The notes under the pieces are model-generated. The model ran no database searches and had not been told where the DNA came from. It saw nothing but the letters and a program-made list of their open reading frames with translations. Made by a program: the position numbers and the translations under genes. From Cryomorphaceae bacterium (lineage in GTDB: Bacteria; Bacteroidota; Bacteroidia; Flavobacteriales; Schleiferiaceae), in NCBI GenBank assembly GCA_020832345.1, contig JAFIEY010000251.1, positions 1-48,568 on the forward strand: a stretch of 48,568 nt of DNA, written 5' to 3'. Shown piece after piece: positions 1 to 48,568 of the stretch (within the stretch, counting starts at the first letter, position 1; each line of letters starts with the position of its first letter).

Positions 1-629
1 GATCGGGTTTGTACCATTTGGTGAGATGTGTCGCTAATTGCAGGTCCCGGGGGATAAATATCCACCTGCCAAAGCAACTCTCCGTCATTGGTAAACTTTC
101 GGAGGTATATGTTTACATCATACGAAGGGAAGTGTTGTTCATCCCCCAAAACGAGAAAGAATTCCTTATAAGGATGGACGAATCGGATTATGCCTCTAAC
201 CGTGTCACTTCTTTTTTCCCAATGCCAAACCGAATCCAGATCAGGGCTTACTTTATAAAGGTACTGCACAAAAGGAAGCCCCTCACGCAGTCCACTAAAT
301 AAAATATTTGAGTCGCTTAGCACCTGTGTGGTTTCCCAAAATGCTGAAAAGTGAATGGGAAAATTATCCGAAAACGGGACGAAGTCTTTTTCAACCGTAC
401 CGTTGATATGAATCTTGGTAAAAACACTAGTAAATTGATTGGTGGGTAAACGAGCATGTACATAAGCAAAACTATCCAAAATGGTTAAGGTGTATCCAGA
501 GATATACTGTTCAAAAAATTTGTGATAACGGACATCGGGGTTTTGCTGCGCAAACACGGGAAAAACAAACAAAACAAGCAGACCCAAAAGGGTCTGCTTG
601 TGGATTTTAATTTGTTTTGTTTTTGTCAT
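1..629 (-). CDS. Secreted protein of unknown function, 3' end cut by the window edge
   Basis: Reading the minus strand from an ATG at 629 gives an open frame of 209 codons that runs off the left edge without a stop. The product starts with a typical signal peptide (MTKTKQIKIHKQ, a Leu/Val-rich core, then FPVFA before QQ), so it is exported. The mature part has no family I recognise; it contains phrases such as FTNDGELLWQVDIYPRD that recall secreted proteins narrating an event and may precede a T9SS sorting domain outside the window (inference). A terminator-like hairpin lies inside the signal-peptide codons (575-600). The plus-strand frame over the same bases is a shadow. Region 630-870 upstream is AT-rich and presumably holds the promoter, but I see no clear box. 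Confidence 0.7.
   Translation of the reverse strand, partial: MTKTKQIKIHKQTLLGLLVLFVFPVFAQQNPDVRYHKFFEQYISGYTLTILDSFAYVHARLPTNQFTSVFTKIHINGTVEKDFVPFSDNFPIHFSAFWETTQVLSDSNILFSGLREGLPFVQYLYKVSPDLDSVWHWEKRSDTVRGIIRFVHPYKEFFLVLGDEQHFPSYDVNIYLRKFTNDGELLWQVDIYPPGPAISDTSHQMVQTR
575..600 (-). promoter_or_regulatory. Terminator-like hairpin inside a signal-peptide coding region
   Basis: Bases 575-585 and 590-600 form a perfect 11-bp stem with a 4-base loop. On the minus strand the hairpin is followed by a T-rich tail (TTTTGTTTGTTTTT). It begins about 30 bases after the start codon of the truncated secreted protein, in the direction of transcription, so it could act as an intragenic attenuator; this is inferred from shape only. 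Confidence 0.45.
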
Positions 630-872
630 CGAATCAATTGCATGTTTTTCGTTTATCATTTCCCAGCCGGTGAAGTATTTTGGGATTGGCTAAAATACTG
701 AAAAAAAACCAAGAAATGTCGTTGATCGATAAAACACAATATTAAAAACGTTAAAGAGGAGTGGTTATTGTTTAACATTTAACTCTTAATATGATGTAAA
801 GATTAATTGTAAAGCAAAAATTTCAGGATTTAAAAGTCGTTTCAGAATTAAAAAAATAGACAATTCCACTTG

Positions 873-912
873 AAAAAAAAGCCCTGCAAGCATCACGCTT
901 ACAGGGCTTTAA
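873..912 (-). terminator. Rho-independent terminator downstream of tRNA-Leu
   Basis: GCCCTG (881-886) pairs with CAGGGC (902-907), and inside it AAGC (888-891) pairs with GCTT (897-900). On the minus strand the stem is followed by a run of T. It lies just 3' of the tRNA-Leu gene. Confidence 0.75.
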
Positions 913-923
913 TTTCTCAGTTG

Positions 924-1008
924 TGCCCGAGACGGGACTTGAACCCGTACGACCGCAATGGTCAAGGGATTTTAAGTCCCTCGTGTCTACCAATTCCACC
1001 ACCCGGGC
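924..1008 (-). tRNA. tRNA-Leu (anticodon TAA)
   Basis: On the minus strand the gene begins GCCCGGGTGG and folds as a cloverleaf. The 7-bp acceptor stem pairs GCCCGGG with CTCGGGC, there is a long variable arm as expected of a class II tRNA, the anticodon loop CTTAAAA reads TAA, and the T arm contains GGTTCAAGTCC. The discriminator is A at 924; CCA is not encoded. Confidence 0.95.
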
Positions 1009-1133
1009 TATTTGGGGCGGCAAATATAATTACAGTTTCCCGTTCATGGAAAGCTTTTTTTTTAAAATTTGAGGCAATATATCATTGCTGTAATAATATC
1101 CCTTTTAACCTTCCTCCTTACGGATATTTTGTG

Positions 1134-1141
1134 TAGATTTG
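1134..1141 (+). promoter_or_regulatory. Candidate Bacteroidota -7 box for the dioxygenase gene
   Basis: TAGATTTG matches the Bacteroidota -7 consensus TAnnTTTG and lies 26 bases before the ATG at 1167. There is no exact TTG at the -33 position, so this rests on the -7 box alone. Confidence 0.4.
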
Positions 1142-1166
1142 AAGCCACAATTTATACCCTTGAATT

Positions 1167-1697
1167 ATGGCAATAGCAGCACCTTTTAATCTTCATAAAT
1201 GGATTGAGGAAAATCGTCATTTGCTCAAACCACCCGTTGGCAATAAAAACCTTTATCCCGCAGGAACCGATTATATCGTTATGATTGTCGGCGGTCCAAA
1301 TGCACGTAAAGATTATCACTTCAATGAAACTGAAGAATTGTTTTATCAATTGGAAGGACAAATTACGGTGAAAATTCAGGAAGACAGAAAACCCCGGGAA
1401 GTTCATCTCGGACCGGGTGATATGTTTTTGCTGCCCCCAAATGTTCCGCATTCTCCCATTCGGTCTGAAGGTTCTGTCGGCTTGGTCGTGGAGCGCGTTC
1501 GCAAAGGAAAAGGAATGAAAGATGGCTTGATGTGGTTTTGTGACCATTGTAATCACAAACTCCACGAAACGTATTTTGAACTCAATAATATCGAAAATGA
1601 TTTTTTGCCCCGCTTTAAGGAATTTTACGGTAATGAGGAACTGAGAACTTGTGATGCTTGTGGGACTGTTATGGACGTTGATAAACGATTTACATAG
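1167..1697 (+). CDS. nbaC: 3-hydroxyanthranilate 3,4-dioxygenase
   Basis: This 176-residue cupin enzyme opens the ring of 3-hydroxyanthranilate to give 2-amino-3-carboxymuconate semialdehyde, the precursor of quinolinate and NAD in the kynurenine route. The residues seen fit the family closely: iron ligands H51, E57 and H95, substrate-binding R47 and R99, and a rubredoxin-like second metal site of C125, C128, C162 and C165 near the C-terminus. Length and four-cysteine tail match the bacterial form. No other kynurenine-pathway gene is next to it; the following gene is msrA. The start gives the conserved N-terminus (PFNLHKWIEENR). Confidence 0.95.
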   Translation: MAIAAPFNLHKWIEENRHLLKPPVGNKNLYPAGTDYIVMIVGGPNARKDYHFNETEELFYQLEGQITVKIQEDRKPREVHLGPGDMFLLPPNVPHSPIRSEGSVGLVVERVRKGKGMKDGLMWFCDHCNHKLHETYFELNNIENDFLPRFKEFYGNEELRTCDACGTVMDVDKRFT

Positions 1698-1790
1698 TCT
1701 TTGCACGGCAAATTTTGGTTGCGGAACCAACAACGGTAAATGAAACATTACACCTTGTTAAGTGTTCTCAAAAGAAAAATCAATTGTTCA

Positions 1791-2453
1791 ATGCGCAATA
1801 CATTTGCTTACTTGTTTTTGGTAGTGGCTGTTTTGGCTTCGGGTTATTTTATTTTAAAAATGCCGAGAGGGGAAGATGCCATTAAAGTTATTGCCAATTC
1901 AACACATTATCAATCTGCAATTTACGCTGAACAGTTTATCCAAATTAATGAATCTATGGAAAATTTAAATATCGATACGGCCATTTTTGCCTCCGGATGT
2001 TTTTGGGGTACCGAATACTACATGCAACGCGCCACGGGTGTGAAAAAAACCGAAGTTGGTTTCATCGGTGGACATGTTCCAAATCCCAGTTATAGTCAGG
2101 TTTGCACCGGAACAACTGGACATGCAGAAGCCGTTAGGGTAATTTTTGACCCGGAAAAAACCGATTTTGAAACCCTTTGTCGTTTGTTTTACGAAACCCA
2201 CGACCCTACCCAACTCAATCGCCAGGGGCCGGATGTTGGCTCACAATACAGATCGGCAATTTTCGTCAAGGACGACAAACAGCGAAAAGCCGCAGAAAAA
2301 CTCACCCGCCTCCTGATTGATCAAGGTTTGGAAGTGGTCACGGAAATCAATGAGATGAAACCATTTTATATTGCTGAGCAATACCACCAAAATTATTACA
2401 ACAATAAAGGTGGAACGCCTTATTGCCATTCTTACATCAAACGTTTTAAGTGA
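1791..2453 (+). CDS. msrA: Peptide methionine-S-sulfoxide reductase MsrA, membrane-anchored or exported
   Basis: MsrA reduces the S epimer of methionine sulfoxide in proteins. The catalytic GCFWG motif is present (Cys codon at 1998-2000), followed by family segments TEVGFIGGHVPNPSY, GHAEAV, FYETHDPTQLNRQGPDVGSQYRS and, near the end, EQYHQNYY. The frame is open from 1740, but I chose the ATG at 1791 because it begins a clean hydrophobic leader (MRNTFAYLFLVVAVLASGYF) of a signal-anchor type. The roughly 60-residue extension before the catalytic domain suggests repair of periplasmic or envelope proteins (inference). No MsrB domain is fused to it. Confidence 0.93.
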   Translation: MRNTFAYLFLVVAVLASGYFILKMPRGEDAIKVIANSTHYQSAIYAEQFIQINESMENLNIDTAIFASGCFWGTEYYMQRATGVKKTEVGFIGGHVPNPSYSQVCTGTTGHAEAVRVIFDPEKTDFETLCRLFYETHDPTQLNRQGPDVGSQYRSAIFVKDDKQRKAAEKLTRLLIDQGLEVVTEINEMKPFYIAEQYHQNYYNNKGGTPYCHSYIKRFK

Positions 2454-2546
2454 TGGATTCCATTCGGGACAATCAGCGTTTTGAATTGTTTAAGTAGAAG
2501 GTCGTGATATAATGCCGTAGGATTGTCAACAAATCAATTTGAAAAT

Positions 2547-3527
2547 ATGAAATTTCCAGTCTGTTTTTTCGGAACCCTCGCATTGCTGATTTTTAGTCGG
2601 GTAGAATTTGCTAATGCGCATGATGGGAAATCGCCCATCGGCATAGTCATTCACGGAGGTGCCGGAAACGGGATTTCTCCGGGTAATTTAGGTGCAAGAG
2701 GGGTGGACTATGAAAAAGCACTGGAAGAGACGGTAATATTCGGGTATTCCATGTTGCAGGATGGCGCCACAGCGGTTCAGGTGGTTGCTGCGGTGATTGC
2801 CATGCTCGAAGACAACCCCTTATTCAACGCTGGAAAAGGTGCAGTTGCCAATAGCGATGGTGAAATATTTCACGACGCTTCTATTATGGAGGGTGGAACC
2901 AGAAACGCCGGCGCAGTTGCCGGTATATTTGGCCCCAAAAACCCTATTTTGGGGGCTTTGGCCGTAATGGATGCCAGTCCTCATGTGATGTTGATTGGGG
3001 AGGGGGCGGAAGATTTTTGTCGTACGCAGGGATTGTATTTTCTCACGCCGGAAGAAAAACAACAATACCTCGATGCCGTTCGAAAGCCACAAACCCCGGA
3101 CGATAAAAAGCGGGGCACCGTTGGGTGTGTGGTATTGGATATGAACGGAAATTTAGCTGCGGGCACTTCTACTGGCGGCACTACTAAAAAATTACCAGGC
3201 AGGGTTGGTGACAGTCCCATCATAGGTGCCGGGACTTATGCCGACAACCGAACCTGTGCCGTAAGTGCTACAGGACATGGAGAGTACTTTATTCGTTCCG
3301 TCGGTGCCTACGCTATATCCGCAGCCATGTTGCTTTTGGAAATGGACTTGCATTCTGCGGTTCAGTATTCTATGGACGAAGTGGAAAGTCTTGGCGGTGA
3401 CGGAGGTTTTATCGCCATTGACCGAAACGGGATTTTCTCATGGGGTTTTAACACCACGGGAATGTTTCGCGCAGCCCGCACCAGTGGGATGGTAAACCCT
3501 TTGGTGGAGTTGTATGGGGAACGGTGA
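2547..3527 (+). CDS. Exported isoaspartyl peptidase / L-asparaginase (Ntn-hydrolase family)
   Basis: This 326-residue protein belongs to the plant-type asparaginase family, which removes isoaspartyl residues from peptides and hydrolyses asparagine after autocleavage. The cleavage site and nucleophile are visible as KKRGTVG with Thr191; other family segments are IHGGAG near residue 36, NAGKGAV, DASIMEG, and the glycine-rich GGTTKKLPGRVGDSPIIGAGTYAD. A signal peptide (MKFPVCFFGTLALLIF..ANA) places it in the periplasm. The frame also runs upstream to a TTG at 2523, but the ATG at 2547 starts the signal peptide. Asparaginase and isoaspartyl dipeptidase activities cannot be separated by sequence. 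Confidence 0.92.
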   Translation: MKFPVCFFGTLALLIFSRVEFANAHDGKSPIGIVIHGGAGNGISPGNLGARGVDYEKALEETVIFGYSMLQDGATAVQVVAAVIAMLEDNPLFNAGKGAVANSDGEIFHDASIMEGGTRNAGAVAGIFGPKNPILGALAVMDASPHVMLIGEGAEDFCRTQGLYFLTPEEKQQYLDAVRKPQTPDDKKRGTVGCVVLDMNGNLAAGTSTGGTTKKLPGRVGDSPIIGAGTYADNRTCAVSATGHGEYFIRSVGAYAISAAMLLLEMDLHSAVQYSMDEVESLGGDGGFIAIDRNGIFSWGFNTTGMFRAARTSGMVNPLVELYGER

Positions 3528-3558
3528 GGTTTTGAATATTCAGGGTTTTACAATGCCT

Positions 3559-3969
3559 TTATTCTGGCTTATTTTTCTCTACCCACTGCTCTATTATACC
3601 CTTAATATCCGGTTTAAAATAATTCGGACCTTTAAGGATTTTTCCGTCTTCCCTAAAAATGGGTTTCCCGTCTGCGCCTAATTTGGACATGTTAGACCTT
3701 TGAATTTCCTCAAAAACCTCTTCGATGACATCCTGAAGTCCGTGTTTGAGAATTGTGCCACACAAAATGTACATCATATCCCCTAGGGCATCCGCAATTT
3801 CTACGAGGTCACCATTGCGGGCGGCTTCTAAATATTCTTCATTTTCTTCGCGCATCAGCGTATATCGGAGCAGAAAAGTATCTGTGGGAACTTCCGAAAT
3901 CGGTTGGGATTCATTACCTATCTCAAAGAGATCGTGAAACTTGGCTACATGGTCAATTTGTTTTCGCAT
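3559..3969 (-). CDS. MazG-like nucleotide pyrophosphohydrolase (PRA-PH superfamily)
   Basis: The 136-residue protein has the all-alpha pyrophosphohydrolase signature: acidic helix REENEEYLEA near residue 40 and a second helix EIADALGDMMYIL near residue 57, which together supply the Mg-binding Glu/Asp set (EExxE and ExxD). Such enzymes hydrolyse nucleoside triphosphates or phosphoribosyl-ATP to the monophosphate and pyrophosphate. The C-terminal segment SNMSKLGADGKPIFREDGKILKGPNY is typical of the house-cleaning subfamily rather than HisE. It is transcribed convergently with the asparaginase gene and divergently from the small membrane protein at 4026. The substrate is unknown. Confidence 0.85.
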   Translation of the reverse strand: MRKQIDHVAKFHDLFEIGNESQPISEVPTDTFLLRYTLMREENEEYLEAARNGDLVEIADALGDMMYILCGTILKHGLQDVIEEVFEEIQRSNMSKLGADGKPIFREDGKILKGPNYFKPDIKGIIEQWVEKNKPE

Positions 3970-3997
3970 TGTTCAAACTTTTTATTTTATGCTTTCG

Positions 3998-4005
3998 TAC
4001 CTTTG
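3998..4005 (+). promoter_or_regulatory. Candidate -7 box for the small membrane protein
   Basis: TACCTTTG fits TAnnTTTG and lies 20 bases before the ATG at 4026, in the divergent intergenic space. No exact -33 TTG is seen. Confidence 0.4.
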
Positions 4006-4025
4006 AAGCCACAAAGAAAAGCAAA

Positions 4026-4223
4026 ATGATCGACAAAGACATCATCGGAACGGGCCATTGGATTTTTGCGGGTATCACCATCGCCGCCTTTATCGTTTTT
4101 TTATTTTGGAGTTATAAAAAAGACGCACCGGTTCACAAAGTATCCTACAAAGGTATTTCCATGTTTTTGCTGGTGATTTTGATTATCTTTTTTGTATTGT
4201 TTATTTTTAAACGATTGTTCTAG
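4026..4223 (+). CDS. Small two-helix membrane protein, unknown function
   Basis: A 65-residue protein with two hydrophobic helices (about residues 12-29 and 46-62) separated by a basic loop (YKKDAPVHKVSYKG), ending in FKRLF. The frame is open further upstream, but that part overlaps the divergent MazG-like gene; the ATG at 4026 directly follows a promoter-like box. Small membrane proteins of this shape are common in Bacteroidota; I cannot assign a role. Confidence 0.65.
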   Translation: MIDKDIIGTGHWIFAGITIAAFIVFLFWSYKKDAPVHKVSYKGISMFLLVILIIFFVLFIFKRLF

Positions 4224-4383
4224 TTTTCTGTTGATTTGATATGCAGATGGCAATTTTGTAAAGACATTGCGCGTATGCTGTCCTAGAATCTAACCGTTGG
4301 TGTGAAATCCAAAATGTCTTAATTTATGTCGATATGGATGGCGTTTATCACGATTAGAATTATTCATTAAAGAATTAACTTAT

Positions 4384-5049
4384 ATGCAACACTGGACTAC
4401 CGAATCTCTTAAGCGCGTTTTTCCCCAATTTAGCTTACCCCTTTTAGAAGAAATAGCCCAATCCGCGTTTTTTATGGAAATAGCCGCCGGGGATGTACTT
4501 GCCCAAACGGATGCCTACGTCAAAAACGGAATGATCATTATTGAAGGATCCGTAAAAGTATATCGCGAAGGTGAGGACGGTTCTTCGTTCTTTGTATATT
4601 TCTTGCAGCCCGGAAATGTTTGTTCGATGTCAATTTCGTGTGGATTGTACAACCGACAGTTTAATGTAAAAGCGGTGGCTGAAGACGACGCTACGGTGGT
4701 TAGTATTCCGCCACAGAAGCTTCGCGCATGGATGAACGATTACCCCGAGTGGGTTGAGTTCATCATTGGAAGTTATCGGCAGCGTTTTGAAGACTTGCTA
4801 GATGCACTGGACCAGGTTTCCTTTCTCAAACTCGACGAGCGTTTGTGGAATTATCTTCAAAGCATGCGTACCAAAAACAGCGGTGCTGACGTTCTTAAAA
4901 TATCTCATCAAGAAATTGCCAACGACCTAAATAGCACGAGGGAGGTTATTTCGCGACTTTTAAAAGTGATGGAAAATGAAGGGTTTTTAGAAACCGGTCG
5001 GGGAAAAATCAACTTTTTAGCCAAATTTGATCAGCCTTATGGATTATAA
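4384..5049 (+). CDS. Crp/Fnr-family transcriptional regulator
   Basis: The 221-residue protein has an N-terminal cyclic-nucleotide-binding-like beta barrel (about residues 20-120; GDVLAQTD, IIIEGSVKVYREGEDG) and a C-terminal winged helix (about 160-215) with the recognition region ISHQEIANDLNSTREVISRLLKVMENEGFL. The cAMP-contact residues of true Crp and the cysteines of Fnr are not evident, so the effector is unknown; Bacteroidota have many such regulators. Its 3' end overlaps the start of the next gene by 11 bases, so the two are translated together and the hydrolase is a likely co-regulated partner. Confidence 0.9.
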   Translation: MQHWTTESLKRVFPQFSLPLLEEIAQSAFFMEIAAGDVLAQTDAYVKNGMIIIEGSVKVYREGEDGSSFFVYFLQPGNVCSMSISCGLYNRQFNVKAVAEDDATVVSIPPQKLRAWMNDYPEWVEFIIGSYRQRFEDLLDALDQVSFLKLDERLWNYLQSMRTKNSGADVLKISHQEIANDLNSTREVISRLLKVMENEGFLETGRGKINFLAKFDQPYGL

Positions 5050-6250
5050 AACTACCCTTTTGTTTGGATTTTTGTTTTTTCATTTTTCACTTTTGGGCCA
5101 ACGCCCTGAACCCTACTTGATGACCGAAGCATTTTACGATGCGGAGGTGTATGCCAAAAAGCTAAATTGGGATTTATCGGAGGTAAACCTCTACGCGGAT
5201 ATTTTTGAACCGGAACGCGAAGGGGATATTTTACGACCGCTCATTATTATGGTGCCGGATGCTTATTTCACCTTATCCCGGGAATCTTTGGAGGCATTGG
5301 ATGAGACGGCCCATTATCTCGCCTCATGCGGATATGTGGTGGCCAGTATTCAGTATCGTCAGGGGATGGACCACGATGCGAATAAGCTGCTTGAGGATGA
5401 GTTTGTTCGGGCAATGGCACGTTCGGTGCAAGATATTTATTCCGCCATCGATTATTTTAGGGAAGATGCACTTCGAGGTGCAAATTCATATCAAATCAAC
5501 GCGGATAAGGTTCTGTTGCTCGGGTATTCTTCCGGTGGAATAGCAGCACTTCACGCAGGTAAATATTATTTGGAAAACAACACCACTGCTCGAATCCGTC
5601 GGCTTATTGCTGAGGTTGGGGGTTGGGGTGAAACGGAAAGAAAAGAAACCATTCGCAAATCCATAAGAGGTGTGGCGGTTATTGCCGGAGGGGTTCTGGA
5701 TACTTTGATGTATGCGCCGCAAGATAGAACACCTGTATTAAAAATTGCCGGAGAGGCAGATAGTATTATTCCACCGTGGTATGGAGATATGATTGTGGCC
5801 GGGCTTCCGCTAGGGCCTTTTTTCGGGCCGTATTCGGTTAACCAACAAATGAAATCTCGTCAAAAGCGAATTGAATTTTTATTGCTGGAGGATACAGACC
5901 ACACATTAAACAATTTTTCACAATTGGAAATAATTACGCCGGTGGTGGCAGAGTTTTTTGTGGAAGCATTGGAAATGTTGCCCAGCGGAAAAAACTATGA
6001 ACGTCCGCCATCTTCAATTCTCACGCGAGAGACAAACGAGCGTAGAAATCGGATTTTGGTAAATTTGCCCAAAGATTGGGTGAAACCGGTAAGTTTACGC
6101 GTAATAAATGGTAGCAATGAGGAAGTTTTTCGCAAAACTGAAGTCTTTCCAGATGACGAAATTCCGGTTGAAGGATGGTTGCCGGGGACTTATATGTTTA
6201 AGTTTACTTATGGGAATAAATTGAAGGTTGTCCGATATACCGTCAACTAA
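5039..6250 (+). CDS. Exported alpha/beta hydrolase, carboxylesterase-like
   Basis: Starting at the ATG inside the end of the regulator gene, this 403-residue protein has a signal peptide (MDYKTTLLFGFLFFHFSLLGQ) and an alpha/beta hydrolase fold. The nucleophile elbow is GYSSGG with Ser164, preceded by LIIMVPD and VVASIQYRQG and followed by a late segment EDTDHTLNN that can supply the catalytic His. After about residue 325 comes a short beta-rich tail (ILVNLPKDWVKP...LPGTYMFKFTYGNKLKVVRYTVN) that resembles a T9SS type A sorting domain, though shorter than usual. A related but distinct hydrolase with a clear sorting domain is at 24119. The substrate is unknown; an esterase or peptidase role is inferred from the fold. 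Confidence 0.82.
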   Translation: MDYKTTLLFGFLFFHFSLLGQRPEPYLMTEAFYDAEVYAKKLNWDLSEVNLYADIFEPEREGDILRPLIIMVPDAYFTLSRESLEALDETAHYLASCGYVVASIQYRQGMDHDANKLLEDEFVRAMARSVQDIYSAIDYFREDALRGANSYQINADKVLLLGYSSGGIAALHAGKYYLENNTTARIRRLIAEVGGWGETERKETIRKSIRGVAVIAGGVLDTLMYAPQDRTPVLKIAGEADSIIPPWYGDMIVAGLPLGPFFGPYSVNQQMKSRQKRIEFLLLEDTDHTLNNFSQLEIITPVVAEFFVEALEMLPSGKNYERPPSSILTRETNERRNRILVNLPKDWVKPVSLRVINGSNEEVFRKTEVFPDDEIPVEGWLPGTYMFKFTYGNKLKVVRYTVN

Positions 6251-6339
6251 AAATTATTTTCCCTAGAAAAGATTTGCACAATTTCACCTGTAGGTTCATA
6301 ATATTTATGCCTATTTTTACTGCCAAAAATTAAATTACA

Positions 6340-7497
6340 ATGTCGAGAATTCTCATAGCCGAAGACGAGCAGGCCATCCGCAATGTGCTTACCAATATAC
6401 TCAAAGAAGAAAACAGTGATTTCATCATTGAAACGGCAGACAACGGACGAATTGCCATTGACATGCTTAAGGAAAATGAATACGATCTGTTGATTTGTGA
6501 TATTAAAATGCCAGAAATGGATGGGGTTGATGTTCTGGATAGGTTGCCGTTAATCAGTCCGGAAACCACCGTGGTGATGATTACCGGACACGGAGATATT
6601 GATTTGGCTGTGGATTGCATGCGCAAAGGTGCTTTTGACTTTATCCCCAAACCCCCAGATCTCAACCGACTGTTGACTTCTGTTCGCAATGCGCTGGATA
6701 AATCTACGCTGCAAGCCGAAAATACCAGATTGCGCAAAAAGGTCAATCGCAAATACACCATGATCGGTCAGTCAGATGCTTTGGAGAATATCCGAAAAAT
6801 GATAGATAAAATTGCCCCTACGGATGCCAGGGTGATGATTGCCGGGCCAAATGGTACGGGAAAAGAATTGGTTGCCCACGCGATTCACGCCCAAAGTGAA
6901 CGGAGCAAAAAGCCTTTAATAGAGGTCAATTGCGCAGCCATTCCCTCGGAACTTATCGAAAGCGAATTGTTTGGCCATAAAAAAGGCGCTTTTACTTCTG
7001 CGGTAAAAGATCGCAAGGGCAAGTTTGAACTCGCAGATGGTGGGACGCTGTTTCTCGACGAAATTGGCGATATGAGTTTGTCGGCTCAGGCCAAGGTGCT
7101 TCGCGCACTTCAGGAAGGCAAAATCACACCGGTTGGCGGAGATAAGTCCATCAAAGTGGATGTTCGGGTTTTGGCGGCCACCAATAAAGATTTGAAGAAG
7201 GAAATTGCAGAAGGGAATTTTCGGGAAGACCTATATCACAGGTTGGCAGTGATTTTAATAAACGTGCCTTCATTGGACGATAGAAAGGAAGATATCCCCA
7301 TTTTGGCCGAACATTTCACCAATCTTCTGGCGGAAGATCAAGGGATGATTGGGAAGCAGTTTAGTGCCGAAGCCTTAAAAGCGCTGCAAAAACGTTCTTG
7401 GACCGGAAATATTCGCGAGCTTCGCAATGTTGTGGAGCGGCTGATGATTCTCGGTGGAGATCAAATTTCTGAGCAGGATGTAAATACTTATGCGTAA
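6340..7497 (+). CDS. Sigma-54-dependent response regulator lacking a DNA-binding domain
   Basis: The 385-residue protein has a receiver domain (residues 1-120, phosphoacceptor D54, conserved Lys104) and a sigma-54-activating AAA+ domain (about 140-370). Walker A reads GPNGTGKE near 169, the sigma-54 contact loop is GAFTSA at 216-221 instead of the usual GAFTGA, and Walker B is [11 protein letters not shown] near 234. The protein ends about 20 residues after [12 protein letters not shown], so the Fis-type helix-turn-helix of NtrC is missing. It may act from solution without an enhancer site. No partner kinase is adjacent. Confidence 0.9.
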
Positions 7498-7521
7498 ATT
7501 TATTATTTTTTTTCTTGACCA

Positions 7522-8167
7522 ATGAAAAATAGATTTGTAATTCTTAGTTTGTTGTTTCCATTTTTTGCCATGGCCCAAGAAGTAGCCGTAACAGAAAGAG
7601 GGGATAGTGTAGTTTTATATGCCAATGGCACATGGGATTATTACGATAATTATATTAGCGGCGGCGAGGAGATCCCGGAAATACCATTGAATGATAAGGC
7701 ATTTAACAAACCTGAAAATGCCGGTAAAAAAATCAATGGCGCCAACAACTTTTACCAGGTTTGGTATAATGAAAAAAGCTGGAAACGAATTCCCCCCCGG
7801 AGACCTTAATCCCGAAGCAGACATTGCCCTGCAGTTCCTCCACAGTGATATTTATGCCATGGTCATTTATGAAGAATTGGAAGTTCCCATAGAATATCTT
7901 TCCAATCTTGCCGTGGAAAACGCCTTAAATATTGCCTCCGATATTGTGGTGGTAATGAAGGAATATCGAATAGTAAATGGGGAGAAAGTAATTTGCATGC
8001 GAATGGATGGCACCATGCAGGGTATGAAAATATCGTATATGACGTATTTCTTTTCGGGGGATGATGGTTCTCTACAGTTTCATGTTTTTACCGGACAGAA
8101 ATTGGTAGAAAAACATATAGAGGAAATTGAAAAACTACTCAATGGTTTGATGGTAAATTTAGATTGA
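7522..8167 (+). pseudogene. Exported protein of unknown function, frameshifted at a C7 tract
   Basis: Two reading frames join into one plausible protein. The first (7522-7809) starts with signal peptide MKNRFVILSLLFPFFAMAQ and reads to KRIPP; it then leaves frame in the run of seven C at 7792-7798 and stops at 7809. The second frame continues from GDLNPEADIAL at 7799 to the stop at 8167, with a well-formed alpha/beta sequence (VIYEELEVPIEYLSNLAVENA...FTGQKLVEKHIEEIEKLL). With six C the frame would be continuous, giving about 214 residues. This is either a sequencing indel, a recent mutation or a phase-variable tract. The family is unknown; the N-terminal part resembles small exported proteins with an SVVLYANGTWDYYD motif. 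Confidence 0.75.
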
Positions 8168-8174
8168 AGCACAA

Positions 8175-8738
8175 TTGAAAACCTTGATTTTATCGGTAAT
8201 TTTATGGCTGTCTTGTACGTTGGTCGTGGTCGGGGCAAAACACGATGAAACATATTTGGCACAAGATACCGTATTGGAACGCGATACCATCCTGGAATAT
8301 GATGTGCCCTATATTTACGATGAGGAAAATGATTTTGCACCAGGTCTTTTCGTCTTTGTCATGGTCGGTGCCGTATTCTTTATCGCAAGTTTTGTTCTAG
8401 GGTTAATCCTCACCATTTTTTGTCTATTGCTATTGGCAGCACTGGTTTTTATTGGTGTATTTTCAACCTCAATTTTGGTCGGACTGGCCCGAAAATCATG
8501 GTGGGAAGGCATAAAGACATTTTTTGTTTTCACCACGTCCATCACCGGGGGCGTGGGTGGCGCGGTTTTGTTTTTTACGATCTTTAAGATTTTACACTGG
8601 CCAAACGGATGGGAATATACCATTATGGGTGGAATAAGTGGAGCCTTAGCTGGTATGGCCTACGGTCTGGCCGCTTTTTACCTCATTCGGGCCATGGCGG
8701 ATTTTTTTCGAAGAAAATTGAATTCTAATCGTTGTTAA
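8175..8738 (+). CDS. Membrane protein with about four helices, unknown function
   Basis: This 187-residue protein starts at a TTG codon seven bases after the preceding gene, which suggests co-transcription. No ATG or GTG is better placed: the TTG begins a signal-like segment (MKTLILSVILWLSCTLVVVGA). A periplasmic acidic stretch (about 22-55) is followed by at least three or four strongly hydrophobic helices rich in Gly/Ala (FVFVMVGAVFFIASFVLGLIL, LLLLAALVFIGVF, SITGGVGGAVLFFTIF, GGISGALAGMAYGLAAFYL) and a basic C-terminus. I do not recognise the family. Confidence 0.65.
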   Translation: MKTLILSVILWLSCTLVVVGAKHDETYLAQDTVLERDTILEYDVPYIYDEENDFAPGLFVFVMVGAVFFIASFVLGLILTIFCLLLLAALVFIGVFSTSILVGLARKSWWEGIKTFFVFTTSITGGVGGAVLFFTIFKILHWPNGWEYTIMGGISGALAGMAYGLAAFYLIRAMADFFRRKLNSNRC

Positions 8739-8800
8739 ATTGAAAGGGTACTCGAAAATCAATATAAAGTAGGTTGGATATTTTATGGTAAATTGAATTT

Positions 8801-8927
8801 TGAGTCCACTCTAAAAAGGATGATTTCAATCAAAATCGAGAGGATTTTTGAACCGGAGCAAGTGAGGATTCAAAAGTCTATAGACAAGGAAGATTTTGGC
8901 AGAAAGGGACTTTTTAGAGCAGACTCA
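8801..8927 (+). repeat. Interspersed inverted-repeat element, copy A (127 bp)
   Basis: The element begins TGAGTCCACTCTAAAAAGG and ends with CTTTTTAGAGCAGACTCA, so the ends are near-perfect inverted repeats. Both arms carry the same T variant and so keep pairing. Inside are the direct repeats AAGGATGAT (8816-8824) and AAGGAAGAT (8886-8894). An apparent 61-codon open frame across it is an artefact of the element. It lies 63 bases after the stop of the preceding gene. Confidence 0.9.
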
Positions 8928-8988
8928 ATTTTTAAGATCATTTATAATCATGTTTCTTGCCGAAATATTTTAGTTTAAAATTAATTAC

Positions 8989-8996
8989 TACCTTTG
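8989..8996 (+). promoter_or_regulatory. Candidate -7 box upstream of a structured non-coding stretch
   Basis: TACCTTTG fits TAnnTTTG. A start about seven bases downstream would lie just before the inverted-repeat arm at 9012 and about 285 bases before the Sel1 gene. There is no exact TTG at -33. Confidence 0.35.
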
Positions 8997-9011
8997 AGCA
9001 TTAATTATTAC

Positions 9012-9217
9012 TATCAACGAGTTCAGGTATTTTTATGAATAGCCGAACCAATATCCAATTGATACTGCTTTGTAAAAAATTTGTTGCCCTTCAGCAGTAT
9101 TAATATTGATTGAACTTGAAAAGGGGTTGCGATTTAATACTTGAGTCCACTCCAAAAAGGAAGATTTTGGCAGAAAGGGACTTTTTGGAGCAGACTCATA
9201 CTTTCAACTCGTTGATA
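9012..9217 (+). ncRNA. Possible structured RNA or long leader of the Sel1 gene
   Basis: TATCAACGAGTT (9012-9023) is the exact reverse complement of AACTCGTTGATA (9206-9217). Enclosed are a second stem, CAATAT (9049-9054) with ATATTG (9103-9108) continuing into ATACTGC (9062-9068) with GCAGTAT (9094-9100), and the 57-base hairpin of repeat copy B. A promoter-like box precedes it. There is no convincing coding frame. The 12-bp arms could alternatively be ends of another small mobile element. Confidence 0.3.
9142..9198 (+). repeat. Interspersed inverted-repeat element, copy B (57-bp short form)
   Basis: The short form consists almost only of the two terminal arms (TGAGTCCACTCCAAAAAG and its mate) joined at AAGGAAGAT. 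It is flanked on both sides by TACT, a possible 4-bp target duplication; no other copy shows a convincing one. Confidence 0.9.
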
Positions 9218-9287
9218 TAGATGGGTGAGTATTTGATATTTCCCCCACTCATTTTATTTTCTAATAAAAAAAACCGTGAAAACAATT

Positions 9288-10553
9288 ATGGAAAAACAAT
9301 TTTTGAAAAAGATTGCATTGGTGTTGATTGTCGTGTGTGGTGGTATTTTTTCTGATTTAAAATCTCAAATCGTTGTTGCAGATAATGACCGAAATAACTT
9401 ATGGAATAATGTGTGGTTGGGGGACGCAGGATTGGAAAATTATGAAAGAGATGGATTTGATGAGCAGGAAATACGAAGACATTTTAATGGTTATAGTGAA
9501 AATCAAGGTCGAGTTGGAGGTGAGCATGCGTTGCAAGATCGAGAAAATATAGAGGCTTCAAAGCTTTTTACGGATTTCATTTATGCATATTATTGGAAGT
9601 TCGATGAGTCTGAGAAAAACGTAGCCAGATTGCAAAGAGCAGTGGCCTTAGGTCACCCAATAGCTAGATTTGAACTTGCAAAATTATATTATATAGGCAC
9701 AGGCGTAGCGCTGGATAGGGGCAAGGCAAAGGAGTTAGTTTCGGAAAACCAATCAGCCTTAACTGGTATCGCAAATAGAAAGCCCGAAAACGAATTTATC
9801 GTTGTTCGTCATTTAACCGCTGACAATCCTCCTTATGCCGATATTGAAATAGTTCACGCAAAATATTTGTTGGGTTATCTTTATGCAAGAACCCTTTTTA
9901 CCAACATTTTTGGCAGCGATCAAAGTTTATCGATACAATGGTATGAGCAGGCAGCTGAGTACCGTTATGCACCTGCCCTTCATAATTTGGCAAGATTATA
10001 TCAAGCAGGAAGTCATGTGGAAAGGGATTATTCAAAAGCGAGTGATTTGTACGGAAGAGCTGATCGTCAGGGCTATGTGGTTTCTAAAACAGCTATTGGA
10101 ATTATGCTTGAAAATGGACAAGGTGGGGAGCAGGATTTTGATTTAGCAGCGCTAACCTATACTCATGCTGCTGCTTTGGGCGAATATTCCGCCATGTATA
10201 GGATGGGCTTAATGTATAGAAATGGAAAGGGAGTAAGAAAGGATGATAAAAAAGCAGCTGATTGGTATAGGAGAGCCGCAAAGCGTAACTATGCTCCGGC
10301 ACAGGCAAGTTTGGGATGGATGTATGCTAATGGGGTTGGGGTAGCCAAGGATGAAAGGGAAGCTGTACGTTTGTATAAATTGGCTGCGGCTAAGGAAAAT
10401 ATCGTGGCATTAAATAACCTAGGCTTTATGTATGAAAGAGGAATTGGCGTTGCCCAAAATAGAAACAAAGCTGTCCGGTTGTATCGATTAGCAGCTCGTC
10501 AAGGCAACGAAATTGCGCAAAAGAATTTGCAGAAAATGGGCGAAAGCTGGTAA
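9288..10553 (+). CDS. Exported Sel1-repeat (TPR-like) protein
   Basis: The roughly 421-residue protein has a signal peptide (MEKQFLKKIALVLIVVCGGIFS...SQ) and then Sel1-like repeats of about 36 residues. At least six are recognisable by motifs such as ARFELAKLYYIGTGVALD, PALHNLARLYQAG, SAMYRMGLMYRNGKGVRKD, PAQASLGWMYANGVGVAKD and VALNNLGFMYERGIGVAQN, each followed by KAxxxYxxAAxxG. Such solenoids mediate protein contacts. A GTG at 9276 is in frame, but the ATG at 9288 starts the leader better. The gene is bracketed by three copies of the interspersed element and looks more AT-rich than its neighbours, so it may be accessory. Confidence 0.88.
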   Translation: MEKQFLKKIALVLIVVCGGIFSDLKSQIVVADNDRNNLWNNVWLGDAGLENYERDGFDEQEIRRHFNGYSENQGRVGGEHALQDRENIEASKLFTDFIYAYYWKFDESEKNVARLQRAVALGHPIARFELAKLYYIGTGVALDRGKAKELVSENQSALTGIANRKPENEFIVVRHLTADNPPYADIEIVHAKYLLGYLYARTLFTNIFGSDQSLSIQWYEQAAEYRYAPALHNLARLYQAGSHVERDYSKASDLYGRADRQGYVVSKTAIGIMLENGQGGEQDFDLAALTYTHAAALGEYSAMYRMGLMYRNGKGVRKDDKKAADWYRRAAKRNYAPAQASLGWMYANGVGVAKDEREAVRLYKLAAAKENIVALNNLGFMYERGIGVAQNRNKAVRLYRLAARQGNEIAQKNLQKMGESW

Positions 10554-10562
10554 CTATATTTT

Positions 10563-10701
10563 TGAATCCACGGCAAAAAAGGATGAATCCAATTAAAATC
10601 GAGGGGATTTTTGAACCATAGCGAACTAACTGTTAGTGAAAATTCAAAAATCTACCAACAAGGAGGATTTTGGCAGAAAGGGACTTTTTGGAGCAGACTC
10701 A
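10563..10701 (+). repeat. Interspersed inverted-repeat element, copy C (139-bp long form)
   Basis: It begins 10 bases after the Sel1 stop codon. The left arm is degenerate (TGAATCCACGGCAAAAAAGG), while the right arm (CTTTTTGGAGCAGACTCA) is intact. The centre carries the longer variant with a GTTAGTGAAAATTCAAAAATC segment partly preserved. It separates the convergent Sel1 and metal-permease genes. Confidence 0.85.
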
Positions 10702-10723
10702 TTTTTTGGTTCGTTAAGACTAG

Positions 10724-11575
10724 CTAATGAATACTTCTGTGACGAAAACTTCCCTTCAAAATTAAAACCATCGCAAACTGAACGCCCAATACAGCTGCAA
10801 TAGTTCCGGCGATAGATACATTTAGCCATATAGCCAAATAAAATCCCGCTACACTTCCCGTGATGGCAAACATGGTGGTTTTCCAAAGCATTTCGGGCAA
10901 CCGACGTGAAATAAGCCATGCGGTGGCTGAGGGTATCACCATTAAGGCAATTACCAAAATGGCGCCCACAGCCTCAAACGAAACGATGGTCACCATACTG
11001 GCCACACCACTGCTCAGATAGTGCCAAAACCCAATTGATATGCCGATGGAACTAGCGTATTCGGGATGGAAGCTGGTGATAAATAACCCGCGATAACCCG
11101 CCAATAAAACCAGTACGACGGCCAGTAAGGTGAAGACAGACGTGACAAAGGTGTTGGGAACCATCCATTGGGTAAAAGGGAAATGCATGCGTTGTAAAGC
11201 CGAAAAGGTGATTTCTCCGTGGAGCACACACTCTTGATCGAGATCAACTTGTTCTGCATATTTGCTCACCAGAATGATCCCAAATGCAAATAATGAAGTG
11301 AAAGTTATTCCAATGGAGGCATCATCGGTAACCTTGACTTTTCTTTTAAAAAACTCGACCAGAAAAATGCATAAAAACCCGAAGGCAATGGCGCCTGCCA
11401 ACATCCCTGGTGTGTTTCTACTACCGGTGATGAGAAATGCGATGACCAGACCCGGTAATACAGCATGGCTAATGGCATCTGCGAGCATGGCCCGGTGGCG
11501 GAGCACCAAAAATGCTCCCGCGAGCGAACAGCTCAGGGAAATTATAATGGCGTGGATGAGTACCCAGATGTTCAT
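10724..11575 (-). CDS. Manganese/iron/zinc ABC transporter permease (ABC-3 family, YtgD/TroD-like)
   Basis: The 283-residue integral membrane protein has eight or nine hydrophobic helices and the family motif SLAGAFLVLRHRAMLADAISHAVLPG near the N-terminus. The coupling segment FEAVGAILVIALMVIPSATAWLIS, near residue 205, is characteristic of the ZnuB/TroC/MntB family. It is the last gene of a five-gene operon and overlaps the preceding permease gene by 4 bases. It should form the channel together with that fused permease. Mn or Fe is a likelier cargo than Zn because of the MntR-like regulators in the operon (inference). Confidence 0.93.
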   Translation of the reverse strand: MNIWVLIHAIIISLSCSLAGAFLVLRHRAMLADAISHAVLPGLVIAFLITGSRNTPGMLAGAIAFGFLCIFLVEFFKRKVKVTDDASIGITFTSLFAFGIILVSKYAEQVDLDQECVLHGEITFSALQRMHFPFTQWMVPNTFVTSVFTLLAVVLVLLAGYRGLFITSFHPEYASSIGISIGFWHYLSSGVASMVTIVSFEAVGAILVIALMVIPSATAWLISRRLPEMLWKTTMFAITGSVAGFYLAIWLNVSIAGTIAAVLGVQFAMVLILKGSFRHRSIH

Positions 11576-12873
11576 GATTTTGCAGGGGTGTCGTAGGGAA
11601 TTCTTTTTTGGTGCGGATCGAGTTCCGGATAGTCCAGTTCATGCAGCAGTTGAGCTTCCAGATCTTCGGTGATAATATGCTCCATGCTTTCGGCAATGGG
11701 GTGAATGTGATCCTCCTTTAGTCTCATTTTCTGACTTAGATACAACTCCCAAAGTCGGTGAAGTCGGGTAATTCTCCGACCTTCATTTAAACCCTCGCCG
11801 GACAATGTCCATCCGTTTTTTCCCTGAAGTACCCATTTTTTTCTTTTGAGCATGCCCAAGATTCGTTGTAAATCGTTTTCGGAAAACATACGCTTTTTTT
11901 GAATTTCCTCAAAGGTAAATTCAGCTTGCTCACCTTTTTGTTCCCGAAGGTGATACAGCGCTTTGAGGAGGTTTTCCCGCTGAATGATTTGTCGGTTTTT
12001 TCGCTTTTGAAAAGCCCTTTGGACCAAACCACGATGGGTGGAAAAAAGAACACTGAATCCAAATATGAAAAACAAAACCATGACAATCCACGGTCCGGTA
12101 GGCATGGATTTTCCGCTAAAGGAAATGAGTGAACCACTTATCGCACTTACCGCGGCAATACCACCAGCAAGCATTAACATCGTCCATAGTCGCTGTGACC
12201 ACATACGGGCTATGGCCGCCGGTGTAATCAGCAAAGCCGCCATGAGAATGAGACCGATGCTCTGTATGCCAATTGCCGTAGCGATTACAACCAAAATGGA
12301 TAAAACTGTTCCCGAAGTTTGCGGGGAAAATCCCATGCTTTGTGCTCCTGCTTTATCAAATGAGACAAAAGTTAAACTTCGATACAAAGCCAGTAAAACA
12401 ATCAGGGCGACCAGAGCGAAAATGGAATACACCAAAATATCACTCGGTAAAAGTGAAGCTGCCTGACCAAATAAAAAGCTCTGCAACCCCGAAGCGTCGG
12501 GAAGTCCGCTGTTTTGAATCTGGGTTAGCAACATCATGCCCAATCCGAAAAAGGCGGACAGGACGATGGCCATGGCAGTAGAAGGTTTTAAATGCGACTT
12601 CCTGGTAATCCACTCGATGGCCAAAACGGTCAAGAACCCCCATACGAGCGCACCGATCATGATATAGGCTGCGTTTTTTTGCCCGCTGAGTAAAAATGAT
12701 CCGGCCACACCGGGTAATATGCCGTGCGCAATGGCGTCGCCCAGCAGAGATTTTTTTTGCAAATAAGTAAAGGTACCCACCCATGCAGAAACTGCGGATA
12801 AAAATGCTGTGCCGAAAAGAACCCAGCGCATATTGGGTTCATCCAGACCGAGGGTGTTCCATAACGCGTACAT
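11572..12873 (-). CDS. Metal ABC permease fused to a DtxR-type repressor (YtgCR-like)
   Basis: This 433-residue protein has an ABC-3 permease of about 280 residues (TFTYLQKKSLLGDAIAHGILPG, GIQSIGLILMAALLITPAAIA). A basic linker (HRGLVQRAFQKRKNRQ) follows, then a C-terminal domain of about 135 residues resembling DtxR/MntR. That domain has a winged helix (RENLLKALYHL...ILGMLKRKKWVLQGKNGWTLS) and a dimerisation/metal region with H372, E376, H391, E395, E398 and H399 by my count. Those positions match the MntR metal ligands. In Chlamydia, YtgCR has the same fusion and order (ytgA-B-CR-D) and its repressor part is released by proteolysis; whether that happens here is unknown. It starts three bases after the ATPase gene. 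Confidence 0.92.
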   Translation of the reverse strand: MYALWNTLGLDEPNMRWVLFGTAFLSAVSAWVGTFTYLQKKSLLGDAIAHGILPGVAGSFLLSGQKNAAYIMIGALVWGFLTVLAIEWITRKSHLKPSTAMAIVLSAFFGLGMMLLTQIQNSGLPDASGLQSFLFGQAASLLPSDILVYSIFALVALIVLLALYRSLTFVSFDKAGAQSMGFSPQTSGTVLSILVVIATAIGIQSIGLILMAALLITPAAIARMWSQRLWTMLMLAGGIAAVSAISGSLISFSGKSMPTGPWIVMVLFFIFGFSVLFSTHRGLVQRAFQKRKNRQIIQRENLLKALYHLREQKGEQAEFTFEEIQKKRMFSENDLQRILGMLKRKKWVLQGKNGWTLSGEGLNEGRRITRLHRLWELYLSQKMRLKEDHIHPIAESMEHIITEDLEAQLLHELDYPELDPHQKRIPYDTPAKS

Positions 12874-12876
12874 GAT

Positions 12877-13665
12877 TTAGTTTTCTTCTTGGCCTTTTTC
12901 CCGTATTGGAAAATCTTTTTTGGCGATGAGTTCACCAATTCTCGAAAGCACCGTCAGTCTTCCGCCGTATGCTTCCTGAAGGAGGTCAGAGGTGAAAACT
13001 TCCTCAGCTGCACCCGAGGCGACCAAACGGGTGTTGAGCAATGCGATGTGGTCAAAATATTCGTAGGCAGTCTGAAGATCGTGGTGAACAATAACCACGG
13101 TTTTTCCATTGTTTTTCATTTCGGTAAGCAGATTGAGGATGGCATCTTCTGAGGCCGCATCGACCCCAACAAAGGGTTCGTCCATTAGGTATAAATCTGC
13201 TTTTTGCGCCAGCGACCGAGCGATAAAAACCCGCTGCTGTTGCCCCCCGGAAAGTTGACTGATATGTCTATTGGCAAATTCCAACATATTCACGCGCGAC
13301 AAAGCTTCAATGGCGATGTCCTTATCCTCACGTGAAATCCTGCCAAAGAGTTTTTTCGGGTTATATCTGCCCATGAGCACAACATCCATGACGTCAGCGG
13401 GAAAGTCCCAATCCACGGTTTCCCTTTGCGGCACATAACTTACGCGATGTCGAACTTTGTCGAGCTTTTCGCCAAAAATTCGTATGTATCCGCTGTCGGG
13501 TTTCATCAACCCCATTATGTTTTTCAGCAGGGTAGTTTTCCCCGAACCATTTGGGCCAACAATTCCGATGAGCTTACCTTGTGGAAATTGGCAATCTATT
13601 TCCCACAGTACCGGTTTTCTTTCGTAGCTGGCCGTGAGGTTGTGAATATCTATTGCGGGGGTCAT
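12877..13665 (-). CDS. Metal ABC transporter ATPase (YtgB/TroB/ZnuC-like)
   Basis: The 262-residue ATPase has all ABC motifs: Walker A GPNGSGKT near residue 37, Q-loop SYVPQRETVDWDFP near 78, signature LSGGQQQR near 140, Walker B LYLMDEP near 158 and the switch histidine in VIVHHD. The Q-loop phrase and DVVLMGRY are typical of the Mn/Zn/Fe import subfamily. Its start codon overlaps the stop of the binding-protein gene (ATGA), so translation is coupled. It powers the two downstream permeases from the cytoplasmic side. Confidence 0.95.
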   Translation of the reverse strand: MTPAIDIHNLTASYERKPVLWEIDCQFPQGKLIGIVGPNGSGKTTLLKNIMGLMKPDSGYIRIFGEKLDKVRHRVSYVPQRETVDWDFPADVMDVVLMGRYNPKKLFGRISREDKDIAIEALSRVNMLEFANRHISQLSGGQQQRVFIARSLAQKADLYLMDEPFVGVDAASEDAILNLLTEMKNNGKTVVIVHHDLQTAYEYFDHIALLNTRLVASGAAEEVFTSDLLQEAYGGRLTVLSRIGELIAKKDFPIREKGQEEN

Positions 13666-14660
13666 GTTTGTTCTTCTTGATAGGTTTCGCCACTCAGGGC
13701 TTCATAAATGCTGATTACGTTGTGGCGGAAAGCTCCGATTAATGTGCCTTCTGGACTGTCTTTTTCGCCAAGTGCATCGCCGTAAAGGGTGTTGCCCAAT
13801 TTAACTTCCCAGCCTTTTTTCCGACAACCCTCAACCACCGCTTTTAGGGCTTTATCCGAAATGCTGGTTTCGGGGAAAATAGCCGGAATTTTATTGTCAA
13901 CCAAAAAATTAACCAAATCTGAAACATCCCGAATGCCGTATTCGGAGACGGTGGAAATACCCTGAAGCGCTTTTACTTCCACGTCGTATGCCCGTCCGAA
14001 ATATCGAAATGCATCGTGGGCAGTGACCAATACGCGTTTTTCTTTGGGGATTTCCCCGAGAAGCCGAACAGCCCATTCGTGTTCAACCTCTAATTTGGAC
14101 CGATAACGTTGTGAATTTCCTTGAATTTCATTATAAAGTCTCGGATATAGATTTCCCAAAACCTGAGAAAGACTGTCAACGGCTTTGCTCCACAATCGCA
14201 GGTCGAACCAAATATGCGGGTCGTGCGAGCCTTCGAAATCCGAGGCCGGTATGAGGTCGTTGTAGTTTAATCCGGCAATAATGGCGTATGTTCGACGATA
14301 TCCCCAAGAGTCTTCTAAAATCTTTCCTAACTTTCCTTCGAGGTTCATTCCATTGTGACAAAAGAAGTGCGCTTCCTCTAGGCGAGACAGGTCGGCGGGT
14401 GTGGGTTTGTAAAGGTGGGGGTCGATGCCGGGGCCCATCATGGTGTGTACCCGCGAGAATTTTTCACCCAAATTTTCCAAAGCATCAGCGATCATGCCTG
14501 TGGTTGCCATCCAGACGATTTTTTCTTCTTCCTTGAGTAAATCCACGGCACGCTCGCGCTTAACGACTTTTTCTTTGTCTTTGGGATTTTCCTGGCAACC
14601 CCATGCAAATAGACAAAAAAATACGGCTACTAGACTTTTTTGCAAAATATGTGTTGACAT
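13662..14660 (-). CDS. Metal-binding lipoprotein of the ABC transporter (cluster A-I, TroA/YtgA-like)
   Basis: The 332-residue protein has a lipoprotein leader with lipobox FAWGC near residue 22, so it is membrane-anchored on the periplasmic side. Cluster A-I features follow: TTGMIADALENLG, the first ligand in GPGIDPHLYKPTPAD, a second in HDPHIWFD, VTAHDAFRYFGRAYD, and the C-terminal ligand region YGDALG. The His/Asp-rich flexible loop of zinc-specific ZnuA proteins is absent, which favours Mn or Fe (inference). Its start lies 31 bases inside the 3' end of the regulator gene, an unusually long overlap that ties transporter synthesis to that of the regulator. Confidence 0.93.
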   Translation of the reverse strand: MSTHILQKSLVAVFFCLFAWGCQENPKDKEKVVKRERAVDLLKEEEKIVWMATTGMIADALENLGEKFSRVHTMMGPGIDPHLYKPTPADLSRLEEAHFFCHNGMNLEGKLGKILEDSWGYRRTYAIIAGLNYNDLIPASDFEGSHDPHIWFDLRLWSKAVDSLSQVLGNLYPRLYNEIQGNSQRYRSKLEVEHEWAVRLLGEIPKEKRVLVTAHDAFRYFGRAYDVEVKALQGISTVSEYGIRDVSDLVNFLVDNKIPAIFPETSISDKALKAVVEGCRKKGWEVKLGNTLYGDALGEKDSPEGTLIGAFRHNVISIYEALSGETYQEEQT

Positions 14661-15301
14661 GATATTTGAGATAACATAAGTGAAACATTATTTGGAATAA
14701 CCATGACTTTCATGGAGAGGTCGTGGCGTAAAATCTTTTCAATTCTAAGGACAGTACCCAGCTGAATTTTTTGTTGCTGCAAGTACTGTAAGAAATCTGG
14801 TGAATCATCGTTTACACCCAGAATACTCACACTTTCTCCTTCTTGAAAATCCGCGAGCATCTGCCGGTTTTGGTCAGGGAAATTTCCGTTTTCGTCGGGA
14901 ATGGGATCGCCGTGTGGGTCAAATTTCGGACGCCCCAGGTATTCGTATAGTCGGGTGGTGAGTTTTGCCGACTGAATGTGTTCCAATTGCTCAGCAACCT
15001 CGTGAACTTCATCCCATCTAAACTGCAATTTATCGACTAGGAACACCTCCCACAGTCGGTGTTTGCGAACGATGTTGACCGCAATTTCCCGTCCTTTTGA
15101 ACTCAGGGTTACCCCTTGGTATTTTTCGTATTTGATCAATCCTTTTTCACCGAGTTTTTTAATCATATCGGTAACTGAACTCGAAGCGATATTAATTTGT
15201 CGCGCTAGTTCGGAAGTGTTGACCGAGTCATTTTTCCCTTCACTTAGAGAAAAGATGGTTTTCAAATAATTTTCTTCGGTGTAGCTGAGGGGTTTTGTCA
15301 T
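14630..15301 (-). CDS. DtxR/MntR-family metal-dependent regulator
   Basis: The 223-residue protein has an N-terminal winged helix (residues 5-75; SELARQINIASSSVTDMIKKLGEKGLI), a dimerisation and metal domain (75-140; RKHRLWEVFL, WDEVHEVAEQLEHI, FDPHGDPIP) and a C-terminal FeoA/SH3-like domain (about 150-215). The metal-site residues I see are H81, E85, H100, E104, E107 and H108. Glu at 104, where DtxR has Cys102, is the MntR pattern; Asn11 stands where DtxR has Met10. It heads the transporter operon and an imperfect operator-like palindrome overlaps its promoter, so it probably represses its own operon when metal is plentiful (inference). Confidence 0.93.
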   Translation of the reverse strand: MTKPLSYTEENYLKTIFSLSEGKNDSVNTSELARQINIASSSVTDMIKKLGEKGLIKYEKYQGVTLSSKGREIAVNIVRKHRLWEVFLVDKLQFRWDEVHEVAEQLEHIQSAKLTTRLYEYLGRPKFDPHGDPIPDENGNFPDQNRQMLADFQEGESVSILGVNDDSPDFLQYLQQQKIQLGTVLRIEKILRHDLSMKVMVIPNNVSLMLSQISCQHIFCKKV

Positions 15302-15308
15302 ACCGTTT

Positions 15309-15326
15309 TTTTTACCTTGGCAAAAA
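15309..15326 (-). promoter_or_regulatory. Candidate MntR-like operator overlapping the metal operon promoter
   Basis: TTTTTACC (15309-15316), two bases, then GGCAAAAA (15319-15326) form an inverted repeat with 7 of 8 positions paired. On the minus strand the core reads TTTGCCAAGGTAAA, similar in form to MntR boxes built on TTTGCC. It covers a -7 box (TATTTTTG on the minus strand, 15321-15328) just upstream of the regulator's ATG at 15301. A bound repressor would block the promoter. Inference from sequence shape. Confidence 0.5.
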
Positions 15327-15427
15327 TACAGTAAAAGGCAGTAGCGAAAAAAAAAATTAGGCAGCCCGAAAAGAGATTTTATTAGGATTTGTCTGTATGG
15401 TAGGAGTATTCTTGTTTAAATAAATGT

Positions 15428-15484
15428 TGAGTCCACTCCAAAAAGGAAGATTTTGGCAGAAAGGAACTTTTTAGAGCAGACTCA
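15428..15484 (+). repeat. Interspersed inverted-repeat element, copy D (57-bp short form)
   Basis: Almost identical to copy B: TGAGTCCACTCCAAAAAGGA joined to AGATTTTGGCAG and ending GAGCAGACTCA. The left arm has C where the right arm carries the A/T variant, so one pair of the stem is broken. It lies upstream of the metal operon promoter and beyond the tRNA terminator. Confidence 0.9.
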
Positions 15485-15562
15485 AATATTAATCTACCTG
15501 ATAAATTCACATTTAAGACATAGAAGTTTAACCCGTTGAGACCTGAGTGATTATTTAAAAAC

Positions 15563-15594
15563 AAAAAAACCCGCTGCAATAGCGGGTTTTTTTT
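15563..15594 (-). terminator. Rho-independent terminator of the tRNA-Ser/tRNA-Pro transcript
   Basis: CCCGCT (15570-15575) pairs with AGCGGG (15581-15586) around GCAAT. A run of T follows on both strands, so it could act both ways; its place directly 3' of tRNA-Pro fits the minus strand. Confidence 0.85.
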
Positions 15595-15595
15595 G

Positions 15596-15668
15596 TCGGG
15601 GTGACTGGACTCGAACCAGCGACCCCCTGGTCCCAAACCAGGTGCGCTACCAACTGCGCCACACCCCG
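15596..15668 (-). tRNA. tRNA-Pro (anticodon TGG)
   Basis: The acceptor stem pairs CGGGGTG with CACCCCG. The D arm contains GGCGCAGTTGGTAGCGC, the anticodon loop TTTGGGA reads TGG and the T arm contains GGTTCGAGTCC. The discriminator is A; CCA is not encoded. Confidence 0.96.
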
Positions 15669-15684
15669 AGGTGTGTTTTTTTTG

Positions 15685-15771
15685 CGGTGAGAGGGGGATT
15701 CGAACCCCCGGTACGTGTTACCGTACGGCAGTTTAGCAAACTGCTGGTTTAAGCCACTCACCCATCTCACC
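15685..15771 (-). tRNA. tRNA-Ser (anticodon GCT)
   Basis: The acceptor stem pairs GGTGAGA with TCTCACC and the discriminator is G, as usual for serine. The anticodon stem-loop CAGTTTGCTAAACTG reads GCT. There is a long variable arm (CGTACGGTAACACGTACC) and a T arm with GGTTCGAATCC. It precedes tRNA-Pro by 16 bases, probably as one transcript. Confidence 0.96.
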
Positions 15772-15919
15772 GAGAATCTTTGGAAGTGCTTTGTTTTTGG
15801 GACGGCAAAAATAACCACAACAAGGGTTTCCACAAGTACTTTTTTTATTTTTTTATCATGGCCTTTTTGGCATGGATTTTAACCCATAAACGGTAACTTC
15901 GCAGTTCAAATTTTTTAAT

Positions 15920-17269
15920 ATGACTTTTCGCTTCCTTTTTATTTTTTTGATGATTTTCTCCATCGGATTATTTGGACAAACCACGAGGATTCTCTTTATC
16001 CTTGATGCTTCCGGCTCTATGAATGCACGTTGGGACAATACCACACGTTGGGACGCTGCAACCGAAACACTTACTTATATCCTCGACTCTCTCAACCAAA
16101 CCAAAAATCCACCCGAAGTGGCTTTGCGCGTTTATGGCCATCAGCGGAGTTTTCCTCCACAATATTGCGACGACACCAAATTGGAAGTGGCTTTCCACAG
16201 CAATAGCTACCGCCATATTCGCAATAAACTGAAATCATTAAAGGCCAAAGGCACAACGCCGATCGCCTATAGTTTGGAAAAAGCTGCCGGTGACTTTCCC
16301 GAATGTGCAGATTGTCGAAACATCATCATCATACTTACAGACGGTAAGGAAGAGTGCGAAGGTGACCCCTGCAAGGCCTCTCATTTGTTGCAGGCGAAAG
16401 GCATTGCCATTCGACCATACATCATAGGTATGGGGATGGAACTTGAGGACATCGAATCCCTGCGATGTGTGGGTAAAACTTTCCCCACCAAAAACCCAAA
16501 AGAGCTTCGCGAACAACTGGCTTTGATTGTGCAATACAGCTTGTTGCCCACCTCAGTGCAAGTTGATCTTTTGGACGAGTTTGGAAAACCCAGCGAATCA
16601 GATGTGGCCATTTCACTTTCTGAAAAGAACAGCGGTGATCCAGCTTATCACTTTATTCATACCCTAAATAGAATGGGCCGACCGGATACAATTCTCATAG
16701 ATCCCGCGCCAATTTATACTTTAACGGTTCACAGTACACCGCCTGTGGTTCGGGAAAATATTGACATTGCACCGGGCAAACACAACCACATCGGGGTAAC
16801 CGTGCCCAGGGGGGAAATGCAATTGAGTATTTCACCTTCACAAGCTTACAAAGATTTGCGGGCCATTGTTCGGAAAAAGGGCAGTTTGGAAATCGTCAAT
16901 AATCATCCAACACCGGGTAAGCACAAATATTTAGCTGGCACTTACGTGTTGGAGATTCTCACGCTGCCGCCCATCACACAAGAGGTAATCGTAAAAGCCG
17001 GACAAAAAGCCGATGTGAAAATTCCCGGTCCGGGCACGGTTACTTTTCAAGCAAATGCTGCGTTTTACGGTCATATTTTGCACTTAAATAACGGGAAGTG
17101 GCAAAACATTTATACTTTTCAGGCGGGAGCAACAAGACAAGTGTTGGCCATGCAGCCCGGAAAATATAAAATTGTTTATCGACCAGTGGCGGCCAAAAGC
17201 ATTCACTTTAACAATACCATTGATTTTGATGTGAATACCGGTGGTTCTACTTTGGTAAAAATTCCATAG
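15920..17269 (+). CDS. Exported von Willebrand factor A domain protein
   Basis: The 449-residue protein has a signal peptide (MTFRFLFIFLMIFSIGLFGQ) and an N-terminal VWA domain (about 22-210). The metal-dependent adhesion motif DASGS begins at D29, the later threonine is in KGTTPIAYSLEKA, and the second acidic element is ILTDGKEEC. Four cysteines (CDD, CADC, CEGDPC) probably form disulfides in the periplasm. The rest (210-449) is beta-rich and resembles carboxypeptidase-regulatory-like or Ig-like segments (VQVDLLDEFGKPSESDVAISL, MQPGKYKIVYRP). It probably binds a protein or other ligand in the envelope; no partner is evident next to it. Confidence 0.87.
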   Translation: MTFRFLFIFLMIFSIGLFGQTTRILFILDASGSMNARWDNTTRWDAATETLTYILDSLNQTKNPPEVALRVYGHQRSFPPQYCDDTKLEVAFHSNSYRHIRNKLKSLKAKGTTPIAYSLEKAAGDFPECADCRNIIIILTDGKEECEGDPCKASHLLQAKGIAIRPYIIGMGMELEDIESLRCVGKTFPTKNPKELREQLALIVQYSLLPTSVQVDLLDEFGKPSESDVAISLSEKNSGDPAYHFIHTLNRMGRPDTILIDPAPIYTLTVHSTPPVVRENIDIAPGKHNHIGVTVPRGEMQLSISPSQAYKDLRAIVRKKGSLEIVNNHPTPGKHKYLAGTYVLEILTLPPITQEVIVKAGQKADVKIPGPGTVTFQANAAFYGHILHLNNGKWQNIYTFQAGATRQVLAMQPGKYKIVYRPVAAKSIHFNNTIDFDVNTGGSTLVKIP

Positions 17270-17305
17270 TTGAGTCATCATTAATGCTAAACTACCCTGC
17301 GTTTT

Positions 17306-17941
17306 ATGACTAAAAGTGAAAAAGTCCGGTTCGTTATCGACGAATTACAAAGGTTGTTTCCCAACCCGCCAATACCGCTTCAACATAAAGATAATTTCAC
17401 CCTACTCATAGCGGTACTGCTTTCCGCGCAATGCACAGACGAACGCGTGAATAAAGTGACGCCTTTCCTTTTTGAGCTTGCGGATAATCCCGCCGATATG
17501 GTGAAACTCGGCAGGGAAAAAATAGCGGAAATTATTCGACCTTGTGGCTTGGCACCAATGAAGTCCAAAGGTATTTTTGAACTGTCGGGCATACTACTAG
17601 ATCAATATAATGGCGAAGTACCGGCGGATATTCAGGCTTTGGAAAAGCTCCCAGCTGTAGGGCATAAAACCGCTTCGGTTGTTATGAGTCAGGGTTTTGG
17701 CGAACCGACATTCCCAGTGGATACCCACATTCACCGACTCATGTATCGCTGGGGGTTCTCCAATGGCAAATCGGTGGTGCAAACCGAACGCGATGCCAAA
17801 AGATTATTTCCAAAGGAAAAGTGGAACGAGCTGCACCTACAAATTATTTATTACGGTAGGTCGTATTCGCTCGCAAGGGGGTGGGATATTCAACGGGATT
17901 TTATTACGCGAGCTATTGGCCGAAAATCATTGCTAAAGTAA
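17306..17941 (+). CDS. nth: Endonuclease III-type DNA glycosylase/AP lyase without a 4Fe-4S motif
   Basis: The 211-residue protein carries the helix-hairpin-helix glycosylase signature. The hairpin LPAVGHKTASVV contains the catalytic Lys121 and FPVDTHIHRLMYRWG the catalytic Asp139; the N-terminal LLSAQCTDERVNKVTP is typical of Nth. It removes oxidised pyrimidines and nicks the abasic site in base-excision repair. The usual C-terminal cysteine cluster (C-X6-C-X2-C-X5-C) is absent; the end reads YYGRSYSLARGWDIQRDFIT. This may be a lineage trait. uvrB, another repair gene, follows convergently. Confidence 0.92.
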   Translation: MTKSEKVRFVIDELQRLFPNPPIPLQHKDNFTLLIAVLLSAQCTDERVNKVTPFLFELADNPADMVKLGREKIAEIIRPCGLAPMKSKGIFELSGILLDQYNGEVPADIQALEKLPAVGHKTASVVMSQGFGEPTFPVDTHIHRLMYRWGFSNGKSVVQTERDAKRLFPKEKWNELHLQIIYYGRSYSLARGWDIQRDFITRAIGRKSLLK

Positions 17942-18104
17942 TTAGTGGCTGTCTATAAAGTCCGATAGCTTCGTTATGCTCGGTTGAAAATCCAGTCATT
18001 TACTTCAGTAAACTCCTTGATTTTTCCCCGATATTTATCGGGGTCGCAAGCCTCGCTCTCGAACTTTCTAGCCTAGCCACTTTGATTTTATGGACAGGCT
18101 CTAA
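17942..18104. repeat. Second inverted-repeat element (about 163 bp), MITE-like
   Basis: The left end TTAGTGGCTGTCTATAAA and the inverted right end TTAGAGCCTGTCCATAAA match at most positions (17 of 21 over a slightly longer alignment). Inside are two perfect hairpins: TTTACT/AGTAAA (17999-18012) and CCCCGATA/TATCGGGG (18026-18043). It fills the gap between the convergent nth and uvrB genes and has no coding capacity. Only one copy is in the window. Confidence 0.6.
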
Positions 18105-18112
18105 TTTGTCAA

Positions 18113-20131
18113 TTATTTTTCAACCTTGGCTTTTTTCTCCAGTTCAATTAAAATATCCCGAAGTTTTGCCGCTTCAATAAAATCCAGATTTTTGGAAGCT
18201 TTTTCCATGGCTTTTCTGGTTCTAATGATTTGCTTATTAAGATCTTCGGCGCTGAGATACTTTTCTCTGCCTTCTGCCGCAAACGAAACATCTTTGTGGA
18301 TGATATTTTGCGTGCGATCAATGGATGTGCTTCCGTCGTATCGATCGATGATGTTGGTCTTGGGCTTGTTGAGCGCCGTCGGGGTAATGTTGTGTTTAGC
18401 GTTGTATTCCGCCTGGGTAATCCTTCGTCGATTGGTTTCGTCCATCGTGCGTTGCATGCTATTGGTAATTTTGTCCGCATACATAATGGCCCTGCCTTCT
18501 AGATTTCGAGCTGCCCGACCCACCGTTTGCACAAGTGAACGCTCCGAGCGCAAAAATCCCTCTTTGTCGGCATCTAAAATGGCAACCAATGAAACCTCCG
18601 GTAAATCCAATCCTTCGCGTAAAAGGTTTACCCCGATGAGCACGTCGAAAAGTCCAATGCGCAAATCACGCATGATTTCAACCCGTTCCAGCGTATCTAC
18701 ATCGGAGTGGATATATCGACAACGGGTACCGTACCTCGTTAAATATTTGGTCAGTTCCTCCGCCATCCGTTTTGTTAAGGTGGTTACCAATACCCGTTCG
18801 TCTTTTTCCACCCGGATTTTAATCTCCGACATCAAATCATCAATTTGGTTTTCGCTTGGCCTAACCTCAATAATCGGATCCAAAAGACCCGTAGGGCGAA
18901 TGAGTTGCTCAACCACCACGCCTTCAGACTTTTCTAATTCGTAATCCGCGGGCGTTGCACTCACATAAATCGTTTGGTTCATCATGGCCTCAAACTCCTC
19001 AAATTTTAATGGCCGGTTGTCCATAGCGGCGGGCAAACGAAAACCGTATTCCACTAAATTCTCCTTCCGGCTGCGGTCTCCACCATACATAGCTTTTACC
19101 TGTGAAACCGTAACGTGGCTTTCATCAATGACAAGGAGGAAGTCTTCAGGAAAATAATCCAGTAGGCAAAACGGTCTGGTTCCGGGATCTCTGCCATCCA
19201 AATATCGAGAATAATTTTCTATGCCCGAGCAATACCCCAATTCCTTTATCATCTCCAAATCGAAATTGGTTCTCTCCTCCAGTCTGCGTGCCTCCAAGGG
19301 TCTGGATTCTTTTAGGAACTGCTCCTTTCGGATTACTAAATCATCCTGAATTTGTCGGATGGCTTTTTGCAAATTATCCGGAGAGGTCATGAATAAATTT
19401 GCCGGAAATATGCGGGTGCTATCGAGTTCCGAAACCCGCTTTAGGTTTGTCGGATCCCATTCCTCTATGGCTTCTATTTCGTCGCCCCAAAAGTGAAAAC
19501 GAATAAACCGATCTGCATAAGCCGGAAATATATCCACGGTATCGCCTTTAACCCGGAAGTTTCCTCGTTGAAGTTCCTGGGTGGTTCGGCTGTACAAACT
19601 ATTGACAAATTTGTGAAGCAGTTTGTTCCGGCTGATATTTTCACCTTTTTCAACCGAAATCATTCCCTTGTGAAATTCTTGCGGGTTTCCAATACCGTAG
19701 AGGCATGAAACGGAGGCGACAACCAGTACATCCCGACGGCCACTGAGTAGGGCAGAGGTAGTGGAAAGTCGCAGTTTTTCAATATCCTCGTTGATGGATA
19801 AGTCTTTTTCAATGTAGGTATTGGAACTGGGAAGATATGCCTCAGGTTGGTAGTAATCGTAATATGACACGAAGTACTCTACCGCATTATTTGGGAAAAA
19901 CTGTTTAAATTCTCCGTATAACTGAGCTGCCAGCGTTTTGTTGTGACTTAAAACCAAAGTTGGCCGTTGCACCTTTTCAATTACATTTGCAATGGTAAAG
20001 GTTTTCCCGGAACCAGTTACGCCCAGCAAGGTTTGGTGCGTGGTATTGTCTAAAATTCCTTCCGACAATTGTCGAATGGCACTGGGTTGGTCACCGGTAG
20101 GTTGGTAGTCAGAGACAATGGTGAAATCCAT
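18113..20131 (-). CDS. uvrB: Excinuclease ABC subunit B
   Basis: The 672-residue UvrB is the damage-verifying helicase of nucleotide excision repair. Walker A GVTGSGKT lies near residue 39, the beta-hairpin that probes DNA is YYDYYQPEAYLP near 91, the DEAD-like box is VIDESH near 335, and the C-terminal helicase segments read GVNLLREGLDLPEVSLVAILDADKEGFLRS and QTVGRAARN. The C-terminal UvrC-interacting UVR motif (about 630-668) is intact. Length is normal for the family. It has no uvrA or uvrC neighbour here, and a small ORF of 33 codons lies 30 bases upstream. Confidence 0.98.
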   Translation of the reverse strand: MDFTIVSDYQPTGDQPSAIRQLSEGILDNTTHQTLLGVTGSGKTFTIANVIEKVQRPTLVLSHNKTLAAQLYGEFKQFFPNNAVEYFVSYYDYYQPEAYLPSSNTYIEKDLSINEDIEKLRLSTTSALLSGRRDVLVVASVSCLYGIGNPQEFHKGMISVEKGENISRNKLLHKFVNSLYSRTTQELQRGNFRVKGDTVDIFPAYADRFIRFHFWGDEIEAIEEWDPTNLKRVSELDSTRIFPANLFMTSPDNLQKAIRQIQDDLVIRKEQFLKESRPLEARRLEERTNFDLEMIKELGYCSGIENYSRYLDGRDPGTRPFCLLDYFPEDFLLVIDESHVTVSQVKAMYGGDRSRKENLVEYGFRLPAAMDNRPLKFEEFEAMMNQTIYVSATPADYELEKSEGVVVEQLIRPTGLLDPIIEVRPSENQIDDLMSEIKIRVEKDERVLVTTLTKRMAEELTKYLTRYGTRCRYIHSDVDTLERVEIMRDLRIGLFDVLIGVNLLREGLDLPEVSLVAILDADKEGFLRSERSLVQTVGRAARNLEGRAIMYADKITNSMQRTMDETNRRRITQAEYNAKHNITPTALNKPKTNIIDRYDGSTSIDRTQNIIHKDVSFAAEGREKYLSAEDLNKQIIRTRKAMEKASKNLDFIEAAKLRDILIELEKKAKVEK

Positions 20132-20161
20132 TTTTGTGGTATTTTTTGTGGTGTGGATGTA

Positions 20162-20263
20162 TTAATCCTCGTTTTGCTTTTTTTTTAATTGTATTTTTTT
20201 GTAAATCAAAAATGCCAGCGTTACACCGGCAATTGTATAAACAATCCAAGGGTCTATATTCAT
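20162..20263 (-). CDS. Very small membrane protein (33 residues), unknown
   Basis: On the minus strand an ATG at 20263 opens 33 codons ending TAA at 20162: MNIDPWIVYTIAGVTLAFLI followed by the basic tail YKKIQLKKKQNED. One hydrophobic helix (about residues 7-21) and a Lys-rich cytoplasmic tail are typical of short single-pass membrane proteins. It sits 30 bases before uvrB on the same strand and 20 bases from repeat copy E. A real gene is plausible but unproven. Confidence 0.45.
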   Translation of the reverse strand: MNIDPWIVYTIAGVTLAFLIYKKIQLKKKQNED

Positions 20264-20282
20264 GTTTTCAAAAATCAAATTA

Positions 20283-20421
20283 AGAGTCTGCTCTAAAAAG
20301 TCCCTTTCTGCCAAAATCTTCCTTGTCGGTAGATTTTTTGAATTTTCACTAACAGCTGGTTAGCTCCGGTTCAAAAATCCCCTCGATTTTGATTGAAATC
20401 ATTTTTTTTAGAGTGGACTCA
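20283..20421 (-). repeat. Interspersed inverted-repeat element, copy E (139-bp long form)
   Basis: In inverse orientation, with arms GAGTCTGCTCTAAAAAG on the left and CTCTAAAAA-type on the other side; both carry the T variant and stay paired. The centre contains the extra palindromic segment CTAACAGCTGGTTAG that the 127-bp copies lack. It separates the uvrB side from the divergent 2OG-oxygenase gene. Confidence 0.9.
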
Positions 20422-20495
20422 ATTTTAAATGACAAAGATAAGGCAAAAGAAAGCGGAAAGGTTTTAAATCAAATACAATTTGAGACCGGAAGCAT

Positions 20496-20503
20496 TACAT
20501 TTG
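20496..20503 (+). promoter_or_regulatory. Candidate -7 box for the 2OG-oxygenase gene
   Basis: TACATTTG fits TAnnTTTG and lies 22 bases before the ATG at 20526. A TTTG at 20479-20482 is too close to act as a -33 element. Confidence 0.4.
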
Positions 20504-20525
20504 CGCCATTAATGCCCAGAATACT

Positions 20526-21152
20526 ATGCAAGTATTTCAACTGCCACCGAGCCGAAGTTTTGATGCCTTGTTTTTAGGGCTATCCGAAAATGGTTTTGCT
20601 ATTTTAGACGATTTTATTGATGCGGCTACTGTGCTGAATTTGTTGCATGAACTTCGTGAAGCGGAGAATGAATTCCAAAAAGCAGGTGTGGGAAAAAACG
20701 AAGATTATCAAATTCTTCACACGCAGCGAGGTGATTACATCAAGTGGCTGGAATCCGGGGAAGCCAGCCCACATACCAATCAGTACCTGCTAGCTTTAGA
20801 CGAATTGAGATTATTGCTCAATCGGCATTGCTTTTTGGGTTTGCAGGATTTTGAAGTGCATTTTACAAAATATCCCATAGGAACTCGATATGTTCGTCAT
20901 GTGGACGCATTTTCAAATGATGATAATCGAAGAATTTCTATAGTTCTATACCTAAACCCCGGTTGGCATCCAAAAGCCGGTGGCGAATTGATTTTATATC
21001 CTGATCGCGGGAAGCAAGGTGAGGTAACGGTAGCCCCGCTTGCAGGCCGGCTTGCCGTATTTGAAAGTACCATTTCACACGAAGTTTTACCGGCCAAAAT
21101 CGAACGTCATTCCATTACCGGATGGATGTTGAAAGAAAAGCGATTTTTTTGA
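20526..21152 (+). CDS. 2-oxoglutarate/Fe(II)-dependent oxygenase, prolyl-hydroxylase type
   Basis: The 208-residue protein shows the double-stranded beta-helix iron site: H125 and D127 in RYVRHVDAF and distal H185 in STISHEVLP. An Arg follows in ERHSITGWM to bind 2-oxoglutarate. The segment ISIVLYLNPGWHPKAGGELILYPD is typical of the prolyl 4-hydroxylase/EGL-9 subfamily. These enzymes hydroxylate proline in a protein such as a translation factor or ribosomal protein; the substrate here is unknown. The ATG at 20526 gives a compact N-terminus and follows a promoter-like box; the interspersed element lies just upstream. Confidence 0.9.
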   Translation: MQVFQLPPSRSFDALFLGLSENGFAILDDFIDAATVLNLLHELREAENEFQKAGVGKNEDYQILHTQRGDYIKWLESGEASPHTNQYLLALDELRLLLNRHCFLGLQDFEVHFTKYPIGTRYVRHVDAFSNDDNRRISIVLYLNPGWHPKAGGELILYPDRGKQGEVTVAPLAGRLAVFESTISHEVLPAKIERHSITGWMLKEKRFF

Positions 21153-21272
21153 TTTTTTTTTCATAATATTGACCTAATAAATGGGGGAAATCCATTGAGG
21201 AATTTATTGTGTTGAAAATGAAAAAATTGAACCTTTTGTTAGCGGTAATATACTTGGATTAAACCTAAGCTT

Positions 21273-24026
21273 GTGAAATATTTATACCTGTTGTCGCTTG
21301 TTCTTTTTGCTTTTGGTGGTGTTTCGCAAATCACAGGCGTGGTCATCGCAAAAGAAGATAATCAGCCTGTCGTGGGCGCCAACGTTATTATAAAAGGCAC
21401 AACTACCGGAACCACAACTGATGTTGACGGTAAGTTTTCCATTACACCGCGTATTCCCTATCCGGTGGAGGTGGAAATTAGTTTTTTGGGTTTGAAAACC
21501 AAAACAATTAAAGTTACACAACCGGGCAAAATGGCTACGGTATTTTTAGAAAACGATGATGCCATGCTCGGAGAGGTTACCGTAGTTGAGCAACGGCTGA
21601 GCAAACAACAAAAGGAGAGTGCGCTCTCCGTTGTCGCCATCGATGTGAAAGCTATTTCGGAAACGCCTTCGGTAAATTTTTACGAAAGTCTGGGCAACCT
21701 TCAAGGCGTTGATTTAACCTCCGCCAGTATTGGTTTTAAAATCATAAACACCCGCGGTTTTAACAGTACATCTCCGGTAAGATCCCTGCAAATTATCGAT
21801 GGTGTTGATAACCAGGCACCGGGTCTGAACTTCTCTCTTGGAAACTTTGTCGGCGCTTCCGAATTGGACATAATGAGTGTGGATATCATTGCGGGTGCCA
21901 GTTCGGCTTTTTATGGTCCAAGTGCATTTAACGGTGTGGTTTCCATGACAACGAAGGATCCTTTTATTTTTCGAGGGACTTCATTTTCCCTAAAAGTGGG
22001 AGAAAGAAATCTCCGCGAAATGGCGATTCGTCATGCCAAGGTGCATAAAGATAAAAAGGGTGTAGATCGTTTTGCTTGGAAAATAAATGCATATTATTTG
22101 GAGGCAAATGACTGGATTGCAGATAATTATAACCCAACCGAAGATAGTCAAGATGGTGTAGGTAATCCCGGGGGGTATGATGCGGTCAATATTTATGGAG
22201 ATGAGCAGGCGTTCTTCAATCCAGCCGTAAGGCAGTATCCCGGTTTGGAACGATATTACCGCCGGGGAATTCGCGAGGTGGATTTGGTCGATTACGATAC
22301 GCGCAACCTGAAGCTCGCCGCCAGTTTTCATTATCGACTGAAAAATGAATCTGAATTGATATTTGCCAGTAATTTTGGTTATGGAACAACTGTTTATCAA
22401 GGGGATAACCGCTATAGCTTAAAAGATTTGCTGTTTTTTCAAAATCGATTGGAATGGCGAAAAAAGGATAAATATTTTATCCGTGCCTACGCAACCAATG
22501 AAGATGCCGGGAACACATACGATGCATATTTTACGGCTTTACGTATGCAAAATGCCGTAATGGACGATAGGTTTTGGGGTAATGTATATGAATCGCATTG
22601 GGGACAAAACCAAACCCCCAGGGTTCGGAATATGCCGGGATTTCCAACGGCAAACTTCAACAATGAAAGGGAGCTTTGGCTGGAGCAATACGATTTATTT
22701 TTACTGAATAATCAAGAGGCACTTCAAAAGTTACATAACGAAAGTCGAGGTGCAGCTGATGCAGGAGGTACAGGAGATCTCATACCGGGAACACCTCTTT
22801 TCGATTCTTTATTTACGCACTATACTACTTTAGATTTCGCTGATGGTGGCACTCGATTTTTTGACCGATCCGCCCTTTACCACCTGCATGGTGAGCGTAA
22901 ATTTGAATTTGAAGAGAAACGGATGGAAATTGTATTGGGCGGCAACGGCCGACTTTACCGACCAAATTCTCAAGGATCTATATTTGAAGATACCGCTGGC
23001 ATTCGAATTTCAAATTACGAATATGGGATTTATGCCGGAATAAATAAAAAGATGAAGGGGGAATTACTGGTTTTTAATGCCACCATTCGGATGGATAAAA
23101 ACCAGAATTTCGGGTATTATTTTTCACCGGCGGCTTCCCTTATTTACAATATAGATAATGTAAATACCGTACGTCTCAGCCTTTCCTCTGCCATTCGTAA
23201 CCCCACACTTCAAGATCAATATTTGTATTATAATGTAGGACGGGCCATTTTGCTGGGTAATTTAAATGGCAGGGATTCATTGGTGCCCACAGAAAATGTA
23301 ACCGAATATTTAGGGAAAACCCCCACAGAACGGCAAAACCACGTTTGGGAATATTACGATGTGGCACCCGTTCGACCAGAACGCGTACAAACCATTGAGG
23401 CCGGATACCGGACAACCATTTGGAATAAGTTGTTTTTGGATATGAATTACTATTATAGTTTTTATCGAGATTTTATTGGCTTTAATATTGGTGCGGATAT
23501 ATTTTTGGACAACACAATTTTTGGAGATCCCTTTACCGGACTTCAAGTGTATCGCGTAGCTGCCAATGCAACGGATCGGGTTACGACCCAAGGATTTACC
23601 ATTGGTTATAATTATTATTTTTGGAAGAACTTTACGTTTAACGGAAACTATTCCTGGAATCGATTGAACTCAGATAGAGACGATCCCATCATTCCGGCCT
23701 TTAATACCCCGGAACACAAATATAATATCGGCATTTCCGGAAGTGAGTTGAAAATTGACAAGCTTAGGTTGAAAAACTTCGGCTTTTCCATCAATTATCG
23801 CTGGATTGAAGGCTTTTTGTTTGAAGGTTCACCCCAGTTCACCGGAAACATTGACTCTTATGACATGCTGGATGCGCAAATCAGCTTTGTGTTTGAAAAG
23901 ATAAACTGTGTTCTAAAAATTGGAGGAAGTAACGTTCTTAATAACATGGCTTTTCAAGTATATGGAGGCCCTCGCGTAGGAAGATTATTGTACTTAAGTT
24001 GGACCTATGATTTTAAGGCAAAATAG
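21273..24026 (+). CDS. TonB-dependent outer membrane receptor with N-terminal carboxypeptidase-like domain
   Basis: The 917-residue protein starts at a GTG and has a signal peptide ending GVSQ. A carboxypeptidase-regulatory-like beta domain follows (about 20-100; ITGVVIAKEDNQPVVGANVIIKGTTTGTTTDVDGKF), then a plug (about 115-230; LQIIDGVDNQAPGLNF, VDIIAGASSAFYGPSAFNGVVSM) and a 22-strand-type barrel ending in an aromatic-rich strand (LYLSWTYDFKAK). The layout is that of SusC-type receptors, but no SusD lipoprotein follows; the next gene is an exported hydrolase with a sorting domain. The ligand is unknown. Confidence 0.92.
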   Translation: MKYLYLLSLVLFAFGGVSQITGVVIAKEDNQPVVGANVIIKGTTTGTTTDVDGKFSITPRIPYPVEVEISFLGLKTKTIKVTQPGKMATVFLENDDAMLGEVTVVEQRLSKQQKESALSVVAIDVKAISETPSVNFYESLGNLQGVDLTSASIGFKIINTRGFNSTSPVRSLQIIDGVDNQAPGLNFSLGNFVGASELDIMSVDIIAGASSAFYGPSAFNGVVSMTTKDPFIFRGTSFSLKVGERNLREMAIRHAKVHKDKKGVDRFAWKINAYYLEANDWIADNYNPTEDSQDGVGNPGGYDAVNIYGDEQAFFNPAVRQYPGLERYYRRGIREVDLVDYDTRNLKLAASFHYRLKNESELIFASNFGYGTTVYQGDNRYSLKDLLFFQNRLEWRKKDKYFIRAYATNEDAGNTYDAYFTALRMQNAVMDDRFWGNVYESHWGQNQTPRVRNMPGFPTANFNNERELWLEQYDLFLLNNQEALQKLHNESRGAADAGGTGDLIPGTPLFDSLFTHYTTLDFADGGTRFFDRSALYHLHGERKFEFEEKRMEIVLGGNGRLYRPNSQGSIFEDTAGIRISNYEYGIYAGINKKMKGELLVFNATIRMDKNQNFGYYFSPAASLIYNIDNVNTVRLSLSSAIRNPTLQDQYLYYNVGRAILLGNLNGRDSLVPTENVTEYLGKTPTERQNHVWEYYDVAPVRPERVQTIEAGYRTTIWNKLFLDMNYYYSFYRDFIGFNIGADIFLDNTIFGDPFTGLQVYRVAANATDRVTTQGFTIGYNYYFWKNFTFNGNYSWNRLNSDRDDPIIPAFNTPEHKYNIGISGSELKIDKLRLKNFGFSINYRWIEGFLFEGSPQFTGNIDSYDMLDAQISFVFEKINCVLKIGGSNVLNNMAFQVYGGPRVGRLLYLSWTYDFKAK

Positions 24027-24084
24027 CTAGAATTTTTTTTTGATTTTTCTTTGAAAAAAGTGATATTTTTTCAAAAAGATTAAG

Positions 24085-24092
24085 TAAATTTG
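24085..24092 (+). promoter_or_regulatory. Candidate -7 box for the sorted hydrolase
   Basis: TAAATTTG fits TAnnTTTG and lies 26 bases before the ATG at 24119, in the 92-base gap after the receptor gene. It suggests the hydrolase can be transcribed on its own. Confidence 0.4.
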
Positions 24093-24118
24093 GAACAATT
24101 CAAAAACCATCAAGAGCT

Positions 24119-25732
24119 ATGAAAAGAAAGTTACTAGGATTGGGTGTCCTCATACTAAGTATGGGCATCTCTCATGCACAAACACGATACGTGGATGAAA
24201 TCTTTAATGAGTCAGATATTATTGTAATGCCTGATCAACCATATTCATTAAATTGGCAACAATATGCACCTGCAGCTATAGGCGGGCCACAGCTACTGCC
24301 CAATTTTATGGATGTTTATTTGCCGAGTCCGGCAGTTGACACCGAGACCAATCGTCCTGTCATTGTGTATTTTCACACCGGCAGTTTTTTGCCCAAAGGC
24401 CTTGCAGGTCCTGTAGGTGAAAGGACAGATAGTGCTGCGGTTGAAATTTGTAAGCGTTTTGCAAAACGCGGTTTTGTCGCGATTTCCGCATCTTATCGCG
24501 TGGGTTGGTTGGCCAATAGCACCATTTTGGATCAGCGTAGAGGTACCAACCTCCTGGCTGTTTATAAGGCAACACAGGATGCGAGAAGTTTGGTTCGCGC
24601 CCTTCGAGCAAATGCTTTGATGGGTGGAAATCCATTGGGTATCAATGAGGAGAGAATAATTTTAATGGGTCAAGGCTCTGGTGGTTATATCACTTTTGCT
24701 GCTGCTACTTTAGATAAATACTCGGAAGTGGCTGATTTTGATAAATTTCAGTACGAGGATCCAAGTTCTACCGGCCTCTATGGAAAACCAGTTAATGCAG
24801 GTGATCCTTATGTTGATACCGCAGTTGTTGGTGACTGGTGGGGTTTTGGTGGTGAGGTTTGCTTCACTGGTGATACAACGGCGCTTGGACTTCCCGAAGT
24901 TGACACCAGTTGTGAGGGAAGGAATTACGTAAATGTTCCCGGTGTGAGTTCGGACTTTGCGATGGCCATTAACCTTGGTGGTGCGCTCGGCGATCTAAGT
25001 TGGTTGGAGAAAGGCGACCCGGTCATGGTTTCGGTTCATGTGGTTCAGGATTTCTTTGCCCCTTATTGGGAAGGAATGGTAAATGTACCCATCGGACAAC
25101 AATTTTATAATGTAGTGGAAGTTGCCGGAAGCTATAAAGCCATCCAGAAAGCTTCACACCTTCGCAACCTTAATGTTCTCGATTTTGACTGGAACGATCC
25201 ATTGAGTCTTCGTGCGAGAACGCCTTCTTACAACCCGTATGGTATCCACCATATTTTGCCCTTTGATATTCCGCCACCAAATCCGGCTGCTCCGTTTATG
25301 GTAAATTCTAATCCATGGGACTGGTGGGATCCGTCTGATCCAGCAGGTGCCAATGAAACCAATCCCAATAGTACAGCTCAATCAAAGGCGTATATTGATA
25401 CCATTTTTGAATTTATTATCCCCCGGATTAAACGAGTCCTAGATGTATCTAATTTGAGTTCAACTTCACAGGTTGAAGCCAAAACGGAGACGGTTGTTTC
25501 GGTTTTTCCAAATCCGACCAAAGACATCTTCAATATCGAAGTTAGCGGAATCCACAACCAAATTTTGAATGTTGAAATTTTGGATGTAACCGGAAAGGTT
25601 ATTAATCGCGTACCCGGTAGTAAAACTGCCGAAATGCAAACGTCAACAGCACATTTGCCTAATGGCGCCTACATGGTTCGCATTTTGACAAATGGTGGCA
25701 TTTTGACTCACAAGATTACGGTAGCCCATTAA
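24119..25732 (+). CDS. Secreted alpha/beta hydrolase with T9SS type A sorting domain
   Basis: The 537-residue protein has a signal peptide (MKRKLLGLGVLILSMGISHAQ) and a carboxylesterase-like alpha/beta hydrolase domain (about 40-440). Visible features are PVIVYFHTGSFLPKG (oxyanion region), nucleophile elbow GQGSGGY with Ser187 and a candidate His near YNPYGIHHILPF. The last 80 residues (from VFPNPTKDIFNIEVSG to GGILTHKITVAH) form a typical T9SS type A sorting domain, so the protein should cross the outer membrane through the system encoded partly at 31816-37092 and be attached or released. It lies between two TonB-dependent receptors. The substrate is unknown. Confidence 0.9.
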   Translation: MKRKLLGLGVLILSMGISHAQTRYVDEIFNESDIIVMPDQPYSLNWQQYAPAAIGGPQLLPNFMDVYLPSPAVDTETNRPVIVYFHTGSFLPKGLAGPVGERTDSAAVEICKRFAKRGFVAISASYRVGWLANSTILDQRRGTNLLAVYKATQDARSLVRALRANALMGGNPLGINEERIILMGQGSGGYITFAAATLDKYSEVADFDKFQYEDPSSTGLYGKPVNAGDPYVDTAVVGDWWGFGGEVCFTGDTTALGLPEVDTSCEGRNYVNVPGVSSDFAMAINLGGALGDLSWLEKGDPVMVSVHVVQDFFAPYWEGMVNVPIGQQFYNVVEVAGSYKAIQKASHLRNLNVLDFDWNDPLSLRARTPSYNPYGIHHILPFDIPPPNPAAPFMVNSNPWDWWDPSDPAGANETNPNSTAQSKAYIDTIFEFIIPRIKRVLDVSNLSSTSQVEAKTETVVSVFPNPTKDIFNIEVSGIHNQILNVEILDVTGKVINRVPGSKTAEMQTSTAHLPNGAYMVRILTNGGILTHKITVAH

Positions 25733-25781
25733 AAATATCGATGTTTTTTAGACATCAAAATTTTTATTTGATCTCATTTAA

Positions 25782-25814
25782 AAAAAACCTCTGGAGATCC
25801 AGAGGTTTTTTTTT
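25782..25814 (+). terminator. Rho-independent terminator after the sorted hydrolase
   Basis: CCTCTGG (25788-25794), loop AGAT, CCAGAGG (25799-25805), then a run of T; A-rich on the other side, so possibly bidirectional. Confidence 0.9.
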
Positions 25815-25857
25815 GCTCAATTTTCCATAAAAACACATTAAAACCAGTGAAATTATA

Positions 25858-25879
25858 AATTTTGATAATTATCAAAATT
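25858..25879. promoter_or_regulatory. Perfect 22-bp palindrome upstream of a TonB-dependent receptor
   Basis: The half-site AATTTTGATAA is followed directly by its exact reverse complement. It lies 28 bases upstream of a -7-like box. The core TGATAATTATCA recalls Fur-family boxes but is shorter than the standard 7-1-7 arrangement. It is a good candidate for an operator of a metal-responsive dimeric regulator (inference). Confidence 0.5.
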
Positions 25880-25906
25880 AATTTTTAGACTAACCTAAAT
25901 TTTGTT

Positions 25907-25914
25907 TACATTTG
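25907..25914 (+). promoter_or_regulatory. Candidate -7 box for the second TonB-dependent receptor
   Basis: TACATTTG fits TAnnTTTG and lies 22 bases before the ATG at 25936. No exact TTG is seen at the -33 spacing. Confidence 0.45.
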
Positions 25915-25935
25915 CGCAAAATTTTTTATTAAGGC

Positions 25936-27981
25936 ATGCGTGTATTTGGCGTTATCGTTTTTTCAATTTCATCTGTTTTTTATGGACAGATTCAGGCACA
26001 AAGTGTAGAGCAGGATTCCGCAAAGCTCGTTGAGTTGGCGCCTGCAACCATATTCGATAAACAAACAGGTTTGGCAGATGACACGCCTTACCAAATTGAA
26101 AGGGTTTCACTTCAACCCATCGAATTTAGGAGTAATCCATCCGGCGTCATGGGGCAACTTCGGCAAATTCCCGGCGTCAATGGTGCGGAAATGGGACACG
26201 GGATTGTCAAACCATTTATTCGCGGACTGGGCTTTTCGCGTGTGGTCACCATTTATCAGGGGAATAAATTAGAAAACCACCAATGGGGTGCCGACCACGG
26301 TTTGGGAATTAGTGATTTAGGGGTAAATAATGTGCAAATCATTAAAGGGCCGGCTTCCATACTTTACGGCTCTGGAGCTGTTGGAGGCGTTTTGGTGTTG
26401 GAAGACGATGAAAGGATTTTTTCAAAAAACTATTTTTCCGGAAATGCAGGGATGTCTTATAATTCCGTTTCCGGTGGGTATCGACCATATTTTAACCTAG
26501 GCAGGAAATGGGAAAACGGATTTTTTCTTGGTGCAGATGCCGCCATCGAAAGGCATGCAGATTACCTGGATGGGAGCGGTCGAATTATAGGTAATAGCCG
26601 ATTCTCTACCGATCAATTTAGAGTTCATACCGGATTTACAAAGAATAATTTTCGCGGCAAATTGTCATATACCTATTTGCGACAGCAGTTGGGCATTATC
26701 GAGGATGACGAAATGGATGAGTCATTGGCTACGGAGCGCTACGACTATCAAATGCAACTTCCTTTTCAAGACGTTACCGACCATTTAATTTCTTATAATC
26801 AAGTGGCAAAACTTGGGGATTGGAATACGACTTTTCACTTATCTCATCACATCAATGACCGAAATGAAATAGAGGATGATTTTGACGAGATAGACCTTGG
26901 ACTGGTTCAATCGCATACTTTTTGGAATTTCAGGATGCGAAAGGCCGCAGGAAAAAACTTTTTTCACACGGTGGGTTTACAGGGTACGTATTTGCACAAC
27001 AGAAATAAACGCAACGCAGAGGAGATTCTCATTCCAGATGCCCGCCTATTTGAAAATGCCATATTTTATCTCGGAACCTGGGAACGGAAGAAATGGACTT
27101 TTGAGTTTGGCGCTCGTTATGATTACCGGAATGTTGTTGCGGATGCCAGTCAGCCTCATTTGATTGATTATGGTTTTACACTTGCCGGAAATCCAGATGA
27201 TCGAAAATTAAATCGGGATTTTCATGGTCCTACCGGGTCTTTGGGTCTTTCCCGGCGAATAGGGTCCAATCAACAGGTGAAAGCCAATGTTTCTTCGGGC
27301 TTTCGCGCACCTGACCTATCTGAGCTTTTTTCCAACGGTCCACATCCGGGGACCAATCGCTTTGAAGTGGGAAATGCCAGTTTTGACCGGGAACAATCGC
27401 TACAATTCGATCTGGCCTATCAGTATCAAAAAGATCCTTTGACTTTTACTGCTAGTCCTTTTGTAAATATGGTACAGAACTACATCTATTTTGCCGCAAG
27501 TGGAAACACCACCCCAGATGGATTGAATATTTGGAATTTTTTACAGGAAGATGCGTATTTATTTGGCGGGGAGCTTCAGGTAAAATATGAACCAATAGAA
27601 GGACTGTGCATTGGCGCACAAAGCAGTTGGGTGCGTGGCAGGTTTCGCGATGCAAATTTGACCTTTATTCCGGCGGATAATTATCAGTTAGACTTGCGGT
27701 ATTCACCTTGGAAAAAGAGAAAATCTTCGGTTTTTGCCAGTGTACGTTACATCGATGATCAAAATCGCCCCGGACTGGGGGAGGAGGTAACCCCTTCATA
27801 TACTTTGGTGAATTTCGGGCTTAGTCACACTGTATCTCTTAAGAAAAGTGAATTACATTTTGGATTGACTTTATACAATGCCTTTAATCAGTTGTACATC
27901 GACCACATGTCTATTCTTCGCGCCTTTAATGTGCCTTCTGTCGGACGTAACTTGATGATAAACGTACAATACGCCTTTTAG
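25936..27981 (+). CDS. TonB-dependent outer membrane receptor, probable metal or metallophore importer
   Basis: The 681-residue receptor has a signal peptide (MRVFGVIVFSISSVFYGQIQAQ), no carboxypeptidase-like domain, a plug (about 45-160) and a barrel ending in NLMINVQYAF. The plug reads PFIRGLGFSRVVTIYQG and ENHQWGADHGLGI, then VQIIKGPASILYGSGAVGGVLVL. The IRGL..RV...G...E..QWG..H pattern is shared by Bacteroidota receptors for metals and metal complexes. With the operator-like palindrome upstream and a metal ABC importer elsewhere in the window, a metal-uptake role is likely but inferred. Repeat copy F lies 58 bases after its stop. Confidence 0.9.
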   Translation: MRVFGVIVFSISSVFYGQIQAQSVEQDSAKLVELAPATIFDKQTGLADDTPYQIERVSLQPIEFRSNPSGVMGQLRQIPGVNGAEMGHGIVKPFIRGLGFSRVVTIYQGNKLENHQWGADHGLGISDLGVNNVQIIKGPASILYGSGAVGGVLVLEDDERIFSKNYFSGNAGMSYNSVSGGYRPYFNLGRKWENGFFLGADAAIERHADYLDGSGRIIGNSRFSTDQFRVHTGFTKNNFRGKLSYTYLRQQLGIIEDDEMDESLATERYDYQMQLPFQDVTDHLISYNQVAKLGDWNTTFHLSHHINDRNEIEDDFDEIDLGLVQSHTFWNFRMRKAAGKNFFHTVGLQGTYLHNRNKRNAEEILIPDARLFENAIFYLGTWERKKWTFEFGARYDYRNVVADASQPHLIDYGFTLAGNPDDRKLNRDFHGPTGSLGLSRRIGSNQQVKANVSSGFRAPDLSELFSNGPHPGTNRFEVGNASFDREQSLQFDLAYQYQKDPLTFTASPFVNMVQNYIYFAASGNTTPDGLNIWNFLQEDAYLFGGELQVKYEPIEGLCIGAQSSWVRGRFRDANLTFIPADNYQLDLRYSPWKKRKSSVFASVRYIDDQNRPGLGEEVTPSYTLVNFGLSHTVSLKKSELHFGLTLYNAFNQLYIDHMSILRAFNVPSVGRNLMINVQYAF

Positions 27982-28039
27982 GACTGCAGTAAAAATAATT
28001 TTCTGGATTTGCTGCTGTTGTATAAAATCAAATAAAGGT

Positions 28040-28166
28040 TGAGTCCACTCCAAAAAGGATGATATCTATCAAAATCGAGGGGATTTTTGAACCGGAGCAA
28101 GTGAGGATTCGGAAGTCTATCGACAAGGATGATTTTGGCAGAAAGGGACTTTTTGGCGCAGACTCA
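28040..28166 (+). repeat. Interspersed inverted-repeat element, copy F (127 bp)
   Basis: A typical 127-bp form, TGAGTCCACTCCAAAAAGGA to GCAGACTCA; the right arm has a C (GGCGC) that breaks one pair. It lies between the receptor and era, both on the plus strand. Confidence 0.92.
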
Positions 28167-28207
28167 GAGTTTGAAACTTAATCTCTATGGCTAAAGATTT
28201 TAGGACG

Positions 28208-28215
28208 TAGTTTTG
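28208..28215 (+). promoter_or_regulatory. Candidate -7 box for era
   Basis: TAGTTTTG fits TAnnTTTG and lies 16 bases before the ATG at 28232, downstream of repeat copy F. Confidence 0.4.
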
Positions 28216-28231
28216 CCAAATAAATAACACC

Positions 28232-29113
28232 ATGGAAAATTCACATAAAGCAGGTTTTGTTAATATTATCGGGAGACCTAATGTCGGGAAATCGACCTTG
28301 ATGAACGCCCTTATTGGGGAGAACCTCAGTATAACCAATCCCAAAGCCCAGACAACACGTCACCGTATCCTGGGCATATTAAATGGCGACGATTACCAAC
28401 TTGTGTTTTCAGATACCCCAGGTATGATTAAACCGGCTTACGCCATGCAAGAATCAATGATGGGTTTTGTGGATGAAGCTTTAGAGGATGCGGATATTTT
28501 ATTGTTGATGGTCGAATCCGGAACACATTTAGAATTTGATCCGGTTTTTATAGAAAAAATTAAATCCACTTCGGTTCCTGTCTTTATCATCATCAATAAA
28601 ATGGATTTGAGTAATCAAAAGGAATTGGAGACAGATTTTGGTCATTGGCAATCCGTTTTTCCCAAAGCTGAAATCTGGAGTATTTCCGCCATAAAAAGTT
28701 TTAACGTCATCGAATTGCGCAATCGTTTATTAGAGCTGTTGCCTGAAAGTCCACCGTTTTATCCAAAAGACACACTTACGGATAAAAGTGAGCGGTTTTT
28801 TTGCGAGGAGATTATCCGGGAAAAAATTCTTCGGTATTACGACAAGGAGATTCCATATTCGGTGCAGGCCATCGTTGAGGAATTTAAAGAAGAGGAGGAC
28901 ATCATTCGGATTCGGACCACCATTTACGTCGAACGTGACTCACAAAAGAATATCCTGATTGGTAAAGGTGGCGAGGCCATTAAAAGGGTTGGAAAAGCCT
29001 CCCGATTGGATATGGAAAAGTTTTTTAATAAAAAGGTATTTCTCGATACTTTTGTTAAGGTATCAAAGAATTGGAGAAAGGATACTTTAAAATTGAAGCG
29101 GTTCGGGTATTGA
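28232..29113 (+). CDS. era: GTPase Era
   Basis: The 293-residue GTPase assists 16S rRNA 3'-end maturation and 30S assembly. G1 is GRPNVGKST near residue 16, G3 DTPG near 62, G4 NKMD near 123 and G5 SAI near 153. The C-terminal KH domain carries ILIGKGGEAIKRVGKASRLDME and the end matches the family (FVKVSKNWRKD). Length is normal. The gene converges with gldJ, and a bidirectional terminator lies between them. Confidence 0.97.
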   Translation: MENSHKAGFVNIIGRPNVGKSTLMNALIGENLSITNPKAQTTRHRILGILNGDDYQLVFSDTPGMIKPAYAMQESMMGFVDEALEDADILLLMVESGTHLEFDPVFIEKIKSTSVPVFIIINKMDLSNQKELETDFGHWQSVFPKAEIWSISAIKSFNVIELRNRLLELLPESPPFYPKDTLTDKSERFFCEEIIREKILRYYDKEIPYSVQAIVEEFKEEEDIIRIRTTIYVERDSQKNILIGKGGEAIKRVGKASRLDMEKFFNKKVFLDTFVKVSKNWRKDTLKLKRFGY

Positions 29114-29151
29114 TTCTAATTTCAAAAAGCACACGACCTTATCTTTATCGC

Positions 29152-29188
29152 CATAAAAAAATCCCGCCAACGACGGGATTTTTTATTA
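29152..29188. terminator. Bidirectional terminator between era and gldJ
   Basis: AATCCCG pairs with CGGGATT around CCAACGA, with A-rich sequence on the left and a T run on the right, so it can stop transcription from both converging genes. Confidence 0.88.
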
Positions 29189-29206
29189 TCTAAACGAATT
29201 TCACCT

Positions 29207-30781
29207 TTAATTACTCATGCGGTAAGGCTTAAACCGTTTTTGTTTGGGTTTTTTGGTTTTCTTTTTACGCTTTAGGTCGCTTTGCATACCCAAGCGATCC
29301 ATGGCACATCGGAATCCAATGTAATCAGTGGATTGTTCTTGCTCGAGGTAGCGGCGAGTGCCGGGACTAACCCAATACTGACGGTCTTTCCAGCTAGAGC
29401 CTTTGTAAACCCTAACATTGTTTCCAATGAGGGAGGTTTCGCCGTGCTCGTACATGACAGCGCCTTCTTCAGGTGCGCCGGTTTCGTAATACACACTGCT
29501 TTCTAAGTCACCATCTTGATAGTCACGGTAATCAGATTCCTTATAGTTTCTGCGGGTTAAATTTTCCTCTTCGGTAACGTCGCGTTTGGGAAGTTGACCG
29601 GGCAGACGACGAATTTTACCATCTTCATCGGTTTGAGGTTCGATGAGCATTTCCAAAGCACCAATACCTTGATAATCGTCGTCCCAAGTTTCAAATTCAT
29701 TTCCACGGAAGGCGCGGAAATCAGAAACATCTTCGTTAGAAAGTGGACGATATACATCCATTACCCATTCGGCCACGTTTCCTTCCATATCGTAAAGTCC
29801 GTAAGCGTTGGGCGGATAGAACATCACCTGCATGGTAATGTCAGCTTGATCGTTTAGCCAGCCACCAAGACCCATGTTATCACCACGTCCGCGTTTGAAG
29901 TTACCGAGCATATCACCTTGGGTACGACCTTCACTGTTACGCATGGAGTTGGAATTCCATGTAAATTTGTTGCCATCTACCAAGCGTTCGTGTTCGCGGT
30001 TGCCGATGTTTCCATACGCGGCATATTCCCATTCAGCTTCTGTTGGAAGACGGTATTTGGGTAGTAGGATACCATCTTCAATTCTGGCAGGTCTGCCTTC
30101 TTTACCGGCAAAAGGACTGTTATGACGGACATCTTTTAATCCTTTTTTATTCTGTTGGGTATATTCTCCCTGCATGTACAAATACACTTCTGAGTTGAAG
30201 TGATCGGCATCCATTTGGTCGGGCATGTGATTGAGAATACCTTGGTCGATAAGGATTTGCTCATTTACCCTATCAGTACGCCAAGACGCGTAACGCATGG
30301 CTTGAACCCAACTAACACCTACTACGGGGTATAGATTATAGGCAGGATGACGAAGGTAATTTTCAACATAAACCTCGTTATAGGCGAGTTTGTCACGCCA
30401 AACCAAAGTATCTGGCAAAGCACCGGTATAGATTTCCGGATAATAATCAATATCAAAGACGCGGTTTAACCAGTAAAGGTATTCGCGGTAATCGAGGTTG
30501 GTGACCTCACTTTCGTCCATATAAAATGAGGAAACGGTTACCTGACGAGGAATGTTGTTCCATTCTTTATAGAAATCTTCTTCTACTCGTCCCATGGTAA
30601 AAGTACCACCTTCGATAAAGACTAGGCCGGGGCCGGTTTGTTGTCCTTTATATTTCAGGTTGGCCATAAAGCCACCGTTTTTCTTATCGTTGATCTTCCA
30701 GCCCGTGGTACTGGAATTTTTGCTACAAGAAGCCAATGCAAAAGCTGCAATAACTGCCGAAGCAACAAAAATTTTATTCAT
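29207..30781 (-). CDS. gldJ: Gliding motility/T9SS lipoprotein GldJ
   Basis: The product (about 524 residues) has a lipoprotein leader MNKIFVASAVIAAFALASC and a formylglycine-generating-enzyme-like (SUMF1) fold. GldJ-typical phrases include TGWKINDKKNGGF at the mature N-terminus, GPGLVFIEGGTFTMGRV, SFYMDESEVTNLDYREYLYWLNRVF and GALPDTLVWRDKL. GldJ stabilises GldK and other T9SS parts and is needed for gliding where present; catalytic cysteines of true FGE are not expected. An ATG nine bases upstream (30790) is also in frame. It follows a PorP/SprF gene by about 40 bases as an operon, and porU-porV run divergently. Confidence 0.92.
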   Translation of the reverse strand: MNKIFVASAVIAAFALASCSKNSSTTGWKINDKKNGGFMANLKYKGQQTGPGLVFIEGGTFTMGRVEEDFYKEWNNIPRQVTVSSFYMDESEVTNLDYREYLYWLNRVFDIDYYPEIYTGALPDTLVWRDKLAYNEVYVENYLRHPAYNLYPVVGVSWVQAMRYASWRTDRVNEQILIDQGILNHMPDQMDADHFNSEVYLYMQGEYTQQNKKGLKDVRHNSPFAGKEGRPARIEDGILLPKYRLPTEAEWEYAAYGNIGNREHERLVDGNKFTWNSNSMRNSEGRTQGDMLGNFKRGRGDNMGLGGWLNDQADITMQVMFYPPNAYGLYDMEGNVAEWVMDVYRPLSNEDVSDFRAFRGNEFETWDDDYQGIGALEMLIEPQTDEDGKIRRLPGQLPKRDVTEEENLTRRNYKESDYRDYQDGDLESSVYYETGAPEEGAVMYEHGETSLIGNNVRVYKGSSWKDRQYWVSPGTRRYLEQEQSTDYIGFRCAMDRLGMQSDLKRKKKTKKPKQKRFKPYRMSN

Positions 30782-30820
30782 GCGTATCATAGGAATTGAT
30801 TATGATGTTCTGTTATATAA

Positions 30821-31816
30821 CTAAAACTTGGGGCAAATTATTTTCTGACGTGTACTTTTTTTAGTCGGACAAGGGAATTTATAATAGACAGAAACCTCGT
30901 GAGCACCCCCAGCGCCCATGGAAACTTTGTTTACGGTATAGTCAAAACTATAACCGATTCTCATGGGTAAATCCTCGGGTGAGAAACCGATAAGTACAAT
31001 AACTGCATCGGGGTTGATGCTCGCGTGACGGTATGCCAATCCGCCAGTTAGAACACTGTAATTAAAAGATATGCCACCGTAGAAGTATTCAAACTCTCCC
31101 TGACGTTGATATACGATATTGGGAATTAAAGAAGTGGTTTCTTCGCCTACGTAACGGGCACGTGCAAGTGGAATATTAGCTCCCATGTGTCCGGTAAACT
31201 TAAAGGGCAATCTACTTTCTCTAAAAAATTGCTCATCCGGCTCAGTAAGGTGGTGTCCGGCAAAACCAAAATAGAAGTTTTCCCAATAACCGATAAAGCC
31301 TAAACTAAGGTCAACATGTGTATTTACCTCAGATGGGGGACGGTTTTCTCCTGATTCGAGAACAAACCCGTAAAGTGGGTCGATTTGATCCGGGAATGTG
31401 AGATTACCCCAATTGATGCTCCGTGAACGCACTGTTGCTTGAAAACCTGCCAGAACAGAAAATTTTCTTGAAACAGTTAAATGGTATGAATACAAACCAC
31501 TGAATTCTGTCAGGTTTAAGGTGCCACCACCTGCTCGATCACTCATGGCAAGGAATCCTAAACCTCCATTGATGTTGTCCACATACTGGTCATAAGAGAC
31601 GGAGTATGTTTCGTAAGCACCAATGACCGGATATTGAATTCGGGAATTGAGATTAACCTTAGGGCAGCGTGCAACACCGGCAAATGCCGGGTTGAGATAA
31701 AGTGGGTTTGCATAGTACTGTGAAAAGTGGGGGTCTTGCGCCTGTGCATCGGGAGCCGAGGCAAAGAAGACTGCTACACACAGTAAAATAGCTTTATTCC
31801 ATAGTTTTCGTTTCAT
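30821..31816 (-). CDS. PorP/SprF-family type IX secretion outer membrane protein
   Basis: The protein has a signal peptide (MKRKLWNKAILLCVAVFFASAPDAQA) and the family start QDPHFSQYYANPLYLNPAFAGV. A beta-barrel body follows with NLNSRIQYPVIGAYETYSVSYDQYVDNINGG and LNLTEFSGLYSYHLTVSRKFSVLAGFQ. PorP/SprF proteins sit in the outer membrane and are needed for secretion of, or anchoring of, particular T9SS substrates. I chose the ATG at 31816 because it begins the leader; an in-frame ATG at 31834 adds six residues. The gene is directly upstream of gldJ on the same strand. Confidence 0.9.
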   Translation of the reverse strand: MKRKLWNKAILLCVAVFFASAPDAQAQDPHFSQYYANPLYLNPAFAGVARCPKVNLNSRIQYPVIGAYETYSVSYDQYVDNINGGLGFLAMSDRAGGGTLNLTEFSGLYSYHLTVSRKFSVLAGFQATVRSRSINWGNLTFPDQIDPLYGFVLESGENRPPSEVNTHVDLSLGFIGYWENFYFGFAGHHLTEPDEQFFRESRLPFKFTGHMGANIPLARARYVGEETTSLIPNIVYQRQGEFEYFYGGISFNYSVLTGGLAYRHASINPDAVIVLIGFSPEDLPMRIGYSFDYTVNKVSMGAGGAHEVSVYYKFPCPTKKSTRQKIICPKF

Positions 31817-31900
31817 TCGAAAGTAGATTTTCAAACCACAATGTTACAAATAAAATTTTAATTTCAGCACTTTTTTTTGAAGTACGTGAACATTCAAACG

Positions 31901-31908
31901 CAAATATA
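31901..31908 (-). promoter_or_regulatory. Candidate -7 box for the porP-gldJ operon
   Basis: On the minus strand TATATTTG fits TAnnTTTG; it would give a leader of about 80 bases before the ATG at 31816. No exact TTG at -33. Confidence 0.4.
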
Positions 31909-32012
31909 CCTTAAAAAATTACTTTAGACGGAAAATTTTTTTCTTTAATAATTCAAAGTTTTCCATGTACGATTGTGTACTTTTACTTCGTTGTTATTAC
32001 AAATTAATTACC

Positions 32013-35000
32013 ATGATTCATTTTTTCCGCATTTGCCTTTTCACTGTTGTAAGTTTCTTATTTGCATTAAGTAATGTGTTTGGACAAAGTCTTTCATTGC
32101 CCATTTCCGTAACGTGGGAAGGGGTTCAAGTTGAGACTAGAGAAAAACAACCGGATATTAAATGGATAAAATGTGAACCTTGTGAGGGTACATTTCCGCA
32201 CAATCAACCGGTATTTTTTGTCGATGCAGCCGTTCCTTCCGGCGTAGAATTGGTCAATTTTTCGCTTCAATTGGGAAATACTTCCGCTTTAAATGGAGAA
32301 GAAAGTCAGTTGATGGATGAGCTTGGCGACAATAGAGCCAAAAATGATTACCTGAATGTTGTGAATGTTGACGGTAAATTTCGACTAAGGGGAGAGGTTC
32401 ACCTTATTCGCGATGTAGATGGTAGATTGCAAAAGGTAAACTCAGCGACCCTTTCCTATGAACTTCGTCCCAAAAGGCAAAGTCAACGGAAATCTTTTGT
32501 TCCCAATTCTGTTTTGAGCTCGGGTTCCTGGTATAAGGTGGCCGTAAAAAACAACGGTGTTTTTAAAATCACCCCAGATATTTTACAACAAATGGGTGCA
32601 CCGTCATCTATTTCTTCCTCCTCAATTCAAGTTTACGGAAATCGTGGAGGAATGCTACCCGAGCGCGTTGGTGATGATTTTATCGATGATCTGGTGGAAA
32701 TTCCCATTGCTGTTTTTGATGGTGGAGATGGAACTTTTAGTGGAAACGACTATATTCTTTTTTATGCACATGGCCCCCATCAGTGGCATTACAATCAAGT
32801 CGATAATCGCTTTGATCATACCTATAATATATATAGCAACGAAAATCACTATTTTATTCGGGTTGATGGAAGCGGTGGTCAACGCATTCAACCGGGTTCA
32901 GTTTCGGGTTCTGCGGCCAATACTACGGTTACAACTTTTGATGATTTTGATTTTATCGAGGATAGTAAAGTCAATTTACAACGCGTAGGTCGTGAGTGGT
33001 TTGGCGACATCTTTGATTTTAATCTTTCTTATAATTACGCATTCCCTTTTCCAAATTTGGTTCCAGGTAGTCCTGTCAGCATCAAAATTCGCGTTGCTGG
33101 AAGGACCAATGTAAATGGCACCCGAATGGAAGTTACTTCCGGTGGTACTCAAGTGATGACCTTAAATGTTTTGCGGTTTTTAGCAAACTCTAAAGAATTT
33201 GCTACGGCATCTCAAGGACTGGCGACCTTTCCTGCCTCGGGAAATAGCGTCAATCTTAACCTAACCTTCAACAATCAAGTGAATCCGGCAGCTACAGCCT
33301 GGCTGGATTATATTTCTGTTAATGTTCGCCGCAATTTGATTTTTTCGGGAAACCAAATGACTTTTCGGGACGTCGCTTCTGTCGGTGTCGGAAATATTTC
33401 GGAGTTTACGGTAAATAACGTGCCCCCATCTGCAGTTTTATGGGATGTAACGGATCCTCTGCAAACGTTTTCTCTTCCATTACAATTTTCTGGAAACACC
33501 GCAACCTTTCGCGTAAATACGGATACTTTGCGAACATTCGTGCTGGTCAATGGAAGTAGTTTACCCGAAGTTTCACCAGTTGGTAAAGTGGAAAATCAAA
33601 ACCTACACGCCATGACGCCGAAGGATATGATTATTATAACTTACCCCGGTTTTAGGGCGGCTGCGGAAAGATTGGCAAATTTTCGTCGCAAACACAGTGG
33701 ATTTTCAGTAGAGGTTGTTTCAACCACCGAAATTTATAATGAATACCATTCGGGTACTCAGGATATTTCCGCCATTCGCAATTTTCTGCGCTCTAATTAT
33801 ATCAAAGCACCAAATGGAAATGGTTTGAAATACGCTGTATTGGTGGGTACTGCTTCTTACGATTATAAGGATGTAGAGCCAAATAATACCAATTTTGTTC
33901 CCGCGCACCAGTCGCCTTACAGTTTTAATATAGAGGCATCCTATGTCTCGGATGATTTTTACACCTTTTTTGATGAGGGAGAAGGTATGATGCCACTGCA
34001 TATTCACACCATGGAAATAGCCATTGGTCGCCTTACAGTTCGCTCACTTTCTCAAGCCAATGCCGTTGTGGATAAAATCATTCGCTACGATTCCAGTCCC
34101 AATCGTTTTGGTAATTGGCGGAGTCGTATGTTGTTTGTAACCGACGATGTTGATGCCAATTGGGAAAGGGAATTTATGGAGTACAGTGAGGAAATAATAG
34201 ACAGTGTAAGTGCTCGATACCCCTTTTATAATTTCCAGAAGATTTATGCGGACGCATACCAACAAGTCTCCACCGCAGGAAGTCAGCGTTACCCCGAAGT
34301 GCAAGACGAAATTTTCCGGCAAGTACAAAACGGAGCCCTCATTACGAATTATATCGGGCACGGCGGTGAAACAGGTTGGGCCCAAGAACAAATTTTGCGA
34401 TTGGAAGAAATAAACAATTGGTCTAATATTGATAAGTTGTCGATTTTTGTTACCATTACCTGTGATTTTAGCCGTTTTGATGAAGTTTGGAGAATCAGTG
34501 CGGGTGAGCAAACACTACTAAATCCGGAGGGTGGCGCAATTGCCTTGCTGAGTACGACAAGAGTTGTGGGGGCAGACCCGGCGCAAAAACTCAATAGGCT
34601 GATGTATCAAGTATATCGTAATCGGGTTGAATCAGGAGATTATACCATTGGAAACTGGATGAAAGAAACTAAAAATTTATCGGGAAGCACCGTTACAGTG
34701 CCCTTTTCCCTTCTCGGCGACCCCAGTATTATAATCCCATTTCCTGAATATAATGTCGTTACCGAGTCGGTACACGATGTGACAACCGACCAACCGACGG
34801 ATACAATAAGGGCGTTGAGTAAAACCCGAATTGGTGGTCGAGTTGCGCACCGGAACGGGGTTTTGGTAGATGATTTTAACGGGGAAATGCAGGTGGCAAT
34901 TTTTGATAAGCCCATGCAACGTCAAACGTTGGTAAACGATGGGGTAGGGTCACCATTCAGCTTTACTACCCAAAATAACGCGATCTACCGCGGTCGTGTG

Positions 35001-35834
35001 TCTGTAAATACTGGTCGTTTTTCCTTTGAGTTTATCACACCGGTGAATATTTCATACCAATTCGGTCCCGGGAAATTCAGCTATTACGGTTCAGCTGAAG
35101 CCGGAGAGGCCGCCGGTGGAGATCAAGAAACCATCATAGGAGGGTTGGATACCAATGCACAGGCGGACGATGAAGGGCCGGAAATTGAACTTTACATGAA
35201 CGATGAGAGCTTTGTATTTGGCGGCATGACCGATGAAAGTCCGGATATGTTTGCCATTCTAGTTGATTCCTCAGGTATCAATACCGTGGGTAATAGCATT
35301 GGTCACGATATCGTTGCAACCTTGGATCACCAAACTGAAAACCCAATTGTGTTGAACGATTATTACACTGCGGAACTCAACAGCTATCAGCGTGGTACCA
35401 TTCGTTATCCGTTTTTTGATTTGGATGAAGGGCCACACCACTTGTCCTTACGAGCGTGGGACGTACACAATAATCCATCTACAGCACAGACCGAATTTAT
35501 TGTGGCTTCTTCTGCGGGTTTGGCTTTAAAGCACGTTTTAAATTATCCAAACCCATTTACCACGCGTACACTTTTTCAATTTGAACACAATCGCCCCAAC
35601 CAGCCATTGGAGGTTTTGGTGCAAATTTTTACGGTAAGTGGAAGGTTGGTGAAAACCATTCAAGCCAACGTATATTCGCAGGGAAATCGAGTGGTTGACG
35701 ACATCCCGTGGGATGGATTAGACGATTTTGGAGACCGCATTGGAAAGGGTGTTTATGTGTACCGCGTAAAAGTGCGGTCAACATTGGATGATGCCCGTGC
35801 GGAAAAAATGGAAAAACTCGTAATTTTGCGTTAA
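32013..35834 (+). CDS. porU: Type IX secretion system C-terminal signal peptidase PorU (C25 family)
   Basis: The product (about 1273 residues) is the cell-surface protease that removes T9SS sorting domains and links cargo to the surface with PorV, PorQ and PorZ. It has a signal peptide (MIHFFRICLFTVVSFLFALSNVFG) and a long beta-rich N-terminal part. The gingipain-type domain has catalytic His in IGHGGETGW (codon at 34359) and Cys in ITCDFSRFDE (codon at 34461). The protein carries its own type A-like C-terminal domain (NYPNPFTTRTLFQFE...GKGVYVYRVKV). The frame is open from 31965, but the ATG at 32013 starts the leader. porV follows by 76 bases. Confidence 0.95.
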   Translation: MIHFFRICLFTVVSFLFALSNVFGQSLSLPISVTWEGVQVETREKQPDIKWIKCEPCEGTFPHNQPVFFVDAAVPSGVELVNFSLQLGNTSALNGEESQLMDELGDNRAKNDYLNVVNVDGKFRLRGEVHLIRDVDGRLQKVNSATLSYELRPKRQSQRKSFVPNSVLSSGSWYKVAVKNNGVFKITPDILQQMGAPSSISSSSIQVYGNRGGMLPERVGDDFIDDLVEIPIAVFDGGDGTFSGNDYILFYAHGPHQWHYNQVDNRFDHTYNIYSNENHYFIRVDGSGGQRIQPGSVSGSAANTTVTTFDDFDFIEDSKVNLQRVGREWFGDIFDFNLSYNYAFPFPNLVPGSPVSIKIRVAGRTNVNGTRMEVTSGGTQVMTLNVLRFLANSKEFATASQGLATFPASGNSVNLNLTFNNQVNPAATAWLDYISVNVRRNLIFSGNQMTFRDVASVGVGNISEFTVNNVPPSAVLWDVTDPLQTFSLPLQFSGNTATFRVNTDTLRTFVLVNGSSLPEVSPVGKVENQNLHAMTPKDMIIITYPGFRAAAERLANFRRKHSGFSVEVVSTTEIYNEYHSGTQDISAIRNFLRSNYIKAPNGNGLKYAVLVGTASYDYKDVEPNNTNFVPAHQSPYSFNIEASYVSDDFYTFFDEGEGMMPLHIHTMEIAIGRLTVRSLSQANAVVDKIIRYDSSPNRFGNWRSRMLFVTDDVDANWEREFMEYSEEIIDSVSARYPFYNFQKIYADAYQQVSTAGSQRYPEVQDEIFRQVQNGALITNYIGHGGETGWAQEQILRLEEINNWSNIDKLSIFVTITCDFSRFDEVWRISAGEQTLLNPEGGAIALLSTTRVVGADPAQKLNRLMYQVYRNRVESGDYTIGNWMKETKNLSGSTVTVPFSLLGDPSIIIPFPEYNVVTESVHDVTTDQPTDTIRALSKTRIGGRVAHRNGVLVDDFNGEMQVAIFDKPMQRQTLVNDGVGSPFSFTTQNNAIYRGRVSVNTGRFSFEFITPVNISYQFGPGKFSYYGSAEAGEAAGGDQETIIGGLDTNAQADDEGPEIELYMNDESFVFGGMTDESPDMFAILVDSSGINTVGNSIGHDIVATLDHQTENPIVLNDYYTAELNSYQRGTIRYPFFDLDEGPHHLSLRAWDVHNNPSTAQTEFIVASSAGLALKHVLNYPNPFTTRTLFQFEHNRPNQPLEVLVQIFTVSGRLVKTIQANVYSQGNRVVDDIPWDGLDDFGDRIGKGVYVYRVKVRSTLDDARAEKMEKLVILR

Positions 35835-35910
35835 CTTGCGCTCCCAATAAAATTGTTATTTTCTCGTTATGTCAATATCCGTTTTTTCGAGAAACACAAA
35901 TTGTTTTACT

Positions 35911-37092
35911 ATGAAGAATGCTCAGGCAGTTCGTCTTGCCCTTTTGGTGTTTGTTCTGGCCTTAATGCCAATGATTTCTAATGCACAGCGAATTAGCAGT
36001 GATGGAAATGTGGTTACCACAGCTGTGCCCTTTTTAGCCATTTCGCCAGACTCCAGATCCGGCGCCATGGGAGATGTTGGTGTCGCCACCTCCGCTGATG
36101 CCAATTCAATCCATTGGAATCCGGCGAAACTCGCATTTTTGGAAGACGATGCGCGGTCTTTTTCAGCATCTTATATTCCTTGGTTGCAAAGCTTGGTGCC
36201 CGATATCAATCTTGCTTACCTTTCTTATGCCCATAAGATTGATAAAAATCAAGCCTTTGCCGCATCATTTCGATATTTCTCCCTAGGAAATATTCAATAT
36301 ACAGACATTCAAGGGAACTCCATGGGGGACTTTGAATCCCATGAATTTGCGTTTAGTGGAGCATACTCCCTAAAACTTTCAAACCAACTTTCAGCCGGTG
36401 TCGCTTTGCGGTATATCTACTCAAATCTTACCCAAGCTGCAGGTCAGGCCAATATTGGAGAAAATATTACTGCCGGACAATCCTTTGCTTCCGACGTCTC
36501 ACTGTTTTATGAGGGCGAGCGCTTTGTGATGGAAGGTGGTCAAACAGGTAGAATGACCGCTGGTTTGAACATCAGTAATTTGGGAACTAAAATTCGCTAT
36601 ACCGAAACTGAGGGTGGGGACTTTATTCCCACGAACCTGAGATTGGGAACCGGATTTATCTGGGGACTCGATCAATATGTTGAATTGGGCTTTTATGCAG
36701 ACCTAAATAAATTGCTCGTGCCTACTCCACCAGAATATGATGACGACGGCAATATCGTCGCGGGCCGGGATCCTAATGTACCTTTCTTTCAAGGCGTTTT
36801 TCAATCATTCAACGATGCACCCGGAGGGTTTAGCGAGGAGCTTCAAGAAATTGTTTACAACCTTGGTGTGGAAATGTGGTATGATGAAAAATTTGCGCTT
36901 CGTGCCGGATACCAGCATGAATCTTGGGACAAAGGTGGCCGACAATACGCAACCCTAGGTTTAGGTTTGCGCTTTAATGTGTTTGGTTTGGACTTTTCAT
37001 ATTTAATACCCACTACCCGCGTACGCAATCCTTTGGAGAATACACTTCGCTTCACTCTATTCTGGAATTTTCATAAAGCTGAAGCTAGGTAG
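35911..37092 (+). CDS. porV: Type IX secretion outer membrane protein PorV (LptO)
   Basis: The 393-residue outer membrane barrel of the FadL-like type shuttles T9SS cargo from the translocon to the attachment complex. The leader is MKNAQAVRLALLVFVLALMPMISNAQ. The mature N-terminus carries the family phrase AVPFLAISPDSRSGAMGDVGVATSADANSIHWNPAKLAF, and the C-terminus has LRAGYQHESWDKGGRQYATLGLGLRFNVFGLDFSYLIP. The ATG at 35911 was chosen over the in-frame 35869 because it begins the signal peptide. It is downstream of porU as in many Bacteroidota, and cdd follows after repeat copy G. Confidence 0.95.
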   Translation: MKNAQAVRLALLVFVLALMPMISNAQRISSDGNVVTTAVPFLAISPDSRSGAMGDVGVATSADANSIHWNPAKLAFLEDDARSFSASYIPWLQSLVPDINLAYLSYAHKIDKNQAFAASFRYFSLGNIQYTDIQGNSMGDFESHEFAFSGAYSLKLSNQLSAGVALRYIYSNLTQAAGQANIGENITAGQSFASDVSLFYEGERFVMEGGQTGRMTAGLNISNLGTKIRYTETEGGDFIPTNLRLGTGFIWGLDQYVELGFYADLNKLLVPTPPEYDDDGNIVAGRDPNVPFFQGVFQSFNDAPGGFSEELQEIVYNLGVEMWYDEKFALRAGYQHESWDKGGRQYATLGLGLRFNVFGLDFSYLIPTTRVRNPLENTLRFTLFWNFHKAEAR

Positions 37093-37123
37093 GGGTTTTA
37101 ATCACAACCTTATATATGAACCA

Positions 37124-37250
37124 CGAGTTTGCTCCAAAAAGTCTCTTTCTGCCAAAATCTTCCTTGTCGATAGACTTCCGAATCCTCACTTGCTCCGGTT
37201 CAAAAATCCCCTCAATTTTGATTGAAATCATCCTTTTTGGAGTGGACTCA
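37124..37250 (-). repeat. Interspersed inverted-repeat element, copy G (127 bp)
   Basis: Inverse orientation, from CGAGTTTGCTCCAAAAAG to CTTTTTGGAGTGGACTCA, starting 32 bases after the porV stop and ending 45 bases before cdd. An apparent minus-strand ORF (37085-37405) that includes it also runs through cdd and is an artefact. Confidence 0.92.
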
Positions 37251-37294
37251 ACCTTTAGTTTGTTGGACTCTCCCGTCCAACACAACACACATCG

Positions 37295-37771
37295 ATGGAG
37301 AAAATAACAAAATCGGTTACCTACACTAAGGGTAAATACGCAGAACTTAAAGCGGAGTACCGCAATGTTGCAGATGCTGCAATTCGTGCTGCCAAACGCG
37401 CCCATGCACCCTATTCCAATTTCTTTGTTGGTGCAGCAGTTTTACTGGATAACGGAAAACTTATAGAAGGTAATAACCAGGAAAATGCTGCATATCCCTC
37501 CGGTTTGTGTGCTGAAAGAGTTGCATTGTTTTTTGCCGGAAGTCAATTTCCCGAAGCCTCGGTGAGAATCCTTGCTGTCCATGTGACAGAATTGCCAAGC
37601 GATGTTCTGGTTCCGCCTTGTGGAGCATGCTTACAGGTAATAAAAGAAACAGAAACCAGACAGAAAGACCCGATGGAAATTCTATTAGTCAATAGTGAAT
37701 TTTTTATGTTGGCCGAAGGAGTTCAACAGTTTATGCCACTGGCTTTTTCCCGCGATTATTTTCCGGTGTAA
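37295..37771 (+). CDS. cdd: Cytidine deaminase
   Basis: The 158-residue zinc enzyme deaminates cytidine and deoxycytidine in pyrimidine salvage. Zinc ligands and the catalytic Glu are visible in NAAYPSGLCAERVALF (Cys and the Glu two residues later) and PPCGACLQVI (two Cys). The substrate-binding region near residue 40 reads APYSNFFVGAAVLL. The length is a little above the usual 130-140 for the short tetrameric form because of an N-terminal extension. Position next to porV matches what I recall of flavobacterial gene order. Confidence 0.95.
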   Translation: MEKITKSVTYTKGKYAELKAEYRNVADAAIRAAKRAHAPYSNFFVGAAVLLDNGKLIEGNNQENAAYPSGLCAERVALFFAGSQFPEASVRILAVHVTELPSDVLVPPCGACLQVIKETETRQKDPMEILLVNSEFFMLAEGVQQFMPLAFSRDYFPV

Positions 37772-37826
37772 GGATAAGTGCAAGATTTTTTCAGCAGAAG
37801 CTTGGTGGTCTGATTTTACAAAAGCC

Positions 37827-38024
37827 TTAAACGGTTTCCTCCTTTTTACATTTTTCTTCAGGGGCAGCGCCACAGAAGCCACAAGGTTCACCTTCTTTGT
37901 TGAGAAAGGGACTATTGCTGGCGCAAGTTCCGGCGAATTCACCGTCTTTTTTTGCCCAAATTTTGATTGCAATTCCCGCAAAAGCGAGACCGACCAGTAC
38001 AGCTGTAATGATAAATAATTCCAT
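37827..38024 (-). CDS. Small Cys-rich membrane protein, unknown function
   Basis: A 65-residue protein with one N-terminal membrane helix (MELFIITAVLVGLAFAGIAIKIW), a basic start to its soluble part (AKKDGEF) and a conserved-looking Cys segment FAGTCASNSP...GEPCGFCGAAPEEKC with four cysteines. I recall similar small proteins across Bacteroidota next to varied genes. The CxxC plus two more cysteines could bind a metal or an iron-sulfur cluster (inference). It lies nine bases upstream of... the 5' side is free, and its stop faces cdd; murB begins on its other flank on the same strand. Confidence 0.7.
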   Translation of the reverse strand: MELFIITAVLVGLAFAGIAIKIWAKKDGEFAGTCASNSPFLNKEGEPCGFCGAAPEEKCKKEETV

Positions 38025-38033
38025 GGTGCAAAG

Positions 38034-39044
38034 TTACAATACGTTTACTTCTTCTTCGAGGTGAATGCCAAATTTTTCGACTACACTTTCTTTAACCCGA
38101 GCCGCGTGGGCCAAGAGTTCTTTTCCGGTCGCTTTACCCAGATTTACCAAAACGAGGGCCTGCCGATTGTGCATACTTACACTTCCAATTGCCTTTCCCT
38201 TCCAACCGCTTTGCTCTATTAACCAGCCGGCAGGTACTTTAGTTTTGTTGGCTGTATTGGTTGGGAAATTTGGTATGTCCGGGTAATCTTTTTTTAGCTT
38301 TTCAAGATGATGGGTATCAATGACCGGATTTTTGAAAAAACTCCCACAATTCCCCAAATCTGCCGGATCAGGTAATTTTGATTTTCTAATCCTAATCACT
38401 GCTCTGGCAACATCGTGAATATCGGGGTTGGATATTTGCATTGTTTCCAACTCCTGTGCGATGGCACCATAATGGGTTTTTATTTGCGGATGTTTTTGCA
38501 GGCGTAAAAAGACCTTGGTAATAATGTACCGATTTTTACCGGTTCTTTTGAAGATAGAGTTTCGATAAGCAAAATCACAATCTTCCAATGTCAGGCTGAC
38601 CATTTTTCCCGTGTCGAGATCATAGGCTTCTAAATGATCGAATACATCGCGAAGTTCTACGCCGTACGCTCCGATGTTTTGAACGGGCGCAGTGCCAACA
38701 TTTCCGGGGATTAAAGACAGGTTTTCAATTCCACCCAGGTTGAGTTGGAGTGTGTAGCTGACAAACTCATGCCAATTTTCACCCGCCATACCAAACACCA
38801 CAGCTTCGTGCTCGTTTTCCGAAGCGATGCCTCTGCCCCGCAGGTCGATGTGGAGCACGGTTCCGGGAAAATCACGGGTGAATAAAATGTTGCTGCCACC
38901 ACCCAGGAAAAACCATGGTTTTGGCAAATCAGCGGGAAGATTCTGCAAATCTTCAGTGCTGTGGATGCGCACATATTCACGGGTTTGCACATCCAGACCA
39001 AAAGTGTTTAGACTTTTTAGGGAGAAATTTTTACGCCGAATCAT
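38034..39044 (-). CDS. murB: UDP-N-acetylenolpyruvoylglucosamine reductase
   Basis: The 336-residue FAD enzyme reduces UDP-GlcNAc-enolpyruvate to UDP-MurNAc in peptidoglycan synthesis. Family features are LNTFGLDVQT at the start and the FAD-binding GGGSNILFTRDF near 48. Next come IPGNVGTAPVQNIGAYGVEL near 113, YRNSIFKR near 160 and the catalytic Ser in NCGSFFKNPV near 230. The terminal catalytic Glu lies in HLEEEVNVL. The length and Tyr-loop arrangement correspond to the type I (E. coli-like) enzyme. It is followed by the small Cys-rich gene on the same strand after nine bases. Confidence 0.96.
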   Translation of the reverse strand: MIRRKNFSLKSLNTFGLDVQTREYVRIHSTEDLQNLPADLPKPWFFLGGGSNILFTRDFPGTVLHIDLRGRGIASENEHEAVVFGMAGENWHEFVSYTLQLNLGGIENLSLIPGNVGTAPVQNIGAYGVELRDVFDHLEAYDLDTGKMVSLTLEDCDFAYRNSIFKRTGKNRYIITKVFLRLQKHPQIKTHYGAIAQELETMQISNPDIHDVARAVIRIRKSKLPDPADLGNCGSFFKNPVIDTHHLEKLKKDYPDIPNFPTNTANKTKVPAGWLIEQSGWKGKAIGSVSMHNRQALVLVNLGKATGKELLAHAARVKESVVEKFGIHLEEEVNVL

Positions 39045-39158
39045 GCGAAAGTGAATGTATCATCAGTTTAAAATTTATAAAACCGTTCTTGCGCCCTTGG
39101 TCATTCGGAGGATTTAATACGTATGGATAGTCCTCCTCAAACGGAATAGTCGTAAAAT

Positions 39159-40361
39159 TTACAATTTTCCCGGATACGCCTGAAGGGCTTTTTCCAAAAT
39201 GATCAGACATTTTTCTAAAACCTCTACTTCGAGTACATAGGCAAGTCTAACGTATTGAAGACCCTTATTCGGTGAAGCGTAAAAACCTTCCGCCGGAGCA
39301 ACCATAACGGTGGCACCCTCGTGCGAGAATTCGGCGAGCATCCAACGGGCAAATGCATCTGCATTGTCAACCGGTAATTTGGCGACACAATAAAAAGCGC
39401 CTTTGGGCATAGGACATTCCACGCCTTCGATGGCATTTAAACCGTTGACCAAAACATTGCGACGTTTGTTGTATTCCGTAGCGACCTCTTTAAAATATGA
39501 GGACGGCGTATCCATGGCAGCTTTTGCGGCAATTTGCTCAATGGTTGGTGGACTCAATCTGGCCTGGGCAAATTTCATTGCGGTGTGGATGACCTCTTTA
39601 TTTCTGGAAATTAGGCAGCCAATACGGGCGCCACACATGCTATATCGTTTGCTGACAGAATCGATGACGATGGCGTGTTCCTCGAGTTCCTCAAATTCGA
39701 GAATGGAAATATGATTTTGATCGTCATAGGTAAATTCGCGATATACCTCATCAGCAATGAGGTAAAGATCGTGTTTGATAACCAGATCCTTTAATTTTTC
39801 TAATTCCTCTCGTGTGTAGAGATAACCGGTGGGATTCCCCGGATTACAAATAAGAATGGCCCTGGTTTTTTCCGTGATGAGCGATTCGAAATCTTCGATT
39901 GGCGGGAGGGCGAAATTGTATTCCAGATGAGAGGTAACCGGGACAACTTTCACGCCGTATGCAGTGGAAAATCCGTTGTAATTTGCGTAAAAAGGTTCGG
40001 GAATAATGATTTCGTCACCTTCATCGGCGATGGTACCCATTGTAAATGAAAGCGCTTCTGATCCCCCGGTGGTTACGATTAAATCTGAGGTTGAAATCTC
40101 AACACCGTTGTTGCGGTAATATCGTGCAAGGGCTTGACGATAATCCAGAAATCCTGCGGAATGACTGTACTCTAAAATTTTTAAGTCGATGTTGCGAACA
40201 GCATCGAGCACAACTTTTGGCGTTGGTAAGTCGGGTTGCCCAATATTGAGTTGATACACTTTCACCCCTTTTTCTACGGCTTGTTCGGCGTAAGGGACAA
40301 GTTTTCTGATGGGCGACTCGGGCATCCGAAGTCCTTTCTTTGAAATTGCGAGCATAGTCAT
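39159..40361 (-). CDS. PLP-dependent aminotransferase, class I (aspartate aminotransferase-like)
   Basis: The 400-residue fold-type I enzyme contains the cofactor lysine in DSVSKRYSMCGARIG (about residue 236), the phosphate- and pyridine-binding segments TTGGSEALSFTMG and NPGNPTGYLYTREE, and the DEVYREF motif. The C-terminal PKGAFYCVAKLPV is typical of the aspartate/alanine/aromatic subgroup. Substrate preference cannot be read from sequence. The ATG at 40361 precedes AISKKGLRMPESPIRKL, the usual N-terminus. No adjacent biosynthetic genes indicate a pathway. Confidence 0.92.
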   Translation of the reverse strand: MTMLAISKKGLRMPESPIRKLVPYAEQAVEKGVKVYQLNIGQPDLPTPKVVLDAVRNIDLKILEYSHSAGFLDYRQALARYYRNNGVEISTSDLIVTTGGSEALSFTMGTIADEGDEIIIPEPFYANYNGFSTAYGVKVVPVTSHLEYNFALPPIEDFESLITEKTRAILICNPGNPTGYLYTREELEKLKDLVIKHDLYLIADEVYREFTYDDQNHISILEFEELEEHAIVIDSVSKRYSMCGARIGCLISRNKEVIHTAMKFAQARLSPPTIEQIAAKAAMDTPSSYFKEVATEYNKRRNVLVNGLNAIEGVECPMPKGAFYCVAKLPVDNADAFARWMLAEFSHEGATVMVAPAEGFYASPNKGLQYVRLAYVLEVEVLEKCLIILEKALQAYPGKL

Positions 40362-40498
40362 TTGGTTATGGCAGCCTGCTTCGGATGGTTGGCAATCTGA
40401 AGTGCGGCTATTTCAGTTTCAATTTGTTTGTGGATTGATTTTCGACTTTAGATGCTGAGTGTTGTAAAGTAGGCAAAAAAACTGCTCATGGTCAAAGG

Positions 40499-40535
40499 CC
40501 AAAAAAAAACCCATCGCATTGCTGCGATGGGGCAA
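40499..40535 (-). terminator. Rho-independent terminator after the DUF1573 gene
   Basis: CCCATCGCA (40510-40518), loop TTGC, TGCGATGGG (40523-40531). On the minus strand it is followed by a run of T (plus-strand A 40499-40509), just 3' of the DUF1573 gene. Confidence 0.9.
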
Positions 40536-40552
40536 AGGTCAGAAATAATTTT

Positions 40553-41002
40553 TTATTTATTGCTAATGGAACTCTTGCCTTCCGATTTATTTAACGGAGT
40601 AGTTGGGACTTCCTCGGCTTTTTTCACTTCACCAATAATGCGCAAAGTGGTAGTTCCTTGAGCATCAGTGTTGGAGGCATTAGAATAAATCTTTACGGAT
40701 TTGCTAATACGACCGATACGTTTGGTGTCGTAAGTTACCTTTATGGTACTTGATTGTCCGGGCATGATGGGTTCACGAGGCCATTCAGGCACCGTACAAC
40801 CGCAACTTCCTTGTGCACGCTCGATAATCAGCGGTTCATTTCCAGTGTTTCTAAATTTAAAAATACGCGTACCATCAGCTTTTTCAGGAATTGTTCCGTA
40901 GTCGATGGTGGTTTCTTCAAATGTGATTTCGGGGCCATTGGCTTGCGCAGATACGCCAAAACTAAGACCTGTTGCAAATAGCAGTGCGAAAAGCTTTTTC
41001 AT
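40553..41002 (-). CDS. Exported DUF1573 protein
   Basis: The 149-residue protein has a signal peptide (MKKLFALLFATGLSFGVSAQA) and a single Ig-like DUF1573 domain (about 25-125): ITFEETTIDYGTIPEKADGTRIFKFRNTGNEPLIIERAQGSCGCTVPEWPREPIMPGQSSTIKVTYDT in outline, with the paired cysteines in SCGC. Such domains are abundant in Bacteroidota envelopes and resemble ASPM/SPD-2/Hydin folds; the function is unknown. The tail after 125 is Lys/Ser-rich and probably disordered. It has its own promoter and terminator. Confidence 0.9.
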   Translation of the reverse strand: MKKLFALLFATGLSFGVSAQANGPEITFEETTIDYGTIPEKADGTRIFKFRNTGNEPLIIERAQGSCGCTVPEWPREPIMPGQSSTIKVTYDTKRIGRISKSVKIYSNASNTDAQGTTTLRIIGEVKKAEEVPTTPLNKSEGKSSISNK

Positions 41003-41035
41003 TTTTTGTGGTTTTATTTTACTTAAACGCTATGA

Positions 41036-41067
41036 CAAATGTACAGCCAAAATGTTTCATTTGGCAA
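41036..41067 (-). promoter_or_regulatory. Promoter of the DUF1573 gene
   Basis: On the minus strand TTG (41065-41067) and TACATTTG (41036-41043) are separated by 21 bases, close to the Bacteroidota TTG-N19-TAnnTTTG arrangement. Transcription would start about 25-30 bases before the ATG. Confidence 0.55.
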
Positions 41068-41119
41068 TACAAATTTTAATGTTTTGGTTGAATCAAAAAA
41101 TGTACCCAAATTTTTAAAT

Positions 41120-41156
41120 GACGGTTTTTATTGAAATCATCCTTTTGGGAGTGGAC
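41120..41156 (-). repeat. Truncated copy I of the interspersed element
   Basis: Only the TGAGTCCACTC end and its neighbouring segment survive (ATTGAAATCATCCTTTTG, then GGAGTGGAC). The outermost TCA is replaced by GCC. It lies about 270 bases from complete copy H. Confidence 0.75.
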
Positions 41157-41159
41157 GCC

Positions 41160-41429
41160 TAATTTAAAAATCAATAACCTCAAATACCAAAAAACCGTTC
41201 AGCCTCAACATTAACTCAACTCACCAAACATTAACCACTCATCATTCACCACTCGCCATTCCCAACCCCATTGCACAAAAAAATCTCGGTCTATCGCAAT
41301 CTCTACAAATACCGAAAGTCGTTCGGCACCCACATTGTCAACTGTCCAATGTCCATTGTCAAATTTTCTCGGTCTCTCGCAGTCGCCACAAATACTAGCA
41401 CCCCCATTGTCCGTTTAAATCTCCAGCAT
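41160..41429. other. Non-coding stretch with degenerate direct repeats
   Basis: Between copies I and H I see no gene. Two related segments, CTCGGTCTATCGCAATC (about 41285) and CTCGGTCTCTCGCAGTC (about 41368), each followed by CTACAAATAC or GCCACAAATAC, lie 83 bases apart. The phrase CCATTGTC recurs several times. It looks like decayed repeat DNA. Confidence 0.45.
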
Positions 41430-41565
41430 TGAGTCTGCTCCAAAAAGTCCCTTTCTGCCAAAATCTTCCTTGTCGATAGACTTTTGAATCGTCACTAACA
41501 ACTAGTTAGCTGCGCCCCCCTCCGCGTCGATTTTGATTGAAATCATCCTTTGTGGAGTGGACTCA
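41430..41565 (-). repeat. Interspersed inverted-repeat element, copy H (136-bp long form)
   Basis: Inverse orientation, TGAGTCTGCTCCAAAAAG to GGAGTGGACTCA, ending four bases before the response-regulator stop codon. The centre has CTAACAACTAGTTAG, matching the palindromic cassette of copy E, and next to it a GC-rich replacement (GCGCCCCCCTCCGCG) not seen in the other copies. Confidence 0.9.
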
Positions 41566-41569
41566 CCAT

Positions 41570-42205
41570 TTAGGTTAAAATGCCATTCGCATAAGCAAAC
41601 TTCAACAAGCCCACCGCTGTATTCGTCCCGGTTTTTTTTAAAATATTTTTCCGATGGGTTTCTACTGTCCGTTCGGAAATAAAGAGATGCTGGGCTATTT
41701 GTTTGTTGCTCAAATCTTCGGCGATGAGTTTTACAATCTCACGCTCACGGTCGGTTAAAAGACGGTCTTCGTCGGGGTACTTGAGGGCGTTGACTATGAT
41801 TTGATTGACCTGCTTGCTCAAAAATATTTCTCCCGCAACAATGCATTCTATGGCCTTTAATAATTCGTAATGCGAATCGCTTTTAAGCAAATAACCCTCA
41901 ACTCCTTCTTTTAAAATGCTTCGGACAATCCGGGATTCATCATGCATGCTTAGTACTATGATTTTGATTTGAGGATGTGCCATTTTTACTTTTTTCACCA
42001 ATTGAAGCCCGTCCATATCCGGTAAATTAAAATCGGTTATCAATAGATCAACTTCTTGATTTTCTAATTGTTCAATCGTCTTTTCCGCGTTTTCAGCCGT
42101 GCCAACCACGGTTAAATTTGATTGTTTGTCTAATATGGTTTTAACTCCGTCCATTAAAATGGCGTGGTCGTCGGTGAGAAATACGTTGAGTTTTTTAGTG
42201 GACAT
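41570..42205 (-). CDS. NarL/FixJ-type response regulator
   Basis: The 211-residue protein has a receiver domain (1-120; acidic pocket FLTDDHAILMDG, phosphoacceptor Asp in LLITDFNLPDMDG near 57, Lys in LLKSDS). Its LuxR-type helix-turn-helix (about 145-205) reads LTDREREIVKLIAEDLSNKQIAQHLFISERTVETHRKNILKKTG. It is the partner of the histidine kinase encoded 12 bases upstream. Target genes are unknown. Repeat copy H abuts its 3' end and could serve as a transcript end. Confidence 0.95.
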   Translation of the reverse strand: MSTKKLNVFLTDDHAILMDGVKTILDKQSNLTVVGTAENAEKTIEQLENQEVDLLITDFNLPDMDGLQLVKKVKMAHPQIKIIVLSMHDESRIVRSILKEGVEGYLLKSDSHYELLKAIECIVAGEIFLSKQVNQIIVNALKYPDEDRLLTDREREIVKLIAEDLSNKQIAQHLFISERTVETHRKNILKKTGTNTAVGLLKFAYANGILT

Positions 42206-42217
42206 AGCGGTAGGGGG

Positions 42218-44197
42218 TTAAGGTTTTATGGTGGATTTATTATCAGTACTTTGTTTTTTGGGTATAGTTATGACGAGACTGGTTTGTTTTGCATTGGGTG
42301 CTGTATCTAAAATGTAGCTGCCGTGGAGTTGGTTGAGTCGTGCGCGGATATTGCTCCATCCGTGTCCGGAAGATTTTTTCAGCACCTTTGGATCAAATCC
42401 ATTTCCATTATCCTCGATAATTACGGTGAGCTCGTCTTGGTGTCCGGTGAGTTGAATGCTGATTTCGTTGGCTTTGCTATATTTCAGGATGTTGTTTGTC
42501 CATTCTTGAATAATTCGGAAAATGGAGATTTCACACCATTCCGGCAGTCGCTCCTCCACGTCGTGGGCATCAACTTTTATGCGAACCAATCCCGATCGAT
42601 TGACCCGCTGGGCGAGTTCCCGCACTGCTTCCTTGAGTCCAAATTCGATAAGCGTTGCGGGCATCAGGTTGAAAGCTGTGTTGCGAATTTCCGCGTACAT
42701 TTCATCGATGATGGATTGGGCGTGTCGAAGGGCCGCACATCGCTTGTCTTTGTTGGGTTCCTCTTCTTGATTGGCCAGGTTCAATTTCAGTGAGGAAATA
42801 AGCTGACCAAACCCGTCGTGTAAATCCCGGGCAAGGCGTTTGCGTTCTTTTTCCTGCGACGAAATTCCGGCGTGTATTCGAGTACGGTGAAGTTGAATCT
42901 CCCGCTCTTTGGCCAACAATTCACGCTCCTTTTTACGCCGAAACATTTGAACGAATATCAACGTAAGACTCATGGCGAGAAATGCCAGAAGAATAACCAT
43001 CCACAAAGTGGTTCTACTTATTTTTAATTGTTGTTCAACCAGTGTGTTTTGTTGTTGTAAAATCCGATTATCCTTTTCGATGACTTCGAATTTTGCCTCC
43101 CATTCTGCCAATCGGTTGGCGTGCTCATCGGAAAAGTGAGCTTTCGTAGCCTCGATGAATAGGGCATTGTAATGTGCAAAAGAGTCTTGATTGCCCAATG
43201 CATTCCAAAGGACAGCCAAATTGAGGTGTAAATCTGCCGAGTACGATTTTAAATCCGGTCTGTTGTTTAGGATTTCCAGGCCCTGCCGACCGAAGTTTAA
43301 CGCTTTTGGCAACTGATTCAATTTTGTATATGCGGATACTAAATTAGACAAATTGTGCAAATTGCTTTTATAGTCGATGTTGTCCCCGGTGAATATCGAC
43401 TTTTCTAAATTTTCAACTGCCAAATCATACTGGTTTTGTGATAGGTACGCATTGCCTAAATTGCCGTAGAGTTTTTGAACCACTCGATCTGCCCCGGCCA
43501 AGGTCGCCTGTTCTATGCTTTCGCGGTAATATCTTATGGCTTCGGGAAGGTCATCAAGTCCTTTATAACAAACGCCTAAATTGGCCAGTGAAATGGCCAA
43601 ATCAAACGGATTGTTTAAAGTCAACCGAATCTCCAACGCTTCTTCGTGAAATTCAATGGCTTTTTCGTATAGCTGCATTTCCTGATGGATTAGACCAATG
43701 TTGCTAACGCTTTGGGCCAGTTGCTTCGGGGAGGCATTTGGATTGCTTTTGACGTGTTTGTAGTTTTCGGTAAACTGCTCCAAGGCCTCGGGGTAATTTC
43801 CCCTTCGCCAATGATACAGGCCCAGATTGTTTGTAATCATGGTCGAAATGGAATGGAATTGATGCACTTTGCTAAGATCCATCGCCCGGTCATACCAAGC
43901 CAAAGCAGAATCCGGACGATCGGTTTCCAAATAGTAATTGGCCTTCGTGTTGTAAAGCTCCGCCAACCCAAAATAAAAGTTGTTTTTTTTCGCATTGCGG
44001 ATGCCTTCTTCAATGACCGAAATCGCGCTATCGGGGTCGTTGCCCAACAACACAAACCCCAAATGATTAAGCGCACGAATTTTGACGGAATCGTTATCGG
44101 TTGTTTGCACGACATGAGTTAGACTGTCGCGCAAGTTGTTTCCAAATACAATCATGGAAGCCATTAAAAAACACAAAACAATAAGGTGGTTTTTCAT
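42218..44197 (-). CDS. TPR-containing sensor histidine kinase (HPK7/NarX type)
   Basis: The product (about 659 residues) has a signal-like leader (MKNHLIVLCFLMASMIVFG) and an N-terminal periplasmic array of tetratricopeptide repeats (about 45-330; AISVIEEGIRNAKKNN, SISTMITNNLGLYHWRRGNYPEALEQF, NIGLIHQEMQLYEKAIEFHEEAL). A membrane helix near residue 400 (TTLWMVILLAFLAMSLTLIFVQMF), a coiled segment and a HisKA_3 dimerisation domain with phosphoacceptor His in ERKRLARDLHDGFGQLISSLK follow. The ATPase domain has ILKYSKANEI and VIIEDNGNGFD. The ATG at 44197 starts the leader; the frame is open to 44275. Signal unknown. Confidence 0.93.
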   Translation of the reverse strand: MKNHLIVLCFLMASMIVFGNNLRDSLTHVVQTTDNDSVKIRALNHLGFVLLGNDPDSAISVIEEGIRNAKKNNFYFGLAELYNTKANYYLETDRPDSALAWYDRAMDLSKVHQFHSISTMITNNLGLYHWRRGNYPEALEQFTENYKHVKSNPNASPKQLAQSVSNIGLIHQEMQLYEKAIEFHEEALEIRLTLNNPFDLAISLANLGVCYKGLDDLPEAIRYYRESIEQATLAGADRVVQKLYGNLGNAYLSQNQYDLAVENLEKSIFTGDNIDYKSNLHNLSNLVSAYTKLNQLPKALNFGRQGLEILNNRPDLKSYSADLHLNLAVLWNALGNQDSFAHYNALFIEATKAHFSDEHANRLAEWEAKFEVIEKDNRILQQQNTLVEQQLKISRTTLWMVILLAFLAMSLTLIFVQMFRRKKERELLAKEREIQLHRTRIHAGISSQEKERKRLARDLHDGFGQLISSLKLNLANQEEEPNKDKRCAALRHAQSIIDEMYAEIRNTAFNLMPATLIEFGLKEAVRELAQRVNRSGLVRIKVDAHDVEERLPEWCEISIFRIIQEWTNNILKYSKANEISIQLTGHQDELTVIIEDNGNGFDPKVLKKSSGHGWSNIRARLNQLHGSYILDTAPNAKQTSLVITIPKKQSTDNKSTIKP

Positions 44198-44334
44198 CTG
44201 TTTAATTATTTTTTTTAACGGTCGTATAACTTGTTTCAATTCAGGGTTTAAAAATAGTTGATTTTTCGTTAACAAACGATAACCCTAAAATCGGAAATAA
44301 TCCATGATGATTTTTTTGCCCCGCGCAAACACGC

Positions 44335-44382
44335 CCATCACCAAATCACTCCATCACCAAATCACTCCATCACCCCATCACC
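44335..44382. repeat. Short tandem repeat (16-bp unit twice, then 8-bp unit twice)
   Basis: CCATCACCAAATCACT occurs at 44335-44350 and 44351-44366, followed by CCATCACC at 44367-44374 and 44375-44382. It is intergenic, between the kinase leader and the 3' end of the next minus-strand gene. Confidence 0.85.
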
Positions 44383-44391
44383 ATATCCCTC

Positions 44392-45285
44392 CTAAAACGT
44401 GCTTTTCTTCGGATTCGACCTCGGATCTTTTCGGTGGGTTTCACCCTTGTATTTGTACATGCCAAGACGAAATCCTACGCCCAATTGAATGCGTGCTGCT
44501 TGTGTCGGTAAATCAGTTTTCGCGATGGTTTGGTGGTGCCTAAAGTGAACAAAAAACCCACTTTGATGCAAAATCATGGCGGTGAGTTTCCAAGAGTCGA
44601 ATGGGGTAGAGGGGTAACCTTCCCTTTCCAGTCTGTCCTTTTTGGCGTGATAGAGGCCAAAACCTCGAAAAAAATCCAGATGAGCCGTCCATGCGGAATT
44701 AATCAGAATATCGCTGTGCAATACCCCGCCGCCGTAAAAACCGTAACCGCTAACGATACTGTTCCGGGGATTTGGCGGTTCACCGTTTTCATCGATTTCC
44801 TTGTGCTGATAAACCAGATCGTACAAAACAAATCCCAGTCCTATGGTAAACCGGTCGCGCGATATGATGTTCCAACTACCCATGAGTTCTATCAAACCGC
44901 CGGAAAAAAAGCTGGTGTTAGAATACCGGTCGTCCACATCATCAATTTTATCCTGACGAAACCAACCGCCCATGTAGTAAATCAAATCGCCCAATAGGTC
45001 GAAATTCATTTTTATACGTCCGGCTCCGGGATCAAAATCCAACTCGTGATATTCAAAACCAAGCGTAAAGTATGGTCCACGCAGTCGGTGCGGTTCGTAC
45101 AAAACCCGACTGTCGCGAATCATCATGCTGTGGGTAAAAATATTGTGCAACCCTTGATTTGAGGCACGCGTATTCTGAAGGGTAGGGCGGAGGTCGGTTC
45201 GGTATTGACCTCGGGCGTGAAAACTGAGGAGCAACGAAAAGACCAAAATAAAAATTCGCATCAACATAATCAAGGGTTTATTCAT
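44392..45285 (-). CDS. Probable outer membrane beta-barrel protein, unknown (third gene of an envelope operon)
   Basis: The protein (297 residues from the first ATG; later in-frame ATGs at 45267 and 45261 also give good leaders) has signal peptide MRIFILVFSLLLSFHARG. The rest alternates polar and hydrophobic residues with many Gly and aromatics (YFTLGFEYHELDFD, GLGFVLYDLVYQH, GYGFYGGGVLHSDILI, ARIQLGVGFRLGMYKYKG), a beta-barrel pattern. No family is recognised. It follows the gene at 45310 by 24 bases and is last in a three-gene minus-strand operon. Confidence 0.7.
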   Translation of the reverse strand: MNKPLIMLMRIFILVFSLLLSFHARGQYRTDLRPTLQNTRASNQGLHNIFTHSMMIRDSRVLYEPHRLRGPYFTLGFEYHELDFDPGAGRIKMNFDLLGDLIYYMGGWFRQDKIDDVDDRYSNTSFFSGGLIELMGSWNIISRDRFTIGLGFVLYDLVYQHKEIDENGEPPNPRNSIVSGYGFYGGGVLHSDILINSAWTAHLDFFRGFGLYHAKKDRLEREGYPSTPFDSWKLTAMILHQSGFFVHFRHHQTIAKTDLPTQAARIQLGVGFRLGMYKYKGETHRKDPRSNPKKSTF

Positions 45286-45309
45286 TATCCAATAGACGAA
45301 CCACAGAAA

Positions 45310-46155
45310 TTAAAAAGCCATTTTTTGCCGAACACTAACCGGAGAAAAAGCCATTCCGATGTAAAATCCCGCAAGACCCGGGCGGTATCCAATTTCCAAA
45401 TTGGTGACCGTAGCAAAAAGACCGGATAAAGGATTGTTGGTTTCCCGACCAAAACGCAGACCGACAGGAATGCCCCGGGCTTCACCCTTTACCCAATTGT
45501 AATTGGTGTAGGCAACCATCACATCAAAATAATATCGGTGATAGGCCGTGTGTTCCCGCTTCCTTCCATCAATTAATTTAACTTGAAGGTTGCGAATAAA
45601 TCCCACAGTTCTGCCGGCGTAAAACCCAAAACTGTTGCTGTGTCCCTCTTGCGTAAGTGAGTTGTAAAACGATCGGTAATGTAATATTCCACCCCTAAAA
45701 CCAGTAAACCGCAACTCATTTCCGGTGGTTTTTAAATAATTCGTTTCCGTGGAAACAGTGGTAGCTGTTCTTCCCGTTTCCCTTTGGGAAATAATCACAA
45801 TCATTTCTTTCCTTCTAACCTTCTGGCTGGTAATAATGACACCACCGGCTTCAAGGTTATACGTTCTGGCAGGCCACCAGCTTCTCCAAATATTAAAATC
45901 CGCCTGGAGATTTTCTCCAATAATGGCGTGCGCCCGAATGCCCAACCCCATACCGAGACCGTCCATATTAAAAGGCTCATCTAAACCAACCCCATACATA
46001 GGGGCGTCCAAAATAAACATGGGATTTACATACAGATTACAGATGTCCTTAAATTCCGGATTATCGGCAATTACCGTATGGGTTTTGGTCGTTTGTGCCA
46101 TCATCGAAAAATGAAGCATCAATACCGTGAACGCAGTAAAAAGTAAATTTCTCAT
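45310..46155 (-). CDS. Exported, probably beta-barrel protein, unknown (second gene of an envelope operon)
   Basis: The ATG at 46155 starts signal peptide MRNLLFTAFTVLMLHFSMMAQ, giving 281 residues; an in-frame ATG at 46191 would overlap the upstream gene. The mature part has beta-rich stretches (GMGLGIRAHAIIGENLQADFNIWRSW, YYFDVMVAYTNYNWVKGEARGIPVGLRFG) and ends NLEIGYRPGLAGFYIGMAFSPVSVRQKMAF, with the aromatic C-terminal Phe of many outer membrane barrels. The middle (TSQKVRRKEMIVIISQRETGRT) is polar. The family is unknown. It starts 14 bases after the upstream gene ends. Confidence 0.7.
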   Translation of the reverse strand: MRNLLFTAFTVLMLHFSMMAQTTKTHTVIADNPEFKDICNLYVNPMFILDAPMYGVGLDEPFNMDGLGMGLGIRAHAIIGENLQADFNIWRSWWPARTYNLEAGGVIITSQKVRRKEMIVIISQRETGRTATTVSTETNYLKTTGNELRFTGFRGGILHYRSFYNSLTQEGHSNSFGFYAGRTVGFIRNLQVKLIDGRKREHTAYHRYYFDVMVAYTNYNWVKGEARGIPVGLRFGRETNNPLSGLFATVTNLEIGYRPGLAGFYIGMAFSPVSVRQKMAF

Positions 46156-46169
46156 TTTGTCAAAATTTA

Positions 46170-47162
46170 TTACGATCTGACTTCCATCCATTTCGAAATA
46201 AGGATGTCGCTATATTGGTCGAGTGCATTGAGAACGGCTGCCTTAAACATCTCCGGATCGGCTTTTACCACAAATGTTCCGGTGGTGAGGTTGCTGCCAA
46301 AGGACACCCAACGACTCATTTGTTTGGGCATTTTCCCCGAGTAGCTGTCGATCTCTTCGGCGATGTTTCCCTCAAATGATACATTTCTGTTGATGAGGAT
46401 GGTACTCGCTTTTCCGTATGCTTCTACCAAAGTCATGGTGGATTGAGTAGGACTGTAGCCCATGGGAAGGATTTCCCCGCTGTAATACGGTTGGATGGAA
46501 ATTTCCGGAAGCACATTAGTCGTGGCAGTTGTGGTTTTGTATTTGTATCCCCTTTTTCGATGCAGGTTCATATCAAAAACCGCAAAGTCGATGATGAGAT
46601 CGGTAAAAAGCGGAAACGCATCCAGCTCCTTGGCCATTTTACCAAATTGCCTCCACGTACCAATATTGCCCATAATGGGTTTGGTATGAGGTCCGTTATG
46701 GGCCGTAAATATTTGGGCTGCCCCCGTCGATTTGCTCGACCACTCCCGTTCGTTATCACTGAGTTTGGTAATGGCCTTGGAGTTTTTCACCGATTCCCAA
46801 GGCACTACCTCAAACCCTTTGGCCTTTAGTTTATCGGACAACATATCGTAATACGCATCGGCCAGTTCCTGCATCAACGCTTCCGAAATACCTTCGAGGA
46901 TGGCCCAGCTCGTCGATCCCTCGCGTTCCGACATGCCCTTGCCTACAATCGCCTTGCCGTTGGAAATGACCTTAAAGTGCAGTGCCGATTTTGCAATGGC
47001 CACCCGCTTACATTTTTTAGCGGATTTTTTATTGTCAATCTTAATGTGCTTTTTGTGATTCAAATCACCCGGAGCCGTGTAATTGATCAAGCTTTCCCCT
47101 TGCTGCGCAAAAGACGTCACCGCAAAAAATAAAGCTGTTGAAAAGATAAAAAATTGTTTCAT
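46170..47162 (-). CDS. Exported protein of unknown function (first gene of an envelope operon)
   Basis: The 330-residue protein has a signal peptide (MKQFFIFSTALFFAVTSFAQ) and a mixed alpha/beta mature part. The segment KKCKRVAIAKSALHFKV followed by helix ALMQELADAYYDMLSDKLKAKGFEVVPWESV resembles in outline the nucleoside-binding-like N-terminal fold seen in CsgG/TolB-type proteins, but this is weak. Later it has TLVEAYGKASTILINRNVSFEG. With two barrel-like proteins downstream it may belong to an outer membrane assembly (inference). The leader carries nested hairpins at 47193-47244. Confidence 0.72.
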   Translation of the reverse strand: MKQFFIFSTALFFAVTSFAQQGESLINYTAPGDLNHKKHIKIDNKKSAKKCKRVAIAKSALHFKVISNGKAIVGKGMSEREGSTSWAILEGISEALMQELADAYYDMLSDKLKAKGFEVVPWESVKNSKAITKLSDNEREWSSKSTGAAQIFTAHNGPHTKPIMGNIGTWRQFGKMAKELDAFPLFTDLIIDFAVFDMNLHRKRGYKYKTTTATTNVLPEISIQPYYSGEILPMGYSPTQSTMTLVEAYGKASTILINRNVSFEGNIAEEIDSYSGKMPKQMSRWVSFGSNLTTGTFVVKADPEMFKAAVLNALDQYSDILISKWMEVRS

Positions 47163-47192
47163 TAGTTCAAAATGTTTTTAGTTGTCTAATGG

Positions 47193-47244
47193 AATCCACA
47201 TTTTGATCATTCTCCTGTGGGAGAAAACCTTTCTCATGTGGATT
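47193..47244 (-). promoter_or_regulatory. Nested hairpins in the leader of the envelope operon
   Basis: AATCCACA (47193-47200) pairs exactly with TGTGGATT (47237-47244). Inside, TTCTCC (47210-47215) pairs with GGAGAA (47220-47225) around TGTG. The structure is about 30-80 bases before the ATG at 47162 and could be an RNA control element or a pair of protein sites. Confidence 0.4.
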
Positions 47245-47328
47245 TCATGACATTAATAAAATTGGTTCACGAGGCAAATGTCTGTCGGTCAGTTGAATAT
47301 GGAAATACCCGCATATTGGCATTTTAAA

Positions 47329-47348
47329 TACCGTATAGACGGTATTGT
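47329..47348. promoter_or_regulatory. Operator-like palindrome between divergent genes
   Basis: AATACCGT (47329-47336), four bases, ACGGTATT (47341-47348) form a perfect 8-bp inverted repeat, 52 bases before the lipoprotein ATG at 47400 and in the divergent region with the envelope operon. It is a candidate site for a dimeric regulator. Confidence 0.4.
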
Positions 47349-47399
47349 CGGAATCAATTAAAATTCAAAACTTTGCCTATTCACCAAATTTCATTTACC

Positions 47400-47987
47400 A
47401 TGAGAAAATTTATTCAGCCCATTGCGGTTATTTCAGCGATTTGTTTGTTGTTTGCCTGTAGCAAAGACGACGACGATGAAAACAACGGCACCACCGAAGG
47501 CACCGTTACCGGAAATATCGGCGGTGTAACCCTCAACGACCCCGATGTATTTTCCCATTTTTCCACCAACGCCATCAACAACGACAACGTATTGTACGTG
47601 GAGGTATGGGATGGATTTTCCGGAAACAACAACCCCTCCAGCGATGGTAAAGCCCTAATGATTCGCATCGAGCCATACAACGGCCCCGGAACTTACGGCG
47701 CCAATGAAAACTCCTTTTGGACCTTCCGCGAGAATATCCAAACCGACGGAACCTGGCAAAACAACACCTTTATCCAGCATGAGTACGGCGACGACCTCCC
47801 CCAAGGCGCCATGTCGGTGGTCATATCCAAAGACGAAACCCTAGGCGGCACCCGCGTAATTTCCGGCACCCTAAACGGCGAATCCGGTCGCACCAAATCC
47901 TTCGACGGCATGGATCAACAAGAGCTCACCCTCCAGACCTTCAAAATTGAAGACATGGATTTCGTAGCCCCCGAGCGCAGCATGTAG
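47400..47987 (+). CDS. Lipoprotein of unknown function
   Basis: The ATG at 47400 begins a lipoprotein leader (MRKFIQPIAVISAICLLFAC) followed by an acidic stretch SKDDDDEN, the type of signal associated with surface export of Bacteroidota lipoproteins. The mature domain (about 165 residues) is beta-rich: GNIGGVTLNDPDVFSHF, ALMIRIEPYNGPGTY, SVVISKDETLGGTRVISGTLNG. This resembles small Bacteroidota lipoproteins of the DUF6252 kind, but the match is from memory and uncertain. The gene is notably richer in C than its neighbours. An intrinsic terminator follows. Confidence 0.75.
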   Translation: MRKFIQPIAVISAICLLFACSKDDDDENNGTTEGTVTGNIGGVTLNDPDVFSHFSTNAINNDNVLYVEVWDGFSGNNNPSSDGKALMIRIEPYNGPGTYGANENSFWTFRENIQTDGTWQNNTFIQHEYGDDLPQGAMSVVISKDETLGGTRVISGTLNGESGRTKSFDGMDQQELTLQTFKIEDMDFVAPERSM

Positions 47988-48015
47988 CACAGCCATTCAT
48001 CCACTCACTTTCAAA

Positions 48016-48058
48016 GCCCAACAGCGTCTATCAGGCGATTGTTGGGTTTGATTTTTTG
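48016..48058 (+). terminator. Rho-independent terminator after the lipoprotein gene
   Basis: CCCAACA (48017-48023) pairs with TGTTGGG (48040-48046), followed by TTTGATTTTTT. It lies 30 bases after the stop codon. Confidence 0.75.
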
Positions 48059-48265
48059 GGCGCCTGCCGCCCCCGTAACGGCTATTGTAAAAACCAGCAA
48101 TGTCGGATGGGGCGGCACCGGGCTGTCCGCTATAGCCACCGTCCCCGCGGCCCACATCGGCGGCGCGTACGGGGTCTGCTCCTACCGTCGCAGCCTCCGC
48201 CGCTCACGCCGCTGTACGGCCTCGTGGTCGGTGGGCTGCCGCTTCCATCCCTGGCGCGGGGGGTG
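48058..48265. other. GC-rich, highly structured non-coding island
   Basis: By hand count 142 of the 200 bases 48061-48260 are G or C (about 71%), against about 28% in 48421-48480. GCCGCCCC (48066-48073) pairs with GGGGCGGC (48109-48116), and GCCG/CGGC form a smaller hairpin near 48210. The phrase GGGCTG(T)CCGCT appears twice (near 48120 and 48233). The open frames across it overlap one another on both strands and look like by-products of composition. From memory, similar GC-rich intergenic blocks recur in other Bacteroidota; this was not checked. Confidence 0.55.
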
Positions 48266-48454
48266 TCGTATGCAGGTTGGGAAAACGTATGCGTTGCACC
48301 TACAATCGTCACCATCATCCAAAAGCATAAAAACCAACACCATATATACGGACGACACCCAAAAAAGTTTGGAAAAAATAAGGAGTCCATTTGACGACTT
48401 GTAAAAAATATAAACCCCAAAAGGCCCTAAGGTATCTGAAATTTTAATCACCAA

Positions 48455-48484
48455 TTGACAATTCAGATATTTACATTATATTTG
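48455..48484 (+). promoter_or_regulatory. Consensus Bacteroidota promoter reading towards the right edge
   Basis: TTG (48455-48457), exactly 19 bases, then TATATTTG (48477-48484) match TTG-N19-TAnnTTTG. Around the -33 element TATCTGAA (48433-48440) and TTCAGATA (48462-48469) form a perfect inverted repeat, a possible operator. The gene it serves would begin outside the window. The stretch 48270-48450 before it holds nothing I can identify. Confidence 0.6.
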
Positions 48485-48568
48485 GCCTTCAATAACCGCA
48501 ATACCAGCTGCACAATATATCCTTATTTGGGTGTATATAGATAGTTTTTTTACGGTTATAAACGCGTT

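Follow-up and report, generated by a model that had tools for sequence, protein, structure and literature searches.

The window, a 48,568-nucleotide stretch of DNA from a Cryomorphaceae bacterium, carries a metal-import operon encoding two DtxR-type domains. In the reading we favor, to which we give a probability of roughly 55%, a free MntR is the repressor of the operon and the other DtxR-type domain, fused to a permease, is a metal sensor that does not read DNA and slows or locks the importer. The new aspect looks to be the state of the fused domain rather than the fusion itself. A permease-DtxR fusion is already known from chlamydial YtgCR, and a review gives orthologous fusions in 11 phyla.

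The operon consists of five genes, all on the minus strand, and their order is the one that a sequence-only reading of this DNA had given:

14630..15301, minus strand: free DtxR/MntR-type repressor, first gene of the operon (223 aa; PF01325, 1.3e-18; PF02742, 7.7e-31)
13662..14660, minus strand: ZnuA/TroA-type metal-binding lipoprotein (332 aa; PF01297, 4.5e-57)
12877..13665, minus strand: ABC ATPase (262 aa; PF00005)
11572..12873, minus strand: ABC-3 permease with a C-terminal DtxR-type domain, Fe_dep_repr_C (433 aa)
10724..11575, minus strand: second ABC-3 permease, unfused (283 aa; PF00950, 2.7e-41)

With a ZnuA-type substrate-binding protein, an ABC ATPase and two ABC-3 permeases, the operon has the parts of a Cluster A-I (TroABCD) importer, and it encodes a TroABCD/PsaABC-type importer of divalent metal, Mn or Fe. 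The ATPase was the sole match at E ≤ 1e-30 genome-wide. The free MntR has the N-terminal wHTH and the metal-binding/dimerisation domain of a DtxR/MntR repressor in Pfam, both above cut-off (PF01325, 67.4 bits; PF02742, 106.4 bits), together with a weak FeoA match (20.8 bits, cut-off 23). In NCBIfam, neither of the DtxR-type proteins, nor the lipoprotein, nor either permease gave a match above the curated cut-off. Related genomes often carry the same operon of free MntR, lipoprotein, ATPase, permease-DtxR fusion and second permease. The 47-nt direct repeats that flank the operon belong to a genome-wide dispersed repeat, and a locus-specific mobile element was rejected for this reason.

In the fused protein, the ABC-3 permease (PF00950) spans residues 13–277 (1.2e-59) and PF02742 spans residues 360–426 (6.9e-18). 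The N-terminal DNA-binding model PF01325 did not match it, even at E up to 1, while the wHTH fold was still recognisable by profile and structure comparison. The AlphaFold model of this protein (pLDDT 90.5, pTM 0.82) resembles PsaBC in its permease part (Z 34.8 over 282 residues) and DtxR in its C-terminal domain (Z 18.4 over 137 residues). Three stretches of the gene matter for what follows:

11935..12027, minus strand: long helix, codons 283–313, connecting the membrane part with helix 1 of the DtxR domain (AlphaFold/DSSP), carrying N301
11842..11880, minus strand: recognition-helix equivalent of the fused domain, codons 332–344, variable at its DNA-facing positions
11596..11796, minus strand: metal-binding/dimerisation part, codons 360–426, with H372, E376, H391, E395, E398, H399 and also H421 intact

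By comparison with DtxR/MntR, we take N301 to be the helix-1 metal-ligand position. The sequence-only reading had noted a His/Glu metal set in both DtxR-type domains, and it is indeed retained. Residues 280–298 do not form a loose linker; rather, the confident, unbroken helix 283–313 enters the DtxR domain, so that, as far as the model goes, proteolytic release is without visible support. Because the metal/dimerisation half is kept and a long helix joins it to the membrane part, the domain is most likely a metal sensor gating the importer.

How the two halves of the domain have been conserved was compared in the 36 loci encoding both a free and a fused protein, with one truncated fused protein (L097) left out beforehand. 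The metal part is similarly conserved in both (mean pairwise identity 0.62 in free and 0.58 in fused proteins), whereas the recognition helix is conserved in free MntR (0.54; ASSSVTDM in the window) but not in the fused domain (0.25). The shortfall of the helix relative to the metal part is larger in the fused than in the free protein for 597 of 630 locus pairs. H372, E376, H391, E398 and H399 are kept in all 36 loci; among all 59 fused rows these five and H421 are present in 58, the exception being the truncated L097. At position 395, 52 of the 59 have E and 6 have D; at position 301, 47 have N, seven D, four H and one K. The poorly conserved part is the whole DNA-binding half of the fused domain, and its recognition-helix equivalent is gapped in three congeners. 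Eleven hand-picked pairs of relatives, some not very close, gave the same picture: DNA-facing sites differed at 56 of 98 in fused and 10 of 99 in free proteins, and metal-part sites at 110 (fused) and 91 (free) of 748 each (Fisher p 0.17). Face and metal part thus differ strongly in the fused protein (p 7e-19) and not in the free one (p 0.62), with the reservation that pooled sites, like locus pairs, are non-independent observations and that the variable helix cannot be aligned with certainty wherever indels occur.

For individual positions we assume, mainly from motif spacing, that IdeR residue n corresponds to MntR residue n+2. With DNA-contact residues taken from the IdeR account in PMC8464063, the position aligned with Thr40 is S/T in 35/36 free and 5/36 fused proteins, and acidic in none of the free but 18/36 of the fused; that aligned with Ser42 is S/T in 36/36 and 5/36, and that aligned with Arg47 is K/R in 36/36 and 14/36. 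Although the wHTH fold is present, the DNA-recognising wHTH of a YtgCR-type protein is therefore, judged by sequence, probably missing. The fused helix does retain its hydrophobic core positions and often a positive charge (K/R at 344 in 29/36 and at 340 in 27/36), so that the domain may bind DNA unspecifically or in an altered manner. In IdeR, moreover, DNA reading is described as largely indirect and a Q43A variant as binding normally (PMC8464063), which means that a lost recognition-helix identity need not abolish binding. On balance the fused DtxR domain would no longer read DNA; it keeps its metal-binding and dimerisation half, with which it may still bind metal.

Upstream of the operon we placed a candidate binding site for the free repressor:

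15356..15371, minus strand: predicted MntR operator TTTCGGGCTGCCTAAT, matching the consensus TTTAGGnnnnCCTAAA at 10 of 12 positions

TTTAGGnnnnCCTAAA is a DtxR-type 6-4-6 palindrome, fixed as a consensus after viewing the congeners and with known DtxR-type boxes in mind. Of 42 upstreams of free mntR, 36 match it at 10/12 or better, compared with 4.8% of 1219 windows drawn at random from these loci. The 36 boxes lie between -17 and -296 relative to the MntR start. The six upstreams below 10/12 are L036 and L059 (9 each) and L042, L048, L085 and L097 (8 each), and operators are imperfect throughout the window's genus (10 in the window, 9 in L036, 10 in L039, 10 in L040, 8 in L042). A DNA site had been proposed at 15300–15330; the likely operator was instead found further upstream. 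Within that interval, TATTTTTG at 15321..15328 on the minus strand may be a -7 element like those of Bacteroidota promoters. Metal-bound free MntR would sit on TTTCGGGCTGCCTAAT and shut the promoter. As the link between operator and free mntR recurs across loci, free MntR is most likely the transcriptional repressor of the operon, a prediction well supported at the sequence level. A genome-wide scan with a loose pattern, allowing one mismatch, gave fewer matches (625+616) than its reversed control (833+845), so no regulon could be derived.

The genome of the window encodes one free DtxR and two fused ones. Its second fused-permease operon, which we call type B, has neither mntR, nor an ATPase gene, nor a DtxR-type operator. 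In 11 type-B loci the fusion is present, and neither mntR nor an ATPase gene occurs in the stretches examined; none of the 11 upstreams has an operator of 10/12 or better, that of L037 being only 43 bases long and running to the contig end. A single 11/12 site in L067, at position 183, is distant from its type-B operon. Most type-B operons share another, Fur-type box. A model of this box was built from four B loci; on six further ones its score was equalled by 0, 0, 1, 0, 0 and 3 of 300 shuffles. In L041 the score (9.7) is hardly above the highest among 20 A-type controls (9.5), and in L035 the match is off-centre. The model of the type-B paralogue has an equivalent joining helix (283–312) and, at lower confidence, a recognition-helix equivalent of six residues. 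These results do not support the proposal of two metal sensors acting on one operon: a single DtxR-type operator was found at the window operon, the fused DNA-binding half is poorly conserved, and the sister operon keeps the fusion without such an operator.

Of 60 related genomes, counting that of the window, 30 carry the fusion, as do 27 of 37 in the window's own family, and a sequencing or frameshift artefact was rejected on this ground. Ubiquity in Bacteroidota, an objection that the sequence-only reading had raised against itself, was not seen: in an even draw of 296 genomes of the phylum, at least 23 have a fused frame (G000 included). A free DtxR is also encoded in 29 of the 30 fusion-bearing related genomes and, among the matches listed, in 21 of the 23 from the phylum draw. 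In G047, G275 and G259 the fusion is present with its metal residues kept, and a PF02742 search found no free DtxR. The genome G017 has the operon, MntR and a 12/12 operator, but its permease is unfused. This permease is sister to two fused ones with support 100/100 in a midpoint-rooted tree, in which the branch of L069, L072 and L074 is long and calls for a long-branch warning; loss of the DtxR domain is the simplest reading. Only a wHTH-like stump is left in G039 (L097, the truncated fused domain) and in a Halomonas permease (L098), the latter found in a plasmid search in which the matches listed were mainly ordinary permeases. Apart from two congeners, a scan of named genomes gave only a Veillonellaceae permease, in which no DtxR part was detectable.

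We know of no DtxR domain on the permeases of TroABCD-TroR, PsaABC or other MntR-controlled importers. FB2 is a FeoB-type transporter. In Porphyromonas gingivalis, also of the Bacteroidota, a DtxR/MntR protein (PgMntR) is co-operonic with this Mn transporter and binds its promoter, as the free MntR may do here; unlike the window protein it has two FeoA domains, and the portion of PMC4805248 at hand describes no permease fusion. Like troABCDR as outlined in PMC2628430, the window operon combines importer parts with a DtxR-type repressor. The closest likeness is to chlamydial YtgABCRD (PMC5599777), compared by published description and not by sequence: the resemblance noted in the sequence-only reading holds for architecture, with a lipoprotein, an ATPase, a permease-DtxR fusion that keeps its metal residues and a second permease. 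The window operon differs in being headed by a free MntR and in the unconserved DNA-reading face of its fused domain.

That likeness makes release of the fused domain the obvious alternative. YtgR binds DNA, is cleaved and then represses its own operon (PMC5599777, PMC7755916, PMC6504234), and it has been suggested that such regulation may exist throughout bacteria (PMC5599777). The fused domain here could likewise be a second metal-dependent repressor, freed by proteolysis and acting at this operon or elsewhere; gene order and the DtxR-like fold of the model agree with this. We nevertheless consider it unlikely. According to the passages of PMC6504234 available, no iron-dependent regulator other than YtgR has been identified in Chlamydia; here free MntR, as the first gene, deprives the fused domain of such a position. 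The DNA-reading face is conserved in free MntR and not in the fused domain, PF01325 finds nothing, no DtxR-type box was found upstream of type-B operons, the operator of G017 is present although the fused domain is absent there, and the model offers no flexible linker. Somewhat less probable again is that the tethered domain pairs with free MntR in a mixed dimer and holds it at the membrane, the state of the importer tuning repression. The frequent co-occurrence of free and fused proteins and the dimerisation half conserved in both would suit it, but the three genomes in which no free DtxR was found keep the fused metal residues, no mntR lies beside type-B operons in the stretches examined, and the two DtxR domains of the window are only ~32% identical.

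The strong constraint on metal residues, with a DNA face free to vary, would also be expected of a buffer or chaperone that takes metal leaving the importer and passes it onward without gating; this seems improbable, as it would leave unexplained why the long joining helix and all of the dimerisation part are kept. Already unlikely, and the least probable of the four, is a decaying, functionless remnant of a former repressor. Partial domains (G039, Halomonas) or none (G017) do occur, but the metal residues persist in 58 of 59 fused rows from many families, and the metal part changes no faster than that of free MntR in the 11 pairs. Feedback gating by the fused domain has points against it too: only one of the two permeases of a heterodimeric importer carries the domain, a DtxR dimer is hard to place there, and by analogy the cleaved chlamydial repressor speaks for transcription. 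The sequence-only reading had a membrane-tethered sensor possibly coupling transport state to transcription; we still regard control of transport by such a sensor as more likely than control of transcription. The fused domain would sense cytoplasmic metal and slow or lock the importer when metal is plentiful, a trans-inhibition with the DtxR fold as gate; feedback inhibition of the transporter is its most likely role, the gating step being inferred.

That small fused domains can trans-inhibit a transporter is well established (PMC10710835). MetNI and ModABC, as presented there, each have a small cytoplasmic domain to which the transported substrate binds and through which transport is subject to feedback, as may be the case here; these fused domains have other folds and sit on the ATPase, whereas that of the window operon has the DtxR fold and sits on the permease. 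Among the trans-inhibition domains described in the available part of this 2023 review the DtxR fold is absent, as is the term DtxR from its main text, and a literature search of incomplete coverage found no DtxR domain regulating transport.

Permease-DtxR fusions have so far been read through the chlamydial example, as released repressors with autoregulation. Our comparison argues that the Bacteroidota fused domain kept the metal site and not the DNA-reading face, and it cautions against annotating such proteins as repressors. At a little under even odds, we suggest that the Bacteroidota fusion is often no transcription factor but a repurposed DtxR sensor gating an ABC metal importer, with transcription handled by free MntR or a Fur-family protein. 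If true, such a metal importer would carry a sensor acting post-translationally, of a fold new to the trans-inhibition domains covered in that part of PMC10710835, and a repressor's metal switch would have been turned into a trans-inhibition domain on a permease.

The five genes that the sequence-only reading had placed in the metal-import operon (free MntR, lipoprotein, ATPase, fused permease, second permease) were all found on the minus strand in the order it gave. The host genome comprises 4.03 Mb in 260 contigs, the window being C189. Pfam matched both DtxR domains in the free MntR, and an ABC-3 permease (residues 13–277) and the metal-binding/dimerisation domain (360–426) in the fused protein; PF01325, the DNA-binding half, was absent from the latter's Pfam matches. 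Using AlphaFold and a 36-sequence alignment, we modelled the fused protein (pLDDT 90.5, pTM 0.82). The permease part superposes on PsaBC (7kyp; Z 34.8, 282 residues, 3.0 Å) and residues 292–431 on DtxR (1p92; Z 18.4, 137 residues, 2.3 Å); DNA-bound DR2539 (8pw0) also matches the DtxR part (Z 18.3). One unbroken helix, 283–313, is predicted to lead from the last membrane helix into the first helix of the DtxR domain; the model thus contains no loose linker. For the type-B paralogue of the same genome (type B operons show no mntR or ATPase gene in the stretches examined, type A have a free mntR), the model (pLDDT 84.0, pTM 0.72) places an equivalent joining helix at 283–312 and leaves only residues 333–338 as the recognition-helix equivalent.

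We aligned 59 fused domains (25 of type A including the window's, 11 of type B, the remaining 23 coming from the phylum-wide draw and genome G039) with 42 free MntRs. At the 36 loci encoding both proteins, the metal part is similarly conserved (0.58 fused, 0.62 free), and recognition-helix conservation is 0.25 in fused versus 0.54 in free proteins. Among 11 pairs of relatives, DNA-facing positions had changed at 56/98 sites in fused domains and 10/99 in free ones, whereas changes in the metal part did not differ (110/748 vs. 91/748, p 0.17); metal residues are kept in 58 of the 59 fused rows. The hydrophobic core of the recognition helix is better kept (11/54 positions changed) than its DNA-facing positions; the fold thus persists while the surface drifts. 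This region is gapped relative to the window in the fused proteins of three congeners, and every free MntR shown for the window's genus carries ASSSVTDM. An excerpt of PMC8464063 names Thr40, Ser42 and Arg47 as contact residues of IdeR. The Thr40 equivalent is S/T in 35/36 free but 5/36 fused rows (acidic in 18/36 fused), the Ser42 equivalent S/T in 36/36 versus 5/36, and the Arg47 equivalent K/R in 36/36 versus 14/36. These differences should not be over-read, since the same excerpt describes DNA reading by IdeR as largely indirect readout and basic residues are retained at other positions of the fused domain. Of the DtxR domain, the permeases at L097 (a relative of the same order) and L098 (Halomonas) have just a wHTH-like stump, with the metal domain missing; this is the opposite route of DtxR-domain loss. 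A Cys and a C-terminal E-I-H motif, the latter replacing DPH...IPY, are common to all 11 type-B fused domains (L035 and 10 others) and may form an additional or modified metal site.

A predicted operator, TTTAGGnnnnCCTAAA, was recognised (match at ≥10/12 positions) in 36 of the 42 upstream regions of free mntR genes, compared with 4.8% of 1219 random windows from the same loci. Its copy in the window is:

15356–15371, predicted MntR operator TTTCGGGCTGCCTAAT, upstream of a possible −7 element

The possible −7 element, presumably of the Bacteroidota promoter type, is at 15321–15328. In a permease tree of 75 rows, the unfused permease of genome G017 and two fused permeases form sister lineages (support 100/100), and the G017 operon retains MntR and a 12/12 operator. 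The simplest reading is that the domain was lost and the regulatory unit of MntR and operator left in place; as this branch is long, the loss counts as support, not proof.

Eleven type-B operons, one from the window's own genome (C61, L035), consist of lipoprotein, fused permease and second permease, with neither mntR nor an ATPase gene in the stretches examined at the 11 loci. The operator at 10/12 or better occurs in 0/11 of their upstream regions, that of L037 being only 43 bases long. Most of the 11 have in common an inverted repeat close to TTATTTAGAATnATTyTAAATAA. A box model was built from four loci and tried on six others, where between 0 and 3 out of 300 shuffles scored as high (L041 weakest). 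The repeat has the 7-1-7 layout typical of Fur-family boxes, and Fur-family genes were present in 10/10 genomes checked. With a predicted MntR-type operator in type A and a putative Fur-type box in most of type B, the same kind of fusion seems to work with two distinct modes of transcriptional control.

L035 (C61), 4993–8151, second metal operon of the window's genome (lipoprotein, fused permease, permease), without ATPase gene or mntR
L099, 6032–7497, ATPase and ZIP-type gene pair
L100, 5354–7075, ATPase and ZIP-type gene pair
L103, 4387–6052, ATPase and ZIP-type gene pair

The window's ATPase has a single match in the whole genome at E ≤ 1e-30, so a single ATPase may serve both the type-A and the type-B importer. 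Where a genome has type B alone, the ATPase gene absent from the operon directly precedes a ZIP-type metal transporter gene (called by Pfam in L099, by similar start in L100 and L103), with a divergent mntR beside the pair in L099 and L100.

Other features of the window are as follows:

25860–25877, perfect palindrome TTTTGATAATTATCAAAA, adjoining the MntR-type box
25884–25899, predicted strong MntR-type box TTTAGACTAACCTAAA, adjoining the palindrome
25936–27981, plus strand, TonB-dependent receptor, with TTTAGACTAACCTAAA and TTTTGATAATTATCAAAA just upstream
8892, 9163, 10666, 15449, 20285, 28131, 37126 and 41432, copies of repeat AGTCTGCTCYAAAAAGTYCCTTTCTGCCAAAATC

The receptor is likely the importer's outer-membrane partner, with the one MntR acting on both. 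In other families, four mntR loci (L076, L077, L078, L080) also include a distant homologue (25–26% identity); no 10/12 box was found in the stretch scanned ahead of these matches. The dispersed repeat (34–75 bp; eight window copies, none expected) has at least 44 matches genome-wide, with 40 of 559 first-look candidates scored, and happens to lie on either side of the operon.

The fused frame was found in 30/60 related genomes including the window's own (27/37 within its family), 29 of the 30 also having a free DtxR (not found in G047), and in at least 23 of 296 Bacteroidota genomes of an even phylum draw, G000 (the window's own) among them. Among the matches listed, 21 of those 23 have a free DtxR as well; it was not found in G275 and G259. 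Genomes G187, G195, G306, G349 and others hold neighbouring DtxR-type gene pairs, one frame of ~340–370 aa, which may resemble PgMntR with its twin FeoA domains. Solo fusions at L090–L092 and L094–L096 have no second permease gene within the stretch examined. An excerpt of PMC5599777 credits Thompson et al. 2012 with orthologous fusions in 11 phyla, so the permease-DtxR architecture is already known.

Sequence evidence gives good support to the view that some protein other than the fused domain represses the operon, and action of the fused domain as a released repressor is rather unlikely. Capture of free MntR by the fused domain is somewhat less likely still, and a role as metal buffer is improbable. 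Least probable is a relic, contradicted by the nearly invariant metal residues. We infer instead that the fused domain gates transport. MetNI and ModABC are established cases of feedback inhibition through small fused domains, according to part of PMC10710835; there the regulatory domain sits on the ATPase, whereas in the window importer it sits on the permease. The window's heterodimer would carry one DtxR domain per importer, while a homodimeric permease in the solo fusions would set two side by side.

What is new, as judged from sequence, is that a fused domain accompanied by a free MntR combines a conserved metal site with a DNA-reading face that is not conserved. The simplest account is a division of labour, in which transcription would be under free MntR, or a Fur-family protein instead in type B, and the tethered domain would be a metal sensor at the transporter.
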